Below are positions 1 through 64,000 of a stretch of DNA of 64,000 nt, in pieces. The stretch comes from an uncultured Lachnospiraceae bacterium (lineage in GTDB: Bacteria > Bacillota > Clostridia > Lachnospirales > Lachnospiraceae), in assembly GCA_947174705.1 (NCBI GenBank), contig CAMWKB010000003.1, positions 1 to 64,000 of the forward strand, in the 5' to 3' direction. Position 1 is the first letter of the stretch. The number at the start of each line of letters is the position of its first letter. The translations under genes were made by a program, and so were the position numbers. The notes under the pieces are model-generated. The model saw only the letters and a list, made by a program, of their open reading frames with translations, was not told the origin of the DNA and made no database searches.

Positions 1-1366
1 CGTCCATCTCCGGCATCATATGATCCATGAAAATGATATGAAACTTCTCCTTTTGAATGTATTCCAGACACTGTCTGCCGGAATCAGCTGTTGTGACCTG
101 TAGCTTTGTCCGATTAAGCAGAGCCTTGAATACTGTCAGATTCATAGCATTATCATCCACCACAAGTATGCTTGCCTGCGGCGCTGTGAAGCTTCCCCTT
201 TTCCTTCCTACCTGCTGCGAATATTTCTCCTGTATTGTTTGAAAACTTCCAAGTGGTACATCGCTTACGATTTTCTGCGGTATTATTACCTGAAAGGTTG
301 AGCCTTTCTGGTATTCGCTTTCTACCTTCATATCACCATCCATCATTTTTAACAGTGACATTGTGATATTCATGCCAAGTCCCGTTCCCTCAATGTTACG
401 ATTCTTCTTCTCATCCAAGCGCTGAAAACTTTCAAAAAGCTTTCCCATATCCTCTTTTCTGATGCCCATACCGGTATCCTTTACGGATATTTTAAGCAGT
501 ATATTATCTTTGTCCTGATATTCATAGGAAAGTATAAGCTCCACACTACCTTTGGGCGTATACTTCACGGCGTTTGTCAAAAGATTGGTTACAATCTGTT
601 TAATCCGCACATCATCACCGTAGAGGACGCTTGGGAGCGTTTCGTCCAGCTCCACGCTCAGTTTCAATTCCTTTTCCCTAGCACGAAAATATATCACATT
701 CCACAAATCCATGATAACTGCCGAAAGCTCATATGTAACCGGAATAATCTCCATTTTACCGGACTCAATCTTTGACATATCCAGAATGTCATTGATCAGA
801 AATAACAGTGTTTTTCCGGAGCTTTGGATGTTGGATGCATATGTTAATATCTGTTTATCCTCAGACTCCCTGAGTATCATCTCATTCATGCCAAGTACGG
901 CGTTAATCGGTGTTCTGATTTCATGCGACATATTAGACAGGAAACGGCTTTTTGCCTCATTTGCATGTTCCGCTACCTCCAAGGCAACCTGCGCGTCGCG
1001 CAGTTCGTTCAGCTTTGTCATATCATTTATCACCACTACAACCGCCCGTTCCCCGTCAATATAAAGATAGCTTGTCGTCAGAAGCAGGCTGATTGTCACA
1101 CCGTCTCTCACAAAATCAACAGGTGCCTGATCGGCTTTTGCCTTTTCGTAGATTGTGTCTAATATGATTTCATTAAACGCATCATTTTGTTCCTGCATCA
1201 GAAAAACACTCATATATGATTTTCCGACATCCTCCGGTTTCATACCAAGAATACGTTCTGCCGCCGGATTCAGCATGGCAATCTTCCCATCGATGCCAAT
1301 CACCATGACGCCCTCCTGCATATTTCGCACAATTTCCTCATAGAATCTTTCATCCAATTGTTTCAT
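1..1366 (-). CDS. Hybrid sensor histidine kinase, C-terminus cut by window edge
   Basis: This frame is absent from the ORF track because it is open at the left edge; I translated it by hand. About 455 residues are visible. An N-terminal PAS-like segment (roughly 1-125, 'NMQEGVMVIGIDGKIAMLNP') leads to a HisKA box 'MSHEIRTPINAVLGM' carrying the phospho-accepting His. A HATPase domain follows ('TNLLTNAVKYTP', 'DTGMGI', 'GTGLGM'), then the start of a receiver domain ('SILVVDDNAMN', acceptor Asp in 'IIFMDHMMPEMD'). There is no membrane segment, so it should be cytosolic. The ATG at 1366 has AGGA about 7 nt upstream and lies 20 nt past the stop of the RsbW-like gene, so it is probably co-transcribed with it. 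I infer that it feeds phospho-signals into the partner-switching module; its ligand is unknown. Confidence 0.9.
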   Translation of the reverse strand, partial: MKQLDERFYEEIVRNMQEGVMVIGIDGKIAMLNPAAERILGMKPEDVGKSYMSVFLMQEQNDAFNEIILDTIYEKAKADQAPVDFVRDGVTISLLLTTSYLYIDGERAVVVVINDMTKLNELRDAQVALEVAEHANEAKSRFLSNMSHEIRTPINAVLGMNEMILRESEDKQILTYASNIQSSGKTLLFLINDILDMSKIESGKMEIIPVTYELSAVIMDLWNVIYFRAREKELKLSVELDETLPSVLYGDDVRIKQIVTNLLTNAVKYTPKGSVELILSYEYQDKDNILLKISVKDTGMGIRKEDMGKLFESFQRLDEKKNRNIEGTGLGMNITMSLLKMMDGDMKVESEYQKGSTFQVIIPQKIVSDVPLGSFQTIQEKYSQQVGRKRGSFTAPQASILVVDDNAMNLTVFKALLNRTKLQVTTADSGRQCLEYIQKEKFHIIFMDHMMPEMD

Positions 1367-1386
1367 CTCTGTATCCTGTCTTTTTC

Positions 1387-1800
1387 CTAAATATTCTTTT
1401 TAATTCTCAAGATGTTCTGCCCGTCTTTATACTCATAAGAGACATCATCCATCGTCTTTTTTACCATATAAATTCCCAGACCGCCGATACCGCGCTCCTC
1501 GATGGAAAGTGTAATATCAGGGTCCTCTTTTGCAAGCGGATCATATGGGACACCGTTATCAATGAAGGTGATCACTACTGCAAGCGGATTTTCAGTTACC
1601 TCAACGCGCACAGTCGCACTGCCGGTTTCGGGATTGTATGCGTAATATGCGATGTTGCTGAAAAGCTCATCAATTGCCATGTCAACCTGCATCTGCGTCT
1701 TCATCGGACATTCGAGCTGTTCTAGCTGTTCATCAACAAATGCTGTTACCTTAGGTATGCTCTCAATTGTCGCTTCAACTACAATTTCCTTCATTTGCAT
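1387..1800 (-). CDS. RsbW-like anti-sigma factor serine kinase
   Basis: This 137-residue protein is about the usual size of RsbW/SpoIIAB kinases (HATPase_c_2, GHKL fold). Visible ATP-site motifs are the N box 'MAIDELFSNIAYYAY', the G1 box 'FIDNGVPYDPL' and the glycine-rich 'ERGIGGLGIYMVKK'. Such proteins bind a sigma factor or other target and phosphorylate a STAS antagonist. A STAS protein, a SpoIIE-type phosphatase and a hybrid kinase are all in the same gene string, which completes a partner-switching set. No sigma factor gene is visible here, so its target is either elsewhere or not a sigma factor. It begins 21 nt after the phosphatase stop. Confidence 0.88.
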   Translation of the reverse strand: MQMKEIVVEATIESIPKVTAFVDEQLEQLECPMKTQMQVDMAIDELFSNIAYYAYNPETGSATVRVEVTENPLAVVITFIDNGVPYDPLAKEDPDITLSIEERGIGGLGIYMVKKTMDDVSYEYKDGQNILRIKKNI

Positions 1801-1821
1801 TCCCCCATTCGTAATTCTTTT

Positions 1822-3408
1822 TCATTTACATTCATCCGCAACCCGCAGAGAAAGCATGGTAATATCATCAAATTGCATCGCCTCTCCCACAAACCGATCT
1901 ATCTCGTTCTTTAACCCTTCAACCAGTTTCTTCGGCTCAGTATCATTATCTTTATTAAGCGCTTCCATCATCCTCTCTGTTCCAAACAGATTCTGTCCGG
2001 CATCCGTCGCTTCCGGCACACCGTCTGTATATACAAATAGCGTATCCCCGGCGTGCAGTTCGATTTCATATTCCTTATACCGGGTGTTCTCCATTCCTGC
2101 CAGAACAAATCCGTGGGGATCTTTAAACAGTTCAAAACTGCCTCCTCTCCGTCTAATTGCCGGATATTCATGTCCTGCATTTGCCGCGGTCACTTTCCCC
2201 GTTGAAATTTCATAAACAGCAAGCCATACCGTGACGAACATTTCCGCTTCATTGTTTTCACAGAGCTGATTATTGACCGCTTCAAGGACCACTTTAGGGG
2301 ATGCGCCCATCATCATCTGGTTCTTGATCAATGTCTTTGTTATGACCATGAACAGCGCCGCCGGAACGCCCTTCCCCGACACATCGGCAATTACAAGTGC
2401 CAGATGATCCTCATCTATCAGAAAGAAATCATAAAAATCTCCTCCCACCTCTTTTGCCGGATCCATGGATGCAAAAATATCAAACTCTGCTCTCTCCGGA
2501 AAAGCAGGAAAAATACTTGGCAGCATATCCGCCTGAATCTGTGTGGCAATGTCAAGCTCCGCCCCGATACGCTCTTTTTCCGCTGTCACAACGGATAACT
2601 CCCGCAGATATTCCCTAAGCTCCAGATACATCTGTGCAAAAGATTCAGACAATTCTTCGATCTCATCACCCGTGCGTATCTCCACATGAAAAGTCTCTTC
2701 GCTCTCCAGGCGGCCCACCATTTCTTTCGTGGCTCTGTTTAACCGATCGATAGGCGTGATAATATTTTTTCGTATAAATACATAAAATAGCCCCATCAAA
2801 ACGGCAATTACCGCTGCTACACTTGATATTATCGTTATCAGGAAATGAAAAAGCGCTTTGCGTATTCCCGGCATTGACAAATCAACACCCACAATCGCCA
2901 CCATCTCCCCGTCGCTGTCCAGAACCGGTGCGTAGGCTGACGCAATATAGCCATACTCCGAATCACGTGTTACAATGATTCTTTCCGGATAGGTGTTCGT
3001 AAAAATCTGCCTGGCGATTTCCTGACCGCCCTCCATGTATGCCTCGCGATATCCCAGCGGACGGACGCCCTCACTGCTGCCCACATCCCAGATATAGACA
3101 AGTTCCTCCTCATATGGTACAAACACAGAGTAATATTCCAAATCCGTCTGCGCCTGCGATATGGCAAGAAATCTCTGTACCTGCCTGTAATAGTCATCCT
3201 CCGTATAGTTTTCTATATAGGAGCGTATCCTGTCTCCGTCGATATATTCCGCTGCCGTCCGGGCATAGGAAAACGCAATATCATTGTATGCGCTCATCTG
3301 TTCTTTCTTATAACGGATATCAATTGTCAGACTGGTTGACAATATCACAACCACCGCAAGGATGGACAATCCCGCCAGTGCCTTCATTCCAAGCTTATGA
3401 TGCTTCAT
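1822..3408 (-). CDS. Membrane-bound SpoIIE/RsbU-type PP2C phosphatase with HAMP
   Basis: The track ORF runs back to 3624 into the previous gene. The ATG at 3408 has GGGAG 8 nt upstream and starts a good signal anchor, giving 528 residues. Order: membrane segment about 8-30, extracytoplasmic Cache-like sensor about 31-185, second membrane segment 186-212, HAMP to about 270, short coiled coil, then a SpoIIE-family PP2C domain ('IQADMLPSIFPAF', 'DPAKEVGGDFYDFF', 'VIADVSGKGVPAALFM') containing the metal-binding Asp residues. The family dephosphorylates phospho-STAS antagonists, freeing them to bind the RsbW kinase. The outside sensor suggests that an extracellular cue triggers the switch. Its neighbours are the likely partners: RsbW-like downstream and STAS two genes upstream. 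Confidence 0.93.
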   Translation of the reverse strand: MKHHKLGMKALAGLSILAVVVILSTSLTIDIRYKKEQMSAYNDIAFSYARTAAEYIDGDRIRSYIENYTEDDYYRQVQRFLAISQAQTDLEYYSVFVPYEEELVYIWDVGSSEGVRPLGYREAYMEGGQEIARQIFTNTYPERIIVTRDSEYGYIASAYAPVLDSDGEMVAIVGVDLSMPGIRKALFHFLITIISSVAAVIAVLMGLFYVFIRKNIITPIDRLNRATKEMVGRLESEETFHVEIRTGDEIEELSESFAQMYLELREYLRELSVVTAEKERIGAELDIATQIQADMLPSIFPAFPERAEFDIFASMDPAKEVGGDFYDFFLIDEDHLALVIADVSGKGVPAALFMVITKTLIKNQMMMGASPKVVLEAVNNQLCENNEAEMFVTVWLAVYEISTGKVTAANAGHEYPAIRRRGGSFELFKDPHGFVLAGMENTRYKEYEIELHAGDTLFVYTDGVPEATDAGQNLFGTERMMEALNKDNDTEPKKLVEGLKNEIDRFVGEAMQFDDITMLSLRVADECK

Positions 3409-3434
3409 TTTTAGTCTCCCGTTCAATCGCTTCT

Positions 3435-4568
3435 TTAAGTATATTTGCCGCTTGTGGCAATTTGTTTCGCCTTTGTTGCAGACCAGAAATGCGCCGCCAC
3501 AATAGATACAATACTGATACCTGTACCAAGCAGCAGCGTCAGCGCCACTGGTAATTCCTGTGTCCCGTGCAGGATAAATAAAATCACATTGGTAATCCAC
3601 ATGACAAATACCCAATGTATACAATATACCGCATTGATATTGCGGCTGATCTCCCCGACGCAGTCAGTCATTCTCTTCGGCAGACGCGGAGCGACCACAT
3701 GGTAAATCCCAAGCATGCCGATTGCCGCGGCAATGCTTACGAGAACATCTACAGTGATAATATGGTAATAACAGTTCTGTCCCTCGCCAAACATTCCCCA
3801 TCCGCCACTGATGGCAGGCGGAAAATAGACTATACAGACCAGAATTCCCACTGTTGACAGAATCCCGTATAACAGGTTTTTGTTTTTCACATGCAGCAAC
3901 AGCTCGCCGAAGACATAGCCGCTCACCGGAACGATTAGCCAGTTAAACAACGGGAAATCCGAAAACACTGCTCCCGCAGGATCCTCCGTCCCTATAAGAT
4001 ACCCCAGAAAGATATTGCCTGCCGGAGACCCGACATCCAATCCCTTCAGAAAAGTACCCAAAAAGGACATAGCCAGGCAGACGAATATCATTGCCGCATT
4101 TGGCATGTGAAGCTTGACAAACAAAGCAATCATTATCATTGCCAGTGCGGCAAATTGCAGTATATCATTACACAAAATCCGGTATGGTATTGGTTTTATG
4201 TATTTCTCAATATCTTCGGTCAGGAAATATCCCGCCAGAAAAGGAATCAGGAATCGACATATGTTTAACACATAACCGGTAATACCAATCCGGATTCCCC
4301 GACGCACATAATCTTTCGGCGTGTGGCTCTTTGTGTATACCATGCCAAAGCCCATGGCGAACATGAACATGGGCGCACCCAAGGGACCTCCGAGCACAGA
4401 GTCAAAAAAGAACGGAATACCATGAGCAAGCTGCTCGCCGGGTGTACATTCTATGATGCAGTGCACCAGCGCCAGACAGAATATCAGCACGGCTTTCGCC
4501 AAATCCAGCTCCGGCTGCCTCCCGCTGTTTACAATTTCTTTAGAAAAGATTTTATCTTTCAAGCTCAT
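3435..4568 (-). CDS. Multi-pass membrane acyltransferase-like protein
   Basis: This 377-residue protein has about ten hydrophobic segments. Its N-terminal pattern 'RQPELDLAKAVLIFCLALVH' fits acyltransferase-3 / DUF1624-type transferases, where an Arg and a membrane His lie near the start. 'MFMFAMGFGMVYTKSH' is closely matched by 'IFIFVMGMGTVYSRHS' in the protein encoded at 16361-17461, so the two are paralogues at opposite ends of the same gene string. Family members move acyl groups across membranes onto sugars, peptides or lipids. An acylation role on the NRPS product is my inference. It is followed 26 nt later by the phosphatase. Confidence 0.7.
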   Translation of the reverse strand: MSLKDKIFSKEIVNSGRQPELDLAKAVLIFCLALVHCIIECTPGEQLAHGIPFFFDSVLGGPLGAPMFMFAMGFGMVYTKSHTPKDYVRRGIRIGITGYVLNICRFLIPFLAGYFLTEDIEKYIKPIPYRILCNDILQFAALAMIMIALFVKLHMPNAAMIFVCLAMSFLGTFLKGLDVGSPAGNIFLGYLIGTEDPAGAVFSDFPLFNWLIVPVSGYVFGELLLHVKNKNLLYGILSTVGILVCIVYFPPAISGGWGMFGEGQNCYYHIITVDVLVSIAAAIGMLGIYHVVAPRLPKRMTDCVGEISRNINAVYCIHWVFVMWITNVILFILHGTQELPVALTLLLGTGISIVSIVAAHFWSATKAKQIATSGKYT

Positions 4569-4597
4569 TTCGGCATTTCTCCGTTTAGTTTCATTAT

Positions 4598-4897
4598 CTA
4601 TTCAATGGTCAGAATATCTATAAATCCTGTCACTTGAAATACATCCATGATCATGTCATTTGCATTTTTTATAACCATATTTCCCTGCTTGTTCATTTTT
4701 TTCTGTGATGCCAAAAGAACTCGCAGTCCGGCGGATGAAATATATTCAAGGTCTTTTAAGTCCAAAATCAGGGTCTGCACGTCTACCGTCAGATCTTCAC
4801 CAATCTCTTTTTCCAGTTCCGGCGCTGTATTCGTATCCAGTCTTCCTTCTAACGCCAATGTAAGCATTCCATTTTCTGTGTTTTTTGTAATCGTCAT
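4598..4897 (-). CDS. STAS-domain anti-sigma factor antagonist
   Basis: The 99-residue protein starts at an ATG with a strong GGAGGAG site; the longer track start at 4939 is not needed. It is a single STAS domain of SpoIIAA/RsbV size. The region around the expected phospho-Ser reads 'DLKDLEYISSAGLRVLLASQ', matching the family D-x-S-S-x-G-L pattern. In the known scheme the unphosphorylated antagonist binds the RsbW kinase and releases its target, and kinase and phosphatase set its state. It lies just downstream of the PPTase gene, behind its own candidate promoter. Confidence 0.9.
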   Translation of the reverse strand: MTITKNTENGMLTLALEGRLDTNTAPELEKEIGEDLTVDVQTLILDLKDLEYISSAGLRVLLASQKKMNKQGNMVIKNANDMIMDVFQVTGFIDILTIE

Positions 4898-4908
4898 TTT
4901 TCTCCTCC

Positions 4909-4979
4909 ATTCCAAAGCATTTTGTAATGCTTCATGCACATATTTTATTTATTATAACTGCTTTCTCATCTAAGGTCCA
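4909..4979 (-). promoter_or_regulatory. Candidate internal promoter and hairpin before the STAS gene
   Basis: On the minus strand TGGACC (4979-4974), a 17-bp spacer and a perfect TATAAT (4956-4951) overlap the end of the PPTase gene. The leader carries a 7-bp inverted repeat AAGCATT/AATGCTT (4915-4921 and 4926-4932) just before the GGAGGAG site. This could give the signalling genes transcription independent of the NRPS. The -35 is weak, so confidence is moderate. Confidence 0.45.
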
Positions 4980-5610
4980 CATACTCAACGGTTTTGGCAA
5001 ACTCTTCCTCCTTCGCGCACACGGACACTTTATATCCCGGAATTTCATATTCCATAATGTGACAGGAAATGAGTTCACTGTCCCGACGCACTTTTATTTT
5101 CTCAGAATCCAGAATCAACTCAAAACGGTCAAAGTCAAGGCTCATTCCTTCTCCGGTCATCTTGATATAGCTTTCTTTCATTGTCCAGATCCGGAAAAAC
5201 CTACGGTCTCTCTCCTCTTCCACGCATGCATTTATATATGCACATTCGCCGGAGTGGAAAAAACGCTCCGCCACTCCTTCCGGAGCTTTCACGATTTGTT
5301 CCACATCGCAGCCCACTTCCTTCTCTGCAGTCGCACAGATGACAATGTGACCGGAGTGAGACAGATTAAAAAAGATTCCTTCCACTTCCGGTTTTCCATC
5401 TAATCCTAACCGGATTCCTGCGGGTGAAGCCCCATAACGGGGCAAGATCCTGTTCAATAAAAGACCTGCCCCAAGGCTCCGTTTTCTGTCTTCCGCCTTA
5501 AGATATTTCATAATTTTGCATTTTCTTTCTATGTCTAATTCATCCAGCAGTGCAGGATTTTCTTTTGGGTCCGTCAGATTAGCGGTATCCGCTGCATATA
5601 AGTGTACCAT
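4966..5610 (-). CDS. Sfp-type 4'-phosphopantetheinyl transferase
   Basis: The start at 5610 (AGGA 8 nt upstream, 10 nt after the NRPS stop) gives 214 residues, near the usual Sfp size. Family motifs are visible: 'VGCDVEQI' (Mg/CoA site) and 'RIWTMKESYIKMTGEGM', the W-x-x-K-E-x-Y signature. The enzyme transfers phosphopantetheine from CoA to the carrier-domain serine of an NRPS. Its position directly behind the synthetase makes the three carrier domains of that protein the obvious substrates. The track start at 5784 lies deep inside the NRPS gene and is not credible. Confidence 0.93.
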   Translation of the reverse strand: MVHLYAADTANLTDPKENPALLDELDIERKCKIMKYLKAEDRKRSLGAGLLLNRILPRYGASPAGIRLGLDGKPEVEGIFFNLSHSGHIVICATAEKEVGCDVEQIVKAPEGVAERFFHSGECAYINACVEEERDRRFFRIWTMKESYIKMTGEGMSLDFDRFELILDSEKIKVRRDSELISCHIMEYEIPGYKVSVCAKEEEFAKTVEYVDLR

Positions 5611-5620
5611 CTCTGCTTTC

Positions 5621-8600
5621 CTACCCGAAAAATCCCAGTTTATCCAATGCATCAATAGCATTTTCCAGATAATTGTCATCTGTGATCGGCCACTTATAAC
5701 CCAGGCGGTACAGCACCTCCGTGGTAAACTGGTTTTTATATCCGACTGTGTAAACCTGTTCTCCGTCTCTTGAAGCATACGCAATCAATCCGGACACCGC
5801 CTCGCTGTCTTCATGGGTTGCAGCATAATCATTGACTGCCTGTTCAAACTGATCATCACTTACAATCTGAATCTCAAATCCGTGATTCCTCATTGCATAA
5901 ATCAAATCTCCCATAAAAATATTATGGCTGTTGCATGCATGATAAACGGTGAAATTCTTATCTGTTCCTGCAAGCTTCAAAATCGCCTCTGCGGTAGAAT
6001 CAATAGGTGAAAATTCAGCGCTTTCATTCATACCGCTTACAGGGAACATTCCTATTGCCACATATCCGCGCACACCCCGTAAGAATCCATTGGTTACGAA
6101 GTTAATCTGAAATTCTCCATCCGAGTTACGGCTCATCAGATTGCCCACACGGATGACTTTAGCATCCAGTCCGTCATGAACTGCTTCCAGTATATAACGC
6201 TCTGCCAGGAATTTTGTCCGGATATATTCATTTGTAATTCTCTGTCCTATATACAGCTCATGTTCGCAAAGATCTCTGTCCATGCCCGGTTTATCACCCA
6301 TTCCTTCTCCTGCAACAGAGACTGTCGATATCTGAATCAATCTCCTGTCCAGTTCACTGCACAGCGCAATCAGATTTTTAACACCGTCTACATTAATCTT
6401 CTGAAGAGTATCATCTGATGAGAAATGCTTTACGCATGCTGCACAGTTGATCAAGGTCTTAAAAGGATATTCCTTTAAGCTTTCCAATGACTTCGGGTCT
6501 GTGATATCTCCGTCAATACAAATAATCCGCTTACCGAAAAGCTCCTCACAAGGATCGTCAAAATAGTACATCAGCATGTTCATCAGCCGTTTTTCAGAGG
6601 AAGGATATTTCCCTTTTCTTACCAGCGCATATACCGTTCCCTCATAAGAATCCAGGAATGCCTTCAGCACATGGATTCCAAGGAAGCCCGTAGCGCCTGT
6701 CAACAGGATATCGCCTACTTCTTCTTTCTTTACCAGATCTGCGTTCTTTGCTCTATTTGGAAGAAGAATGCGATCAACCTTGTTATAATTGTGGGAAGAT
6801 ATTTCATCTTTTTCCACCGTTTCCTCTACCGAGTCCTCACACACTCCAGCTGCAAGCTGTCTTACCGTAGGGTATTTGAAAATGTCAGCATACACTACGG
6901 GAAGCTTTTTCGACATACAAAGCACTGCTATCTTGGATGCTGTCAGTGAGGTGCCTCCAAGTTCAAAGAAATTATCGTTGATTCCGACTTTCTCCATTCC
7001 CAACGCTTTTTCAAATATTTCACAAAGCTGTTCCTGTATCGAATTGACCGGAGGTTCATATCCCTCTCTTTCCGCCTCCACGTCAGGCGCAGGCAGTGAG
7101 CGCTTGTCGATTTTTCCGCCCGGTGTGATAGGCATGCTGTCAAGATGCACATAGAAGGCTGGCAGCATATATTCCGGCAGAAGCGGCTTTAAAAATTCCT
7201 GCCAAATCTGCGTATCCGGCGATGCACCTGTATAATATGCCACGATATACTTGTTTCCGCTCTTCTCCATGACTGTGACCGCTGCTTCCACGATTCCCTC
7301 ATAGGACAGGACAGCACCTTCAATTTCGCTTAATTCTACCCTGTATCCCCGAATCTTTACCTGGAAATCTATTCTTCCGATATATTCTATATTTCCGTCG
7401 CCTCTCATACGCACCATATCGCCGGTATGATACATTCTTGCATCATCCGCACATGTTCTGAAAGGATTATCAACAAAGGAAGCCGCTGTCTTTTCCGGAA
7501 GGTTATGATACCCTCTTGCAATCTGTCTGCCCGCAAGACATAATTCTCCAGATGCGCCCACCGGCAGACGGTTTAACTTCTCATCCACAATATAGCAGCG
7601 CACATTCGTCTGTGACCTTCCTATAGGGATGTTCTTATATTCCTTATCCACTACAAACTCTGTGGATGATACCGTATTCTCGGTAGGGCCGTAACCATTA
7701 ATCATAGTGTAGCTGCGGTTATAATAGCGCTTAAATTTCTCACCGCCCAGAGTCACGAACCGCAGATCACAAGGATCTGTCAATATCTCTGCCACAAGCT
7801 CACCCATCTGGGTAGGAAATGTTCCCAAGGTGATTTTTTCTTTTTTGATGGCATCTGCTACCTGAATGGCATCTTTCCGGATAGCTTCCGGGAAAATATA
7901 CAATAGAGCTCCAACCGTAAGAGGCGCAAACAAATCATGGACTGATGCATCAAAACAGAAACTTGCAAATTCCGCCCAAACATCCTCAGGAGTGGTTTTC
8001 AGGGAGTTGTTCGTGTACATGATCAGATTGACCAGATTTCTCTGTTCAAGCATAACCCCCTTGGGTTTTCCTGTAGAACCGGAGGTATAGATCATATAGG
8101 CAAGATTCTCCGGCTTAGGCGCTGTAAGCTCTGTGGTCAGCTGATAACCTTCACCTTCTTTTACCATATCATTAAGCCACAAAATATTTCCCTTGTAAAA
8201 CTCTGTTAAGTCTGCATATTCTTTTACAGCCAGAAGGTTATCCGCACCGGAATCACTGAGCATATATTCCAGTCTGTCTCTGGGATATTCCGGGTCTAAG
8301 GGCACATATGCCCCGCCTGCCTTCATAACGCCCAAATACCCTATCACGAATTCTTTCGTTCTTCCTGAAAGGATTCCTGCTACCTTTTCCTGACCGAATC
8401 CGTTTTCTGTTAACTTTGCTGCTACATAGTCTGACAGTTGATCCAGTTCACGATAGGTAATCGTTCCATTCTCATCACGCACTGCCCCTCTGTCAGGATA
8501 CAGTTCCACTGCCCGCTTAAATAGATCCACAAAGGTCTTTCCGGTATAAGCAGGATCATTTTTCATTTCTTTTTCTTCTTCAAACAAAAGCCGTATCTCT

Positions 8601-11600
8601 TCTGCTGCCTTTCCCTGAACAAGCCCCTGCGCCGCTATGGAAAAGTTCTCTAATATGTAATCGATAGATTCCGTTTCAAACAGATCTTTTCTGTATTCCA
8701 GCTCATATACGAACTTACCGTCCTCCACGCTGATAGCAAGGGAAACCGGTGCTTTTGCCGCATTTAAGTGAAGCGGTATCTCCTCCGCCTTCTCCTGCCC
8801 GATGGAATCAAATGCAAAATTATCTCCCTGATAAACCAGCATTGCATCAGGCTGAATCTTGCAGCGTCTGCTGATTTCCGAAAACGGATAAATGTCATTA
8901 TCCATAGCATTCATAAGCTGATCCTGCAGCGCACTGAAATAGCTTTCTGCATCAGCCTTGATATTACAGCGCACCGGAAGCGTTTTTACCAGCATACCGA
9001 TTGTCTCAGCAAGACGGGAGTCATTACGTCCATGATAAATGGTGGTGAAAACTGCCTCATCCTTAAAATGATACTTTGCCAGAAGCATACCGAAGACACC
9101 AATGAAAAATACATTTTCGGTGATTCCGTATTTTTCGCAAAGCTCTCGCACCTGTTCAACTTTCAGATGCTCCTCTACAAGCCTTGTATTACCCACTTTA
9201 GGCTGCTGTTCATTTTTATCAGGATAAAAACTTGTATCTCCGCCGCAATTCTCAAACTCTGAAAGATAGAATTCTTCTGCAGCCTTGTAAGCATCTGATT
9301 TCACCGCTGCCTCATGATCCAGCGCAACGTCGTAACTGGAATAGTCTTCCTCCGGAAGAATCTCTCCGCTGTAAGCCCGATTGATCTGATCGATCAGTAT
9401 GCCCAGTGAAGTTCCGTCGGCAATTAAGTGATGCAGGTCCATGAACAGATAACTGCCTTCCATTGTCCGGTGAATTTCAAACCGATACAATGGTTCACCA
9501 AATAAACCATAAGGACGGACCAGCTTTTCCATATCCATATCGTCTATGATTTCAACCTTGGGAGGCAGTGCATCATTTCTTCTCTGCCTGATTTCCCCTT
9601 CCTCATCCATGAACAGCTGTACCTTTAAGTACGGATGTACCTCAATTACCTGCTCTACGGCTTCTTTCAACTGCTCAAGATCAATATTGTCGCTTAGCTT
9701 TAACAAATAAGGAATATTATATACCGTTGTGCCCATGTTTGCGGTACAGTCAATGAACACTCCTGCCTGGGTATTAGTCAGCGGATAAACCTCCTGCACC
9801 TCATGCTTTCCAGCCGCGCTGCTTTGAAGAACAAATTTTTCCAGTTGCAGGATAGTAGCGTTTTTCTTCAAGTCAGCCGTCTTGATCACAATATCAAATT
9901 CCTTGGCAAGCAGGACATTTAAACGGATCGCGCTGACAGACGTAAGTCCCGCAAAATAAATATCTGTGGTGATTCCAAATTCCCTATGGCCCACTGCTTC
10001 TGCCACACACTCAAAAATACGCTTCTGAATCTCAGTCTCAGGTGCGATTACCTCTTCCTGCTTCTTCTCCGGCACTGGAAGCGCACGCTTATTGACTTTC
10101 TGATTCTGGTTAAGTGGAATCTCATCGATCTGCATGGTAACTGCCGGAACCATATAAGGAGGCTTGGTCTCCAGAATAAATCTGTTCAATGCATCGATAT
10201 CCACTTCCTGATCCGATACCACATAAGCTGCAATATACTTTCCACCGCCCTTTTCATCAAAGGCTGCCACGGTGGCATCCTTGATTCCCGGGAATCTGCG
10301 TATTACTTCTTCCACTTCGGTAAGTTCGATACGGAATCCACGAATCTTTACCTGGGCATCCTTTCGTCCCACAAACTGTATCATGCCGTCTGGAAGGAAA
10401 CGCACAACATCTCCTGTGTGATACATGCGCTGATAATCTTTCTCCTGTGTATAGGGATTGACTGTAAAGCTTTCTGCGGTCTTATCCGGACGGTTCAGAT
10501 ATCCTCTGGTTACCTGCAGACCGGAAACTAAAAGTTCGCCGCAGGCTCCTATAGGAAGCCTGTGTCCCTGAGTATCTGCAATATATAGTTTCACATTATC
10601 CAGTGCTTTTCCGATGGGTATATTATCATAATATTTATCAAACAACAGGGCTGTAACCGCTACCGTACATTCCGTAGGACCATATAGGTTATGGAACTTA
10701 TAACCCTTCGGCGGTTCCATGGGCACAAGTTTTTCACCGCCCACCGATAAATGCTTCAGGAATTTATTTTCCATTCCAAGGGCAAACTGCCGTCCCACCT
10801 GAGTCGTCATAAAGCTGTTCGTAATCTTATTTTCTTCAAAATAACGATTCAACTCCATGAAATCCAGCCGGATATCCTCTGCAATAATATGGAGCTCCAC
10901 ACCTGCCGTAAGACTGCTGAAAATATCCATCATGCTGGCATCAAAGCCAAATGACGCATATTCCGCCATGCGGCAGTCCGCGTTCAACTGATAATAATTG
11001 TGATACCATCTGCAGAACGCTGTAATGTTTCCGTACTCCAGCATACATCCTTTCGGTACCCCCGTAGAACCGGATGTATACAACAGCACGAACATATCCT
11101 CAGGCTTTGCTGCTGGAAGCTGAATATCTGCCTCGGGTAATTCCTTAATCTTATGAGTCAGGAGAATTTCTCCTCCGAAATCCGGCACAAGCTCTAACAT
11201 GGTTTCATCTGCGATCAATAACTTAGCGCCCGAATCCTCTAACATAAATTTAAGCCTGTCTTTCGGATAAGTAGGATCAAGGGGCTGATAAGCACATCCT
11301 GCCTTAAGGACGCCTAATGTTGCCACTGCCATATATTCACATCTGGGAATGATTATGGCAACCGGATCCTCCGCTCCCACTCCCCTCTTCGTCAGATATG
11401 CACCTATGCGGTCTGTAATTTCATCCAGTTCTTTGTAAGAAATCCTTACGTCGCGGTAAACCACTGCCGTGTGATCCGGATAGTTCCTAACCACCTCCCG
11501 GAACATATCAATCACGGTTTTACTTCTGTCATAAGGCACTTCCGTCTCATTAAACCTATCCAGTATCTCTTTCTGGGCGGATGAGAGAATAGATATTTCA

Positions 11601-14600
11601 GATACGTATTTGCTCTTCATCATGGAATCCATGGCTGCTTCATATGCCTCCAGAATCCCATCTATGCTGACAGCATCGTACATGTCTGCGCGGTATTCGG
11701 CAGTCAGTACATAACTTCCCTCATAATCTCTCACCTGAATAACAAGAGGCTCTTTGGGCATATCCAGCGATAAATCCTCACCTTTCGCTACTGTATCTCC
11801 CAAAGGATAGTCATCCGTAAGTTCCGCCTGGTAAGCAAAGATCAGATCCGAATTGATCCCATATTTTGCCGCAATATCAGAAAACGGGAAAATATCATTG
11901 GCCATAGAATCCATCAGCTGATTCTGTACTGCCATCATATAGGCATTCACAGATGTTTTCCGGTCAAAGCTGCAATAAACGGGCAGGGTCTTTACCAGCA
12001 TACAGATCGTATTCTCCAGTCTGGAATCATTCCTGCCGTTGTAAATCGTGGCAAAAAGGGCGTCCTCCGTGTTAGCATACCTCGCCATTACCACACCGAA
12101 AAGTCCTGTAAAGAGAGTATTCGGCGTTACCTGTAGCTTATCACAGTAAGCCTGAATCTTCTCTCTGGATATAGTCATCTTTCTGGAGGTCATTCCCTTT
12201 GCAGGAACCTCTTCCTTCTTATCGGCAATAGGAAGGGATTCTGTCTCAATTCCTTCAAAAATTCCATCATAATAAAGTGCAGCCTTCTTATATCTGCCGT
12301 TTTTTATTTCCTGTTCTTCATTCAGCGCCGCATCAAATCCCGTATAGGTTTCTGCCTTAAGCTCTTTTCCCTGATAAGCAGCATCTAAATCTTCGAAGAA
12401 AATATCATAGGAATTTCCGTCCGCAACAATATGATGCAAATCCACAAATAAGTATTTCTTTGTCTCTGTTACATAAATCTCAATACGGAAAAGCCTTTCC
12501 TCCTGTATCTTAAAAGGTTTTACAAGTTCCTTCTTTTTCTGTGCAAATTCCTCATCCGTAACTTTAATAAGTTCCGGCTGAAAGTCTTCCTGACAAGGTT
12601 TCTGATAAAGTTCCCCGTTCTCACTGATTCCGATTTTTGTCAAAAGGTAGGGATGAGCCTGAACTACCTTTTCAATTGCATCTTTCAGTCTGTCAAGGTC
12701 TGTTTTATCATCCAGTTCAAACAGGAAAGGAATATTATAAACGGTGCTGTCCGGATTTTTGTTGCACTCTACGAAAATTCCCTTCTGGGATCCGGTCAGT
12801 GGATAACTTTCTCTTTGTTCATGCACCATCTGCTTAGGTGCGTTTTGGATAAACTGCTCTAACAGCACAATGGTATTATTTTCATGAATGTCACTGGTTT
12901 TTGCCGTGATACCGAACTCTTCCGCCAGAAGGAGGTTCAATTTCATAGCGCCAAGTGATGTCAGTCCTGCTCTATAAAGATTCGTGTTGATTCCGAAATT
13001 GACGTTTCCCGTAACAGAAGATACAATATCAAAAAGCTTCTGCTGCGTGCGGTTTGCAGGCACCTCAATTTCCTTCTGTTTGAATACCGGCTTGGGAAGC
13101 GCCTTCTTATCAATCTTCATGTTTGATGTCAACGGCATTTCCGCTAACTGGATCAGCACATCCGGAACCATATAATAGGTCAGGTAGGCAGAGGCATGCT
13201 CCGACAGTTCATCCACATCAATTTCCCGATCTGCTGTAAAATATCCACAGAGATAAGAATCATCCACGGGAACTACCACACTGGTCTTAACCCCCGGGAA
13301 CTGATTCAGTACCTCTTCTATTTCACCCAATTCAATTCTAAGTCCCCTAAGCTTGATCTGATTGTCAATTCTTCCATGGAATTCAATCTCCCCGGCATCA
13401 TTCCACCTTGCCAGATCGCCTGACTTATAAGCCCTCTGCCCATGGAAATCAATAAATACTTCTTTGGTCTTATCCGGAAGATTTATATAGCCGCGTCCCA
13501 CGCCTTTGCCGCAGATCAGCATTTCACCCATTTCCCCATCGGGTACCACTTCATTTTTGTCATTGATAATATAGACCTGTACATTGGCATTAGGAATACC
13601 GATAGTAATATTCTCACTGCCGGAAATGACCTTCATGGTACAGCTTATAGTAGTCTCTGTAGGTCCATATCCATTCATGATATAAGCATCCGGTCTTACA
13701 TCTGTTATCTTTGGATATAAACCTCCCGGGAATGCCTCCGCTCCTAAATCATACACTGCTATTTTCTTTAAAGCCTCCGTCATCTGCGGCAGATCCAACA
13801 GCTCAGACAGGAAGGAGGGCGTAGTGATCATACAGTCTACATCATTATTACAAATCAATTCTGCAAGCATAGGCGGATTTACAATTTCTTCCTCATTTGC
13901 CATTACCACGGTAAGTCCGTTGGTAAGGGGAATGAATTCTTCCATAATGGACACGTCAAAAGTAATCGCCGCCAGTGCCAGACATACATGAGCACGTTCT
14001 GTTATCCCTATCGTCTCGTAATTCTTTTCATTTGGATTTACAAAGTTAGCAAGGTTTCCATGCTCGATCATAACGCCTTTAGGTTTGCCTGTGGAACCGG
14101 AAGTATAGATACAATAGCACAGATCATTCTCCCCTATGACAAGCCCGGGATTTTCATCCTTTTCATTTTTCAGCAACTCTTCAATTAGTAAAACCTTACA
14201 CGAAAGCTCACTCCATAAACTTTCATGCTGCTCTTTGATCTCTTTGGTAGTAATTATAAAGCCTGCATTTGAATCCTCTAAGATATACCGGATTCTGTCA
14301 TCAGGATAATCGGGAGCCATGGACGCAAAGGCGCCGCCGGACTTTAATATTCCCTGCCGTGCCACATAGACGTAACTTGTCCGTTCAAGCAGCACGCCTA
14401 CAATTGACTCTGCTTTTACTCCCAATGCGATCAGACTGTTTGCCACCCGGTTCGCCCTACAGTTCAGTTCCTCATATGAAAGGCTCTCTTTGCTGGTAAC
14501 CACCGCGGTCTTTTGCGGATGCATTCTGACCTGCTCCTCAAACAGCTCCGTTACAGGGCGATACACAAATTCAAATTCGGTTTCATTGTACTTCTTTGTT

Positions 14601-14605
14601 TCCAT
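5621..14605 (-). CDS. Three-module NRPS with terminal reductase (A-T-C-A-T-C-A-T-R)
   Basis: 2994 residues from the ATG at 14605 (GGAGGA just upstream). Approximate order: A1 20-510 ('YTSGSTGKPKG', 'NGYGPTETT'), T1 520-590 ('GLTSLGAM'), C1 610-1030 ('HHIVADG'), A2 1050-1510 ('YTSGSTGVPKG'), T2 1525-1600 ('GLTSVSAI'), C2 1610-2030 ('HHLIADG'), A3 2050-2500, T3 2515-2590 ('FELGGTSLTA'), and an NAD(P)-dependent reductase 2630-2994 ('TGATGFLG', 'QISTVSVAG', 'YIRTKFLAE'). There is no thioesterase and no starter C domain. Three A and two C domains predict a tripeptide released as an aldehyde, which may cyclise to an imine or be reduced further. Rough A-domain pocket readings (DVMTYLGIS, DAMMLVLVA, DAHTVLGVS) match no code I recognise, so the residues are not predicted. 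The 5' end overlaps the MATE-fusion gene by 23 nt. Confidence 0.96.
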   Translation of the reverse strand: METKKYNETEFEFVYRPVTELFEEQVRMHPQKTAVVTSKESLSYEELNCRANRVANSLIALGVKAESIVGVLLERTSYVYVARQGILKSGGAFASMAPDYPDDRIRYILEDSNAGFIITTKEIKEQHESLWSELSCKVLLIEELLKNEKDENPGLVIGENDLCYCIYTSGSTGKPKGVMIEHGNLANFVNPNEKNYETIGITERAHVCLALAAITFDVSIMEEFIPLTNGLTVVMANEEEIVNPPMLAELICNNDVDCMITTPSFLSELLDLPQMTEALKKIAVYDLGAEAFPGGLYPKITDVRPDAYIMNGYGPTETTISCTMKVISGSENITIGIPNANVQVYIINDKNEVVPDGEMGEMLICGKGVGRGYINLPDKTKEVFIDFHGQRAYKSGDLARWNDAGEIEFHGRIDNQIKLRGLRIELGEIEEVLNQFPGVKTSVVVPVDDSYLCGYFTADREIDVDELSEHASAYLTYYMVPDVLIQLAEMPLTSNMKIDKKALPKPVFKQKEIEVPANRTQQKLFDIVSSVTGNVNFGINTNLYRAGLTSLGAMKLNLLLAEEFGITAKTSDIHENNTIVLLEQFIQNAPKQMVHEQRESYPLTGSQKGIFVECNKNPDSTVYNIPFLFELDDKTDLDRLKDAIEKVVQAHPYLLTKIGISENGELYQKPCQEDFQPELIKVTDEEFAQKKKELVKPFKIQEERLFRIEIYVTETKKYLFVDLHHIVADGNSYDIFFEDLDAAYQGKELKAETYTGFDAALNEEQEIKNGRYKKAALYYDGIFEGIETESLPIADKKEEVPAKGMTSRKMTISREKIQAYCDKLQVTPNTLFTGLFGVVMARYANTEDALFATIYNGRNDSRLENTICMLVKTLPVYCSFDRKTSVNAYMMAVQNQLMDSMANDIFPFSDIAAKYGINSDLIFAYQAELTDDYPLGDTVAKGEDLSLDMPKEPLVIQVRDYEGSYVLTAEYRADMYDAVSIDGILEAYEAAMDSMMKSKYVSEISILSSAQKEILDRFNETEVPYDRSKTVIDMFREVVRNYPDHTAVVYRDVRISYKELDEITDRIGAYLTKRGVGAEDPVAIIIPRCEYMAVATLGVLKAGCAYQPLDPTYPKDRLKFMLEDSGAKLLIADETMLELVPDFGGEILLTHKIKELPEADIQLPAAKPEDMFVLLYTSGSTGVPKGCMLEYGNITAFCRWYHNYYQLNADCRMAEYASFGFDASMMDIFSSLTAGVELHIIAEDIRLDFMELNRYFEENKITNSFMTTQVGRQFALGMENKFLKHLSVGGEKLVPMEPPKGYKFHNLYGPTECTVAVTALLFDKYYDNIPIGKALDNVKLYIADTQGHRLPIGACGELLVSGLQVTRGYLNRPDKTAESFTVNPYTQEKDYQRMYHTGDVVRFLPDGMIQFVGRKDAQVKIRGFRIELTEVEEVIRRFPGIKDATVAAFDEKGGGKYIAAYVVSDQEVDIDALNRFILETKPPYMVPAVTMQIDEIPLNQNQKVNKRALPVPEKKQEEVIAPETEIQKRIFECVAEAVGHREFGITTDIYFAGLTSVSAIRLNVLLAKEFDIVIKTADLKKNATILQLEKFVLQSSAAGKHEVQEVYPLTNTQAGVFIDCTANMGTTVYNIPYLLKLSDNIDLEQLKEAVEQVIEVHPYLKVQLFMDEEGEIRQRRNDALPPKVEIIDDMDMEKLVRPYGLFGEPLYRFEIHRTMEGSYLFMDLHHLIADGTSLGILIDQINRAYSGEILPEEDYSSYDVALDHEAAVKSDAYKAAEEFYLSEFENCGGDTSFYPDKNEQQPKVGNTRLVEEHLKVEQVRELCEKYGITENVFFIGVFGMLLAKYHFKDEAVFTTIYHGRNDSRLAETIGMLVKTLPVRCNIKADAESYFSALQDQLMNAMDNDIYPFSEISRRCKIQPDAMLVYQGDNFAFDSIGQEKAEEIPLHLNAAKAPVSLAISVEDGKFVYELEYRKDLFETESIDYILENFSIAAQGLVQGKAAEEIRLLFEEEKEMKNDPAYTGKTFVDLFKRAVELYPDRGAVRDENGTITYRELDQLSDYVAAKLTENGFGQEKVAGILSGRTKEFVIGYLGVMKAGGAYVPLDPEYPRDRLEYMLSDSGADNLLAVKEYADLTEFYKGNILWLNDMVKEGEGYQLTTELTAPKPENLAYMIYTSGSTGKPKGVMLEQRNLVNLIMYTNNSLKTTPEDVWAEFASFCFDASVHDLFAPLTVGALLYIFPEAIRKDAIQVADAIKKEKITLGTFPTQMGELVAEILTDPCDLRFVTLGGEKFKRYYNRSYTMINGYGPTENTVSSTEFVVDKEYKNIPIGRSQTNVRCYIVDEKLNRLPVGASGELCLAGRQIARGYHNLPEKTAASFVDNPFRTCADDARMYHTGDMVRMRGDGNIEYIGRIDFQVKIRGYRVELSEIEGAVLSYEGIVEAAVTVMEKSGNKYIVAYYTGASPDTQIWQEFLKPLLPEYMLPAFYVHLDSMPITPGGKIDKRSLPAPDVEAEREGYEPPVNSIQEQLCEIFEKALGMEKVGINDNFFELGGTSLTASKIAVLCMSKKLPVVYADIFKYPTVRQLAAGVCEDSVEETVEKDEISSHNYNKVDRILLPNRAKNADLVKKEEVGDILLTGATGFLGIHVLKAFLDSYEGTVYALVRKGKYPSSEKRLMNMLMYYFDDPCEELFGKRIICIDGDITDPKSLESLKEYPFKTLINCAACVKHFSSDDTLQKINVDGVKNLIALCSELDRRLIQISTVSVAGEGMGDKPGMDRDLCEHELYIGQRITNEYIRTKFLAERYILEAVHDGLDAKVIRVGNLMSRNSDGEFQINFVTNGFLRGVRGYVAIGMFPVSGMNESAEFSPIDSTAEAILKLAGTDKNFTVYHACNSHNIFMGDLIYAMRNHGFEIQIVSDDQFEQAVNDYAATHEDSEAVSGLIAYASRDGEQVYTVGYKNQFTTEVLYRLGYKWPITDDNYLENAIDALDKLGFFG

Positions 14606-16358
14606 TCGTGTCCTCCATTCTTGCAAATGCAATTACTGTATTATTCATATCCATTGTCCGAATATAATCCACTTTCGATGAAATGCGTTTGACGAGTTCA
14701 ATGCCACGAAATTCAAACCCATCACTGTCATAGGTATATTCTGCCGGATTAAAAGGTATTCCGTTATCCCGGATTCTAAGTCTCATTTCCTCTTCCTCAA
14801 TGGATAAATTGACATCAATCCACCGGGCACTTTTTCCCCCATACTTAATAATATTGACCGTCATCTCTTCGGATGCCATTGCAGCCAGATTCGCCATATT
14901 TGGCAGAACGCCGTTTTCTTCACAAAATTCCGTTATCTCCAAAGGTACCTTAACCGCCTCCTCAAGGGACGCCTCTACAGAAATGTCTAAATTCACTCCT
15001 TCATTTTTCTCAGGCAGAATATAAAAATCAGAATGCTTATATTTTATCTTCCGGTAAATATATGCCGTTGCCGCCGTCAGTCCCTCGGCACAGATAAATG
15101 CAAGGGCAAGCCCGTTTACCCCCGTTCCTCCAAGCGCCTGTCCCAGCAGGATTCCCAGAAGCGCCGCCGGAAGTATGTATAGAAAATTCTGCAAAAAAGT
15201 AACCAAGCTTGCCTGAAAGGTCTCCTCTATGGATTCGTAATAACTTACCAGGAATTTATTCCAAAGATAAAATGGCAGAGAGAAAATATAAATCCGCAGT
15301 GCCCCGATCATTTCCTTCTGCAAGACCGGCTCCGTAATACCGAACATTCTTGTAACCTGCGCTGTAAAAATCATGATAAGAACCACTGCCACACAGACCA
15401 CGATAAAGCTATACTGAAGTGTTTTTTTGCAAAGCGCCCGGATTCCGAAATAATCCTTTTCACCGTACAAAATACCCGCCATATTAGGAATGATTCCTAT
15501 AATACCGCCGGAGAGCATCTCCACAATCATCAGAATGTTATCACAGACCGTATAAATCGCCATTCCATCCTGTCCGGTCAAACCCACGATTATCGTATTA
15601 AGACCCAGGGCTTTTACAAAACTCATTGCCATAAAAACAAAAACCGGCGCTCCCGTGACTACTGCCTCCTTCATCAGAGAAAAAGACGGCGCTTTTACAA
15701 AACCGATCATTCTTTTGGGTGAACGGATATATCTGACAAATACCACCATTCCCACTACAAATCCCAAAACGGTGGATAAAGCCGCCCCTTTTGTTCCAAG
15801 AGACGTATATTTCAAAAAGATAAAATCAAGAACCAAATTGATGACATTGGAAATGATCAGATAAGCAGAGGACAATTCCGGATGATTTTCCGTTCCCAGA
15901 TAACTGACCATTAAAAGGCCGATTCCGATAAAAGGCGCACCCAGCATGCTTACAAAAATATAATCTCCTGTAAGCTCCGCTACGCCTGCTTTAGAAGCCA
16001 GCATCTGTGCCAATGGGTCCGTCACAAATAATGCCAGCGCACTGAATAAAATACCACATATAAGTGTAATAAAAAAAGTAAGCGTAAATACTCCGGACGC
16101 CTTTTCACGTTCTCGTCTTCCCAGCATGACTCCAGCTGCAAGAGCGCCCCCTGTTCCCAGGCAGTATCCCGGTATCTGAAGTATCGTCTCCACCGGAATG
16201 CTTAAGGATACCGCCGTCATCGCATCGGTTCCCAGAAAATTTCCGACCATAATCGTATCCAGAATATTTCCAAGCTGCAGCGATAATGCCATCATAATTC
16301 CCGGAAAAAGATATTGATTAATCTTTACATTGATCAGGCGATCATTTCTTTGATGCAT
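14583..16358 (-). CDS. MATE-family transporter fused to RsbW-like ATPase domain
   Basis: The ATG at 16358 has AGGAGG 7 nt upstream; the track start at 16460 lies inside the previous gene. Of 591 residues, about 1-445 form a 12-helix MATE exporter ('NQYLFPGIMMALSLQLGNIL', 'DTIMVGNFLGTDAMTAVSLS'). MATE pumps export drugs and small natural products by cation antiport. Residues about 465-585 form a cytosolic GHKL/HATPase domain like RsbW: N box 'AAMASEEMTVNIIKYG', G1 'IRDNGIPFNP', then 'GFEFRGIELVKR'. I infer that it exports the NRPS product and that its kinase-like domain either senses or takes part in the partner switch. The gap from the preceding acyltransferase gene is only 2 nt, so translation is probably coupled. 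Confidence 0.9.
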   Translation of the reverse strand: MHQRNDRLINVKINQYLFPGIMMALSLQLGNILDTIMVGNFLGTDAMTAVSLSIPVETILQIPGYCLGTGGALAAGVMLGRREREKASGVFTLTFFITLICGILFSALALFVTDPLAQMLASKAGVAELTGDYIFVSMLGAPFIGIGLLMVSYLGTENHPELSSAYLIISNVINLVLDFIFLKYTSLGTKGAALSTVLGFVVGMVVFVRYIRSPKRMIGFVKAPSFSLMKEAVVTGAPVFVFMAMSFVKALGLNTIIVGLTGQDGMAIYTVCDNILMIVEMLSGGIIGIIPNMAGILYGEKDYFGIRALCKKTLQYSFIVVCVAVVLIMIFTAQVTRMFGITEPVLQKEMIGALRIYIFSLPFYLWNKFLVSYYESIEETFQASLVTFLQNFLYILPAALLGILLGQALGGTGVNGLALAFICAEGLTAATAYIYRKIKYKHSDFYILPEKNEGVNLDISVEASLEEAVKVPLEITEFCEENGVLPNMANLAAMASEEMTVNIIKYGGKSARWIDVNLSIEEEEMRLRIRDNGIPFNPAEYTYDSDGFEFRGIELVKRISSKVDYIRTMDMNNTVIAFARMEDTNGNKEVQ

Positions 16359-16360
16359 CC

Positions 16361-17461
16361 CTATACCTCCTGAACTTTTTTGCTTTTTTCGGTAAGACCT
16401 ACATAGAGCCTTACGATCACGTCTGTGATTATCATGCACAGCACAGTAATAAGCCAGCATTGCAACGACGAAAATCCTTTGTATTTATGAAAGCCGTATA
16501 TAACAAAAAAAACACCTATATGTATTGCGTAATATTTTGATATATGCCTGTTGTAATAAAGCACCTGCTTTCCAATCACTCCGCTTTTTTTCATTGCCCC
16601 GTCACCAAAGTACAACACACCCGCAAACAAAAGAACATGCGCAATGCTTGCGATAACATGGAACAGGTCGGGATGGCTGTATGACATACACAGATAGATA
16701 TAAAATTCCTCGCCAAACCCGCACTTATTTATGGTAAATATCCACCATACCAAAGCGATTACCGCGCATATCGGCATTACAAGAGTGTAAAACGCTTTTT
16801 TATCCTTTACTCTTTGCAGCAAATGTCCGAATGCTACACCCAAAAATGAGTAGGATAAAAAGTAAATTGCAGGAAAGGTAACAAAATAATCTTCCCCTAT
16901 AATGATTCTTACGATGTAGCCAAGCACCGGAACATTCACAGGTGTTCCGGATATAAACGGAGCTGCTATTGCAAACAACAGACCAACAACCGCATATCCG
17001 ACAGCAGGAAGATTTATTTTTTTAGCCAATGAAAGTGCCAGATATATGATGCCGGTTATAAAAAATATGTTGATAAACTGTAAATATTCCAACACAATAT
17101 CATAATATACCTGCTTGTCATCAAGTCTGTTTCTTACGAACAGATATGGCAAAGACAAGGCTGCAACATAAGCTATATTGCTCAAGTATTGGTATGCGAT
17201 CATAACAATACCGCTCTTTGCAAGTGTCTTTGGTTCCGAGTGCCTGCTGTATACTGTACCCATACCCATTACAAAGATAAATATGGCGGCTCCCGATAAG
17301 GTGGCAAAACCGTATATTATTCTTATAACGATATCTTCATTGCTCGATGTTGCCTGATAGGCGTGTACCAAAAAGATAAACACCATAAAAAATCCCTTTA
17401 AGTAATCGAATTCACCTTGTCTTGATGTATTTACAGGCTTATTATCCAATATACGATTCAT
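16361..17461 (-). CDS. Multi-pass membrane acyltransferase-like protein, first gene of NRPS operon
   Basis: 366 residues with about ten hydrophobic helices. The N-terminal 'SRQGEFDYLKGFFMVFIFLVH' and 'IFIFVMGMGTVYSRHS' mark it as a paralogue of the protein at 3435-4568 and fit acyltransferase-3 / DUF1624-type enzymes. The start has GGGAG 9 nt upstream. It is the first gene after the candidate operon promoter, and its 3' end holds the ribosome binding site of the MATE fusion. A role in modifying the peptide or a cell-surface partner is inferred from position only. Confidence 0.7.
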   Translation of the reverse strand: MNRILDNKPVNTSRQGEFDYLKGFFMVFIFLVHAYQATSSNEDIVIRIIYGFATLSGAAIFIFVMGMGTVYSRHSEPKTLAKSGIVMIAYQYLSNIAYVAALSLPYLFVRNRLDDKQVYYDIVLEYLQFINIFFITGIIYLALSLAKKINLPAVGYAVVGLLFAIAAPFISGTPVNVPVLGYIVRIIIGEDYFVTFPAIYFLSYSFLGVAFGHLLQRVKDKKAFYTLVMPICAVIALVWWIFTINKCGFGEEFYIYLCMSYSHPDLFHVIASIAHVLLFAGVLYFGDGAMKKSGVIGKQVLYYNRHISKYYAIHIGVFFVIYGFHKYKGFSSLQCWLITVLCMIITDVIVRLYVGLTEKSKKVQEV

Positions 17462-17504
17462 AGCAAAGCACTCCCTACATATCTATGTCAATTCCTTTAT
17501 TAAT

Positions 17505-17532
17505 AGCATACCGCAATAATCCCAAAAAACAA
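17505..17532 (-). promoter_or_regulatory. Candidate promoter of the NRPS operon
   Basis: On the minus strand TTGTTT (17532-17527), a 16-bp spacer and TATGCT (17510-17505) precede the first operon gene by about 45 nt. Both hexamers are imperfect, as expected for a promoter that needs an activator. The direct repeat at 17541-17582 ends just upstream of the -35. Confidence 0.45.
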
Positions 17533-17540
17533 GTGTCCCT

Positions 17541-17582
17541 GCATGAATCGACCGTAAAACGGCACGAATCGACCGTCGTGTT
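17541..17582 (-). promoter_or_regulatory. Two 21-bp direct repeats, candidate LytTR-type operator
   Basis: The plus strand shows GCAYGAATCGACCGT twice at exactly 21-bp spacing (17541 and 17562) with one mismatch in 15. On the minus strand each copy contains ACGGTCGAT, which agrees at 7 of 9 places with the published LytTR consensus [TA][AC][CA]GTTN[AG][TG]. Two direct repeats two helical turns apart beside a -35 is the usual LytTR activator layout. A LytTR gene lies 1.2 kb away. Confidence 0.5.
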
Positions 17583-17599
17583 TTTAGGCGTAGGGGGGC

Positions 17600-17637
17600 A
17601 AAAAAATAGAACCCTAACATTCAAAGTTAAGGTTCTA
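17600..17637 (-). terminator. Rho-independent terminator of the LytTR operon
   Basis: A 12-bp stem with one mismatch (17607-17618 with 17626-17637, TAGAACC.TAAC type) and a 7-nt loop is followed on the minus strand by a run of seven T. It lies 14 bp past the stop of the CPBP-like gene and separates that operon from the NRPS operon. Confidence 0.85.
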
Positions 17638-17651
17638 CCTCTTTCTTTTTT

Positions 17652-18326
17652 CTACATCACAAACATAAAAAACAAAACAACATAGGCTTTCTTCAAATCC
17701 CGATTAACAAGCAGGTAAACACTTCCCATCGCAAACCCCAAAGCTATCCCTAATAATCCTGTCAGAAGATTTTTGGTAAAAATATGTGCAAGCCCCCAAG
17801 TCAAACCGCAAATAATTCCTCCATAAGGAATTTTCTCTTTATGAAACCATACTTCGCAAGCCTTCTGGCCGAATACGATAATCAGCAGAAAGAGCATCGT
17901 TTCAAAAGCGTAATATATGTACTGAAATATAAAAAGAAGCAACCCCCTATTCACATACTCCAAATACACCTTGAACCCATCCCATGAAATATAATCAATG
18001 ACAAAAGCTATCATAATGAATAGAACACATAAGCCATATTGCCATAATCTCATCGGATTTCCTTTTTCCAGAAGTTGGAAACAATATTTTTTACCGGACT
18101 TCTTGATTAGGATAAAAGCAAACATCCCCCATGTAATACAAGTCAGAATCCAATGGATAATAGTCTGCGTGTTTGACCAATCCTGCATAGGCGCACCATA
18201 TAATACGGGTTCAAGCAAATAAGCATAAAGCACTTCCATGCCAAGTCCCGCAAAGGCATATAATCCGAGTGCCAGGTAATCTCCTCCCGTAATCTTCTCT
18301 CTCCTGTTTTCTTTCTTTTCCTTCAT
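17652..18326 (-). CDS. CPBP/Abi-like integral membrane protein, catalytic motif not evident
   Basis: 224 residues with about six to eight membrane helices. 'GGIICGLTWGLAHIFTKNL' resembles the second CPBP motif (hydrophobic-x-x-x-H near a Gly-rich helix). The first CPBP motif (EExxxR) is not clear: the corresponding helix reads 'YYAFETMLFLLIIVFG'. CPBP proteins are intramembrane proteases or protease-like chaperones, some giving bacteriocin self-immunity. This copy may be inactive or divergent. AAAGGAA precedes the ATG. It is the last gene of the LytTR-DUF3021 operon and ends at a clear terminator. Confidence 0.6.
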   Translation of the reverse strand: MKEKKENRREKITGGDYLALGLYAFAGLGMEVLYAYLLEPVLYGAPMQDWSNTQTIIHWILTCITWGMFAFILIKKSGKKYCFQLLEKGNPMRLWQYGLCVLFIMIAFVIDYISWDGFKVYLEYVNRGLLLFIFQYIYYAFETMLFLLIIVFGQKACEVWFHKEKIPYGGIICGLTWGLAHIFTKNLLTGLLGIALGFAMGSVYLLVNRDLKKAYVVLFFMFVM

Positions 18327-18347
18327 GTTTTCTGCTTCCTTTCTGCT

Positions 18348-18773
18348 CTATTTATGATGTTCTTTTATCTCCTTCAATGCCTGATTGGCAGATTTTATCT
18401 CATGAAAAACCGCTGCATAATAAATAATGACTCCTATGACATACGGAATCGTAAAAGACAAAAACATATCCCTATAAGCATCTTTGTGAAGCTCACTAAA
18501 CCGGCCTCCTAACCATGTTATAAACATAACAACAGCAATCAGCAATATATACTGCCCCAGAATAACAACCAGCAGTGGGTATTTTTGAAAACGATAATAC
18601 TGTGACAATACGAAAGTTGCCAAAAGAGAGAGTCCGAACATAATCAATATGTTTTCCTGATAGTTGCCAAAAACCCCTTGTACGATAAATTCCAATAAAA
18701 TCTTACCAAACAGTAGAATTGTAAAGACTATACATACGACACTCCAAAAATTTTGCCTGTTAATAATTTTCAT
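18348..18773 (-). CDS. DUF3021-type membrane partner of LytTR regulator
   Basis: 141 residues with four hydrophobic helices ('FWSVVCIVFTILLFGKILLE', 'LIMFGLSLLATFVLS', 'LVVILGQYILLIAVVMF', 'TIPYVIGVIIYYAAVFH') and a charged cytosolic tail. The size, topology and overlap with a LytTR gene match the LytTR-DUF3021 regulatory pairs of Firmicutes, in which the membrane protein restrains the DNA-binding partner. It overlaps the LytTR gene by 14 nt and has its own GGGAGG site, so the two are translated together. The released signal is unknown. Confidence 0.8.
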   Translation of the reverse strand: MKIINRQNFWSVVCIVFTILLFGKILLEFIVQGVFGNYQENILIMFGLSLLATFVLSQYYRFQKYPLLVVILGQYILLIAVVMFITWLGGRFSELHKDAYRDMFLSFTIPYVIGVIIYYAAVFHEIKSANQALKEIKEHHK

Positions 18774-19221
18774 AACCCACCTCCCGAATATGATGTAACG
18801 CGTCCAAAAAAGATTTTTTATATGTTCTATTCAAAATCAAAAGCTCGCCATTATCCATTAGCAGCCTCAGTCTCATATTCAAATCCGTTTTTACCTTATT
18901 CACTTTATAAATATTTACGGCGGTTGACTTCCCAATCCGCACAAAGCCATAGTTTTCAAAACATTCCAGGAAATGCTGCAGACTGTACTCCAACAGATAA
19001 ACTTCTTTTTCCTGATATGCAAAAAGTTTTCTGTCTACCACTTCCAGATAATAAATACTCTCCGGATGAAGCTTATGAATCTCATTTTCCTTCTTACCGG
19101 CAATACTTTGGAACGCATTAAAAAAATCGCGTATTGTTTTTATTTTTTCGGTCTCTTCCCGGAAATGTACTTCTACATAATCCTCTTTTAAGGAAGATTC
19201 CTTTTGATACCGTATTTTCAT
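18760..19221 (-). CDS. LytTR-family transcriptional regulator
   Basis: The credible start is the ATG at 19221, giving 153 residues; the longer track ORF would place its start upstream of a strong promoter. The C-terminal LytTR DNA-binding domain shows 'IYYLEVVDRKLFAYQ', 'FVRIGKSTAVNIYKV' and 'LILNRTYKKSFLDAL', all typical of the stand-alone LytTR-DUF3021 class without a receiver domain. Such regulators usually activate their own operon and neighbours from paired direct repeats. The 21-bp repeats upstream of the NRPS operon, about 1.2 kb downstream, are a candidate target. Confidence 0.9.
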   Translation of the reverse strand: MKIRYQKESSLKEDYVEVHFREETEKIKTIRDFFNAFQSIAGKKENEIHKLHPESIYYLEVVDRKLFAYQEKEVYLLEYSLQHFLECFENYGFVRIGKSTAVNIYKVNKVKTDLNMRLRLLMDNGELLILNRTYKKSFLDALHHIREVGYENY

Positions 19222-19263
19222 ATGAATCTCTAATCCTTTATTTATTTTTACAATTACATTTAT

Positions 19264-19292
19264 ACTATATTTATTACCTGCTCTTGTTGCAA
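19264..19292 (-). promoter_or_regulatory. Sigma-A promoter of the LytTR operon
   Basis: TTGCAA (19292-19287), a 17-bp spacer and TATAGT (19269-19264) on the minus strand lie 43 nt before the chosen LytTR start. Two YGCAAC copies 22 bp apart, one over the -35, might be an autoregulatory site. Confidence 0.7.
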
Positions 19293-19369
19293 GATAGTAC
19301 TGCATAAGTTGCGAATAGCGGCTGTCAAGCTGCATAAAACATCCAAATGCCAGCAGCATATATACAGGC

Positions 19370-19437
19370 ACGTCACTCATATGCTTTCAGCACATATCTA
19401 GACACATCACTCATATACTTTCAACACACATTTGTAC
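19370..19437. repeat. Imperfect 34-bp tandem duplication
   Basis: Units 19370-19403 and 19404-19437 match at 27 of 34 positions (core TCACTCATAT.CTTTCA.CACA). On the minus strand each unit contains GAAAGYATATGAGTGAYGT, including an ATG. Only two copies are present and there is no spacer pattern, so it is not CRISPR-like. Confidence 0.75.
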
Positions 19438-19457
19438 ATATCCCCTTATATTAATAG

Positions 19458-19499
19458 AAATGCGCATGATGCATTTTAAATCTGCTACCATGCGCATTT
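19458..19499. terminator. 11-bp perfect inverted repeat, likely terminator
   Basis: AAATGCGCATG (19458-19468) pairs with CATGCGCATTT (19489-19499) around a 20-nt loop. It follows the stop of the GGDEF-EAL gene by 60 bp. The T-run is good on the plus strand and weak on the minus strand, so terminator strength for that gene is uncertain. Confidence 0.5.
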
Positions 19500-19558
19500 T
19501 TTGAGGATTTCTTCCTCAAATATATTCTTGTACAAAATCGTCATAAACTTTCCTTACA

Positions 19559-21205
19559 CTATTTCCTATCTTCATCCAGTAGCTTTTCAAAATCCTGCCG
19601 GCATACAGGACGTGAATAATGGTATCCCTGCAGCAGCGTTGCATTCAAGTCTCCCACGATATCCGCCACTTTACTGTTCTCAACACCTTCTATAATAGAA
19701 TTATATCCTAAGCGCCTGCACATTTCCAAAAGACTGTCAACAATCACATAATCTACGTCGTGTCCCGGCTGCGCAAGTTCCCTGATAAAAGAATGTTCCA
19801 CTTTAATATAATCCACAGGGAGCCATTTTAACATCTCCATAGAAGCATACGCCGTTCCGAAATCGTCCAATGCTATTTTAAAGCCTCGTTCCCGCAGTCT
19901 GCCAAACATAGCCGCAAGCTCTTTTGGGTCTTCTACCTGGCAGCTTTCCGTAAGCTCTATAATGATGTATTTCGGATTTACTCCGTACTTTTCTATACAG
20001 GATATCGCTCTTTCCTCAAAGGTATCATCTATAAACTGCTGATAAGATACATTAAAGCTTATCTGCAGTTCTCCGTATGTATCGCGCCATTCCGCCTGCT
20101 GCTTAATCGCCTGTTCCATAACCCAGAATCCGACTTCATTAATATCGCCGTAATCCTCTAAAACCTTAATAAACTCCATCGGATAGGAATCTTTTATTCT
20201 TTCCCCTTTCCAACGCAGAAGAGATTCACAGCCCGCAATTGTGCCGGTGACCGGATTGATAAATGGCTGAAAAAACAATTCAAATCCTTTAAAATCATTT
20301 TTAATACACTGCTTTAAATCTTCCCGCAAAACCAGCCCTCTCTCATGTTTTGCGGCAATTTCGTCCGAAAAAAATACCAGGTTTCCTCTCCGGTTATTCT
20401 TGGCATACTCCAGTGAGTGCTCCAGTTTATTGATAAGAACTTCTCTGCTATCTGCATCCTGAGGGAAAAACACTCCGCCGGCCGATATGGAAATTCCAAC
20501 CTTCCGTCCGTCTTCCAGTTTTATAATATCCGTTTCCCGACATACTTTTTCATAAAAATCCGTCACTTCCTGCAGATTGGATGCGAAAGCAATAACAAGG
20601 AATTCATCTCCGCTAAACCGCAGCACTTTCCATTCGGGATTGCATAAACTGCTTATTTCCCTTGAAAATTTGATTAAAAGCTCGTCCCCAATATTATATC
20701 CATAGTTGCTTAAAATTTTCCGGAATCCATCAATACCTATCAGCAAGGCAATTCCGGGCTGTGAAGCAAAGTCGAAATAATGCAGCTCATGTGTTGTCAA
20801 AAGTCCGGTCAGAGAATCGTATTTACTCTGCCCATCTATTCTTGTCATAAGTCCCGCAAAAATTATAGGATTTCCTTCCGCATCCCTAATCACGCTGCCC
20901 TTGCATTCCACCCATACATAGCTTCCCGATTTATTCAACGCCCTGTATTGGCAGTCATGATATTTCTTTTTGCCGGAAAACACACCTTCGATGTCCTCCG
21001 TATAAACATCTAAATCATCCGGATGTACATGCTGCGCCCACATATTCGCCGCATCCTTTATGTACTCCCCTTCCAACCCGAAATAATTCACGGCAGCTTT
21101 GGACCAACGTGAAATATCTGTCTTCATATCACATACATAGATATAAACATTGTCCGACGCTGATGCAAATGCTTCAAACAATTCATTATTAAAAACATCG
21201 CTCAT
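19559..21205 (-). CDS. PAS-GGDEF-EAL c-di-GMP turnover protein
   Basis: 548 residues, no membrane segment. PAS about 10-125 ('WVECKGSVIRDAEGNPIIFAG'), GGDEF-type domain about 130-290 and EAL about 305-548. The cyclase signature is 'RFSGDEFLV' (SGDEF rather than GGDEF), which may weaken synthesis. The EAL side keeps its active-site set: 'ESLLRW', 'NVSYQQF', 'IIELTES', 'ALDDFGTA', 'DYIKVEHSF', 'IEGVEN', 'LQGYHYS'. A c-di-GMP phosphodiesterase is therefore the likelier main activity. It follows the FIST-GGDEF gene by 19 nt with GGGGG before its ATG, so synthesis and breakdown genes are co-expressed. Confidence 0.92.
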   Translation of the reverse strand: MSDVFNNELFEAFASASDNVYIYVCDMKTDISRWSKAAVNYFGLEGEYIKDAANMWAQHVHPDDLDVYTEDIEGVFSGKKKYHDCQYRALNKSGSYVWVECKGSVIRDAEGNPIIFAGLMTRIDGQSKYDSLTGLLTTHELHYFDFASQPGIALLIGIDGFRKILSNYGYNIGDELLIKFSREISSLCNPEWKVLRFSGDEFLVIAFASNLQEVTDFYEKVCRETDIIKLEDGRKVGISISAGGVFFPQDADSREVLINKLEHSLEYAKNNRRGNLVFFSDEIAAKHERGLVLREDLKQCIKNDFKGFELFFQPFINPVTGTIAGCESLLRWKGERIKDSYPMEFIKVLEDYGDINEVGFWVMEQAIKQQAEWRDTYGELQISFNVSYQQFIDDTFEERAISCIEKYGVNPKYIIIELTESCQVEDPKELAAMFGRLRERGFKIALDDFGTAYASMEMLKWLPVDYIKVEHSFIRELAQPGHDVDYVIVDSLLEMCRRLGYNSIIEGVENSKVADIVGDLNATLLQGYHYSRPVCRQDFEKLLDEDRK

Positions 21206-21224
21206 GCTAATCCCCCATTCTTAC

Positions 21225-23000
21225 TCAATCCAGCCTTACAACCTGATTTTTTCCAGCTGCTTTGGCCATATAAAGAGCCTTGTCTACCCTGTTGTAAAGT
21301 GTGTCGGCATTTTCATCCTTTGCCTGCGTTACTCCAATACTCACTGTCTGGCATCCGGCAGTTTCATAAGATACCGAAGAAAACTCCTGACGGATTTTCT
21401 CTGCCAGAACTGCTGCCTCATCCGCATTACTATCCGACAGCAATATCATAAATTCTTCGCCCCCCCAACGACCAAGGGAACAGGAATGTACCCCTGCCGT
21501 TGTATTTCTGAGGACGTCGGACAGCGCCTGTATAACGTGATCGCCCTCTTTGTGTCCATAGATATCGTTTACTTTTTTAAAATTATCAATATCCAGCATA
21601 ATCAATGAAATATTGTTGCTTGTTTCCTGATTTTTGCGCTTATCCAAAGCCCTGCGGATTTTTCTCTCAATCTCCGCGCGGTTATAAAGCCTCGTTAATC
21701 CATCCGTAACAGAGGTTAATGCAAGCTTCATATTCATTTCCTCTAACTCTGCAGTGGATGCCTCGATAAAAGAAACAAAACGTCTGATAATAGGTATCCT
21801 TTCGTTATTGTCATTATCAATCTGTGCCTTGGCTATATTCACTTTATTGCCATTCTCCGGCATATCGCCCTCCCGCATGGCAACAATTACAAGAGTCACA
21901 TTGAAATTGAGCATATCGCCCTTTATGCGCAAAAACTCGCCATGTGTATAAAAGCCAGTTGTAGGGGCAACGCTGTTAAACAAAATCGTCTCGTCACTGA
22001 TATTTTCGTCTCCCCAGAATGCCTTTCTGGCAGCACAGGAAAAAGTCTGTATAACCTCAGGGCAAAAGTCCGCTATATTCTGCCCATCCTCTCTTATACT
22101 GGCAAGAATTGTTTCCGGGTCGCCATAGGCCAGCCTGACAATCGCATTTTCCTGCATGTCAGAGGACATCACAAGCGAATCGTCATCATTGACTGCCAGA
22201 GGGCAACGCAGAATATCAACATCGCCATGTTCCAAAAGCAACGGGAATTCCAGTGTATTGGAGAAAAATTTGTCATTTTTGTTGATATTTAAAAATCTCC
22301 GGTAAACATCCAAGGCAGGTTTTCCGTCCAACTCATACAAAATCTCCCTATCCGCCTTTGTAATCCTGAATCTTCTTTTTAACGGCTTCCATCCCGCAAT
22401 AAGAGTGCTGTATGTATGAAAATCCTCTCCGCCCAACAACAGGAAAATGATACCATGCTCTAAAAACCCGTTTCCTTTGGAGAACACAAACGCTGTATCA
22501 TCATCCATATCGGGATTAAATGCACCGCCGCCAAATACTTGGATATCCTCTCGCAAACGGCTCATTTCATTGCAAAACTCCATCATTGACATATCCATTA
22601 TAGTGGCATGCATTTCCACTGCCTGAACCCATGGATTTGCATCACAATATTCTTTCAGCACTGCCACGTCCTGAGCCGCATTTTCCTCCGAAAAAGGAAG
22701 CTGCAGAATTTTCGCCTGAGTAGTCTCATATTCAAAAATTGTACATGTTAAAATAATTTTAGTGTCTGACAATGCTCCATCCATGATATTGGCATTCGTT
22801 GTACATCCCAAATACAGTGCATCCGGCATTTCATCATCCAGATAATCACAAATATTCCGGATATGTTCAATCTCCATATCCTCCGAATATATTCTGAATA
22901 TGGTAGCATAAGCCGAATGAGAAGTGCGCCATTGCTTAATTTCTTTCAGCTTTTCCAGAAATCCCTTATCATCTTTATAGAGAATTTGAAATTGTTTCAT
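21225..23000 (-). CDS. FIST sensor domain diguanylate cyclase
   Basis: 591 residues. The first 380 fit FIST_N plus FIST_C ('ALYLGCTTNANIMDG', 'VFGGGAFNPDMDDDTAFVF', 'IREDGQNIADFCPEVIQTFSCAARK', 'TTGFYTHGEF'), a ligand-sensing module thought to bind small molecules such as amino acids. After a helical linker comes a GGDEF domain from about 425 ('LTRLYNRAEIERKI', 'DIDNFKKVNDIYGH', 'GRWGGEEFMILL') with an intact catalytic motif and no clear RxxD inhibitory site. It probably makes c-di-GMP in response to a cytosolic ligand. A strong promoter precedes it; the PAS-GGDEF-EAL gene follows. Confidence 0.92.
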   Translation of the reverse strand: MKQFQILYKDDKGFLEKLKEIKQWRTSHSAYATIFRIYSEDMEIEHIRNICDYLDDEMPDALYLGCTTNANIMDGALSDTKIILTCTIFEYETTQAKILQLPFSEENAAQDVAVLKEYCDANPWVQAVEMHATIMDMSMMEFCNEMSRLREDIQVFGGGAFNPDMDDDTAFVFSKGNGFLEHGIIFLLLGGEDFHTYSTLIAGWKPLKRRFRITKADREILYELDGKPALDVYRRFLNINKNDKFFSNTLEFPLLLEHGDVDILRCPLAVNDDDSLVMSSDMQENAIVRLAYGDPETILASIREDGQNIADFCPEVIQTFSCAARKAFWGDENISDETILFNSVAPTTGFYTHGEFLRIKGDMLNFNVTLVIVAMREGDMPENGNKVNIAKAQIDNDNNERIPIIRRFVSFIEASTAELEEMNMKLALTSVTDGLTRLYNRAEIERKIRRALDKRKNQETSNNISLIMLDIDNFKKVNDIYGHKEGDHVIQALSDVLRNTTAGVHSCSLGRWGGEEFMILLSDSNADEAAVLAEKIRQEFSSVSYETAGCQTVSIGVTQAKDENADTLYNRVDKALYMAKAAGKNQVVRLD

Positions 23001-23042
23001 ATCCTCCTCCTTTTTACTTATTCATAACTTCTTTTACGATTT

Positions 23043-23071
23043 ATTATAATTGCTTTTTAGTGTTTTGGCAA
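23043..23071 (-). promoter_or_regulatory. Sigma-A promoter of the c-di-GMP gene pair
   Basis: TTGCCA (23071-23066), a 17-bp spacer and TATAAT (23048-23043) on the minus strand, about 43 nt before the FIST-GGDEF start, which itself has GGAGGAGG. Confidence 0.8.
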
Positions 23072-23151
23072 TCTTTACAAAAATGATTAAGTAAACTCAC
23101 GGTAAAAACTCCCTGGAAAAAATCCCACAGACAAGTCCTTATGTATCATGG

Positions 23152-23196
23152 ACATAAAATTACGCAGGACAGAGTATATTCTCTCATGTCCTGCGT
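23152..23196 (-). terminator. Rho-independent terminator of the mgl operon
   Basis: A perfect 10-bp stem ACGCAGGACA/TGTCCTGCGT (23162-23171 with 23187-23196) and AATTTTAT on the minus-strand 3' side. It lies just past the small membrane protein gene. Confidence 0.85.
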
Positions 23197-23208
23197 ACAA
23201 TACAATTC

Positions 23209-23379
23209 TTAAAATATGTGATTCGCTTTCAGCACTCCAACCAGAATAACTGCCACAAGAGCAATCGCACAAATCAAAATAAACCGATCCACAGCTTTTA
23301 CGGAAATATCCGGCAGCTGATCATAGATTCCCTCAAACAAACTGCCTCCGGAAGACTTCTCCTTCTGCTCCTCTTCCAT
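23209..23379 (-). CDS. Small single-pass membrane protein at the end of the mgl operon
   Basis: 56 residues from the ATG at 23379, which has AAAGGA about 9 nt upstream; the track start at 23397 is less likely. The protein has an acidic N-terminus ('MEEEQKEKSSGG') and one membrane helix ('FILICAIALVAVILVGVL') near the C-terminus. It is 22 nt past mglC and before the operon terminator, so it is expressed with the galactose transporter. I do not recognise the family. A structural or regulatory accessory role for the transporter is a guess from position. Confidence 0.7.
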   Translation of the reverse strand: MEEEQKEKSSGGSLFEGIYDQLPDISVKAVDRFILICAIALVAVILVGVLKANHIF

Positions 23380-23400
23380 AACCACAATTCCTTTCAATTT

Positions 23401-24384
23401 TTATTTCTTCTGTAAATACTTTCTCAAGTCAAGTGCAACGGCAATTACGATTACAAGACCTTGTGCAATGTATGTATAAGCCGGATCCACACCGAGGAAC
23501 TGGAGACAAATCTTCAAAATTTCAAATACCAGTACACCTATCAGAATACCGCCTACACGGCCAACACCACCGTTAGCTGATACACCACCGATCGTACATG
23601 CTGCAATAGCTTCCAGCTCATATCCATTACCTGTTGCCGTGGAAGCACCGCCTGCCTTCGCACCTACAAGGAAACCTGCCAGCGCATACATACATCCTGC
23701 CAGAATATAGATACGAATCAGGGAACCGCGTACATTTACGCCGGCAACCTGTGCAGCATTCTCATTACCACCGATTGCATACATATATTTACCATGACGA
23801 GTCTTATTGTATAAGAACCAAAAATAGAGACCAATCACAACAGCAAAGATCATCAGGTATGGAATCGGTCCAAGAGAACCGCTTGCAACAGTAAGATAAC
23901 TCTTCTTATAACCTCCCATAGGCTGGTTGTTGGTAATCAGTGAACATAATCCATAAATAATGGTCTGCATACCCAGAGTTGCAATAAATGGCGGAACCTT
24001 CAAAACAGAAATTACAATACCATTTACAGCGCCAAAGCATCCCATGATTACAATAACAATGATCAATGCTATCGGCCACGGAATATCCGGCACCCAAGGC
24101 AGCATACGGGCAGAATAATCTAAACTCTGCAGCAGCATAGCAGAAAGACATGCCGCAAGACCTACCGCACGTCCGGCTGAAAGGTCTGTTCCCTTCGTTA
24201 TCAGACAGCCCGATACACCACAGGCAATGATAAATCTGGGAGATACATTGACTACCAGATTTTTAAAGTTAGTTATGGTAAAGAAATTCTTAGTCGTACA
24301 TCCTGTCAGAATAGCCAACAGCACAATCAGAATGATAATTGCATTGTTGGATATAAATTTTTTCACATTAAAAGATTTTTGCAT
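23401..24384 (-). CDS. mglC: Galactose/methyl-galactoside ABC transporter permease
   Basis: 327 residues with about eight to ten membrane helices, the usual length for ribose/galactose-type permeases (BPD_transp_2). Recognisable stretches are 'ITKGTDLSAGRAVGLAAC', 'KVPPFIATLGMQTIIYGL', 'AIGGNENAAQVAGVNV' and 'AACTIGGVSANGGVGRVGG'. It forms the membrane channel through which MglB-delivered sugar passes, driven by MglA. It lies 17 nt after mglA, with AAGGAGGG before the ATG. Confidence 0.94.
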   Translation of the reverse strand: MQKSFNVKKFISNNAIIILIVLLAILTGCTTKNFFTITNFKNLVVNVSPRFIIACGVSGCLITKGTDLSAGRAVGLAACLSAMLLQSLDYSARMLPWVPDIPWPIALIIVIVIMGCFGAVNGIVISVLKVPPFIATLGMQTIIYGLCSLITNNQPMGGYKKSYLTVASGSLGPIPYLMIFAVVIGLYFWFLYNKTRHGKYMYAIGGNENAAQVAGVNVRGSLIRIYILAGCMYALAGFLVGAKAGGASTATGNGYELEAIAACTIGGVSANGGVGRVGGILIGVLVFEILKICLQFLGVDPAYTYIAQGLVIVIAVALDLRKYLQKK

Positions 24385-24401
24385 GATAATGTTCTCCCTC
24401 C

Positions 24402-25910
24402 TTATTCAAACTGTGTCGCCAGCGCCATGATATTTTCCTGATTAGCTTCATTTCCGTCAATAAATCCGGTAACACGGCCATCACACATGACCATGATACG
24501 GTCTGACATACCGATAAGCTCACTCATCTCGGAAGATATCATGATGATACTTTTGCCCTGTTTTGCCATCTCAGCAATAATGCAATATATCTCATATTTG
24601 GCTCCCACATCAATACCTCTTGTTGGTTCGTCCATAATAAAGACCTCCGGACTATTAGCCAGCCAGCGGCTGATCAGCACCTTCTGCTGATTACCACCGG
24701 AAAGTGACTGAATCTGGGTTTTGGAAGATGGTGTCTTGATGGAAAGCTTAGCCACATTTTCCTGTACCAATTTTTCAATCTTTGCATCATCCAACATAAC
24801 CCCACCAATCAGATATTGATTTAAGGATGCGATGGAAACATTATCCGCAATAGACAGCACGCCCAGAATTCCTGTAGCACGCCGATCCTCTGTCAGCATG
24901 GCAATGCCATTGTTGATGGCATCCTTTGGCTGGGTAATTTTAATTTCTTCTCCTTTATATGTAATCTTTCCGGCCGTATGACTCCGAAGTCCGAACAATC
25001 CCTCCATCAATTCCGTACGCTGGGCTCCTACCAGACCTGCCACACCAAGGATTTCACCCTTGCGTAATTGAAAAGAAGCATGCCTAAAGCTCTTTGGATT
25101 GATAGAAGTAAAATCCTCCACTTCGAATACAATCTCACCCGGTACATTCTCACGCGTAGGATACAGCTCGGAAAGTTCACGTCCTACCATCTTAGTAATA
25201 ATAAAGTCCGTAGTCAGTTCTTTTGCAGACCATGTTCCAATATACTGACCATCACGCATAATAGTAACTTCATCGCTGATACGCAGAATCTCATCCATCT
25301 TATGGCTGATATATACGATAGAAACTCCTTTGCTCCGCAATTCATTGATAATCGTAAACAGCGCCTCAACCTCCGCCGCTGTCAAAGATGAGGTAGGCTC
25401 ATCAAGAATCAATACCTTACAGTCAGCAGAAACTGCCTTCGCAATCTCAACAAGCTGCATCTGGGATACCGAAAGACTGCCCAATTTTGCTTTGGCATCA
25501 AAATTTAAATGAACCTCTTCCAAAACCCTGGCCGCATCCTCATACATTTTATCATGGTCTATCACTTGTATCGGTCCAAGCTTTTTCATCGGATATCGTC
25601 CGACATAAATATTCTCACCGATACTTCTTTCCGGAATCGGCTGTAATTCCTGATGCACCATGGCAATTCCGCGGTTTAAAGCATCCAGTGGTCCATTAAT
25701 CTGAACCTTTTCCCCTTCATAGATTACTTCACCTTCATCCATGTGGTAAATACCGAACATGCACTTCATCAGTGTAGACTTTCCGGCGCCGTTCTCGCCC
25801 ATCAAAGCGTGTACTGTGCCCGGACGCAGTTTAAGCTGTGCACCGTTCAACGCTTTGACACCCGGAAACGTTTTCACAACGTCGTGCATTTCTAAACGAT
25901 ATTCTGACAA
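24402..25910 (-). CDS. mglA: Galactose/methyl-galactoside ABC transporter ATPase
   Basis: 502 residues with two ABC cassettes, typical of sugar importers of the Mgl/Rbs class. The first has Walker A 'GENGAGKST', signature 'LSVSQMQLVEIAKA' and Walker B 'CKVLILDEPTSSL'. The second has a degenerate P-loop region 'VAGLVGAQRTELMEGLFGL', signature 'LSGGNQQKVLISRWL' and 'VFIMDEPTRGIDVG'. It starts at TTG with GGGGG 8 nt upstream. Sequence context (mglB before, mglC after) supports galactose, but the family also carries other sugars. Confidence 0.95.
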   Translation of the reverse strand: MSEYRLEMHDVVKTFPGVKALNGAQLKLRPGTVHALMGENGAGKSTLMKCMFGIYHMDEGEVIYEGEKVQINGPLDALNRGIAMVHQELQPIPERSIGENIYVGRYPMKKLGPIQVIDHDKMYEDAARVLEEVHLNFDAKAKLGSLSVSQMQLVEIAKAVSADCKVLILDEPTSSLTAAEVEALFTIINELRSKGVSIVYISHKMDEILRISDEVTIMRDGQYIGTWSAKELTTDFIITKMVGRELSELYPTRENVPGEIVFEVEDFTSINPKSFRHASFQLRKGEILGVAGLVGAQRTELMEGLFGLRSHTAGKITYKGEEIKITQPKDAINNGIAMLTEDRRATGILGVLSIADNVSIASLNQYLIGGVMLDDAKIEKLVQENVAKLSIKTPSSKTQIQSLSGGNQQKVLISRWLANSPEVFIMDEPTRGIDVGAKYEIYCIIAEMAKQGKSIIMISSEMSELIGMSDRIMVMCDGRVTGFIDGNEANQENIMALATQFE

Positions 25911-25959
25911 TTTAACAACCCCCTTTATTATCTTCTGAAATCACTTTGTTAATATCAAA

Positions 25960-25989
25960 GAAGTGCATGCGCTAATGCACACGCACTTC
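25960..25989 (-). promoter_or_regulatory. Intercistronic hairpin between mglB and mglA
   Basis: Arms 25960-25972 and 25977-25989 (GAAGTGC.TG.GC type, 11 of 13 paired) form a strong stem with a 4-nt loop, followed by TTTGATATT on the minus strand. Such hairpins behind a binding-protein gene protect its mRNA or reduce read-through, so binding protein outnumbers transporter. Confidence 0.7.
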
Positions 25990-26029
25990 CCCGTGACTTA
26001 TACATTCATATAATTGTGATTCATTTCAA

Positions 26030-27142
26030 TTACTGGAAATTAGATACATTATCCGGAGTAACTTTTACATAATCTACATAGATTGACTGCTCGCCTTCTG
26101 CATAGGTCTTGCCGCCAAGTAAAGCTTCCATAGCGTCAACAGCACCCTGTGCCTGACCCTGTGCGTCGTTCAAAACAGTACCTGTCATATTGCCGTTTGC
26201 TACTTCGTTCAAAGCTGCATCCAGAGCATCAACGCCTACAAGATAGATATCTTCATTTACTGTACGTCCTGCTGCCTGAATTGCCTGAAGAGCACCGATT
26301 GCCATATCATCGTTGTTACAGAAAACAACTTCGATCTCATCACCAAACTTAGCTAAGTCATTCTGTGCGATTTCCTGACCCTTGTTACGATCCCAGTCAC
26401 CACGCTGTAAGTCAAGTTCTTCAACTTCCATTCCTGCATCGGTCAAAGCCTTTACAGAGAACTCTGTACGATACTGAGCATCAATATTCTCCGGGTCACC
26501 CTGAATCATGATATAGGAAACTTTACCGTCGCCGTTGATATCACCTTTATTAGCGGTATCCAGAATCAATTCACCCTGCATTGTTCCGGACTGACGTGCA
26601 TCACAGCCTACATAAACCAGTTTGTCATATACACCCATCTGCTCTGCAGTAGGCTCACGGTTAATAAGTACGGTAGGTACTCCTGCATCCTTTACTGTAG
26701 CAATAATCTGATCTGCTGCAGATGTCATAACAGGATTGATGATCAATGCGTCAACACCCTGTGCAATGAAGTTGTTAATCTGGTTATTCTGCTCTGCCTG
26801 GTCATTCTTACCATCCATAACAGTTACGGTATAACCTTTGCCTTCCAGGATTTCCTGCAATGCGTTACGATAAGTAGTCATAAATGCATCATCAAACTTA
26901 TAAATGCAGACACCGATATTGCCGCCTTCTCCTACTGTTGCTGCTGCTGCGTCTGCGTCTTGTGCTGCAGCCGCCGTTGCATCTGCTGCTGTGTTGTCTG
27001 CTGCAGGTGCTGCTGTGTTATCTGCTGCAGGTGTGTCTGTTGTTGTGTTGTCTGCTGCCGGTGCGGGTGTATTGCCGCATGCTGTCATTGCAAGCATCAT
27101 CGTAGATGCCATTGCTACTGCAATTATTTTCTTTAATTTCAT
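26030..27142 (-). CDS. mglB: Galactose-binding lipoprotein of ABC transporter
   Basis: 370 residues. An N-terminal lipoprotein signal ending 'MLAMTACGN' places Cys at the membrane face. An unusually long Ala/Asp/Thr/Pro-rich linker (about residues 22-70, 'PAADNTAAPAADNT') follows, then a periplasmic-binding-protein fold ('IGVCIYKFDDAFMTTYRNAL', 'ALIINPVMTSAADQIIA', 'CNNDDMAIGALQAIQAAG', 'LVGVDALDAALNEVANG'). The D-x-D-G-x-x-x segment 'DINGDGKVSYIMIQGDP' matches the calcium loop of MglB. AAGGGAGG precedes the ATG. It captures sugar outside the cell for MglC/MglA. Confidence 0.94.
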   Translation of the reverse strand: MKLKKIIAVAMASTMMLAMTACGNTPAPAADNTTTDTPAADNTAAPAADNTAADATAAAAQDADAAAATVGEGGNIGVCIYKFDDAFMTTYRNALQEILEGKGYTVTVMDGKNDQAEQNNQINNFIAQGVDALIINPVMTSAADQIIATVKDAGVPTVLINREPTAEQMGVYDKLVYVGCDARQSGTMQGELILDTANKGDINGDGKVSYIMIQGDPENIDAQYRTEFSVKALTDAGMEVEELDLQRGDWDRNKGQEIAQNDLAKFGDEIEVVFCNNDDMAIGALQAIQAAGRTVNEDIYLVGVDALDAALNEVANGNMTGTVLNDAQGQAQGAVDAMEALLGGKTYAEGEQSIYVDYVKVTPDNVSNFQ

Positions 27143-27195
27143 AGTTTAAAATCCTCCCTTATTCTGCCCAAATTATGAGCGTGTTTATCTTTTTT

Positions 27196-27247
27196 GTCAT
27201 TTTATGCATCATTTTTGCACATAATGACTATCAACGAAATTATTATA
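27196..27247 (-). promoter_or_regulatory. Inverted repeat and -10-like box upstream of mglB
   Basis: Arms 27196-27208 and 27216-27228 (GTCATTNTNTGCA type) match at 11 of 13 positions around 7 bp. A TATAAT lies just upstream at 27247-27242 in A/T-rich DNA, without a clear -35. The repeat would fall in the 5' leader or at the transcription start, a plausible operator or leader hairpin for mgl control. Confidence 0.5.
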
Positions 27248-27289
27248 AAATATTTTTTGTCTATTTTCTATAAGATTTTTTTAGATTAT

Positions 27290-28306
27290 TTATTGATTTT
27301 CTTCGATATTATTGATTAAAATTTCCTGTGGCGTCCAGTAATAATTCCCATCTGTCAACGAATATTCCTCCGGCGGCTTCTGCTTCAAAGCACAACTGGC
27401 TGCCAATTCTACGATAGCGCTGGCATATAGTTCTTTGTTAGCAGATACCGTCCCAAGAAGTTTACCGCTCTCTAATGCCTCCAGTCCGGGCGTAGTGCCG
27501 TCAATCCCGATTACATTCATCAACGTAACTTCAGCGCGTTCCACTGCATCAATAGCGCCTAATGCCATATCATCATTATTGCTGATTACCAGCTCGATGG
27601 AATCAGGATACTCTGTCATCCACTGCTCCATCAACGCTGATGCCTGACTGCGTTCCCAGTTGGCAATCCCACCGGTAATCTTTTCTATAGGAACTCCGCC
27701 GTCTTTCAATGTCTGCACAGACCATTCCGTACGAATCAGCGAATCCTGATGACTGGTCTCTCCTTCCAGCATAACATAACTTATTACACCATCACCGTTT
27801 ATGTCCACTGCCTCCGGATGTTCCTTATACAGCTCGACAATCATTTCCCCCTGCAGGATGGCTGTCTCCTTAGCATCCACACCAACATAATAGAGCTGGT
27901 CCCATCGATTCATATCTTCCTCCACCGGCTGCCGGTTAAAGAACACCACCGGTACCTCTGCCGTCATAGCCCTGTCAATGATGGCAGAAGCCTCCATGCG
28001 GTCCACCGGATTAATACAAAGTACATCACACCCTAACGATATAAACCGGTCTACCTGGTTATTCTGAGTATTCTGACTGCCTTTGGCATCCTGAATATCC
28101 AGCGTCACTTTGATGCCGGTCTCCCGTTCAAACTCCTTTGCCTTCTCCTCCATAATACTTCGAAGATTGTTAATAAAAGTATCATCTGCACGATATAGAC
28201 TTATACCGATACGAATCGAATTCTTCGTTTCTTCCTTTCGTACTCCCTGACACGAAGTAAGTAATATACATACTGCTAACATCAGCAGAATTTTTAACCT
28301 TGCCAT
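27290..28306 (-). CDS. MglB-like sugar-binding lipoprotein beside the two-component system
   Basis: 338 residues from the ATG at 28306 (GGAGG 8 nt upstream); the track start is a TTG five codons earlier. Lipoprotein signal 'LLMLAVCILLTSCQG'. It parallels MglB closely: 'IGISLYRADDTFINNLRSIM', 'DVLCINPVDRMEASAII', 'DINGDGVISYVMLEGE' (same calcium loop), 'SNNDDMALGAIDAVERAE', 'IGIDGTTPGLEALESGK'. It is encoded 17 nt after another binding-protein-like gene and behind the kinase, before the mgl operon. I infer that it presents sugar to the kinase instead of, or as well as, the transporter. Confidence 0.85.
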   Translation of the reverse strand: MARLKILLMLAVCILLTSCQGVRKEETKNSIRIGISLYRADDTFINNLRSIMEEKAKEFERETGIKVTLDIQDAKGSQNTQNNQVDRFISLGCDVLCINPVDRMEASAIIDRAMTAEVPVVFFNRQPVEEDMNRWDQLYYVGVDAKETAILQGEMIVELYKEHPEAVDINGDGVISYVMLEGETSHQDSLIRTEWSVQTLKDGGVPIEKITGGIANWERSQASALMEQWMTEYPDSIELVISNNDDMALGAIDAVERAEVTLMNVIGIDGTTPGLEALESGKLLGTVSANKELYASAIVELAASCALKQKPPEEYSLTDGNYYWTPQEILINNIEENQ

Positions 28307-28323
28307 CTTTATAACCTCCAAGA

Positions 28324-29283
28324 TTACTCTATTGGAAACAGAACCTTCTCATAGACCGGTTCCCGCAGTTCTTCCTTTTCTATATAATAAGAATCCATAA
28401 CGATGTAAGAACTGTCATAGCCTTCCAGTGCCTGAACTGCCTCACGCACACTGAGATAACCTATGCTGAAATCATCTGTCACGCAGATGCCGTCGATGTA
28501 TCCCCGGTCCATATAATTGAGAATCGGCATCGTATTCCCCCTGCCGTAAAGTCCTCTGACATGGGCTGCCGCCTCGGGGTCATCCGCCATAACACCTGCC
28601 ATCGCCGTCAAAATTTCCTGATTCTCCGCCAATATCACGGCATTCCTGTTTTTCCACACCTCCAGAATATCCAGAGACGCCAATATCCCATCTTCATCAT
28701 TTATCTTTATCGTTTGTATACTGTACCCGTCGGCAGAAAGCGCTGTTTCGGCGCCATTAATAAACATACGGTCCATATCGCTTTGCTTCGCCGGATTCGT
28801 AAGAAGTAATACAGTACTGTTTTCCTTAATATCCTCTGAAATCTTACCGGCAAGCTGCTCCCCCATATTCTCGTAATCTACAATAATACTTCCCATGCTA
28901 GCTCCGCCTAATCCGGAGCGCAGAAATATCACCGGAATTGTCATCTGCTTTCCGTTTATCTGTTCCTCATCCGCAGGAACCACAATCAGCGCATCCGCGC
29001 CATCCTGCTGTTCACGATCCATCAATTCCATCTGCTGTTCTACATCCAGTTTCTCATACAACGTGATAAAACGGACATCAACATTAAATTCCATGGCAGC
29101 CTGATCCATTCCCTTACGGAAATTACTGTAATTATCGCTCCGGACATCTTCTATAATGACAGCTATCTGATAAATTTCCCGCTCCGGCTCCCGAATGATC
29201 AAATCCGTAGAACACATGAGAAACAGTATTATCAGGAACACTATATATAAAAATATAAGCAGCTTCCCGTGTTTTCCTATCAT
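28324..29283 (-). CDS. Membrane-anchored sugar-binding-protein-like co-sensor
   Basis: 319 residues. A long N-terminal hydrophobic helix ('LLIFLYIVFLIILFLMCS') acts as signal anchor, and no good lipobox is seen. The rest fits the LacI/ribose-binding fold ('YQIAVIIEDVRSDNYSNFRKG', 'GADALIVVPADEEQI', 'IIVDYENMGEQLAGKI', 'VLLLTNPAKQSDMDR'). It starts inside the last codons of the kinase gene (3-nt spacing), showing tight coupling. Binding proteins tethered next to YesM/LytS-type kinases act as the sugar-sensing subunit in known three-component systems. Divergent from MglB. Confidence 0.8.
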   Translation of the reverse strand: MIGKHGKLLIFLYIVFLIILFLMCSTDLIIREPEREIYQIAVIIEDVRSDNYSNFRKGMDQAAMEFNVDVRFITLYEKLDVEQQMELMDREQQDGADALIVVPADEEQINGKQMTIPVIFLRSGLGGASMGSIIVDYENMGEQLAGKISEDIKENSTVLLLTNPAKQSDMDRMFINGAETALSADGYSIQTIKINDEDGILASLDILEVWKNRNAVILAENQEILTAMAGVMADDPEAAAHVRGLYGRGNTMPILNYMDRGYIDGICVTDDFSIGYLSVREAVQALEGYDSSYIVMDSYYIEKEELREPVYEKVLFPIE

Positions 29284-29285
29284 TC

Positions 29286-31070
29286 TTACTCCTTTTCCAT
29301 CGCTTCCGTGTAAATCTGTGCCGGCAAGCGAATACTTATAATTGTTCCCTCATCCGGCTTCGACTGAATCGTAAGTCCGTAATCTGCACCAAAATACAAT
29401 CTTATCCGCTCATTTACATTTTTAACTCCGATTCCGGAGCCACGCTTTGAAGATACAGGACTGTTTTCTCCGAGCAGACTATCCACCTGCTCCTGCGTCA
29501 TACCTAGCCCATTATCACTTATCCTAAACCATAAATCCTCTGCCTCTCTGTATACTTTTACAGAAATTTCCCCATCACCGTCCATAAATTCCATACCGTG
29601 ATAGATTGCATTCTCCACCAGAGGCTGTAGTATCAGCTTCAGACTGCTCAGATTCATTACTTCCTCTTCAGCTTCAATATTATAAACAAATTTATTTTTA
29701 AACCTCATCTGTTGGATCATCAGGTAATTACGTACATGCTCCAATTCGTCCCTGACAGTAATGATACTTTTGCCTTTGCTGAGGCTGATACGGAAAAAAC
29801 GGGCCAGCGCTGTAACTATTTTGACCGCCTCCTGCTTTTGCTCATTTTCAATCATCCATACAATTATATCCAGTGTATTGTAGAGGAAATGAGGATTAAT
29901 CTGAGACTGTAAGGTGTCAAATTCACCCTTACGCTTGGATTCATGCTCTGCCACAATATCTTCCATCAGCGTTTTAATCCGCTTCGCCATATCTCCGATA
30001 GAACGACCCAGGTGCCTGATTTCATAAGAACCACCCATATATACATCCGTATCCAGATCGCCTGCCTCAATGGCATTGACCGACTTCTCCAATTTCTGAA
30101 TAGGCGTAGTGATACGTGATGAAATAAATGTATTGGTAATAATCAGCACCAACAGAAATGCCGCCACAACAAATACTGCAAAGAGACGCATTTTCAAATT
30201 ACCTAACGGCAAACCTTTTTCGGGCGTGACACTAAGAAGTTTCCATCCTGTATATCCTACGGATTTAACACTTACTTCTCTCCATTCTCCGCCATACTTT
30301 TCACGGTAACTTCCGTCTCTGTAATCCGCCGCTGCATCAATGTTTTCTGACATCTGCCCTGTCTCTATCATCTGCATATTAGGATGATAAATCAACTCTC
30401 CGCTGCTGCTTATCATGTAGAGATATCCCTGATTTCCCAAAGTAATATTCTCTAAAATCTGCTGTAAGCTGCTGTAACGCATATCAATCAACAGGATACC
30501 CTGTTCCGTAGATGTGCCATGTGTAATCTCAACTGCGCGGGTGAGTGTTATTACCCACCGGTACTGATTCTCATTGTTATCAAATATATACTGTACATGA
30601 GGTGTGGTAAAATGCAGGTTATCTGTCCGCTCAAGGGTATTGGCAAACCATTGCTCGTCTGTCACATCCAAATCAGTCTTCAGACGCGCCGCAGGTACCG
30701 CTTCCAGAAGTTCACCATCTTTTGACAACAGCGCAATATTGGCAATGCTGTCCTTATTATTATCATAAAGCAGGGTAATCCGGCTGTTTAAAGATTCCTT
30801 ATTTAGATCCGCATTTTTGATAACATCATAGTAAAGACTGTCAGACAGCTTCATGATGGTACGCAGATAAGAATCCACCGAGCGGTTGATCTGCCCAAGA
30901 ACAGCCTGATTCTCGTCCTGCAACGCCAGTGTCAACTGTCTTGACATCTGTGTATAGAGAATCACACCAATCAACATGATTACCGCCAGGGCACTGACCG
31001 TAAAATAGATAAAGATCATATAGCGGATACTGGTCTTTTTCTCCAGTTCCGTTGACATATCCCGTTCCAT
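29286..31070 (-). CDS. YesM-type membrane sensor histidine kinase
   Basis: 594 residues from the ATG at 31070; the track start lies in the regulator gene. Two membrane helices (about 17-38 and 285-307) flank an extracytoplasmic Cache-like domain. HAMP follows, then the His_kinase segment 'LQSQINPHFLYNTLDIIVWM' with its phospho-His, and the HATPase domain ('ISDNGLGMTQEQ', 'RGSGIGVKNVNERIRLYFG'). This is the class paired with AraC-type receivers for carbohydrate control. The regulator gene ends 10 nt upstream; two binding-protein paralogues follow. It probably reads extracellular sugar through them and controls mgl. Confidence 0.92.
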   Translation of the reverse strand: MERDMSTELEKKTSIRYMIFIYFTVSALAVIMLIGVILYTQMSRQLTLALQDENQAVLGQINRSVDSYLRTIMKLSDSLYYDVIKNADLNKESLNSRITLLYDNNKDSIANIALLSKDGELLEAVPAARLKTDLDVTDEQWFANTLERTDNLHFTTPHVQYIFDNNENQYRWVITLTRAVEITHGTSTEQGILLIDMRYSSLQQILENITLGNQGYLYMISSSGELIYHPNMQMIETGQMSENIDAAADYRDGSYREKYGGEWREVSVKSVGYTGWKLLSVTPEKGLPLGNLKMRLFAVFVVAAFLLVLIITNTFISSRITTPIQKLEKSVNAIEAGDLDTDVYMGGSYEIRHLGRSIGDMAKRIKTLMEDIVAEHESKRKGEFDTLQSQINPHFLYNTLDIIVWMIENEQKQEAVKIVTALARFFRISLSKGKSIITVRDELEHVRNYLMIQQMRFKNKFVYNIEAEEEVMNLSSLKLILQPLVENAIYHGMEFMDGDGEISVKVYREAEDLWFRISDNGLGMTQEQVDSLLGENSPVSSKRGSGIGVKNVNERIRLYFGADYGLTIQSKPDEGTIISIRLPAQIYTEAMEKE

Positions 31071-31080
31071 AGCGCTCCTT

Positions 31081-32688
31081 TCACACTCCCCGGTACTTTG
31101 TAGGAGATACCCCGTATCGCTTTTTGAAAACATAGCTGAAATAGTTCTGCTCCTGATACCCGACCTTCTGGGCAATCATATACGTTTTATCGTCAGTCTC
31201 ATTCAGCAGTTCCACCGCTTTATTAAGGCGCACCTCAGTCAGATAATTGACATACGTCTGACCTGTCTCTTTCTTAAACACAGTGGAAAAGTAAGCCGGG
31301 CTCATGTGCAGATGCCGGCACAACATTTCTACGGACAATTCCGGATTGGAATAATTCTCCCGGATATATTCCTTGGCCTCCTCAATCACTCTTCTTGTCG
31401 TGTTATCCCTTTCCCGGTTCATAGCCTCGTTCATGCGACATGCAATGGGCACGATACGCTCTGTAAATTCCTCTCTTCGGCAGATTCCTGCCAGAACATC
31501 CTCATACTGGTCTTTAGAGTCAAACATTTCGTCCATATCCAAATCATACTGCTGCATCACTCTGATCAGACAGTTGACAATGGACAACATATAGACCTGA
31601 TATTGTCCGGCATGAACTTTAGCATCATCCATACGGACTGACAGCTTTTGAAGCACATTTTCAATCATATCACCGGAACCGAACTTAATGGCAGCTGTCA
31701 ACTCTTCCTCATCTTTAGAGTTAAACTGAAGTTTTCCCTTGCCCATAGGTTCCACATCGTTGATATAGATTGTCTTACCTTTGCCGACAATAGCTCCATA
31801 TCCCAACGCATCCACGGCGGTCCGGTAGGAGTTGCCAACCTCCTGCAAAGTATCACAGCCATGTCCAACTCCTACAGTTATCGTAACCTCCAGCACACGC
31901 CGGCTTTCCTTACAGATATCATTGAAACGGTTGATAAGTCCGTTCTGGGTATTATGCTCATCTATTGCTGCTATTACCGTAATTCCCTCGATGGAATTAA
32001 AAATAGCAAAACGGCAATAAGGCTTTAAGTAGTCTTCCAACAGTTCCCGCACAGAAATTGGTATAAGCTCCTGATGCATGGAAAGTTCCTGTGTCTCAAT
32101 TCTTTCAACCTTTTCCAGCTGAATTACAGCTGCCAGCCATTTACGCGCATCCAAAATATCTATCCCATATTCCCTCATCTTAGGAATCACTGCTGTCACA
32201 TCCATAGTTCCCCGCACCAGATTATTTAAAAATAATTCCCGAAGTAACGGCAGGCTTTCAAGATAATTTTCCCTCAAAGAATTGATGTTACGGCGCTGCT
32301 CAATCTCCTCATCCAGACTTTCCCTGATCCGCTTTAAAATCACCGCCAGTTCCTCACCGTTTACCGGCTTTAAAATATATTCCGTAACATTAAGCTTAAT
32401 TGCCTGTTTGGCATATTCAAAATCATCGAATCCGGAAAAAATCAGTATCTTCATAAATGGATATTTCTCACGAATCTTTGCTGTCAAAGTTAATCCGTCC
32501 ATATAGGGCATACGGATGTCCGTTATGACCACATCCGGCTCAAACTGCTCAAGCTTCTCAAGCGCATCCTCTCCATTTTCAGCATCGCCTACTACCTCGA
32601 AGCCAAGCTGCTCCCAATCCATCTTACGTATAATTGCCTTTCGCACCTCTTCTTCATCGTCTACCAGCATGATACGATACAGACTCAT
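31081..32688 (-). CDS. YesN-type response regulator with AraC DNA-binding domain
   Basis: 535 residues. N-terminal receiver ('YRIMLVDDEEEVRKAI', acceptor Asp in 'VVITDIRMPYMDG', Lys in 'YILKPVNGEE'). A helical middle region is followed by a C-terminal AraC pair of helix-turn-helices ('LSVEMLCRHLHMSPAYFSTV', 'KKRYGVSPTKYRG'). It is the partner of the YesM-type kinase directly downstream. A well-formed promoter precedes it. The likely target is the mgl operon 4 kb downstream. Confidence 0.93.
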   Translation of the reverse strand: MSLYRIMLVDDEEEVRKAIIRKMDWEQLGFEVVGDAENGEDALEKLEQFEPDVVITDIRMPYMDGLTLTAKIREKYPFMKILIFSGFDDFEYAKQAIKLNVTEYILKPVNGEELAVILKRIRESLDEEIEQRRNINSLRENYLESLPLLRELFLNNLVRGTMDVTAVIPKMREYGIDILDARKWLAAVIQLEKVERIETQELSMHQELIPISVRELLEDYLKPYCRFAIFNSIEGITVIAAIDEHNTQNGLINRFNDICKESRRVLEVTITVGVGHGCDTLQEVGNSYRTAVDALGYGAIVGKGKTIYINDVEPMGKGKLQFNSKDEEELTAAIKFGSGDMIENVLQKLSVRMDDAKVHAGQYQVYMLSIVNCLIRVMQQYDLDMDEMFDSKDQYEDVLAGICRREEFTERIVPIACRMNEAMNRERDNTTRRVIEEAKEYIRENYSNPELSVEMLCRHLHMSPAYFSTVFKKETGQTYVNYLTEVRLNKAVELLNETDDKTYMIAQKVGYQEQNYFSYVFKKRYGVSPTKYRGV

Positions 32689-32748
32689 AGCAAATTCCTG
32701 CCTTTCAAAATATCATCACATATTGAGAGAATATTATTACTTGAACAT

Positions 32749-32777
32749 ATCATATCTTATTGATGGCGTTTTTTCAA
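32749..32777 (-). promoter_or_regulatory. Sigma-A promoter of the sugar-sensing operon
   Basis: TTGAAA (32777-32772), a 17-bp spacer and TATGAT (32754-32749) on the minus strand, about 60 nt before the response regulator start. Confidence 0.75.
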
Positions 32778-32794
32778 TAATTCCCTTTTTATCT

Positions 32795-32837
32795 TAAAAA
32801 AGAAACCCCCAACTCCACATTCAGAGTCAGGGTTCTA
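32795..32837 (-). terminator. Rho-independent terminator
   Basis: On the minus strand GAACCCTGACTC and GGAGTTGGGGGTTTC pair around TGAATGT, followed by TTTTTT. It ends the gene string that includes asnS, the NlpC/P60 gene and the 157-residue membrane protein. Confidence 0.8.
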
Positions 32838-32882
32838 TTATTTGCTTTATTTAATTTCACGTATTTATGCTCTACCACATAC

Positions 32883-33356
32883 TTACACCCTTTCATATAC
32901 CTTAAAATAATTAACGCCCAACTGATACCTAATCTGCAATCTCATCAAGCAATCAAATATCGCGAACAATATAACAAATACAGCAGCCTGCGAAGGAATT
33001 GTCCTAAACCACATACCGCAAAAACGATATAACACAAAGTAAAAAATAATAAATGAAACAGGAATTGAAAAAGTAATTCTGATTACAAAATCGCATATGT
33101 AATAGAGAAGCGCATCATTTTCTTTCTTACTTATAAGCCTAAAGAATAAAATAAGAAACATATTTGCAAACAAAAAAGCGGCAAGCAGAAGTGCACGCTT
33201 TGAATCAATATAATAATTGCCAAAGACAGAATCCATAACTGCGGAAATATAAATCTCATTCATGATAGTAATAAATACAACTGATGCTGCCGCTGCATAA
33301 ACAATTAAATTGAAAGCACGGAAAATGTAACGCGCCGGCTTATATTGGTTATACAT
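32883..33356 (-). CDS. Hypothetical four-helix membrane protein
   Basis: 157 residues from the ATG at 33356, which has GGAGG 7 nt upstream (the track start is six codons earlier). Four hydrophobic stretches are visible: 'AFNLIVYAAAASVVFITIM', 'ALLLAAFLFANMFLILFF', 'ITFSIPVSFIIFYFVLYRF' and 'AAVFVILFAIFDCLM'. I do not recognise the family and no catalytic motif stands out. It follows the NlpC/P60 gene by 64 nt and is the last gene before a terminator, so a cell-envelope role is possible but unproven. Confidence 0.65.
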   Translation of the reverse strand: MYNQYKPARYIFRAFNLIVYAAAASVVFITIMNEIYISAVMDSVFGNYYIDSKRALLLAAFLFANMFLILFFRLISKKENDALLYYICDFVIRITFSIPVSFIIFYFVLYRFCGMWFRTIPSQAAVFVILFAIFDCLMRLQIRYQLGVNYFKVYERV

Positions 33357-33420
33357 ATGTAATCCTCCGTTCATAAATAACTATTCTTCTTCTAAATATA
33401 AAATTTATAACAAGTAATCT

Positions 33421-34668
33421 TTATACAACCCGCCTAATCGTAATAATACTCCTATATGTAGCCGACGCCCTTCTTATTCCCGTGCGCTCCGTACTGGCAT
33501 GTACAATCTCTCCGTTTCCGATATAAATTCCCACATGACCGCCATAATAGATAATATCGCCCGGCTGAGCGTCTGAATAGGAAACGGCTTTACCGACTCC
33601 GGACTGGGCATATGAACTTCTTGGTAGGGAAATTCCGAAATTATTATAAACTGCCCAGACAAACCCCGAGCAATCTGCACCGTTAGTAAGACTCGTACCG
33701 CCTGCCTTATATGGATTTCCTACCCATTTACAGGCAAAGTTGGCTATCTCCTGACCTTTTGAACTTCCTGAAGATGATGGTTTAGGCTTTTCCTGTTCCG
33801 AAGACTTATCTTCTTCATTCTTGTCCCCATTATTTTTATCTCCGTCACTTTGGTCTCCATCTCCATCATTTTCTGCTGCCTTACGCGCTTCTTCCTCAGC
33901 TTTTTTCCTTGCTTCTTCTTCAGCCTTTCTTCTGGCTTCCTCTTCTTCTAACTTTTTAATCTGTGCAGTTTCCTGTTTGATTTTAGTCGTATATGCGGCT
34001 GCTTCCTGCCTTGCCTTAGCCAGCATTACATCATAGTTTTCGTACTCTTTTTGTTTCTTGGCAAGAATATCTTCTACGTAAGCCTGCTCTTCTTCAAGCT
34101 CATACTGTGAAGTCTGCAGTTCAGACTTCTCTTCCTCTAAACGGTCCTGCAGAGCGGCAACCTCTTCAACAGTTTTCTGATATTCTTCCAGAAGTTTTCT
34201 GTCATATTCATAAAGAGCTTCAACATACTCGGCCTTATTCAGCATATCACCTATACTGGCCGATTCAAAAAAGAGCTGCAGGTATGATGTATCACCCTTT
34301 TCATACATGAACTTAATCCTGATCTTCATGGATTCATACTGTTCATCCTTGGTGGCAACAGCGGCGTCATAATCCGCCTGCGTTTTCACTATCTCTTCCT
34401 CTTTCTTACCGATTTCTTCCTCAATCAGATTTATGTCGGTAAGCAGACTGACCATCTCTGCATCCAGTTCTTCAATTTCAGCTCCTATGTCCGCCTGCGC
34501 GCCTTTATATCCCGAAATCTGCTTATTAATATCATTAAGCTGCTCTTCGTTCTTTTTCTTTTCCTCTTGTATCTCAGAAATAGTCGTGGCATTCACCGGC
34601 GTCACCATCATGGAAAATACACTTATGAAAATTATTATTATGACAATATTTGTCATTCGTTTCCTCAT
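33421..34668 (-). CDS. Secreted coiled-coil NlpC/P60 peptidoglycan hydrolase
   Basis: About 415 residues; the ATG at 34668 has better spacing from AGAGG than the one at 34674. A signal peptide ('IVIIIIFISVFSMMVTPVNA') is followed by a long coiled coil (about 30-250), a Lys/Glu-rich then Asp/Gly/Lys-rich linker, and a C40 domain. Catalytic Cys is in 'NGADCSGFVWAVY', His in 'PGDIIYYGGHVGIYIG' and the third polar residue in 'GEIVHAST'. The layout matches CwlO/PcsB-type enzymes, which cut D-glutamyl-diaminopimelate bonds and are held inactive by the coiled coil until FtsEX acts. It lies 18 nt after asnS. Confidence 0.92.
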   Translation of the reverse strand: MRKRMTNIVIIIIFISVFSMMVTPVNATTISEIQEEKKKNEEQLNDINKQISGYKGAQADIGAEIEELDAEMVSLLTDINLIEEEIGKKEEEIVKTQADYDAAVATKDEQYESMKIRIKFMYEKGDTSYLQLFFESASIGDMLNKAEYVEALYEYDRKLLEEYQKTVEEVAALQDRLEEEKSELQTSQYELEEEQAYVEDILAKKQKEYENYDVMLAKARQEAAAYTTKIKQETAQIKKLEEEEARRKAEEEARKKAEEEARKAAENDGDGDQSDGDKNNGDKNEEDKSSEQEKPKPSSSGSSKGQEIANFACKWVGNPYKAGGTSLTNGADCSGFVWAVYNNFGISLPRSSYAQSGVGKAVSYSDAQPGDIIYYGGHVGIYIGNGEIVHASTERTGIRRASATYRSIITIRRVV

Positions 34669-34692
34669 ATGCATACGCCTCTTAAAGTAGGA

Positions 34693-36090
34693 TTATAATT
34701 CGCAGTTATTTACCGTTCTTGGGAACGGAATAACGTCTCTTATATTGCCCATGCCTGTCAGATACATAACGCATCTTTCAAAACCGAGACCAAAGCCCGC
34801 ATGTCTTGCAGAACCATACTTTCTTAAGTCAAGATAGAACTGATAATCCTCCTTATTAAGTCCAAGCTCATCCATTCTCTTTTCCAATGTTTCCAAATTA
34901 TCTTCCCTCTGGCTGCCGCCGATAATTTCACCGATTCCGGGCACCAGGCAGTCCATAGCCGCAACTGTCTTGCCGTCTTCATTTAACTTCATATAAAAGG
35001 CCTTGATTTCCTTCGGATAATCTGTCACAAATACAGGGCGCTTGAATTCTTTTTCTGTTAAAAAGCGCTCATGCTCGGTTTGGAGGTCGCAGCCCCATGA
35101 TACTTTGTATTCAAATTCATCGTTATGCTTTTCAAGAATATTGATTGCCTCCGTATAGGTCACATGTCCAAAATCGGAATTCAGCACGTGATTTAATCTG
35201 TCAATCAATCCCTTATCTACGAACTGGTTAAAGAAGTTCATTTCCTCAGGCGCATTGTCAAGCACATAACGTATAATGTGTTTAAGCATTGCTTCTGCCA
35301 ATATCATATCATCTGTCAGATCCGCAAAAGCTATCTCAGGCTCAATCATCCAGAATTCCGCCGCATGTCTTGTGGTATTGGAATTCTCGGCACGGAAAGT
35401 AGGTCCGAAAGTATATACGTTTTTGAAAGCAAATGCATACGTTTCTACGTTCAACTGTCCGCTTACGGTAAGACTGGTAGGCTTACCGAAGAAATCCTGC
35501 GAATAGTCTATACTGCCGTCCTCAGTTCTCGGAATATTCTCTAAATCCAGTGTCGTTACCTGGAACATTTCACCCGCGCCTTCACAGTCGCTGCTGGTAA
35601 TAAGCGGTGTATGCACATATACAAAGCCTCGCTCCTGGAAAAAAGTATGAATTGCATAAGCAATCAGTGACCGGACGCGGAACGTCGCCTGAAACGTATT
35701 TGTTCTTGGTCTTAAATGTGAAATTGTCCTCAAATATTCAAAAGAGTGTCTCTTTTTCTGCAAAGGATAATCCGATGTTGAAACACCTTCAATCATAATT
35801 TCCTTAGCCTGCATCTCAAAAGGTTGTTTTGCCTGCGGGGTTTCTACAATCTGACCCTTAGCTACAATAGCAGAACCTACATTGAGCTTTGAAATCGCAT
35901 CAAAATTTTTAAGCACATCACTGTATACAATTTGCAGCGGCTCAAAAAATGTTCCGTCATTGAGCACGATAAAACCAAAAGTCTTAGAGTCCCTGATACT
36001 TCTGACCCATCCGCCAACCGTTATCTCCTTATTAATGTATTCTTCTTTGTTTCTAAATAAATCCCTGATATCTGTTAATTCCATTCCCAT
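34693..36090 (-). CDS. asnS: Asparaginyl-tRNA synthetase
   Basis: 465 residues, the normal length. An N-terminal OB-fold anticodon-binding domain ('[20 protein letters not shown]') precedes the class II core: motif 2 '[21 protein letters not shown]' region and motif 3 '[15 protein letters not shown]' and 'VIPFPRT'. It charges tRNA-Asn with asparagine in the cytosol. An ATG two codons inside the chosen one is an equally possible start. No T-box leader is visible; the gene sits 21 nt after the trigger-factor-like gene. Confidence 0.97.
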
Positions 36091-36111
36091 TTTCTTTTTA
36101 AATCCTCACTT

Positions 36112-37305
36112 TCATTCTGCTTCATTTGTATTTATTGTAGCGTTATCAAGTAAAAATGCTACTACTTTTTCCGCCATCATATATTCACTCAGCGATTCTT
36201 CATCCATCTGTTCCTTCAGAACGTCCACAGATTGAAATCCGTAGTTTTGTGCCAATTCTTCCATGGTCTGTGCTTTTTCTTCATCTGTCATATTAAGACT
36301 TTCAGCGTCCGCAATTGCCTGAAACATTATATACTGTTTAGCCATCATCTGTGCATTATTTCTGATAATTGCAGTATAAGCCGCCTCATCCATATTATAA
36401 TAGTTTTGAACATAAGTATTCAGATCCAGACCAACAGAGGCTGCCGCTTCCGTCATATCCTCAATCAGTACATCATAATAACGGTCTATAAGCCCGCCTG
36501 GTAATTCTTCTTTAAAAGTACAGTTTTCCATAACAGCGCCGGTAACATCATTTTTTATATTCTGCTCATATGTTCTCATAGCCGCAGAAGATAAATAATC
36601 ATGCATGTAACTGTTAAGCTCCTCCACCGTACTACACTCTCCGACCGCCAGCTCTTTAACAAGCTCGTCCGTAAGTTCAGGCAATTCTGAAATGGATAAA
36701 CTGTTAATAGTCACTTCAAATGTAACCGAGACGCCCGCCATCTCTTTATTACCATAATTCTCCGGAAACGTCAGATCTAACGACACCGTATCCCCAACAT
36801 TTGCACCAATCAGACCATCTTCAAATCCCGGAATAAAACTACCTGAACCGATTACTAAATCAAACCCTTGATCCGCACCGCGGTCAAATGGCACCCCGTC
36901 GCGATAACCCGTATAATCTATATTTGCAGTATCGCCTTCACGAACATCAGTTCTATCCTCGACCGGTATCTTAACTGCCCGCGAGGCAAGAATGTAATCA
37001 TCAATGTATTTGTCTACATCTTCCTGTGAAACGGAAGGGCCTTCTTCGGTAATCTCGACTCCCTTATATTCACCAAGCGTAACAAAATCGGCTGCACTTA
37101 TTTCGCTTATATAAACGTAACCTTTTGCCTCATTATCCACGCTGTTTTCCGCTTTATTGTCTGTGCCGGCTTCTGTGTTGTTTTCTGCATTAATATCTGC
37201 ATTATTTTCCCTATTATTATCAGAATTATTTCCGCAGGCTGATACTGTTCCCACCATAAACATAACTGCCAACAATAATGCTGTCTTTTTACTAATAATC
37301 ATCAT
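36112..37305 (-). CDS. Trigger-factor-like FKBP peptidyl-prolyl isomerase lipoprotein
   Basis: 397 residues. A lipoprotein signal ('LLAVMFMVGTVSACGN') precedes an Asn/Glu-rich linker, an FKBP domain at about 110-200 ('GDTANIDYTGYRDGVPFDRG', 'IPGFEDGLIGANVGD') and a helical region like the trigger factor C-terminal chaperone arms. Ribosome-bound trigger factor has no signal peptide, so this is a surface-anchored relative that probably folds or isomerises secreted proteins. The PrsA lipoprotein is a functional analogue with a different (parvulin) fold. GAGAGG precedes the start. Confidence 0.85.
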   Translation of the reverse strand: MMIISKKTALLLAVMFMVGTVSACGNNSDNNRENNADINAENNTEAGTDNKAENSVDNEAKGYVYISEISAADFVTLGEYKGVEITEEGPSVSQEDVDKYIDDYILASRAVKIPVEDRTDVREGDTANIDYTGYRDGVPFDRGADQGFDLVIGSGSFIPGFEDGLIGANVGDTVSLDLTFPENYGNKEMAGVSVTFEVTINSLSISELPELTDELVKELAVGECSTVEELNSYMHDYLSSAAMRTYEQNIKNDVTGAVMENCTFKEELPGGLIDRYYDVLIEDMTEAAASVGLDLNTYVQNYYNMDEAAYTAIIRNNAQMMAKQYIMFQAIADAESLNMTDEEKAQTMEELAQNYGFQSVDVLKEQMDEESLSEYMMAEKVVAFLLDNATINTNEAE

Positions 37306-37436
37306 TTTTCCTCTCTAATATCCCATATACAGATAAATATATCATAAATCACAACTATATTAAAGTATTTATTTTTAATTAAATTCCCCATTTCAGTTAA
37401 TTTAAACCAAAACAATAAATATTCTTCTTCCTGCCC

Positions 37437-37465
37437 TTGCTTAATATTCAAATCAATGCTAAAAT
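37437..37465 (+). promoter_or_regulatory. Sigma-A promoter of plus-strand membrane protein gene
   Basis: TTGCTT (37437-37442), a 17-bp spacer and TAAAAT (37460-37465), followed by GGAGGTGG and the ATG at 37495. Confidence 0.7.
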
Positions 37466-37494
37466 ATGGAATATCTATGTTCGGAGGTGGCAAT

Positions 37495-37974
37495 ATGAAT
37501 ACAGTAACAATAGTAATATTGAGTATTTTAGCTGTTCTTGTTATTGCAGCGGTTGTATTTTACTTTTTAGGAAAGAAGCTTCAGAAAAAGCAGGAGGAAA
37601 GTCAGGCACAGATAGATGCGATGAAACAGACCGTATCCATGCTGATCATTGATAAAAAGCGGATGAAAATGAAGGATGCGGGGCTGCCACCTATGGTTAT
37701 GGAACAGACGCCTAAGTACCTTAGAAATTCCAAGCTGCCGGTTGTAAAGGCCAAAGTCGGACCACAGATTATGACTCTTATTTCCGATGAAAGAATTTTT
37801 GATTCAATACCTGTCAAAAAAGAAGTAAAAGCTGTCGTAAGCGGAATATATATCACTGATGTCAAAGGACTTCACGGCAAACAGCAGGTTAACGTAGAGA
37901 AAAAGAAAAAAGGCTTCTTCAAACGGGCTATCGAAAAAGCTCAGGAAAAAGCCGGTGCAACACCTATAAAATAA
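37495..37974 (+). CDS. Hypothetical membrane-anchored protein
   Basis: 159 residues from the ATG at 37495 (GGAGG 7 nt upstream); the track start lies before the ribosome binding site. One N-terminal helix ('VTIVILSILAVLVIAAVVFYFL') is followed by a Lys/Gln-rich stretch, a small globular part ('VVKAKVGPQIMTLISDERIF', 'VKKEVKAVVSGIYITDVKGL') and a basic tail. I do not recognise the family. It is one of only two plus-strand genes in the window and is monocistronic, with its own promoter and terminator. Confidence 0.75.
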   Translation: MNTVTIVILSILAVLVIAAVVFYFLGKKLQKKQEESQAQIDAMKQTVSMLIIDKKRMKMKDAGLPPMVMEQTPKYLRNSKLPVVKAKVGPQIMTLISDERIFDSIPVKKEVKAVVSGIYITDVKGLHGKQQVNVEKKKKGFFKRAIEKAQEKAGATPIK

Positions 37975-37977
37975 CAA

Positions 37978-38003
37978 AGTCAGGCCTAAGCGCCTGACTT
38001 TTT
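37978..38003 (+). terminator. Rho-independent terminator, possibly bidirectional
   Basis: AGTCAGGC (37978-37985) pairs with GCCTGACT (37992-37999), followed by TTTTT. It lies between convergent genes and overlaps the stop of the DUF1934 gene. Confidence 0.85.
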
Positions 38004-38436
38004 AGATTGTATTATGGGATTGTATTTTCATATTCATACTGCAGTCCGAAAGATGCCCTCCGTCAGCATCAAGCGTATACTCCACATCTATTTCAATTAT
38101 ATCCGGCTGTACTGTAACATTAATCTTTTTCGTGCTTATTCCAAGCAAAATATTACCGTATGGGGTATTATAGCTTGTCACGTTTTTTTTATTTTTCTCA
38201 AAAAGCATGCGTACGCCTATAGGTCCGTTTCTTATGATTTCAAGCATTTCTTCATTAAACTTAACCTTGGTTTTCACGGCTTTGCTAAAGCCTTCCATCA
38301 CCTCATCATAAAGAACATAGTGTCTGCTGTTTTTTTCATAATAATTGCCGGATATAAGAGTCTGCGTTCTGTCTTCCTGTGTTTCCCCAAGATTAGACTG
38401 CACGGTGCAAAGCGATATCAGTACATCCTTAGTCAT
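38002..38436 (-). CDS. DUF1934 family protein
   Basis: 144 residues, all soluble. The pattern 'DVLISLCTVQSNLGETQEDRTQTLISGNYY' then 'VLYDEVMEGFSKAVKTKVKF' and 'ITLDADGGHLSDC'-like ending fits DUF1934 (YwiB-type), a small beta-barrel family of unknown role common in Firmicutes. The start codon lies 1 nt after the murI stop, with GAGGAA inside the murI end, so translation is coupled to murI. Confidence 0.85.
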   Translation of the reverse strand: MTKDVLISLCTVQSNLGETQEDRTQTLISGNYYEKNSRHYVLYDEVMEGFSKAVKTKVKFNEEMLEIIRNGPIGVRMLFEKNKKNVTSYNTPYGNILLGISTKKINVTVQPDIIEIDVEYTLDADGGHLSDCSMNMKIQSHNTI

Positions 38437-38437
38437 T

Positions 38438-39274
38438 TTAAAATTCCTCTATATTGATTGTCTTGGCCGATAAAATCCCATAAGGTATGATTGAATTGGC
38501 AAACTTCTGAAACTTCTCCGCCGCATCACTCACAAAAAATCTATACAGCTCAGTTCCCAGTTCAGGTCTTTTATCACTCTCCAAATCCTCTTTTATAAGC
38601 AGCTCTTTAAGCTCTCTCGCCGTCTCATAAGCCGGATTAACAAGAGTCACTTTGTCTCCCATAATTTTTCCGACAGTGGAGCGGATAAGCGGATAATGCG
38701 TACAGCCAAGAATAAGGGTATCAATGTCTATATCAATTAATTCTGAAAGATATCTTCTGGCAATCTCATCCGTCACCGGGTCTTCCCACAAGCCCTCTTC
38801 CACAAGAGGCACAAACAGCGGACAGGCTTTTTCCACAACACTGACACTCGTGTCATTTTCTTCTATGTATCTTTTATAAATCCCGCTGCTAATAGTTGCC
38901 TGAGTTGCAATAACACCGATTTTCCCATTGTGCGTGGCTTCTATAGCAGTTTTGGCTCCCGGCTTCACCACTCCGATTATAGGTATGTCCACTTCATGTT
39001 CGAGTTCATCCAGTGCATAAGCGCTTGCCGTATTGCAGGCCACTACGATTGCTTTTACATCCTGCATCTGCAGAAATCTTACAATCTGTCTTGAAAACCT
39101 TGTTACAGTCTCTTTGGATTTATTTCCATAAGGAACTCTCGCCGTATCCCCGAAATACACTATTCTCTCATTCGGCAGCTGGCGCATGATTTCTCTCGCC
39201 ACCGTCAATCCTCCGACTCCGGAATCAAAAACCCCGATTGGCGCATTACAAAGCAATTCCTTTTCTTTCATCAC
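38438..39274 (-). CDS. murI: Glutamate racemase
   Basis: 278 residues, usual length. It makes D-glutamate for peptidoglycan from L-glutamate without a cofactor. Both catalytic cysteines are in their motifs: 'VVACNTASAYALDEL' and 'LILGCTHYPLIRSTVG'; the N-terminal 'GVFDSGVGGLTVAREIM' is diagnostic. The start is GTG at 39274 or ATG at 39271, with AAGGAG upstream. It follows a 91-residue membrane protein by 40 nt, and the DUF1934 gene follows it. Confidence 0.97.
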   Translation of the reverse strand: MMKEKELLCNAPIGVFDSGVGGLTVAREIMRQLPNERIVYFGDTARVPYGNKSKETVTRFSRQIVRFLQMQDVKAIVVACNTASAYALDELEHEVDIPIIGVVKPGAKTAIEATHNGKIGVIATQATISSGIYKRYIEENDTSVSVVEKACPLFVPLVEEGLWEDPVTDEIARRYLSELIDIDIDTLILGCTHYPLIRSTVGKIMGDKVTLVNPAYETARELKELLIKEDLESDKRPELGTELYRFFVSDAAEKFQKFANSIIPYGILSAKTINIEEF

Positions 39275-39314
39275 ATACTTATGCTCCTTCTGTTTATAGA
39301 GTCAAATATTTTAA

Positions 39315-39590
39315 CTAATTCTTTTTATTCTTAAACCATTCAAGCAGTCTGCTTCCGATAACTATCTGTTCATCATCCGCCTGCAAAATATCGGGATAGT
39401 TTTCTTCTTCTACAATATCCTCATCATCCACAACATCATAGGTATCCTGCGGAAAACACAGCTCGGGATAAAATACGCACCACCAGACTAAAGCCATAAC
39501 CCCTAAAGCTGCAATTCTATTTCTTTGATTCAAAAAAATTTCTTTAATTCTGTTTCTCTGACTCCGAAAAATATCGTTAATCCTATTCAT
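39315..39590 (-). CDS. Hypothetical small single-pass membrane protein
   Basis: 91 residues with AAAGGAGG before the ATG. The basic N-terminus repeats 'QRNRI' twice ('FRSQRNRIKEIFLNQRNRIA'). One helix ('AALGVMALVWWCVFYPEL') and an acidic tail ('DVVDDEDIVEEENYPDI') follow. I do not recognise the family. It lies between gntR and murI on the same strand, so it is probably co-transcribed with ispE-gntR-murI. Confidence 0.7.
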   Translation of the reverse strand: MNRINDIFRSQRNRIKEIFLNQRNRIAALGVMALVWWCVFYPELCFPQDTYDVVDDEDIVEEENYPDILQADDEQIVIGSRLLEWFKNKKN

Positions 39591-39691
39591 TATAAATCCT
39601 CCTTTACGCCGAAATATTTATCCCGGTCTATAAAGGAGTATTGCCAGCTGCGGTGCAAATATTCTGACAATAAAATATTCAGGATACCGAT

Positions 39692-40375
39692 TTAGAGTTC
39701 ATTATTCTCCATTCTTATCTGCCTGATTATGGATTTCTCCTGATTGTCAATATGAAGTCTGGCTGCCTTGGCTGCCATCTCTTTGTCATTATTAATTATA
39801 CCATCATAAATCATTCTATGTTCTTCCACCAGATTATTATGCTTATCTTCTTCTTTAATGTATTCAAATCTATATCTATACATTTGCTCGGACAAGTTAT
39901 TAATAAGCTGAATCAGCCTCCGGTTTCCTGTTGCTTCCACAATAATATTATGAAGCTGTACATCCGCCTGCGCTATAGTAGTTGCATCCCCGGTTCTGGT
40001 TGCTTCCTCAAATTCATCACAGGCGTCTTTAAGCTGTGCCTTTTCTTCCTGCGTAATTCTGTCGCATGCAAGCTCAGCACAGAGCGCATCCAATGCTCTT
40101 CTCACCTCTAAAACATCCTTAAGATCCTTCTCGGTAATCTGTGCCACCTCAGCGCCGCGCCTTGGCATCATTACAACAAGCCCTTCTAATTCCAGTTTCC
40201 TGATAGCCTCTCTTATCGGCGTCCTGCTAACGCCTAACTGCTTCGCAAGATGTATTTCCATCAACCTCTCACCCGCTTTAAGTTCACCGGTCAGAATTGC
40301 TTTTCTAAGCGTATTAAACACCACATCCCTTAAAGGAAGGAATTCGTCTAAATTAGCTTGAAACCTATCACCCAT
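39692..40375 (-). CDS. GntR/FadR-family transcriptional regulator
   Basis: 227 residues. The N-terminal winged helix ('GERLMEIHLAKQLGVSRTPIREAIRKLELEGLV' region) is the GntR type, and the C-terminal FCD domain has the metal/ligand-site pattern: Asp and His in 'ADVQLHNIIVEA', His in 'EEHRMIYDGI', His in 'AARLHIDNQE'. FCD regulators bind small organic acids. It starts 13 nt after ispE with GGGGG upstream. A 9-bp inverted repeat over the ispE promoter could be its operator. Confidence 0.93.
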   Translation of the reverse strand: MGDRFQANLDEFLPLRDVVFNTLRKAILTGELKAGERLMEIHLAKQLGVSRTPIREAIRKLELEGLVVMMPRRGAEVAQITEKDLKDVLEVRRALDALCAELACDRITQEEKAQLKDACDEFEEATRTGDATTIAQADVQLHNIIVEATGNRRLIQLINNLSEQMYRYRFEYIKEEDKHNNLVEEHRMIYDGIINNDKEMAAKAARLHIDNQEKSIIRQIRMENNEL

Positions 40376-40388
40376 ATATTTTCCCCCA

Positions 40389-41249
40389 CTATATGAATTC
40401 AGTCACAAAGACCTGTTTCGATAATCCACGCTGCTTAATTTGTTCTGCTGCGTTTTTCGCCGTTTCTTCGTTTGTAAATATACCAAATACCGTAGGACCG
40501 CTTCCGCTCATCAGGGCATTTTCCGCACCTTCATCCTTCATCAATTCCTTTATTTCATCAATCACCGGATACTCTTTTACCGTGACCGTTTCGAGTACAT
40601 TACCAAGCTTATCCGAAACTTTATTCAAGCTGCCTGCTCTAACAGCCTCTATCATTCCGTCAATGTCAGGATGATAGGTCAGTTTCTCAGCATGCAGGTT
40701 TTCGTAAACAAATTTAGTTGACACATTAATATCCGGCTTGGCAACCACTAAACTACACTGCGGCGGCGAAGGCAGCCTGGTTAAAACCTCGCCTATTCCT
40801 TCTGATAATGCAGTCCCGCCCATAAGGCAGTACGGAATATCCGCTCCCAGCTCTACGCCTATTTTCTGCAGCTCTTCCAAAGAGTAACCAAGTTCAAACA
40901 ATTCATTAAGTCCATGAAGCGTCGCTGCTGCATCCGTGCTGCCTCCAGCCATTCCTGCCGCAATAGGGATTCTTTTTGTTAAAAGAATCTCTACACCTTT
41001 AGTCACTCCGCTTTCTGCAAACAACCTCTCTGCCGCCCGGCAGATCAAATTATCTTTCCCTGCCGAAAGCTCACTGTTATCAACCTTTAAGACAATCCCG
41101 GTTTCCTCTTTCACCGTAAATGTCAGTGTATCGTAAATATCCACCGTCTGCATGATCATCTTCACATCATGATAGCCGTCCGGCCTGCGCCGCAGCACAT
41201 CCAAAGCCAGATTGATTTTCGCATATGCGTTTTTGGTTATTTGTTTCAT
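40389..41249 (-). CDS. ispE: 4-diphosphocytidyl-2-C-methyl-D-erythritol kinase
   Basis: 286 residues, usual length. It phosphorylates CDP-methylerythritol in the non-mevalonate isoprenoid pathway. The GHMP ATP loop 'IPIAAGMAGGSTDAAATL' and N-terminal 'AYAKINLALDVLRRRPDGYHD' are diagnostic, as is 'ALMSGSGPTVFGIF' near the C-terminus. GGGG lies about 9 nt before the ATG. It is the first gene of an ispE-gntR string behind a strong promoter. Confidence 0.97.
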   Translation of the reverse strand: MKQITKNAYAKINLALDVLRRRPDGYHDVKMIMQTVDIYDTLTFTVKEETGIVLKVDNSELSAGKDNLICRAAERLFAESGVTKGVEILLTKRIPIAAGMAGGSTDAAATLHGLNELFELGYSLEELQKIGVELGADIPYCLMGGTALSEGIGEVLTRLPSPPQCSLVVAKPDINVSTKFVYENLHAEKLTYHPDIDGMIEAVRAGSLNKVSDKLGNVLETVTVKEYPVIDEIKELMKDEGAENALMSGSGPTVFGIFTNEETAKNAAEQIKQRGLSKQVFVTEFI

Positions 41250-41288
41250 GTGGGTTGTCCCCTTTTATGTATACTGTATTCACAAAAA

Positions 41289-41330
41289 TAGATTGTACTT
41301 AATTTTATACAATCTATCAAGCTTTGTCAA
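41289..41330 (-). promoter_or_regulatory. ispE promoter with overlapping 9-bp inverted repeat
   Basis: Consensus TTGACA (41330-41325), a 17-bp spacer and TAAAAT (41307-41302) on the minus strand. A perfect 9-bp inverted repeat TAGATTGTA/TACAATCTA (41289-41297 with 41308-41316) brackets the -10, a typical repressor site. The downstream GntR protein is the natural candidate. Confidence 0.8.
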
Positions 41331-41362
41331 TCTATCCATATATTTCCTGTGTTTATTACGCC

Positions 41363-41405
41363 AAAAAAACTCCCAACATCAAAGTCAACCTTCAATGTCG
41401 GGAGT
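41363..41405 (-). terminator. Rho-independent terminator of the 209-residue protein gene
   Basis: On the minus strand ACTCCCGACAT pairs with ATGTTGGGAGT (11 positions including G-T pairs) and is followed by seven T. It lies 18 bp past the stop at 41423. Confidence 0.85.
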
Positions 41406-41422
41406 CTTATTCTCACTTAAAT

Positions 41423-42052
41423 TTAATTACTGCTTGTTGCAGCGCTGGTTGTAAGTCCGGCATCCTCTGCCATCTTATCAAAGCCTTTCATAACAGCATC
41501 ATATGTCTGCTTAGAGATTTCAGGAAGTTCGCCTCCCCATGTTTTCTCAGCCTGCTTGTAGCCTTTCTTAAATGCTTCACGCATTTCTTCAATCTTACTA
41601 GGATCTCCGCCTGTCAGTGCTGTAGCAAAATCAAGAATACGCTCTGAAGTCTGTTTTACGCCCCAGTAACCGTCTTCTGATATATCTTTCTGTGCCTGTG
41701 CCTTGGTAGCAGCATCTACTTCAAATTTACCGCCTGCTAAAATGCTCCATATGCCGTTTGCACTATTAAATGTCTGACCCTGCTTGGTCATCAGCTGTTC
41801 TACAATATTCTGTAACTGTTTCTGTCTTTCTTCCTGATCTGCTTTCATCTTAGCAACCAAATCAGTGTTCTGGGTATATGTCTTCTTAACAGTACTTGTT
41901 GCAGTTTCTTTAGACGGCTCATAAACAACACCTGATTCCTCAGCTGTTTTGTTTTCGTTCTTAGCCTCTTCTGTTTCTTTTGCTGCTGATGTCTGGCTTG
42001 TCTGATAAACATCATAATTGTTTACAGCATTGGTAACTCCGTTTACGCTCAT
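41423..42052 (-). CDS. Hypothetical soluble protein, possible flagellar/DUF5610-like
   Basis: 209 residues with no signal peptide or membrane helix. The first 60 residues are Ser/Thr/Asn/Glu-rich and probably disordered ('MSVNGVTNAVNNYDVYQTSQ'). The C-terminal half is helical, with 'DGYWGVKQTSERILDFATAL' and 'AFKKGYKQAEKTWGGELPEI', a pattern that reminds me of DUF5610-type proteins; this is weak. AAGGAGGG precedes the start. It has its own terminator and is not tightly linked to the neighbouring bactofilin. Confidence 0.65.
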   Translation of the reverse strand: MSVNGVTNAVNNYDVYQTSQTSAAKETEEAKNENKTAEESGVVYEPSKETATSTVKKTYTQNTDLVAKMKADQEERQKQLQNIVEQLMTKQGQTFNSANGIWSILAGGKFEVDAATKAQAQKDISEDGYWGVKQTSERILDFATALTGGDPSKIEEMREAFKKGYKQAEKTWGGELPEISKQTYDAVMKGFDKMAEDAGLTTSAATSSN

Positions 42053-42223
42053 TGCTAATCCCTCCTTGGAAAAATTTATAATATAGTCATTATAAAGAAT
42101 CTATTGATTCCGCCACTTCTGTTAATTATATCGTACCGTTTTCGCCAAAACATTAGGGCCATAATGAGTTATTTGCCATTTTTATGTATTTTTTATTACA
42201 TTTTTATGCCCATTCATGACTAT
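42053..42223 (-). promoter_or_regulatory. 170-bp A/T-rich leader upstream of the 209-residue protein gene
   Basis: The minus strand holds TACGATATAAT and a later TATAAT about 45 nt before the ATG. Neither has a convincing -35 partner; the first is a loose match (6 of 8) to the sigma-D -10. I see no terminator for the bactofilin gene here. Confidence 0.3.
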
Positions 42224-42694
42224 TTAATATTTTTTCTTGTTTTTATCATTATCAGAAGCGTTATCTGTATTGTCATTCTTGTTCTCATCCTTAGATGCGT
42301 TATAAGAAGCAGAAGTTACCCCATCCGTCGAATTAGTAGTCATGGTACATCTTCCGTCGAAGCATGCATCCTCGTCTATTACAAGGGATCTTGCGGTAAT
42401 GTTTCCTGTCAATTTACCGGTAGACAAAAGCTCCAGTTTTCCATTTACAACAATATCGCCCTCTACCTTTCCGGAAATAATAACATTCTGGGCATTGATA
42501 TCACCTTTAATCTGTCCCTCTGTACCCAAAATAAGCTGCTCTTTACATTCACAATTTCCGTTCAGCGTACCGTCTATACGGATAGTTTCAGGTGCGGTGA
42601 TATTTCCGTCAAATACCGCTCCCTTTCCGATTATTGTACCAATTTTGGTCCGCGCATCCGTTCCGGAATTTGCGTTTTTGTTTCTTCCCATCAT
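42224..42694 (-). CDS. Bactofilin family polymer-forming protein
   Basis: 156 residues. A central beta-helical domain of repeated strands ('IIGKGAVFDGNITAPETIRI', 'GTLNGNCECKEQLILGTEG', 'GDINAQNVIISGKVEGDIVV', 'GKLTGNITARSLVIDEDA') is flanked by short N-terminal and Asp/Asn/Lys-rich C-terminal tails, the bactofilin layout. Bactofilins form membrane-associated filaments that place cell-wall enzymes. The gene begins 15 nt after a membrane M23-like gene, the classic genetic partner. GGAGG precedes the start. Confidence 0.93.
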   Translation of the reverse strand: MMGRNKNANSGTDARTKIGTIIGKGAVFDGNITAPETIRIDGTLNGNCECKEQLILGTEGQIKGDINAQNVIISGKVEGDIVVNGKLELLSTGKLTGNITARSLVIDEDACFDGRCTMTTNSTDGVTSASYNASKDENKNDNTDNASDNDKNKKKY

Positions 42695-42709
42695 TATATG
42701 ATCCTCCTT

Positions 42710-43447
42710 TTATCCTTTTGCCTTAATTACTGTCAACGGATCTATCGGATTTCCTTCAAAGGTAATCTCGTAGTCCAGCTGTGTATCATCTATAGTAATA
42801 GTAAACAAGGTATCTCCAGCCTCAACCTGCGCGCCTTCTGTCGCCATGACTTCCGCTTCCTGATGGCACATATAACGCGTCTTATAACCCTTTTTATGTT
42901 CGACTTCGATTATAACCGGACATGTATCATCAGACGTAACCGAAGTTACCGTACCGTCCCCGGTTGCCACTATATTTCCCTCAACATGCGTATTGATTGA
43001 AAGATACGGCTGCTCTTCAGAATAAGAAGCAAGTACCGAACTTATTCCTGAAGAAGGATAGCGAATCGGAACATAGTCCTCCGGATCAGGTTCCGGCTCT
43101 GCCTCAGCTTCCGCCTCTTTATTCTCAATCTCTTCTTTTAATTCTGCATTTTCCGCTTTCAGTGCCTGCATTTCATCATTTAAGCTATTCTTTTCTGCCT
43201 CTAACTGTACAACCAGTTGTTCCTTAGTCTCCAGCTGCTCTTTTAAATCCTGTTGTCCGCCGCCCGACGGATATAAGCGATATACCATATATCCCATAAT
43301 TGCCGCTGCCGCACATATAACAACGATAAGGCAGATAAGCGCACGAAAAGCGAACTGCGAAATATGAAATTGTCTGCCTGCCTTACCCGTATTGGATATG
43401 AAGAGTAAAGAAAAGGATTCCTTATGCTTATGTCCTTTACGTTTCAT
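42710..43447 (-). CDS. Membrane coiled-coil M23-like protein, metal ligands missing
   Basis: 245 residues from the ATG at 43447 (GGTGG upstream). A basic N-terminus precedes one helix ('ALICLIVVICAAAAIMGYMVY'), a coiled coil (about 70-125) and a LytM/M23-like fold ('VEGNIVATGDGTVTSVTSDD', 'IIEVEHKKGYKTRYMCHQEA', 'VEAGDTLFTI'). The usual HxxxD and HxH zinc ligands are not present; the last one reads 'LDYEITFEG'. It is therefore likely a non-catalytic scaffold or enzyme activator. Directly upstream of bactofilin, which known M23 partners bind. Confidence 0.85.
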   Translation of the reverse strand: MKRKGHKHKESFSLLFISNTGKAGRQFHISQFAFRALICLIVVICAAAAIMGYMVYRLYPSGGGQQDLKEQLETKEQLVVQLEAEKNSLNDEMQALKAENAELKEEIENKEAEAEAEPEPDPEDYVPIRYPSSGISSVLASYSEEQPYLSINTHVEGNIVATGDGTVTSVTSDDTCPVIIEVEHKKGYKTRYMCHQEAEVMATEGAQVEAGDTLFTITIDDTQLDYEITFEGNPIDPLTVIKAKG

Positions 43448-43479
43448 ATAACCACCCATACCTTTCCGTAACATGCAAC

Positions 43480-43508
43480 ATTTGAGCTGGTGGGCACAAA
43501 ATTGTCAA
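43480..43508 (-). promoter_or_regulatory. Candidate sigma-A promoter of M23-bactofilin operon
   Basis: TTGACA (43508-43503), a 17-bp spacer and TCAAAT (43485-43480) on the minus strand, about 33 nt before the M23-like start. A TATTAT slightly upstream is an alternative -10. Confidence 0.55.
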
Positions 43509-43587
43509 TTACTAATCTATAATACCATATATTTTAGAAAAATAAAATATATGAAATGTCGCATGTTTAAAAAAATGCAAAAAAGTT

Positions 43588-43624
43588 CCGGACAGGATTT
43601 TTAATATAACGAATTCCCGTCCGG
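43588..43624 (-). terminator. Rho-independent terminator of the SipL-like gene
   Basis: CCGGACGGGA and TCCTGTCCGG (43615-43624 with 43588-43597) form a 10-position stem, with TTTTTT on the minus-strand 3' side. T-runs occur on both sides, so it may work in both directions. Confidence 0.85.
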
Positions 43625-43663
43625 TTTTTATCTGTATAAAGTTTGAAGTTTATGAAAAATTTG

Positions 43664-45220
43664 TTAGGAAATTCCTTTTACCACAAGGATTTTATCTCCT
43701 GCCTTAATTTCTTCTGAGACAAGCTCGTTAGTTTCTTTCAGCTGCGATATCGGCACATAATATTTCTTGCCTATATCCCAGAGCGTATCTCCGGTTCCGG
43801 CAATATAAATAACAATACCCGGGAGATCGCTGACCTTATTCATATCTAACTCAGATACATTAATTTCCGTAATGAGACTGGTCTTTTTAGTCGTAAAGAC
43901 AAGCACGTCAAAATTAAGCACTGCCTTGATATCCAATTCATCGCTGTCAATCATTGTTACCGAAAGCTGTTCCGTATTCCAATGAATATGATAAGCACAG
44001 GAAGAATCTATACCGGGTACATCAATAAAATATTGGAAAGGCATGGAGCTCTTGGTTGCGTACAATGTATTCTGTCCATTGGTGCAAAGATAGATTGTTG
44101 TAATATTAAGCTCTCCCGTAACGGAAATTCCGTTCTCAACAATCGTCTGCTCCGCAATCTGAATCCCGGCCTCGCTATGTACAAGCTGATACATGTGCAT
44201 TTCGGTATTCTGAATCTTGGCATGGTCTGCCACCCTGCATTTTCCACTGTTATGAAGAAGCAGGCTCTTTAATGACACATCTGTCGTTATTGCTTCAATT
44301 TCTTTTGCCACACCGTAAATATCGGAAAGCACTTCTAGGCTTTCCTCTTCATAGAGACGGATTTCCAAATCCAGTACGTTCTCTACGCAAAATACCCTTT
44401 CTTCCCCGTCAAAGTCCGGTTTAACTTCCACGTTGCACTGGGAAGTTGTATAGCGGATATCGGGTATCATATTTTCACGGCAGCCATGACATTCTATCAT
44501 TCCGCTGAACGGTACGGTATTTTCATACCAGATTGCTTTGTCATTATCGCCTTCGCCCTCATAGATGAAAAAGGCTTTCATCTCTCCCTGCAGACCAATC
44601 TTTTCATCCAATGCCTTGAATTCTATATTATTCAGTGTAATGCTTTGCCAGATTATATTAAAAGCATTGGGCAGATTACCGGGAAGCTCCATTTCTTCTT
44701 TGATACGGAAAATATCCTTTTTGTTCACCGTCATTTGCAAAAGCGGATATACCTGTTTACGATATTCTACCGGTTCTTCATGATAGATATCGACTGCCGC
44801 TTCCTGTTCCATTTTTTCTTCCTGTTCGATTTCAAAAGAAATCATCGCCTGCACGCTGAGTTTTCTGGAGTTAATAAGTCCAACGCTCAAATCTTCGATC
44901 ATCCACGAGGTCAGCACCGTATCTCCGTTATGTATTCCCTCCATATTAACTTTTTCCTCAAACGGAAGCTCCGCTTCCATGCTGGCGCACATTCCTTCTT
45001 CTTCTGTCAGATACAACATCTGCACCTGGAGCTTTCCCCTCAAACTGACACGATCGTCATTTATACGGATTTCATCCATGACAACCTCTCCCTTTACAGC
45101 GATCAGGTTGTTTACATCCGGTCTATTATCCGATATATTTACATCCTCTTCCAATACCATCTGGGTTCCTGCCTTGCTTGCGATGCGGTCCATATGTATC
45201 TTTTTCTTCACTAATTCCAC
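43664..45220 (-). CDS. sipL: SPOCS (DUF3794) and LysM protein, SipL-like spore envelope protein
   Basis: 518 residues from a GTG with GGAGG upstream. Three similar SPOCS/DUF3794 segments are visible ('DVNISDNRPDVNNLIAVKGE', then 'PNAFNIIWQSITLNNIEFKA' and 'IVENGISVTGELNITTIYLC' regions), followed by a C-terminal LysM ('YIAGTGDTLWDIGKKYYVPI'). This matches SipL of Clostridioides difficile, which binds SpoIVA and localises the spore coat in the mother cell. A sigma-E-like promoter sits just upstream, which agrees with that role. The symbol is given by similarity. Confidence 0.8.
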   Translation of the reverse strand: MELVKKKIHMDRIASKAGTQMVLEEDVNISDNRPDVNNLIAVKGEVVMDEIRINDDRVSLRGKLQVQMLYLTEEEGMCASMEAELPFEEKVNMEGIHNGDTVLTSWMIEDLSVGLINSRKLSVQAMISFEIEQEEKMEQEAAVDIYHEEPVEYRKQVYPLLQMTVNKKDIFRIKEEMELPGNLPNAFNIIWQSITLNNIEFKALDEKIGLQGEMKAFFIYEGEGDNDKAIWYENTVPFSGMIECHGCRENMIPDIRYTTSQCNVEVKPDFDGEERVFCVENVLDLEIRLYEEESLEVLSDIYGVAKEIEAITTDVSLKSLLLHNSGKCRVADHAKIQNTEMHMYQLVHSEAGIQIAEQTIVENGISVTGELNITTIYLCTNGQNTLYATKSSMPFQYFIDVPGIDSSCAYHIHWNTEQLSVTMIDSDELDIKAVLNFDVLVFTTKKTSLITEINVSELDMNKVSDLPGIVIYIAGTGDTLWDIGKKYYVPISQLKETNELVSEEIKAGDKILVVKGIS

Positions 45221-45249
45221 AAAAATACCTCCATGCGTATTCTTATTGT

Positions 45250-45276
45250 ATTGTATGCCGCATGAAGGTAATCTAT
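45250..45276 (-). promoter_or_regulatory. Sigma-E-like sporulation promoter of the SipL-like gene
   Basis: On the minus strand ATA (45276-45274), a 16-bp spacer and CATACAAT (45257-45250) match the mother-cell sigma-E consensus ATA-N16-CATACANT at every fixed position. It lies 30 nt before the GTG start. Confidence 0.7.
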
Positions 45277-45302
45277 GACTTTTATTCTGTCAGAGCGCCG
45301 GT

Positions 45303-46205
45303 TTATTCTACCGCGCCGATTAGTTCGTTTATGTCCGTGACGGAATTATTCCGCATATATTCTTCAATTCCCTCTACCACTTCCACAGTTGTATAAGGAT
45401 TGACAAAATTCATGGCGCCGACGGCTACTGCCGAAGCTCCCGCCAGTATAAATTCGATAGCATCCTCGGCTGACGCAATTCCGCCCATTCCGATAACCGG
45501 AATCTTTACGGCATGGGACGCCTGATACACCATCCTTACAGCCACAGGCTTGATTGCAGGACCCGAAAGACCGCCTGTTTTATTGGCAAGCACAAATTTT
45601 TTCCTATAAATATCAATCTTCATTCCGGTAATCGTATTGATCATTGAAAGCGCATCCGAGCCTGCCGCTTCCGCAGCTTTGGCCATCTCCGCAATATCCG
45701 TAACATTCGGACTGAGTTTCATTATGATTGGCTGCTTTGCCTTTTTCTTTATCTTAGATGTTATGTCGTATAAGCTGTCGGCCTTTTGTCCAAATGCTAT
45801 TGCCCCTTCTTTTACGTTCGGGCATGAAACGTTAATTTCAAGCATATCTACGGGCTCATCGGCAAGCATTTCTACAACTTCAAGATAATCGTCCACAGTT
45901 TTGCCGCATACGTTTACAATAATTTTGGTATCGTATTGTTTTAAAAAAGGAATATCCCTTTTTATAAAAACATCAATACCCGGATTCTGCAAGCCTATAG
46001 CGTTTAACATACCGCCGTACACTTCCGCCACGCGAGGCGTAGGATTCCCCGGCCAGGGCACATTGGCAACGCCTTTGGTAACCACTGCTCCAAGCTTGTT
46101 CAAATCCACAAACTCACCATACTCCATTCCTGAACCAAATGTCCCGGAAGCCGTCATAACCGGATTTTTAAAAGTAACTCCTGCAATCTCAACCTTTGTA
46201 TTCAT
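45303..46205 (-). CDS. pyrD: Dihydroorotate dehydrogenase B, catalytic subunit
   Basis: 300 residues from the ATG at 46205. It oxidises dihydroorotate to orotate in pyrimidine synthesis, using FMN. The class 1B catalytic Cys is in 'LEINVSCPNVKEGAIAF'; FMN-site stretches include 'MKLSPNVTDIAEMAKAAE', 'KTGGLSGPAIKPVAVRMVY' and 'IGMGGIASAEDAIEFILAGA'. The start overlaps the pyrK stop (TGATG), so the two subunits of the complex are translated together. Confidence 0.96.
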   Translation of the reverse strand: MNTKVEIAGVTFKNPVMTASGTFGSGMEYGEFVDLNKLGAVVTKGVANVPWPGNPTPRVAEVYGGMLNAIGLQNPGIDVFIKRDIPFLKQYDTKIIVNVCGKTVDDYLEVVEMLADEPVDMLEINVSCPNVKEGAIAFGQKADSLYDITSKIKKKAKQPIIMKLSPNVTDIAEMAKAAEAAGSDALSMINTITGMKIDIYRKKFVLANKTGGLSGPAIKPVAVRMVYQASHAVKIPVIGMGGIASAEDAIEFILAGASAVAVGAMNFVNPYTTVEVVEGIEEYMRNNSVTDINELIGAVE

Positions 46206-46993
46206 CAAATTTCCACCTCGTTTGCTTCAAATACCGGACCATCCGTACATATACGCGCATTGTTCACATGCGAATGGTGGTCCACCTCCTTAGTCTTACA
46301 TACACAGCCAAGGCAGGCTCCCACACCGCAGGCCATTCTCTCCTCTAAGGATATATATGCTTCAATCTTATTCTCTGCCGCATATTGCTTAATCGCACGA
46401 AGCATAGGCATAGGTCCGCACGCCATGATCACATCAGCCTGCAGGTCATTCTCTCTTATGGCATCCATTACATTGCCCCTGCTGCCTACGCTGCCATCCT
46501 CTGTCGCAATATAGAGCTTACCATTCTCAGATAACTCCTCTTTTAAAAAAAGGTCCGCGTTCCTGTATCCGGCAATGATCATTTTGTCTGCATCAAGCTC
46601 TTTCGCTAATTGCAGCATCGGCGGAATTCCTATGCCGCCGCCCATAATGAATACCCTTTTCCCTTCAGCCTTCTCAAGCGGAAAACCATTTCCAAGCACG
46701 CCGAGAACCGCTGCCTTATCTCCCGAATGATATGTGGAAAATTCTCTGGTTCCCTGCCCTGCGACACGGTATACAAGACGAAGCCATCCTTTATTTTTAT
46801 CCACCTCACATATGCTGATAGGTCTTGGAAGCAGCGTCGCGGCATTACTTGGATAAAGCGCTACGAACTGCCCCGGCTTTGCATCCTGTGATAAGTCTGT
46901 TTCCAGCCACAAATCATAAATATTTTCTGAAATTTCAGCTTGTGACACGACTGTCGTTATTACTTTTTTCTTCTGTGCCATATTAGTAACCAT
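46205..46993 (-). CDS. pyrK: Dihydroorotate dehydrogenase B, electron transfer subunit
   Basis: 262 residues. It carries FAD and a [2Fe-2S] cluster and passes electrons from PyrD to NAD+. Seen: FAD-site 'LLPRPISICEV', NAD-site 'VFIMGGGIGIPPMLQLAKEL', 'IMACGPMPMLRAI' and the cluster ligands in 'MACGVGACLGCVCKT' plus the Cys of 'ARICTDGPVF'. GAAAGGG precedes the ATG. It lies 88 bp after pyrC, separated by a large hairpin. Confidence 0.96.
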   Translation of the reverse strand: MVTNMAQKKKVITTVVSQAEISENIYDLWLETDLSQDAKPGQFVALYPSNAATLLPRPISICEVDKNKGWLRLVYRVAGQGTREFSTYHSGDKAAVLGVLGNGFPLEKAEGKRVFIMGGGIGIPPMLQLAKELDADKMIIAGYRNADLFLKEELSENGKLYIATEDGSVGSRGNVMDAIRENDLQADVIMACGPMPMLRAIKQYAAENKIEAYISLEERMACGVGACLGCVCKTKEVDHHSHVNNARICTDGPVFEANEVEI

Positions 46994-47006
46994 ACCCTTT
47001 CTCCCA

Positions 47007-47059
47007 ACCTGCGATGTTTGGGCAGCGCCGAAAGCGCTTTAGCACCAATACTCGCAGGT
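47007..47059 (-). promoter_or_regulatory. Hairpin in the pyrC-pyrK interval next to the pyrK ribosome binding site
   Basis: Outer arms ACCTGCGA/TCGCAGGT (47007-47014 with 47052-47059) enclose an inner AGCGC/GCGCT stem. There is no T-run, so it is not a simple terminator. It ends 5-8 nt before the pyrK ribosome binding site and could affect pyrK translation or mRNA processing. Confidence 0.6.
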
Positions 47060-47081
47060 GAAAAATTTATTTTTCCCCATA

Positions 47082-48404
47082 TTATTTTTCCGGATTTTCA
47101 AATACAATTTTCCCGCCACATATAGTATATTCAATAACCCCCGGCATACGCTGTCCAATAAACGGCGAATTACCTGACTTAGACACAAAGTTACCTGCTA
47201 TCCACTCCGCGTCCTTATCAAAAATAATTATATCCGCAGGCGCCCCCTCCGCTATATAGCCTGCATCCAGATGATATAATCCCGCAGGCGCAAGGCTCAT
47301 TTTCTCCATAAGCTGCATCATAGTCAGGTGTCCGGGTATTACCAACTCCCTTATTCCAAGCGACAACGCCGTTTCCAAGCCTATGATTCCGCTTGGCGCT
47401 TCAGTAATAGGTTTAGCTTTCTCTTCGCTGCTATGAGGTGCATGGTCGGTAGCGATCATATCAATCGTTCCGTCTTTCAATCCCTCTATGATTGCCATTC
47501 TGTCTTCCTCTTCACGCAGCGGCGGATTCATTTTCGCAAGCGTACCGTGTTTGATTGCCGCCTCCTCTGTTAAAGTAAAGTGATGAGGCGTAGCTTCCGC
47601 AAAAATATGACAGCTATGTCGTTTTGCCCGTCTGACAAGCTCTACCGCTTCTTTCGTGCTTATATGTTGAATCGATAAATCTGCCTCTTCTTCAACCGCA
47701 ATCTTAATATCCCGCTCTACCATACTGATTTCGGCTTCCCGCGGTGAACCGCCAATTCCAAAGTGAGCTGCGGCTTTTCCCGCATTAATGCCGTTATTGG
47801 TGATATATTCAGGGTTTTCTTCATGCAGGCTCACCGGCTTGTTAAGTTCTGCCGCCTTTCTCAACGCCATGCGTAACAACTCTTCGTCCAGAATGGGTAT
47901 GCCGTCATCCGTAAATCCGGCCGCGCCCATCCGGCTTAAAGTTTCCATATCGCTTAGTTCTTTACCTTTCATACCTACGGTAACATTAGCGCAGCTATAT
48001 ACATTAATGTCGGTTTTCTGCCCCTTCTCAAGCACATATTTAAGGGTCTCGACGTTATCGACTGCCGGCTTGGTATTGGCCATTAACACCACACTGGTAA
48101 AACCTCCCCTGGCCGCCGCTGCCGCCCCGCTCTCAATATCCTCTTTATAAGTAAATCCCGGATCCCTAAAATGTACATGTACATCCACCAGCCCCGGCGC
48201 GACAATTTTGCCCGCGGCATTAATTTGACCAATTTGGTCAACTTCTTTCTCATCAACCTTCAACCCGCTTTGTTCAATAATCTCAGCCAATGAACACTCA
48301 GCCGGTGCAATACAGGCAATCCGTCCCTCATTGATCAATATATTTCTGACCCCTTCCAGACCTGATTTAGGGTCAATTAAATATCCATTCGTAATATATA
48401 ACAT
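47082..48404 (-). CDS. pyrC: Dihydroorotase
   Basis: 440 residues, class I length. It closes carbamoyl-aspartate to dihydroorotate. Metal ligands are in 'VDVHVHFRDPGFTYKEDIESG', 'VSLHEENPEY', 'LSIQHISTKEAVELV', and the catalytic Asp in 'MIATDHAPHSSEEK'. GAGG lies about 8 nt before the ATG. It is the first of pyrC-pyrK-pyrD. Other pyr genes are not in the window, and I could not identify a PyrR attenuator upstream. Confidence 0.97.
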   Translation of the reverse strand: MLYITNGYLIDPKSGLEGVRNILINEGRIACIAPAECSLAEIIEQSGLKVDEKEVDQIGQINAAGKIVAPGLVDVHVHFRDPGFTYKEDIESGAAAAARGGFTSVVLMANTKPAVDNVETLKYVLEKGQKTDINVYSCANVTVGMKGKELSDMETLSRMGAAGFTDDGIPILDEELLRMALRKAAELNKPVSLHEENPEYITNNGINAGKAAAHFGIGGSPREAEISMVERDIKIAVEEEADLSIQHISTKEAVELVRRAKRHSCHIFAEATPHHFTLTEEAAIKHGTLAKMNPPLREEEDRMAIIEGLKDGTIDMIATDHAPHSSEEKAKPITEAPSGIIGLETALSLGIRELVIPGHLTMMQLMEKMSLAPAGLYHLDAGYIAEGAPADIIIFDKDAEWIAGNFVSKSGNSPFIGQRMPGVIEYTICGGKIVFENPEK

Positions 48405-48496
48405 ATTTTTCCTCTATCCCAAACACCTGCTTCGGATGACTATTTTATCGCTCACAGCATCCCTTCGTCTGTAACAATCTAATTGTACCACATTTT

Positions 48497-48916
48497 TCAG
48501 CTAAACACTACCGGCTTATCAATATATTCCATCTTTACCACAACATACGGATAGCTTGGTGAAGCCTTTCCCTTATCCTCCACGCCGGGCCCTATCAGAT
48601 TAGTATCAATATAAACAGCATTGCTTGTTTCATACAATTCATTTACCGCAATACTATAACCGCCTGTTTCCTGTTCTCCATATCCGACGCAGATATAGAC
48701 AAATCCCTGGTCCTGAAATGTCATCTTAAAATTGTTAGCCTTCTTCTGTTCGATCATATCAAGCAGTTCTTCCGGAAGCTTATCTTCCGCAATGACAGAA
48801 AAATCCAAATCCCTGATTTTCTCCATCGGGTCTTGTTTCGCACCGCAGGCAATAACGCCCATGCACATTAACATAACTAACACTGCGCTGCACATTCTTT
48901 TTCCTAATTCATACAT
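48497..48916 (-). CDS. PrcB-like small lipoprotein
   Basis: 139 residues. Lipoprotein signal ending 'VMLMCMGVIACGA'. The body has the PrcB C-terminal domain pattern ('GFVYICVGYGEQETGGYSIAV', 'LYETSNAVYIDTNLIGPG', 'PSYPYVVVKMEYID'), a small beta domain named after a protease-complex subunit of Treponema denticola. It lies 92 bp before pyrC and is transcribed away from plsC. Function here is not known; an envelope-protein interaction is likely. Confidence 0.75.
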   Translation of the reverse strand: MYELGKRMCSAVLVMLMCMGVIACGAKQDPMEKIRDLDFSVIAEDKLPEELLDMIEQKKANNFKMTFQDQGFVYICVGYGEQETGGYSIAVNELYETSNAVYIDTNLIGPGVEDKGKASPSYPYVVVKMEYIDKPVVFS

Positions 48917-49003
48917 AGTAATAATCTTTCCTTTCGCAATTGTCTATCACAATAAAACCTTGTTATTACTAATTCTATTAGGAAACAGAAAAGTCTATTC
49001 CTA

Positions 49004-49032
49004 TTGATTAAAAAAGAGAAGTCCTATATAAT
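49004..49032 (+). promoter_or_regulatory. Sigma-A promoter of plsC
   Basis: TTGATT (49004-49009), a 17-bp spacer and TATAAT (49027-49032), about 45 nt before the plsC start. Confidence 0.8.
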
Positions 49033-49076
49033 AAGCTGAAGAAGCAAACATCGCGTAAAACCGGGAGGCAATGATT

Positions 49077-49811
49077 ATGATTCGATTTATTATAGTTGCT
49101 CTGTTCGTAGTACTGTTCCTTGTATGCAGTATTCCTGTTCTTATAATTGAATATATCATCGGAAAATTTAATATGGATTTGAAAAACCGCAGCTCGCTCG
49201 CCATTGTCAATGCGGCTTTCCGGGTCTGTTTGTTTATTTCGGGGACTAAAGTAACCGTAATCGGTGAAGAAAACGTTCCAACGGATAAACCTGTGCTGTA
49301 TATCGGTAATCACAGAAGTTATTTTGATATATTGATTACTTATGTCAGGGTTCCACGCCCCACCGGATATGTTGCCAAAAAAGAAATGCTGCGCTATCCG
49401 CTCCTTCGTGACTGGATGAAATATCTGCATTGTCTTTTTTTGGACCGCGACGATATAAAGCAGGGGTTGAATACCATAAAAGAAGGTATTGAAAAAATTA
49501 ACTCTGGAATTTCCATCTGCATTTTTCCGGAAGGCACACGAAATAAAGTAAATGATACTTTCCTCCCCTTCCACGAAGGCAGCTTTAAAATTGCAGAAAG
49601 AAGCGGCTGCGCCATTATTCCTATGAGCATCAATAATACCTCGGCAATTTTTGAAGACCATCTTCCCAAGATTAAAAAAGCGCATGTTGTTATTGAGTAT
49701 GGCAAGCCTGTTTATATGAGCGAAATGACACGGGAAGAGAAGAAAAAAATCGGTGCTTCGATGCGCGAAATCATTATGGAAACATATTTTAGGAATAAAG
49801 AACTGGTTTAA
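49077..49811 (+). CDS. plsC: 1-acyl-sn-glycerol-3-phosphate acyltransferase
   Basis: 244 residues from the ATG at 49077, which has GGGAGG 8 nt upstream; the ATG at 49071 is too close to that site. It acylates lysophosphatidic acid to phosphatidic acid at the membrane. The catalytic HxxxxD is in 'YIGNHRSYFDILIT' and the substrate motif in 'CIFPEGTRNKVNDTF'. One N-terminal helix. It is transcribed alone on the plus strand and converges with the AlgJ-like gene. Confidence 0.95.
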   Translation: MIRFIIVALFVVLFLVCSIPVLIIEYIIGKFNMDLKNRSSLAIVNAAFRVCLFISGTKVTVIGEENVPTDKPVLYIGNHRSYFDILITYVRVPRPTGYVAKKEMLRYPLLRDWMKYLHCLFLDRDDIKQGLNTIKEGIEKINSGISICIFPEGTRNKVNDTFLPFHEGSFKIAERSGCAIIPMSINNTSAIFEDHLPKIKKAHVVIEYGKPVYMSEMTREEKKKIGASMREIIMETYFRNKELV

Positions 49812-49822
49812 ATGCCAGTTCT
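49799..49822 (+). terminator. Terminator of plsC, possibly shared with the convergent gene
   Basis: AGAACTGG (49799-49806) pairs with CCAGTTCT (49815-49822) and is followed by ATTTTT on the plus strand. It overlaps the stop codons of both convergent genes. Confidence 0.75.
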
Positions 49823-51287
49823 ATTTTTGTCGTAACGCGCCATTTTCTTCCTCGTCGGTACTAAAGCAAACTGAATCAATTATCTTCCTTGTATCGTTAT
49901 TGTATACAACAAAGTTAAGTCCACCTCCATCTTGGGACTGCTCTTCATCGTCTATTATTATGGAGCCAGCCCCCGTTATATCATATGTAAGCAAATTATT
50001 CCTAATAGAACCACTATGACTGATTGGTTCATAAGCAATCTGTTCTTCGATTTTCCCATCCGAAATAACTGCATAATAGCAGTAATGTTTTTCTCCTTTT
50101 AAATCCATCAGCCCCAGCTCTTTTATTTTCTGTGCCGTTGAATCCTTTAGGTATGATGCATATAATCCCTTGGCTGAAATGAAAATGCTATATCTGTCAT
50201 CATGCAACTGAGTTAAGTATTCATCAATATTTTCTATATGTGCTAATTCACAGTCTTTTTTTGCCTGTTCATAGTAATCCTTTGTATTCTCCCACTGTTC
50301 ATCGACACGCCCTTCAACATCATATTGTTCCTTTAACACTTCTCCTATATAATTTGTTACCTTTTGGGCGCCCCATAGGTTTGAATGATGTCTATCTGCA
50401 TGATCTACCTTAAATTGAAAATCAATTTTTTCATGCAGTTCTTTTTCATTAAAATCAAGAAACAGCAGATTATGCCTATCAGCATATTTGTGTATTACAT
50501 TATACCTTTCTATATTTTCCTCAGCATTAGGAACTGCCGCCAAAATAAGCTCAGCGCCCTCTTGTTTACATAACTCAGCTATTTTATTCAGATATTCTTC
50601 CATCAGAGGAATAATATCCGCCTCATCATCCGCATCTCCCTCTTCAAAAGGGGCATGATTATATCCACAATGTTCTGCTATTGGAGCATATCCTTTAAGC
50701 TCATAATGCCTGCTCATATCCGAAAATGAAAAGTCCTTTTCCGCCAGAGCGGTCCATCTGGTATGATAACGGATATTGTGGAAATAATAACTAAGCTCTG
50801 ACTGCTTATTATCCAGTTCACAAATTGTTTTTATCGCTTCTCTTTTAACTGATGACCACCTCATATAGTTCAGCGCGCCTCTTGTTGCACTTTCCGAGAT
50901 ATTTAACGGATCCTGTGCATCATACAAAAACAGGTAAAAGCAATCCAATACCACCGCTTTAGGATGCTGATATGCAAACGCTTCTCTTAACCAAAAATAT
51001 GACGAAACCATATTTTGCTGCGTACATCCTAAGTTATAACTCGTAATTCCATAATTATTATATAATTCCTGCGGTATAAAAGCCGATACCGCGCAACTGC
51101 TTCCAAGAAAAAGAACGTCAATTGTATTTTCTTCCATTTCATAAAAACCAACATATGTTGCTGTCGTCGGCCATCTTCCATCAGAAAAAGATTTGGGAAG
51201 TATTATCCTGTATAATGCTGCCACACAAATGCAAAGAATACATACAAAAACCACGCATTTTCCGGCAAATTTCAAATGTTTTCCCAT
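49821..51287 (-). CDS. AlgJ/DltD-like SGNH protein paired with MBOAT
   Basis: 488 residues. One N-terminal anchor ('VVFVCILCICVAALYRIIL') leads to an extracytoplasmic domain with an SGNH-type serine motif 'DVLFLGSSCAVSAFIPQEL' and a possible catalytic Asp/His region 'VDHADRHHSNLWGAQKV'. This is the partner usually encoded next to AlgI-like MBOAT proteins; the MBOAT passes an acyl group outward and the SGNH protein transfers it to a surface polymer. The start codon follows the MBOAT stop directly, with the MBOAT final codons acting as GGAGG. The extra C-terminal 130 residues are unassigned. Confidence 0.85.
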   Translation of the reverse strand: MGKHLKFAGKCVVFVCILCICVAALYRIILPKSFSDGRWPTTATYVGFYEMEENTIDVLFLGSSCAVSAFIPQELYNNYGITSYNLGCTQQNMVSSYFWLREAFAYQHPKAVVLDCFYLFLYDAQDPLNISESATRGALNYMRWSSVKREAIKTICELDNKQSELSYYFHNIRYHTRWTALAEKDFSFSDMSRHYELKGYAPIAEHCGYNHAPFEEGDADDEADIIPLMEEYLNKIAELCKQEGAELILAAVPNAEENIERYNVIHKYADRHNLLFLDFNEKELHEKIDFQFKVDHADRHHSNLWGAQKVTNYIGEVLKEQYDVEGRVDEQWENTKDYYEQAKKDCELAHIENIDEYLTQLHDDRYSIFISAKGLYASYLKDSTAQKIKELGLMDLKGEKHYCYYAVISDGKIEEQIAYEPISHSGSIRNNLLTYDITGAGSIIIDDEEQSQDGGGLNFVVYNNDTRKIIDSVCFSTDEEENGALRQK

Positions 51288-52748
51288 TTAAAAGCCTCCA
51301 TAGATAAAATCCTGTGCATTATAACCATATCCATAAGTTCCAAATATCATAATACATAGAATTGCAAAAATATAAATAAACCATCGGGTATATATGGACT
51401 TGTCCAAAATAAGCTCTCTTATCCGCACGCCTTTTTCCTGCTTATAGCTGACAAGTAACAAAATGACTATGGATATTGCTAATACACACAGCTCCTTCCA
51501 TTCCAACCCTAACATTAACAATTTATCGTTAAAAAATATCCATGGATTATGTACTAAAAACATATTCATTATCATTTTCAGTCCGATTCTCAAACTGTCC
51601 GCCCTGAAAATAATCCATGCAATAGTAACCCAAAAGAAAACGCCGATACGCTGCAGCGTTTTACGCAGACCGGATTGCTCCGATAATTTAAGCAAATCAT
51701 AAATCTTATTCCTTATATCGGCTGTCAAATCGCCGCAGATCTGATAAATCGCGTGCATCAGACCCCATAATATAAACTTGTATCCGGCGCCATGCCATAT
51801 ACCGCTGACAATAAATGTTATAAGTAGATTTATATATTTAGCGAGCCTTCCCTTTCTGCTTCCGCCAAGCGGAATATAAATATAATCACGCAGCCATTCA
51901 CTGAGCGAAATATGCCATCTTCTCCAAAATTCTTTTATGGATGTTGCAAAATACGGTCTCCTGAAATTGTCAACCAGCTCAATTCCGAATAAACCTGAAA
52001 CTCCTTGGGATATCGTTACACAGGCTAAAAAGTCCGTATACAGCTCTATGCTGTATAATACCGCAGCAATCAAAACATAACATCCCATATACTTTTCCGG
52101 ATTGTCAAAAACCGTATTTACAATTACAGCTGCTTTATCCGCAATCATTAATTTTAGGAAAAATCCCCATAAAATCAACTGCAGTCCTTTGACAAACCTT
52201 TTTTCATCAAATAAACGGCCCTCATAAAGCTGCTTAGCTAACTGCTCATAACGAGGTATAGGCCCCTGAATAATTTGTGGAAAAAAAAGAATAAATAATG
52301 CGTATTTGGCTATATTTTTCTGGGCATCTATTTCTCCTCTATAAATATCTGCCAGATAGGATATGGTCTGCAAAGTATAAAAGGATATTCCCAAAGGCAC
52401 TATCCAATTAATTGATGACATATGTAAAATGGTAACTAATATAAAATTTCCGTTCTTTATTAATAACCACGGAAGTACAACACAAAAATAAGCCAGTACC
52501 AATACAGCTTTTTGCAGTTTCCGGTGGGAATCGGTATATTTTTCCCGCAAATAATTTATAAGCCTCCCAAAACCATATGCAAACAATACCGTTATAAAAA
52601 GAATCGGCCATCCGGACTTATATGCTATAAAATAAAAAGCTGCACTTCCTATCAGAAGCACTACCCACCTATGCCTTAAAGGAATCGCATAATACAAAAA
52701 TAGAACTATCAGCAAAAATATATAAAAGAAAAATGACACATATGTCAT
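51288..52748 (-). CDS. MBOAT-family O-acyltransferase (AlgI/DltB-like)
   Basis: 486 residues with about eleven membrane helices. MBOAT marks: 'FWRRWHISLSEWLRDYIYIPLGGSRKG' region (the DltB/AlgI loop) and the catalytic His in 'IVSGIWHGAGYKFILWGLMH'. Such enzymes carry activated acyl groups across the membrane for O-acetylation of exopolysaccharide or alanylation of teichoic acid. No dltA/dltC is nearby, so polysaccharide acetylation is likelier. AGGAGG precedes the ATG. Confidence 0.94.
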   Translation of the reverse strand: MTYVSFFFYIFLLIVLFLYYAIPLRHRWVVLLIGSAAFYFIAYKSGWPILFITVLFAYGFGRLINYLREKYTDSHRKLQKAVLVLAYFCVVLPWLLIKNGNFILVTILHMSSINWIVPLGISFYTLQTISYLADIYRGEIDAQKNIAKYALFILFFPQIIQGPIPRYEQLAKQLYEGRLFDEKRFVKGLQLILWGFFLKLMIADKAAVIVNTVFDNPEKYMGCYVLIAAVLYSIELYTDFLACVTISQGVSGLFGIELVDNFRRPYFATSIKEFWRRWHISLSEWLRDYIYIPLGGSRKGRLAKYINLLITFIVSGIWHGAGYKFILWGLMHAIYQICGDLTADIRNKIYDLLKLSEQSGLRKTLQRIGVFFWVTIAWIIFRADSLRIGLKMIMNMFLVHNPWIFFNDKLLMLGLEWKELCVLAISIVILLLVSYKQEKGVRIRELILDKSIYTRWFIYIFAILCIMIFGTYGYGYNAQDFIYGGF

Positions 52749-52791
52749 AAAAATCTTTCCTCCTGTCCGATATTCCGAAGTTTATATTTTA

Positions 52792-54360
52792 TCACAGCTC
52801 CTTTTCTATCGCACTCATTAACAGAATCAGCTTAGCATTCAAATCCACTTGCTTCATGATTCCGCTCTTTTCATTTACAGCCTGATAATTTCTGCTGCCC
52901 AGACCGTCCAAATAACTAATTGACATCGCGTTTCTGCCCATGAAATAATGCAGATGATTTTCTAAAACAGTTGTATATTCATGGTTTGTAATAATATGGT
53001 CAACTACCGCCAGCCGCTCCATCTTATGAAGCAGCTCCTCGTTATTGTTCTGCTCTTTATTCCCTTCCGTCAGATACTTTGAATTCTTGGAGTCAAAGGA
53101 TATATTTTCCACATACTTAAGCAAAATACTAATTACATTATTGCATATATTCATATCTACCTTCTGTTTAGTCGAAAGATAGGTAACACAGCCCCAGAAA
53201 ACATAGTCATTTTCCATATCAATTCCGTTTTCCGAGGTCAAATAATCCTGTGCCGCCTTCCGGTAACCATTAGTTCCGGTTGCCCTATACAGCTCGGCTG
53301 CCGCACAAAAATAATCCTCGGAAGAAACATCGTCCAAATATTTCTCGGCGAAGCGATAAGCTCTGTCGGAAGCTTTAAGGCACTGTGTTGCAAAGTTAAG
53401 ATCATACCCCTGATAGAGATAACTAAACTTAGCCATTGTAGAAGCAAAACGTATTGTTGCCTCCATTGATACAGGTTCAATATATAGCTGATACGTTGCG
53501 GCAGAATTATCTATTACATTTACGGCAGAATAAACCGCCCCGCTTCCGTTATCCTGCATTTTAAGCAGCCAGTCGATTTCGTACTTTATTTCATCCATAA
53601 TATCCGGAATTCCGTTACCGCTTTCAGGAATCCCTGTATCATCTGTAAAAACTTCGCCATACAACTCATAGGCAAGCAAAAGAACTGTTACGGCCTGACA
53701 GCCGCCCGAAACATCCCTGTAACCGTTTTCACCGATATGCCAGCCGCCTGATATGTCTATCTCACTCTGCGATGCTGATTCTTCCATAAATTTTGCCATT
53801 TTGGTATGACAGGCATTATGCGCTGCATCACCGGCAAGTTCAGCCGAGAGGGTAAGCCCGCAGCGGTTATAATAATATTGCTTAAGCGCCTCCTTAAAAA
53901 CATCTGAATACGGATTATCATCTATAACAAACGAATAAGAACGCCCTATTACATCCGCTTGTAAATAATAAGTTCCGGCAGAATTGTAATCCGTAAAATC
54001 TCCGTAACTGATATTTTCCCCGGTTATCTCATTATAGCCCTTTGGCTCAATCTCTCCTGTGTATACAACCATTCCGTTTTCGGCATTTACCAAATCATAT
54101 GTATCTGGCAGCGTTTCTCCCCGAAACACTGCAATTTTATTGCTGCCGGAAGCATAACCAAGTTGATTTACCATAATGTCAGGAAGAATTTCCGGTATAT
54201 CATAATTAAATTCAGGTGACAGACCCAGACTTTCCATTTCACCGTCCTGAGTCTTATTATTTTCTCCTGTTGATGTTAAAGAATCATTGCCACCGCAGCC
54301 AGTTATCAGTCCGACGCATAAAAGCATGGATAATGCAATTCTGATACATCTTCTATTCAT
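52792..54360 (-). CDS. GH9-like lipoprotein lacking catalytic residues
   Basis: 522 residues. Lipoprotein signal ending 'LLCVGLITGCGG'; an Ig-like CelD_N-type domain (about 60-160, 'ILPDIMVNQLGYASGSNKIA'); then an alpha-barrel like family 9 glycosidases ('NRCGLTLSAELAGDAAHNACH', 'DISGGWHIGENGYRDVSGG', 'ESGNGIPDIMDEIKYEIDWLLKMQ' region). Active GH9 enzymes have Asp residues in 'GGW-x-DAGD'; here the place reads 'GGWHIGENGY'. The C-terminal catalytic Glu region reads 'SGIMKQVDLNAKL' with no Glu. I infer a binding or structural protein for a surface polysaccharide, fitting the MBOAT/AlgJ pair downstream. Confidence 0.8.
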   Translation of the reverse strand: MNRRCIRIALSMLLCVGLITGCGGNDSLTSTGENNKTQDGEMESLGLSPEFNYDIPEILPDIMVNQLGYASGSNKIAVFRGETLPDTYDLVNAENGMVVYTGEIEPKGYNEITGENISYGDFTDYNSAGTYYLQADVIGRSYSFVIDDNPYSDVFKEALKQYYYNRCGLTLSAELAGDAAHNACHTKMAKFMEESASQSEIDISGGWHIGENGYRDVSGGCQAVTVLLLAYELYGEVFTDDTGIPESGNGIPDIMDEIKYEIDWLLKMQDNGSGAVYSAVNVIDNSAATYQLYIEPVSMEATIRFASTMAKFSYLYQGYDLNFATQCLKASDRAYRFAEKYLDDVSSEDYFCAAAELYRATGTNGYRKAAQDYLTSENGIDMENDYVFWGCVTYLSTKQKVDMNICNNVISILLKYVENISFDSKNSKYLTEGNKEQNNNEELLHKMERLAVVDHIITNHEYTTVLENHLHYFMGRNAMSISYLDGLGSRNYQAVNEKSGIMKQVDLNAKLILLMSAIEKEL

Positions 54361-54382
54361 AAATGTCTAACCTCGTATTTTA

Positions 54383-55561
54383 TCAATCTTTGTCTATTTT
54401 AGCATAAAAACATTCATCAGTATATACAATTTTTCCTTCTATTATCGTACATAAAGCCTTGGTAAATACTTCCATCGGATTTCCGTCAAAAATTACTATA
54501 TCCCCATCTTTTCCGACTTCAAGACTTCCAACCCTGTCATCAACGCCGCAGATTACAGCCGGATTAATTGTTATGGCACGCAGCCCCTCATCCGCCGCTA
54601 ATCCAGATTTAACGGCAAGTCCGGCGCAGATTGGCAGAAACTGAATCATCGAAACCGGATGGTCCGTCGTAATCGCCACCCGTATTCCTGCCTGACTTAA
54701 AATACCCGCTGTTTTAAACGCCATATTCTGTACTTCAATCTTATTCCTGCTTGCCATATCGGGACCCACTATTGCAGGAAAGCCGCTCTCCTTAATTTCA
54801 TCCGCTATTAAGTGCCCTTCACTGCAGTGGTCTAATGTCATGGACAAACCATACTCCTTAGCAATGCGTATTGCCGTCAAAATATCGTCTGCGCGGTGAA
54901 CATGTGCCTTTAAAGGAATCTTCCCCTCAAGTACTGGAAGCCAGCACTCATATCGGAAATCCATCTCGCATTGATTGTTTTTACGTTTATTTTGATACGC
55001 CTTTGCATCAAAAATTTCCTGACGAAGCATAGCCGCAATTGCCATCCTTGTTGCCGGTGAAACATCTTTTCCCGAAAAATTTACCTTCGGATTTTCTCCG
55101 AAGGCAATTTTCATGGCGGCCGGCGCCTTAACTATCATATTATCAATACATCTTCCATGTGTCTTGATAAATACAAACTGTCCGCCTACAACATTAGAAC
55201 TTCCCGGTCCTACCATTGCAGAGGTTATACCCGCCCGCAGTGCATCATCAAAAGCTGCATCCATTGGATTAATCGCATCAACGGCACGAAGATACGGCGT
55301 GATGGGCTCGACATTCTCATTACAGTCGTCTCCCTCCATTCCTTTTTTCTCTTCCGTTATGCCCATATGGCAATGCGCTTCTATAATTCCCGGCATTACC
55401 AGATTGCCCTGCGCATTTATTACATTATTTTCGTTTTCATATGCAGGGCAGTCTGACATATTTCCGATAGCGGTAATTTTTCCTTTATCTACCCGTATAA
55501 AACCGTCTTCATAGTCTACGCCCGTCATAGTCTTTATTTTCCCGTGAATAATTGTAAGCAT
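54383..55561 (-). CDS. Metal-dependent amidohydrolase
   Basis: 392 residues. Metal-binding and catalytic motifs of the amidohydrolase superfamily: 'VMPGIIEAHCHMGITEE' (HxH), 'PLKAHVHRADDI', 'MTLDHCSEGHLI' and 'VAITTDHPVSMIQF'. The C-terminal 'ITINPAVICGVDDRVGSLEVGKDGDIVIF' is typical of imidazolonepropionase/dipeptidase-like members. The exact substrate cannot be told; cyclic amides or dipeptides are possible. GGAGG precedes the ATG, and it lies 33 nt after the SpoIIQ-like gene. Confidence 0.88.
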   Translation of the reverse strand: MLTIIHGKIKTMTGVDYEDGFIRVDKGKITAIGNMSDCPAYENENNVINAQGNLVMPGIIEAHCHMGITEEKKGMEGDDCNENVEPITPYLRAVDAINPMDAAFDDALRAGITSAMVGPGSSNVVGGQFVFIKTHGRCIDNMIVKAPAAMKIAFGENPKVNFSGKDVSPATRMAIAAMLRQEIFDAKAYQNKRKNNQCEMDFRYECWLPVLEGKIPLKAHVHRADDILTAIRIAKEYGLSMTLDHCSEGHLIADEIKESGFPAIVGPDMASRNKIEVQNMAFKTAGILSQAGIRVAITTDHPVSMIQFLPICAGLAVKSGLAADEGLRAITINPAVICGVDDRVGSLEVGKDGDIVIFDGNPMEVFTKALCTIIEGKIVYTDECFYAKIDKD

Positions 55562-55594
55562 GTCTATTTCCTCCGCAGCTTAACCGATATACTT

Positions 55595-56539
55595 CTAGTT
55601 TAACTTTGCTATCGGATTTATAGGCTCTCCGTCTTTGGTCAGCTTGAAATAAACATTTGCACCTTCCGTACTGTAGTATTTGGTCGGATACGCCACATTA
55701 CCTATAATATCTCCGGTAGCAACATAGCTGCCCTCACTCACCGTAATATTATCAAGCTGTCCATAGGTAAGCTCATATTGATTGCCCAAATCCATCACAA
55801 CCATATTTCCAAGCTGTGGATCATAGCTTACCGAAATAACTTTTCCGTCCGCAGCCGCGGCAATAGTCTCTCCTTCCGTTGCCGCAATCACAATTGCCGG
55901 ATTATATTTATACTGCTCCAATGTCGGAAAATATATGGTCTTGTCCATACTGTAATTTAACAAAATATCGCCCACAATCGGCCAAACCAAACCATCTTCT
56001 TCGCTAAAATCAAGTATCGGCTGGATAGTGGTTGCAATTGCTTCCGTGTCCTCAGGCATTTCCTGCATAGTTTCCCGGGACTCATCAATCATTCCCTCTT
56101 CTTTATTGTCGTCCGCTTTCTTACTATCCTCTTTTTTACTGTCATCTTTTTTTGAGGTTTTATTTTCATCTTCCGTCTTCTTGTCATCCTTAGCACTGGA
56201 TTCGGATTCATCATCGTCTTCGTCTTCGTCATCGTCCTTATCCGAATTTGCTACATTACCTGAATTAGCCTCCTGAAAACTTGGGTCATAATCCAAATCG
56301 TCAGTTCCTACTTCGGTAAACAGTGTTCCTATCTCTTCACTGGGTAGAACATTTTCCGCTGTTTCTGAAAGCCCGCTTTCAATTGCACTAAAATCCACTA
56401 CATTATTACCTTCATCCGTACGTCGGTTACTTCTGACAAAAACTCCTGTAACCGTAAGTGCTGTTAGCACAAGCGCTGCCGAAGCAAGCATAATGATTCG
56501 TTCTTTTCTAACACCATTTCTATTTTTTCTCATATTCAT
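55595..56539 (-). CDS. spoIIQ: SpoIIQ-like membrane M23 protein
   Basis: 314 residues. One N-terminal helix ('IIMLASAALVLTALTVTGVFV'), a long acidic then Lys-rich linker (about 85-150) and a LytM-like domain ('IVIAATEGETIAAAADGKVI', 'LGNMVVMDLGNQYELTYGQL', 'VSEGSYVATGDIIGNVAY'). HxH-type zinc ligands are missing, as in Bacillus subtilis SpoIIQ. SpoIIQ sits in the forespore membrane and binds SpoIIIAH across the gap. The neighbouring spoIID gene supports the sporulation assignment. The charged linker is unusually long. Confidence 0.82.
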   Translation of the reverse strand: MNMRKNRNGVRKERIIMLASAALVLTALTVTGVFVRSNRRTDEGNNVVDFSAIESGLSETAENVLPSEEIGTLFTEVGTDDLDYDPSFQEANSGNVANSDKDDDEDEDDDESESSAKDDKKTEDENKTSKKDDSKKEDSKKADDNKEEGMIDESRETMQEMPEDTEAIATTIQPILDFSEEDGLVWPIVGDILLNYSMDKTIYFPTLEQYKYNPAIVIAATEGETIAAAADGKVISVSYDPQLGNMVVMDLGNQYELTYGQLDNITVSEGSYVATGDIIGNVAYPTKYYSTEGANVYFKLTKDGEPINPIAKLN

Positions 56540-56610
56540 AATTTAAACCCTGCCTCCTACTGAGAAATCATTTTCGTTTTCTGGTGTTATTCTTTCCCGA
56601 ATCTTACATA

Positions 56611-57690
56611 TTATTCAATTTTTGCTAATTCTGTCTGAAAAAAGTAATACTTAAGAATCTGCTCAAAATTTTCTCCCGAAACCGCCCTTTCATTCGCTCC
56701 GTATTGGCTTAACCCAAAACCATGCCCCATCCCCTTTACATGAAAAATTACTTCACCCTCATTCCACTCCGCCTGAAAACTGGCTGAATTTAAACCAAAC
56801 TCATTTCTAAACCTTTCCCCGCTGCATGAAGCTCCTGCAAACCTGGCTTCAATCACATACCCTGCGGTGTCATATGTAAACTCCATATCATTCCATTCGT
56901 TATTCAGTCTGTTTTTTAACTCTTCACCGTCACCATATATTTTCTCAATCACCCGACAATATTCATCCTTAGAAACTATAACCTGACTCTGATAATCCCC
57001 TGACATGATATCTCTACCGCACTCTACGCTTACAAGATAAGGATAACTTATATTTTGCCATACCTGCGACGCATCTCTTGTATGCCCATTGCTTAGTGGG
57101 AAAAAGGCAGCCTTTACCGGCTTATTATCATACGCAAGATAAATTCCGTCCGTCTCATATACTGCCTTTTCATACAACGATTCATCTGTGCTGTCTGATA
57201 TGTTATCCGCTTTATCCTTCGTGTTTTCAGTGTCCACACTCTTACTATAGGGCTCTGAGTTATACATGCTTATATCATCCCGTATAGTAACCGAAGTCTC
57301 TGAATTCAAATCCAAACTGTTATTTAAAAAAAGCGTCCATAACTGCGTCCTCAAAAGCACTGCCTGCGCTTTAAGTGCCTCAAGCTCATACGAAGTCTCC
57401 TCATCTCCCATTACAATTTCCAGCTTCCGAATCAAATATTCCTGCATGGACAACGTCCTGCTTCCCCACTCGCCCTCAAGAATAACTTCATATTTTTTAT
57501 CTATTCGCTTTTCTTCTTTTTCATTGCTGCCAAATACCTTCTCCGTCTCTTCACCGACATGCCCCCACAAACAGGAAATTACATACGGCAATAAAAAAAC
57601 AAACAAAAGCACCGTTCCAACATCCCGATAAGGTCTGTTCTTACAATTGCTTCTGTCTGTTTTTTTTTGGACGATTTTAAATAAGTTCAT
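56611..57690 (-). CDS. spoIID: Stage II sporulation protein D, peptidoglycan lytic enzyme
   Basis: 359 residues. One N-terminal helix ('TVLLFVFLLPYVISCLWGHV') then the SpoIID/LytB domain: 'SMQEYLIRKLEIVM', 'ELEALKAQAVLLRTQLWTLF' (catalytic Glu region) and the C-terminal 'KGMGHGFGLSQYGANERAVSG'. SpoIID trims peptidoglycan stems during engulfment. A Ser/Asp-rich insert (about 150-180) is longer than usual. It lies behind a sigma-E-like promoter and before the SpoIIQ-like gene. Confidence 0.93.
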   Translation of the reverse strand: MNLFKIVQKKTDRSNCKNRPYRDVGTVLLFVFLLPYVISCLWGHVGEETEKVFGSNEKEEKRIDKKYEVILEGEWGSRTLSMQEYLIRKLEIVMGDEETSYELEALKAQAVLLRTQLWTLFLNNSLDLNSETSVTIRDDISMYNSEPYSKSVDTENTKDKADNISDSTDESLYEKAVYETDGIYLAYDNKPVKAAFFPLSNGHTRDASQVWQNISYPYLVSVECGRDIMSGDYQSQVIVSKDEYCRVIEKIYGDGEELKNRLNNEWNDMEFTYDTAGYVIEARFAGASCSGERFRNEFGLNSASFQAEWNEGEVIFHVKGMGHGFGLSQYGANERAVSGENFEQILKYYFFQTELAKIE

Positions 57691-57709
57691 AGGACACCTC
57701 TTTTAAGTT

Positions 57710-57737
57710 TATGTATGAGGTTCCTTTTTAATACTAT
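57710..57737 (-). promoter_or_regulatory. Sigma-E-like promoter of spoIID
   Basis: On the minus strand ATA (57737-57735), a 17-bp spacer and CATACATA (57717-57710), one mismatch from CATACANT, about 20 nt before the start. spoIID is sigma-E controlled in known spore formers. Confidence 0.6.
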
Positions 57738-57755
57738 CGGAAATTGTACCATTTT

Positions 57756-58847
57756 CTACTGTGCCAGATCAAGATGCTGCACAGTGCCGACACTTCCGTT
57801 TTCATATAGAAAAATGCCTGTATTTCTGATTACACCATTATTATGATTATCTGTCATGGAATTCAATGCAAATTCTGTCTGGGCATTTTGCAGGCATATA
57901 GCGCCCACTCCGGCCTCAGCCAATGTATAGAGCTTATCCTTTCCATTTTCATCCTTACACCAGATTAAGAGTTTCTCCCATATCTCGTCATCTTCATCAA
58001 TCCAGCCGTCTCCATCTGTATCATATTTAGCAAGATCCTTAAAACCGTTGCCCGACCGGGTTCCGAACAATTCACTTCCATCATTAATGATACCGTCATT
58101 ATTCAGATCAAGCGCCAGATATCCGCTTCCTGCCTGCAAAGAAGAAATTTCTTCCTTCTCACCGTCACAATCCAGATCAAAGTAAAACTTCTGGTCAGAA
58201 AGTCCCGCTATGTTTGCATCCAGATTGATAACCAACGGATCCGTATACTTTTTCTGAGCCTGCTGCAGTGCACTAAAATCATAATTCTCTGCATAATACT
58301 CTTTAAAGCTTCTGCTCATCTGCAGCTCAAGTCCGAAACTTATCTCCCTTCCGTCTGCGGTCTTTACAATTCCTCTGGTGGAAAACTCTGTTTGTTCCGA
58401 CTCACTGTGATAATACTGGTTGGAAAACCCAACAAAAAGATTGCTTGACGTAACCTGAGATGACAAAGGCTGTGCCTCTTCGATATTATCTTCCCAAACC
58501 ATGTCTCTCCTGTTACCGCCGCCAAACAATATATACATTAGAAACTTCATGCAGGACTGCCTTACGTTCTCTCTGGCTCTTTTCTCCTCCATGCTTGCTT
58601 CTACCCTGCCTGTATTAGACAGGTTACGGAAGTGAAGCGTAACATCCTGTAAAGTAGTCTGCGCATTACTACTTTCACGTTTATTCTTTGCTTCGTCTTC
58701 CATTGCCCAAAAGCCTCCCAGAAATCCATTTCCGTCTCCAGCTGTCAAGCTTCTGGTGTTTGCCCTGTAAAACAAGGCAGATTTTGATGTTACTGAAGAA
58801 TAACTTCTGGCGGATTCCATTCCTATGTTACTGGAATTTATTCGCAA
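57756..58847 (-). CDS. Calcium-loop protein with flagellin-like N-terminus
   Basis: 363 residues starting at TTG with GGAGG upstream. No signal peptide or membrane helix. The first residues 'MRINSSNIGMESARSYSSV' resemble the MRIN-type start of flagellins and FlgL. The C-terminal 150 residues hold calcium-binding loops 'DLDCDGEKEE', 'DLNNDGIINDGSELFG' and 'DTDGDGWIDEDDE', similar to modules in RTX-type exoproteins. I do not recognise a named family. A sigma-D-like promoter precedes it. I infer an export substrate of the flagellar secretion system or a motility-linked surface protein. Confidence 0.7.
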   Translation of the reverse strand: MRINSSNIGMESARSYSSVTSKSALFYRANTRSLTAGDGNGFLGGFWAMEDEAKNKRESSNAQTTLQDVTLHFRNLSNTGRVEASMEEKRARENVRQSCMKFLMYILFGGGNRRDMVWEDNIEEAQPLSSQVTSSNLFVGFSNQYYHSESEQTEFSTRGIVKTADGREISFGLELQMSRSFKEYYAENYDFSALQQAQKKYTDPLVINLDANIAGLSDQKFYFDLDCDGEKEEISSLQAGSGYLALDLNNDGIINDGSELFGTRSGNGFKDLAKYDTDGDGWIDEDDEIWEKLLIWCKDENGKDKLYTLAEAGVGAICLQNAQTEFALNSMTDNHNNGVIRNTGIFLYENGSVGTVQHLDLAQ

Positions 58848-58906
58848 ATATACCTCCTTTTTGCTTTAGCTTAATTCTGCCTGACTTAATTTTGGGCAAA
58901 ATAAAA

Positions 58907-58952
58907 GGACGGTATTTTTATAGAAATTCCCTTTTCCGTAAAAACACCATCC
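58907..58952 (-). promoter_or_regulatory. Leader hairpin with T-run before the calcium-loop protein gene
   Basis: Arms 58907-58920 and 58939-58952 (GGAYGGTRTTTTTA) match at 12 of 14 positions and the differences give G-U pairs. TTTTATTTT follows on the minus strand, as in a terminator. Placed inside the leader, it could be an attenuator. Confidence 0.6.
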
Positions 58953-58974
58953 GTGGCTAAGCATAATTTAAATT

Positions 58975-59012
58975 CAAGGGATGACCGTCTGGCCAGATGC
59001 AGCCATCCCTTG
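58975..59012 (-). terminator. 9-bp hairpin downstream of the aconitase-family gene
   Basis: CAAGGGATG (58975-58983) pairs with CATCCCTTG (59004-59012) with a palindromic TCTGGCCAGA in the loop. It may terminate the hydratase transcript; it also falls at the very 5' end of the transcript from the sigma-D-like promoter. The T-run is poor. Confidence 0.5.
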
Positions 59013-59020
59013 TAATTTAT

Positions 59021-59047
59021 ATATCGGACGATTTATTTTTTTCTTTA
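59021..59047 (-). promoter_or_regulatory. Sigma-D (sigma-28) motility-type promoter
   Basis: On the minus strand TAAA (59047-59044), 15 bp, then TCCGATAT (59028-59021), against the consensus TAAA-N15-GCCGATAW: all of the -35 and 7 of 8 in the -10. It is about 175 nt before the calcium-loop protein gene. Confidence 0.6.
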
Positions 59048-59083
59048 ATTATAAATCCCAAAAAATGTCAGAGCGGTTTCAAT

Positions 59084-61384
59084 CTAGTCTACACGGTTGT
59101 AATTAATCAGGCATCCCTTAAGAATAATCTGGCGTTCCTCATCTGTGAGTTCACCCAGCTTCAATTCAAATGAAGTCATGGTATCTTTTTCTACTGAAAC
59201 CGTATATGCCGTAATCGTCTCCCATTTCTCCTCAACCGCCTTTTTGATATCCGGTATAAAAAGATAGTCCAGATTCTTAAATGGGAGCTGTTCGCTTTGT
59301 TCTATAACGAATGGCAGCATACCCCAGTTAATAAGGTTGGAGCGGTATCTCTTCGTAGCGTATTCATTGGCTATATTCGCCCATCCGCCAAGCACTTTCT
59401 GGCAGCTTGCTGCCTGTTCCCTTGCGGAACCGTCACCCGGTTTTACTGCAAAAATCGTGGAGCCAAAGCCTGTATTTTCATGGGAAGCATCTGCAAAAGT
59501 CTTCTTAACTACATTCATCACAGGTTTAACATCGGGATGAGCCTGACAGGGATGCTCGCCCGCCATTCTTGCCTTCTCCGCCTTCTGTATATCCTTGGCG
59601 CGTCCTACATACTCAGGGTCTTTTCTTGAGAGTGCAAACTCCGCAAGTCCCAACGGATTGGAACGATAGGAAGAAGTCTCGCCTGACGGAATAAGCTCGT
59701 CCGTTGTAGTAACCGGATCATGGATTTCCGAAACAACACGCAACACAAGATTCTCCGGAAGCGCACCCATTACAGGCCAGTCTTTTATATTAGGGCCAAA
59801 CTTAATTTCAACGCTTTCATCAGCTACGCCTTTGGAATCAAAAACACGATTCGCATAAATGTTAGCATCAAAATGATATTTATACTTTCCGATTTCACCG
59901 TCAAATTCCGTCGCAGGTGTCAACACACCCTTATTGGCAGCGGTCGCCGCAATAGAGCGGGCATCCATAAGCGCCACTGAAGAAATCTGTCCGTTTTGCA
60001 GCTTAGAGCCTTCACGATTCGGGAAGTTCCTCGTAGAATGGCGAATACTGAAGGCATTGTTTGCCGGAGTGTCACCGGCTCCGAAACACGGACCGCAGAA
60101 TGCAGTTTTCATAACTGCGCCGGTCTCTAAAATAGCAGCCGCACAGCCATTTTTAATAAGCTCCATATAAACGGGCATAGACGCCGGATACACGCTGAGC
60201 GTAAATTCATCCGAACCTATATATGAGCCTTTAAGAATATCTGCTGCCGCACAGATGTTTTCAAAACCGCCGCCTGCACAGCCTGCTATAATTCCCTGGT
60301 CTACCATAAACTTACCGTTAACTACCTTATCCTGAAGTGAATAAGGCACTGCTCCGTCTAAGCTGACTTTTGCTTTTTCTTCTACATCATGCAGAATATC
60401 CTTAAGATTGCTGTTTAATTCCTCAATTGTATAGGTGTTGCTTGGATGGAACGGCATAGCTATCATAGGTTTTATGGCCGATAAATCAATCTCTATCATG
60501 CCGTCATAATATGCAATCTCACCCGGATTTAATTCCTTATAATCTTCGCTTCTTCCATGAATATCATAGAACTCTTTAATATTTTCATCTGTTGTCCATA
60601 TCGAAGAAAGGCAGGTTGTTTCCGTTGTCATTACATCAATACCGATACGGAAATCAGCGCTTAAATTTTTCACGCCCGGACCTACAAATTCCATTACTTT
60701 ATTCTTAACATATCCATTGCCGAAAACCGCGCCGATAATTGCCAGTGCAACGTCCTGCGGGCCTACTCCTTTTACCGGCTCGCCCTTTAAGTAAACTCCG
60801 ACAACTTCCGGCATATTTATATCATAAGTCTGTGACAGTAATTGCTTTACAAGCTCAGGACCGCCCTCGCCTACTGCCATTGTTCCAAGCGCACCATATC
60901 TGGTATGGGAATCGGAACCAAGAATCATTTTTCCTCCGCCTGCAAGCATTTCTCTTGCATACTGATGTATTACTGCCTGATGAGGGGGTACATATACACC
61001 GCCGTAACGTTTCGCGCAGGTAAGGCCGAACATATGATCGTCTTCATTGATCGTGCCGCCTACTGCACATAATGAATTGTGGCAGTTAGTCAAAACATAA
61101 GGTATCGGAAATCTGGTAAGACCTGACGCCCTTGCCGTCTGTATTATTCCTACAAATGTAATATCATGGGAAGTCAGTTTATCGAACTTAATTTTGAGCT
61201 TCTCCATGTTACCGGAAGTATTATGCTCTTTTAAAATGGCATATGCCATTGTGCTTTGCATAGCTTCCTGCTTGGAAATCTCTTTTCCTGTTTCATTTTT
61301 TACCTGCGCAGCTGCGTCTGCATTGTCCGGCACTATCTTCGTACCGTTAATCAGATAAGCGCCGCCGTCTGATAATTTAATCAT
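59084..61384 (-). CDS. Aconitase-family hydratase (YbhJ-like)
   Basis: 766 residues. An aconitase-superfamily enzyme with [4Fe-4S] cluster cysteines in '[20 protein letters not shown]' and '[20 protein letters not shown]' and the N-terminal '[20 protein letters not shown]', '[22 protein letters not shown]'. The length and order resemble the uncharacterised aconitase-like YbhJ of E. coli more than AcnA or AcnB. The substrate is unknown; a dehydration/hydration of a tricarboxylic or hydroxy acid is expected. GGGAGG lies 7 nt before the ATG. It is monocistronic as far as visible. Confidence 0.85.
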
Positions 61385-61433
61385 GTGAAATCCTCCCTGT
61401 AAATTATTTAAATAAATGATTTCGTTATTTTGA

Positions 61434-64000
61434 TTATTTAAACCAATTTATTATATTTTTAATACTACTTGTTCCAATATTAAAGCTTGCAGTCTTACTG
61501 CCAACATATTTAGTCTGTCCGGGCTTTCCGGTAATCACTACGGTTGCCTTGCCCTTATTCACATTATTTACAAATTCGACATTATAGTGATCTGTACTAT
61601 TAAGAGAAACCGTCTCTTTTCCTATCTTGTATGTAACTACCACTGTTATATCTTTTTGAGTAATAGGCTTACCGGTATAATTGACTTTTTTAATATTATT
61701 TCCTTCTTTATCCTTGAAGCTTACCTTAGCCCTTGATAAATCATAGCTGTCTGATTCGGCTTTAGTTCTGACCTTATATGAAGCAACTGCATAACACGTA
61801 CTGTCTGTCGTAGCATAATTACCTTTGCCTTTTATCATTACCCAGACTGTTGTGTCACCGTTTTTATTGGTTACCTTATTGTTCTTATTATCCATTACTC
61901 TGGCATTAGGATTACTTGCCGGATCATCCAGATAATAGGTAACAGTGTAATTGGAAGCTTTGAGCAATACCCCGTCTATGCTGACATAAGGGGCTGATTT
62001 ATACATTCCGGTTTTCTTAAAGACCTTATCGCAGACTGTAATTTCCAAACCAGCAGTAACTCCGCTGTTGCTTTGCTTATTACTGCACAACACCGCCGGA
62101 TTAATCTTAAAGTCTTTTGAAGCTTTACTTCCCTTATAATTTCCAATGCCTGTCACCGTAACTTTTCCGGTTCCGACTTTCTTGTTTTTGCTGTAAGTTA
62201 CTTTATAATCTTTGCCTTTTACTAATGTAGTATTATCGCCTTTGGTCTTCACTACAAGATTGTCAACCGTAGTGCCGGTACTTACAAAAGTATAGCCTTC
62301 ATTGTTCTTATCAAACTCTATACTTAACTCCGTCTTTTTAGGTTTAATAGTGTATGATTTGGTAACGGTACCGATACATCTATCGCTTATACCCACAATG
62401 GTTACTTTCTTGGTGCCCGCACTCGTTATATCCTTCGGATAATATATCTTATAATCCATATCCTTCTTAAGTCCGTTAACAGCATCCTCAGAAGCATCAG
62501 GAGCCTTTTTTGTAGATACTTTAATAAAACCATCTATATTCTGAGGTTTGTCATTATAAGGAAGATTTTTAATGGCCTTACTATCAGTAATAGTCACTGA
62601 AATCTTATAGTCTTTCTGCTCAGACTTCGGTATAACTATAACATTAAGTTTACGGATTCCTTTAAAATTACCCTGGCCTTCAACACTAATTAGCGTATTA
62701 TTATCTTTGTTTTTCCATTTATAAGTTTTATATTTGTCATTAACAAACTTAAAATCCTTAGCGGCAAGTTTTACACCACCATAAAACAGTGATGGAGATA
62801 TCTTATTGCCTTCTATAACCGTAATGTTGGTTATGTCAGTTACTTCAGTTCCCTCTACCTTCATTGCAGTTTCGTCATTTTCATCGAAATCTGAATTATC
62901 AAGGTTCTTAGGCACAATATTAAATGGCTGGGATTTACTTCCGGCAAAATTACCTTTACCGGTCACAATAATCTGCGCAGGTTTAACATTTGTAAGCGGC
63001 TGTCCACTGGCGTCTGTATTAGCTTTAATATTATTACTGTACTTTACCGTATAATCAGTGCCTTCAGCGAGTAGTTCACCATTGTTCCTCACTTCAATTT
63101 CCGGAGTGATTGCACGCCCGGTATAGATGTAGGTCTTATTCGGATATTTTAACTTAACGCTAAGACCTTCGGGTTTACCTCTTGTAATTGTGATACTTTC
63201 GGATAAATCGGTTGGAAGCGCATCCAATACGGTTTTATCCTCCTTATACCAGACATAAGGATTTCCGGAATCCACTTTCGGCAGTTCAACCATCACTTTA
63301 AGATTCCTAGGCGTACGGATAACAGTCAAATTAGTGCATGGCATATCAGATTCACTACCCTCAACAAGAATCGAAGCCCCCAGCATTTCCGTTGCATTCG
63401 CAACTTGGGCTGCATCAAAATTACTAAGATCCAGCGATGTTAAGTTAATACAGTTAGCAAACATATAAGAGGCATCTGTCATACCTGTTACATTAATTAT
63501 CGCTGACGTAATCTTGTCGCTGTTACTATACCATGGAGCTCTATCTATTCCACCCGGTGCTGCAAACTCTCCGGTTCCTTTTACCTTCAGCTTTCCACCA
63601 TTGTCAATAACCCAAGTGATGTCAGAACCGTTTTCCTTATATTCACCGCTGGCAATCGCATCATCAGCTATTGTCCAAGGTGTAACAGTTACAGCGCAAA
63701 CTGCACTCACATCTCCCACAGATGCGGTAATCGTACAATTCCCCTCGGCAACTGCAGTCACTATGCCGTTTTCTACTGTTGCAACAGCCTCATCGCTGCT
63801 TACCCATGTAACGGCCACGTTAGTCGCATTACTTGGAGTGACTGCCGCTGTCAATTCAGCAGTTTCGCCTTCCTCCAATGTCAATGTATCCTGGCTAAGC
63901 GTAATGCTTTCTACCGGAATTTCTACTTCTTCATTAATATCGATATTCGCAGTTAATACTGTTTCTTTTTCTGAAATATCCCAGCTCTGATGCAGAGAAT
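61434..64000 (-). CDS. Large surface protein with Ig-like repeats, N-terminus cut by window edge
   Basis: The frame stays open to the right edge past the track start at 63884; 854 residues are visible. N-terminal visible part: a BIG_2 bacterial Ig domain ('[20 protein letters not shown]', '[21 protein letters not shown]'). Next is a BspA/DUF285-like stretch ('[20 protein letters not shown]'). Then come at least four repeats of about 80-100 residues of the type '[19 protein letters not shown]', '[14 protein letters not shown]', '[12 protein letters not shown]'. No LPXTG or S-layer motif is seen at the C-terminus, which ends 'IKNIINWFK'. It is probably secreted or held by parts outside the window; adhesion or glycan binding is likely. 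Confidence 0.85.

Follow-up and report, generated by a model that had tools for sequence, protein, structure and literature searches.

The locus analysed here raises the question of what a protein with calcium-binding loops does when it is transcribed from a motility-type promoter, and by which route it could leave the cell. It lies in a 64,000-nucleotide stretch of DNA, the window, and an earlier note made from the letters of that stretch read its product as a calcium-dependent adhesin or cap-like protein exported by the flagellar type III apparatus. The core intuition of the note, a motility-controlled, possibly flagellum-exported, calcium-dependent and undescribed protein, holds. The adhesin or cap assignment gives way to another one, as the C-terminal domain is related to the self-processing module (SPM) of FrpC, a relationship that suggests self-cleavage and covalent linking triggered by calcium. 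The reading that we prefer, with a probability of roughly one half, is that of a late flagellar-regulon protein that would be exported by the flagellum and would, through a divergent FrpC-type module, cleave itself in response to Ca2+ and become covalently linked. The features of the locus are collected in Table 1.

Table 1. Features of the locus, with positions in the window.
Feature	Position	Strand	Remarks
Coding sequence, 363 aa, stop included	57756..58847	-	TTG start; unnamed flagellar-regulon family
Residues 1-22, motif M-x-I-x-S-S-x-I-x-M-x-S-x-R-x-Y	58782..58847	-	Candidate export signal
Helix, residues 86-108	58524..58592	-	After variable low-confidence linker; alignment and AlphaFold2 model
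Predicted long β-hairpin, residues 136-190	58278..58442	-	Directly before the module; consensus TxFSTxGTVxTADGREIxFxLxLxMSRSF
Codons of Asp203-Pro204, presumed scissile bond	58236..58241	-	Equivalent to FrpC Asp414-Pro415
SPM-like domain, residues 204-363	57759..58238	-	Profile and structure matches to FrpC
EF-hand-like Ca2+ loop, residues 247-259	58071..58109	-	Equivalent to FrpC site I, D462-E474 (PMC7078468)
EF-hand-like Ca2+ loop, residues 276-287	57987..58022	-	Equivalent to FrpC site II, D499-D511 (PMC7078468)
Predicted sigma-D (sigma-28/FliA) promoter	59021..59047	-	-35 TAAA 59047-59044, 15-nt spacer, -10 TCCGATAT 59028-59021
First leader hairpin (CAAGGGATGGCTG...GGTCATCCCTTG)	58975..59012	-	Alignable in closest relatives only
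Leader motif CCACGGATGG, consensus CCA-N-GGA-N-GG	58947..58956	-	Contains ANGGA
Intrinsic-terminator-like hairpin and U-tract, putative attenuator	58898..58952	-	5' arm overlaps the CCANGGANGG motif

The gene is present in one copy in its own genome. Start codons were assigned from motif and ribosome-binding site; the TTG of the window gene is preceded by AAAAGGAGG, and the protein begins MRINSSNIG, exactly as the earlier note had read it. A scan of the protein sequence saw no lipobox, LPxTG motif or transmembrane stretch, and no Sec signal either, in agreement with that note. No Pfam or NCBIfam family describes the whole protein, a sub-threshold EF-hand being the only trace in Pfam, and this bears out the suggestion that no protein of such design had been described. 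A match to PHROG 3677, labelled 'protease', is confined to the SPM-like stretch and was set aside, and the PHROGs otherwise hold no useful family. Alignment of 32 Lachnospiraceae members divides the protein into three parts, comprising the N-terminal motif, a variable linker that contains a single helix and, from about residue 140 onwards, the conserved C-terminal region, and members from other families of the phylum display the same three-part plan. Similar hypothetical proteins may exist in Gammaproteobacteria. From plasmid and viral collections the SPM domain was recovered only as part of larger proteins. Long open reading frames (about 700-3700 aa) of Lachnospiraceae genomes, and of one further clostridial genome, also contain SPM-like domains, some of them without Asp-Pro (loci L115-L123, from genomes G147, G092, G131, G188, G087 and G367).

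At its C-terminal end the protein carries a homologue of the FrpC self-processing module. Against solved proteins the family profile has a single significant match in hmmsearch, the FrpC module (PDB 6sjw, E 3.8e-12; E 5.2e-13 with the broader alignment as profile), and the profile E-values to 6sjw and 6sjx range from 5e-13 to 8e-11. Two AlphaFold2 models, obtained with different relatives as query and from different alignments, are mostly confident over the C-terminal region (block means about 76-92), and with both of them the significant Foldseek matches are restricted to 6sjx, the precursor, which comes first, and 6sjw, the product (6sjx: E 6.7e-10 and 9.8e-11, probability 1.00, TM to target about 0.7). 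In FrpC the Ca2+-driven folding of the module puts strain on the Asp414-Pro415 bond, which is cleaved, and Asp414 becomes linked to a lysine; the module displays four Ca2+ sites, the port residues W451, L475, G477 and G491, and the fifth-calcium residue D478 (PMC7078468). According to the alignments, sites I and II are kept, as the loops D247-E259 and D276-D287, whereas sites III and IV are not: site III (D521-E532) is shortened in the family, and the positions of site IV (D419/D421/D423 and D456) are occupied by N208/D210/N212 and S241. Similarly, the port residues L475, G477 and G491 are retained as the invariant L260, G262 and G268, with L260 and G262 directly following the first loop, whereas W451 and D478 are not conserved in the family. 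An invariant Asp, D360, falls no more than about two residues from where FrpC has D579, the alignment itself stopping at FrpC residue 577. The calcium loops that the earlier note described as RTX-like are thus present and EF-hand-like, and RTX nonapeptide repeats (GGxGxDxUx) occur in 0 of 61 members, the window protein and 60 relatives. With sites III and IV, W451 and D478 not conserved, the Ca2+ affinity and the rate could be different from those of FrpC, or the activity could be lost.

The bond itself is strictly maintained. Asp-Pro is found at the module boundary in all 61 relatives examined, one of which (L038) reads DPLVID at this position. By comparison, it is present in 18 of 25 SPM domains of other architectures, drawn from RTX-type proteins on plasmids, from viral contigs and from long ORFs of clostridia (Fisher p 9e-5 against 61/61), and the seven control domains that lack it, with NS, TP and five times SP in its place, are still recognisable as SPM domains. 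The bond is therefore dispensable for the persistence of the domain elsewhere, and its invariance here suggests that Asp203-Pro204 is in use in the flagellar-regulon family.

At the opposite end of the protein, M1 and I3 are invariant in the 32-sequence alignment while S5, M10 and R14 are conserved at 90% or more. About the first 22-24 residues resemble flagellin N-termini in the same register (similarity p about 0.0016 against column-shuffled versions), a weak and short resemblance that is carried mostly by I3, M10 and R14. The flagellin-like N-terminus proposed earlier stands to that extent; on the other hand, Pfam gives no match to Flagellin_N/Flagellin_C (PF00669/PF00700) or to any other flagellar axial-protein family and, unlike in flagellin, residues 3-31 (58755-58841) are modelled by AlphaFold2 as a long β-strand. 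The N-terminal segment may act as an export signal. For the very long β-strands modelled in the N-terminal half, Foldseek gave only short, non-significant matches to membrane-attack-complex/perforin hairpins, and these were not counted as a sign of pore formation.

The promoter noticed earlier, TAAA-N15-TCCGATAT, is indeed present and agrees with TAAA-N15-GCCGATAT at 11 of 12 positions. No other site in the 64 kb of the window combines 11/12 agreement with the canonical spacer of 15 nt; a second 11/12 match (52748, + strand) has a 14-nt spacer, and the other 41 of the 42 long ORFs of the window have no 11/12 match within 300 nt upstream. In the window gene 173 nt separate the end of the promoter from the start codon. 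The pattern TAAA-N14-16-GCCGATAT is found at 10/12 or better in 26 of 33 upstream regions of Lachnospiraceae relatives (1.8 expected from Markov shuffles) and scores at least 11 in 16 of the same 33 (0.1 expected), and in 17 of 19 non-redundant relatives that belong to other families of the phylum TAAA-N15-17-CCGATA reaches at least 9/10 (0.5 expected), all these counts being taken over relatives at unequal distances. The phylum-level boxes lie mostly 30-90 nt upstream of the start codon, and their pattern agrees with the Butyrivibrio sigma-28 consensus, TAAA-N16-17-MCGATAa (PMC3720852). Judged by the conservation of its promoter across the phylum, the gene is a member of the sigma-D regulon, and the motility control assumed in the earlier note is thereby sustained. 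A FliA above the cut-off was not found in the gene's own assembly, which is 84.5% complete. The flagellar/chemotaxis contig of this genome (C24, flhA-cheD; L076) stops right after cheD, its end being at 27289, and in a congener (G060) cheD is closely followed, with one small ORF between, by the gene for a sigma factor of the FliA/WhiG family (266 bits, cut-off 190); the missing sigD is therefore probably an assembly gap.

The distribution of the gene follows that of flagella. It is matched in 68 of 250 Lachnospiraceae genomes, two of which (G092 and G131) have the match only inside very long ORFs, and in 36 of 300 genomes spread over the phylum, several as fragments only. FlhA, present in 129 of the 250 Lachnospiraceae genomes, is found in 67 of the 68 carriers versus 62 of 182 non-carriers (Fisher p 3e-23), and in the phylum set in 36 of 36 carriers versus 246 of 300 genomes overall (p 8e-4), with p-values that treat related genomes and are not fully independent tests. 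The sole carrier without FlhA, G235, has four flagellins and is for this reason counted as flagellated, and a phylum carrier, G363, with FlhA by fragment only, has two flagellins. Thus, 68 of 68 Lachnospiraceae carriers are flagellated, and none of the 120 Lachnospiraceae genomes without FlhA or flagellin evidence carries the gene. Homologues in non-flagellated species, which the earlier note had named as the observation that would speak against it, were looked for in both genome sets (250 and 300) and no counter-example was seen. The 62 flagellated Lachnospiraceae genomes without the gene are about half of those with flagella, and flagella therefore do not depend on the gene. Some distant relatives have it beside flagellar genes: in two of them, from a single genus, it adjoins flaG and fliS, and in another family it lies near fliS, a neighbourhood that points to the filament stage. 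The window locus sits amid sporulation and metabolic genes, not flagellar ones: the neighbouring genes are SpoIID-like, of the peptidase M23 type and of the aconitase family. A genome of a different genus, G235 (L082 4285-7278), has the gene order of the window (55595-58847), SPM gene - SpoIID-like - M23 peptidase, and the linkage of the SPM gene with sporulation-type genes is conserved in part of the family. In the closest relative, a TwoAYGGAY RNA (Rfam, 133 bits; L008 3257-3424, - strand) lies a few hundred bases away from the SPM gene.

The leader between promoter and gene displays conserved elements of its own. The motif CCA-N-GGA-N-GG is present in 22 of 32 Lachnospiraceae leaders (L006-L038) versus 0.11 expected. 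The terminator-like hairpin that overlaps it in the window has an MFE of -22 kcal/mol (z -4.0) and is not among the calls of a consensus terminator scan; similar hairpins are found in most relatives with the motif, which usually forms the start of the hairpin, with a U-tract after it. Within its own genome this leader is the only copy of the motif with an evident hairpin followed by a U-run, the other three matches lacking an evident hairpin as judged by eye. The leader has no Rfam match. The bases flanking CCANGGANGG pair no more than shuffles (15/20 versus 14.4), which gives no covariation support, and a small CsrA-type hairpin is therefore not demonstrated. As the terminator-like hairpin often lies near the gene and leaves little room for a second promoter, readthrough is probably needed for expression. 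The CsrA recognition motif has ANGGA as its core, and csrA is found in the genome of the window. In other Firmicutes, CsrA-FliW are tied to flagellin (PMC6529632, PMC8523840). Together these three points make a putative CsrA-controlled antitermination switch a reasonable hypothesis for the leader. Two flagellin leaders (L087 and L089) contain GGCAAGGATGCC-like hairpins whose loop carries AAGGA, upstream of the ribosome-binding site, as would be expected for CsrA control of flagellin. In the leader of L012, an element around GCAGCCCCGAGCTTTGCGAAGCAAATTCT.ATGCGAGGGGTTCC, which has no Rfam match at the gathering threshold, is repeated in tandem (two copies) between the terminator-like hairpin and the SPM gene.

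In the mechanism that we propose, transcription would start from the conserved sigma-D promoter, so that, judging by sequence conservation, the protein would be made when flagellin is made. It would most likely exit through the flagellar type III export apparatus, by means of the conserved N-terminal segment together with the unstructured stretch that follows it; this putative route is plausible. In the cytoplasm, which is low in calcium, the C-terminal module would be unfolded and inactive. Outside the cell, by analogy with FrpC, Ca2+ would fold the module and strain Asp203-Pro204 until the bond breaks, leaving fragment 1-203 with a reactive aspartyl anhydride, to which a lysine close by could then be joined through an isopeptide bond. 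In this way the N-terminal fragment would be covalently attached to its support, which might be the filament or cell surface, a partner cell or material of the host, and the module would be released. A fuller version, in which flagellar export and the Ca2+-triggered Asp-Pro cut end with the N-terminal half welded to a lysine of filament, cell surface or host and in which, in Lachnospiraceae, a CsrA-governed antitermination leader ties the gene to flagellin homeostasis, is offered tentatively, the odds being somewhat against the whole of it.

The strictness of the Asp-Pro bond is also what separates this mechanism from its nearest rival, a flagellum-exported surface protein with a cleavage-inactive SPM-like domain that Ca2+ would only fold or stabilise. 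Such an ordinary calcium-dependent adhesin or filament-associated protein, the reading closest to the adhesin of the earlier note, would account for the loss of two of the four FrpC Ca2+ sites together with W451 and D478, and the regulon and co-occurrence data fit it equally well. A purely structural domain would, however, be expected to lose Asp-Pro at times, as the domain family at large tolerates (18/25 keep it), and conservation in 61/61 makes an inactive domain rather unlikely. The missing Sec signal, the weak flagellin resemblance of the N-terminus and the fact that export of the protein is itself an inference would also suit a cytoplasmic or basal-body motility-linked factor, whose EF-hand-like loops sense rare influxes of calcium and whose module survives as a structural remnant. 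We consider this improbable, as the clip-and-link modules of known function act extracellularly, cytosolic Ca2+ being far below their affinity of about 150 µM (PMC7078468), and as the flaG/fliS neighbourhood of some relatives points to the filament stage.

The route of export deserves separate weighing. In its own host the FrpC module depends on type I secretion and not on the flagellum, which counts against flagellar export, and SPM domains elsewhere, in our own collection and in the literature (PMC7078468), belong to large type I-secreted RTX-like proteins. The protein could accordingly share flagellar regulation only and leave the cell by another way, such as type I-like export or lysis, but the absence of RTX nonapeptides from all 61 members and the essentially complete co-occurrence with flagella render this very improbable.

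Should the preferred reading, flagellar export followed by calcium-triggered self-cleavage and linking, be true, flagella would gain a way of making covalent bonds outside the cell, and flagellated Clostridia would possess a flagellum-delivered covalent labelling system. The family, which is under predicted sigma-D control, occurs in about half of the Lachnospiraceae with flagella and also in further families of the phylum, and the reading provides a testable function hypothesis for a common gut-bacterial protein without a family name. Clip-and-link chemistry has already been turned into a protein-ligation tool, NeissLock (PMC7846742, PMC12538545), and the family would supply SPM domains with a different calcium-site set for protein engineering.

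Experimental reports of clip-and-link chemistry concern only RTX proteins of Gram-negative pathogens (PMC7078468), and no literature joining SPMs and flagella was found among open-licence papers; what is predicted here is a new architecture for a divergent SPM, not a proven active one. The closest known system is the FrpC module of Neisseria meningitidis (6sjw, 6sjx; Kuban et al. 2020, PMC7078468) with its ApxIVA counterpart, whose domain is homologous to the C-terminal domain described here and has the same predicted fold. Common to both are the boundary Asp-Pro, the first two EF-hand-like Ca2+ sites (I and II) and three port residues, L475/G477/G491. In contrast to FrpC, the window family, which is known from sequence, belongs to Gram-positive flagellated hosts, has a sigma-D promoter and no RTX repeats, carries the module as the C-terminal end of a protein about 360 aa long, and has not kept Ca2+ sites III and IV, W451 and D478. 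RTX exoproteins, which are type I secreted (PMC3034196), resemble the window protein in their acidic Ca2+-binding loops and, in some cases, an SPM domain, whereas the window protein is small, is without GGxGxDxUx nonapeptides and is under flagellar regulation. Flagellin shares with it the sigma-28 promoter usual for flagellin genes and the weak resemblance of the N-terminus; in contrast, the window protein has no Flagellin_N/Flagellin_C match and no D0 helices, and its N-terminus is modelled as a β-strand. Enzymatic domains on flagella have a precedent in flagellinolysin, the protease-bearing flagellins (PMC7643111). Similarly, the FlgE hook of Borrelia burgdorferi (PMC4032328) shows that flagellar proteins outside the cytoplasm can form complexes of unusual stability that appear to be covalent, although there periplasmic hook subunits are joined to each other, with neither an SPM nor Asp-Pro cleavage.
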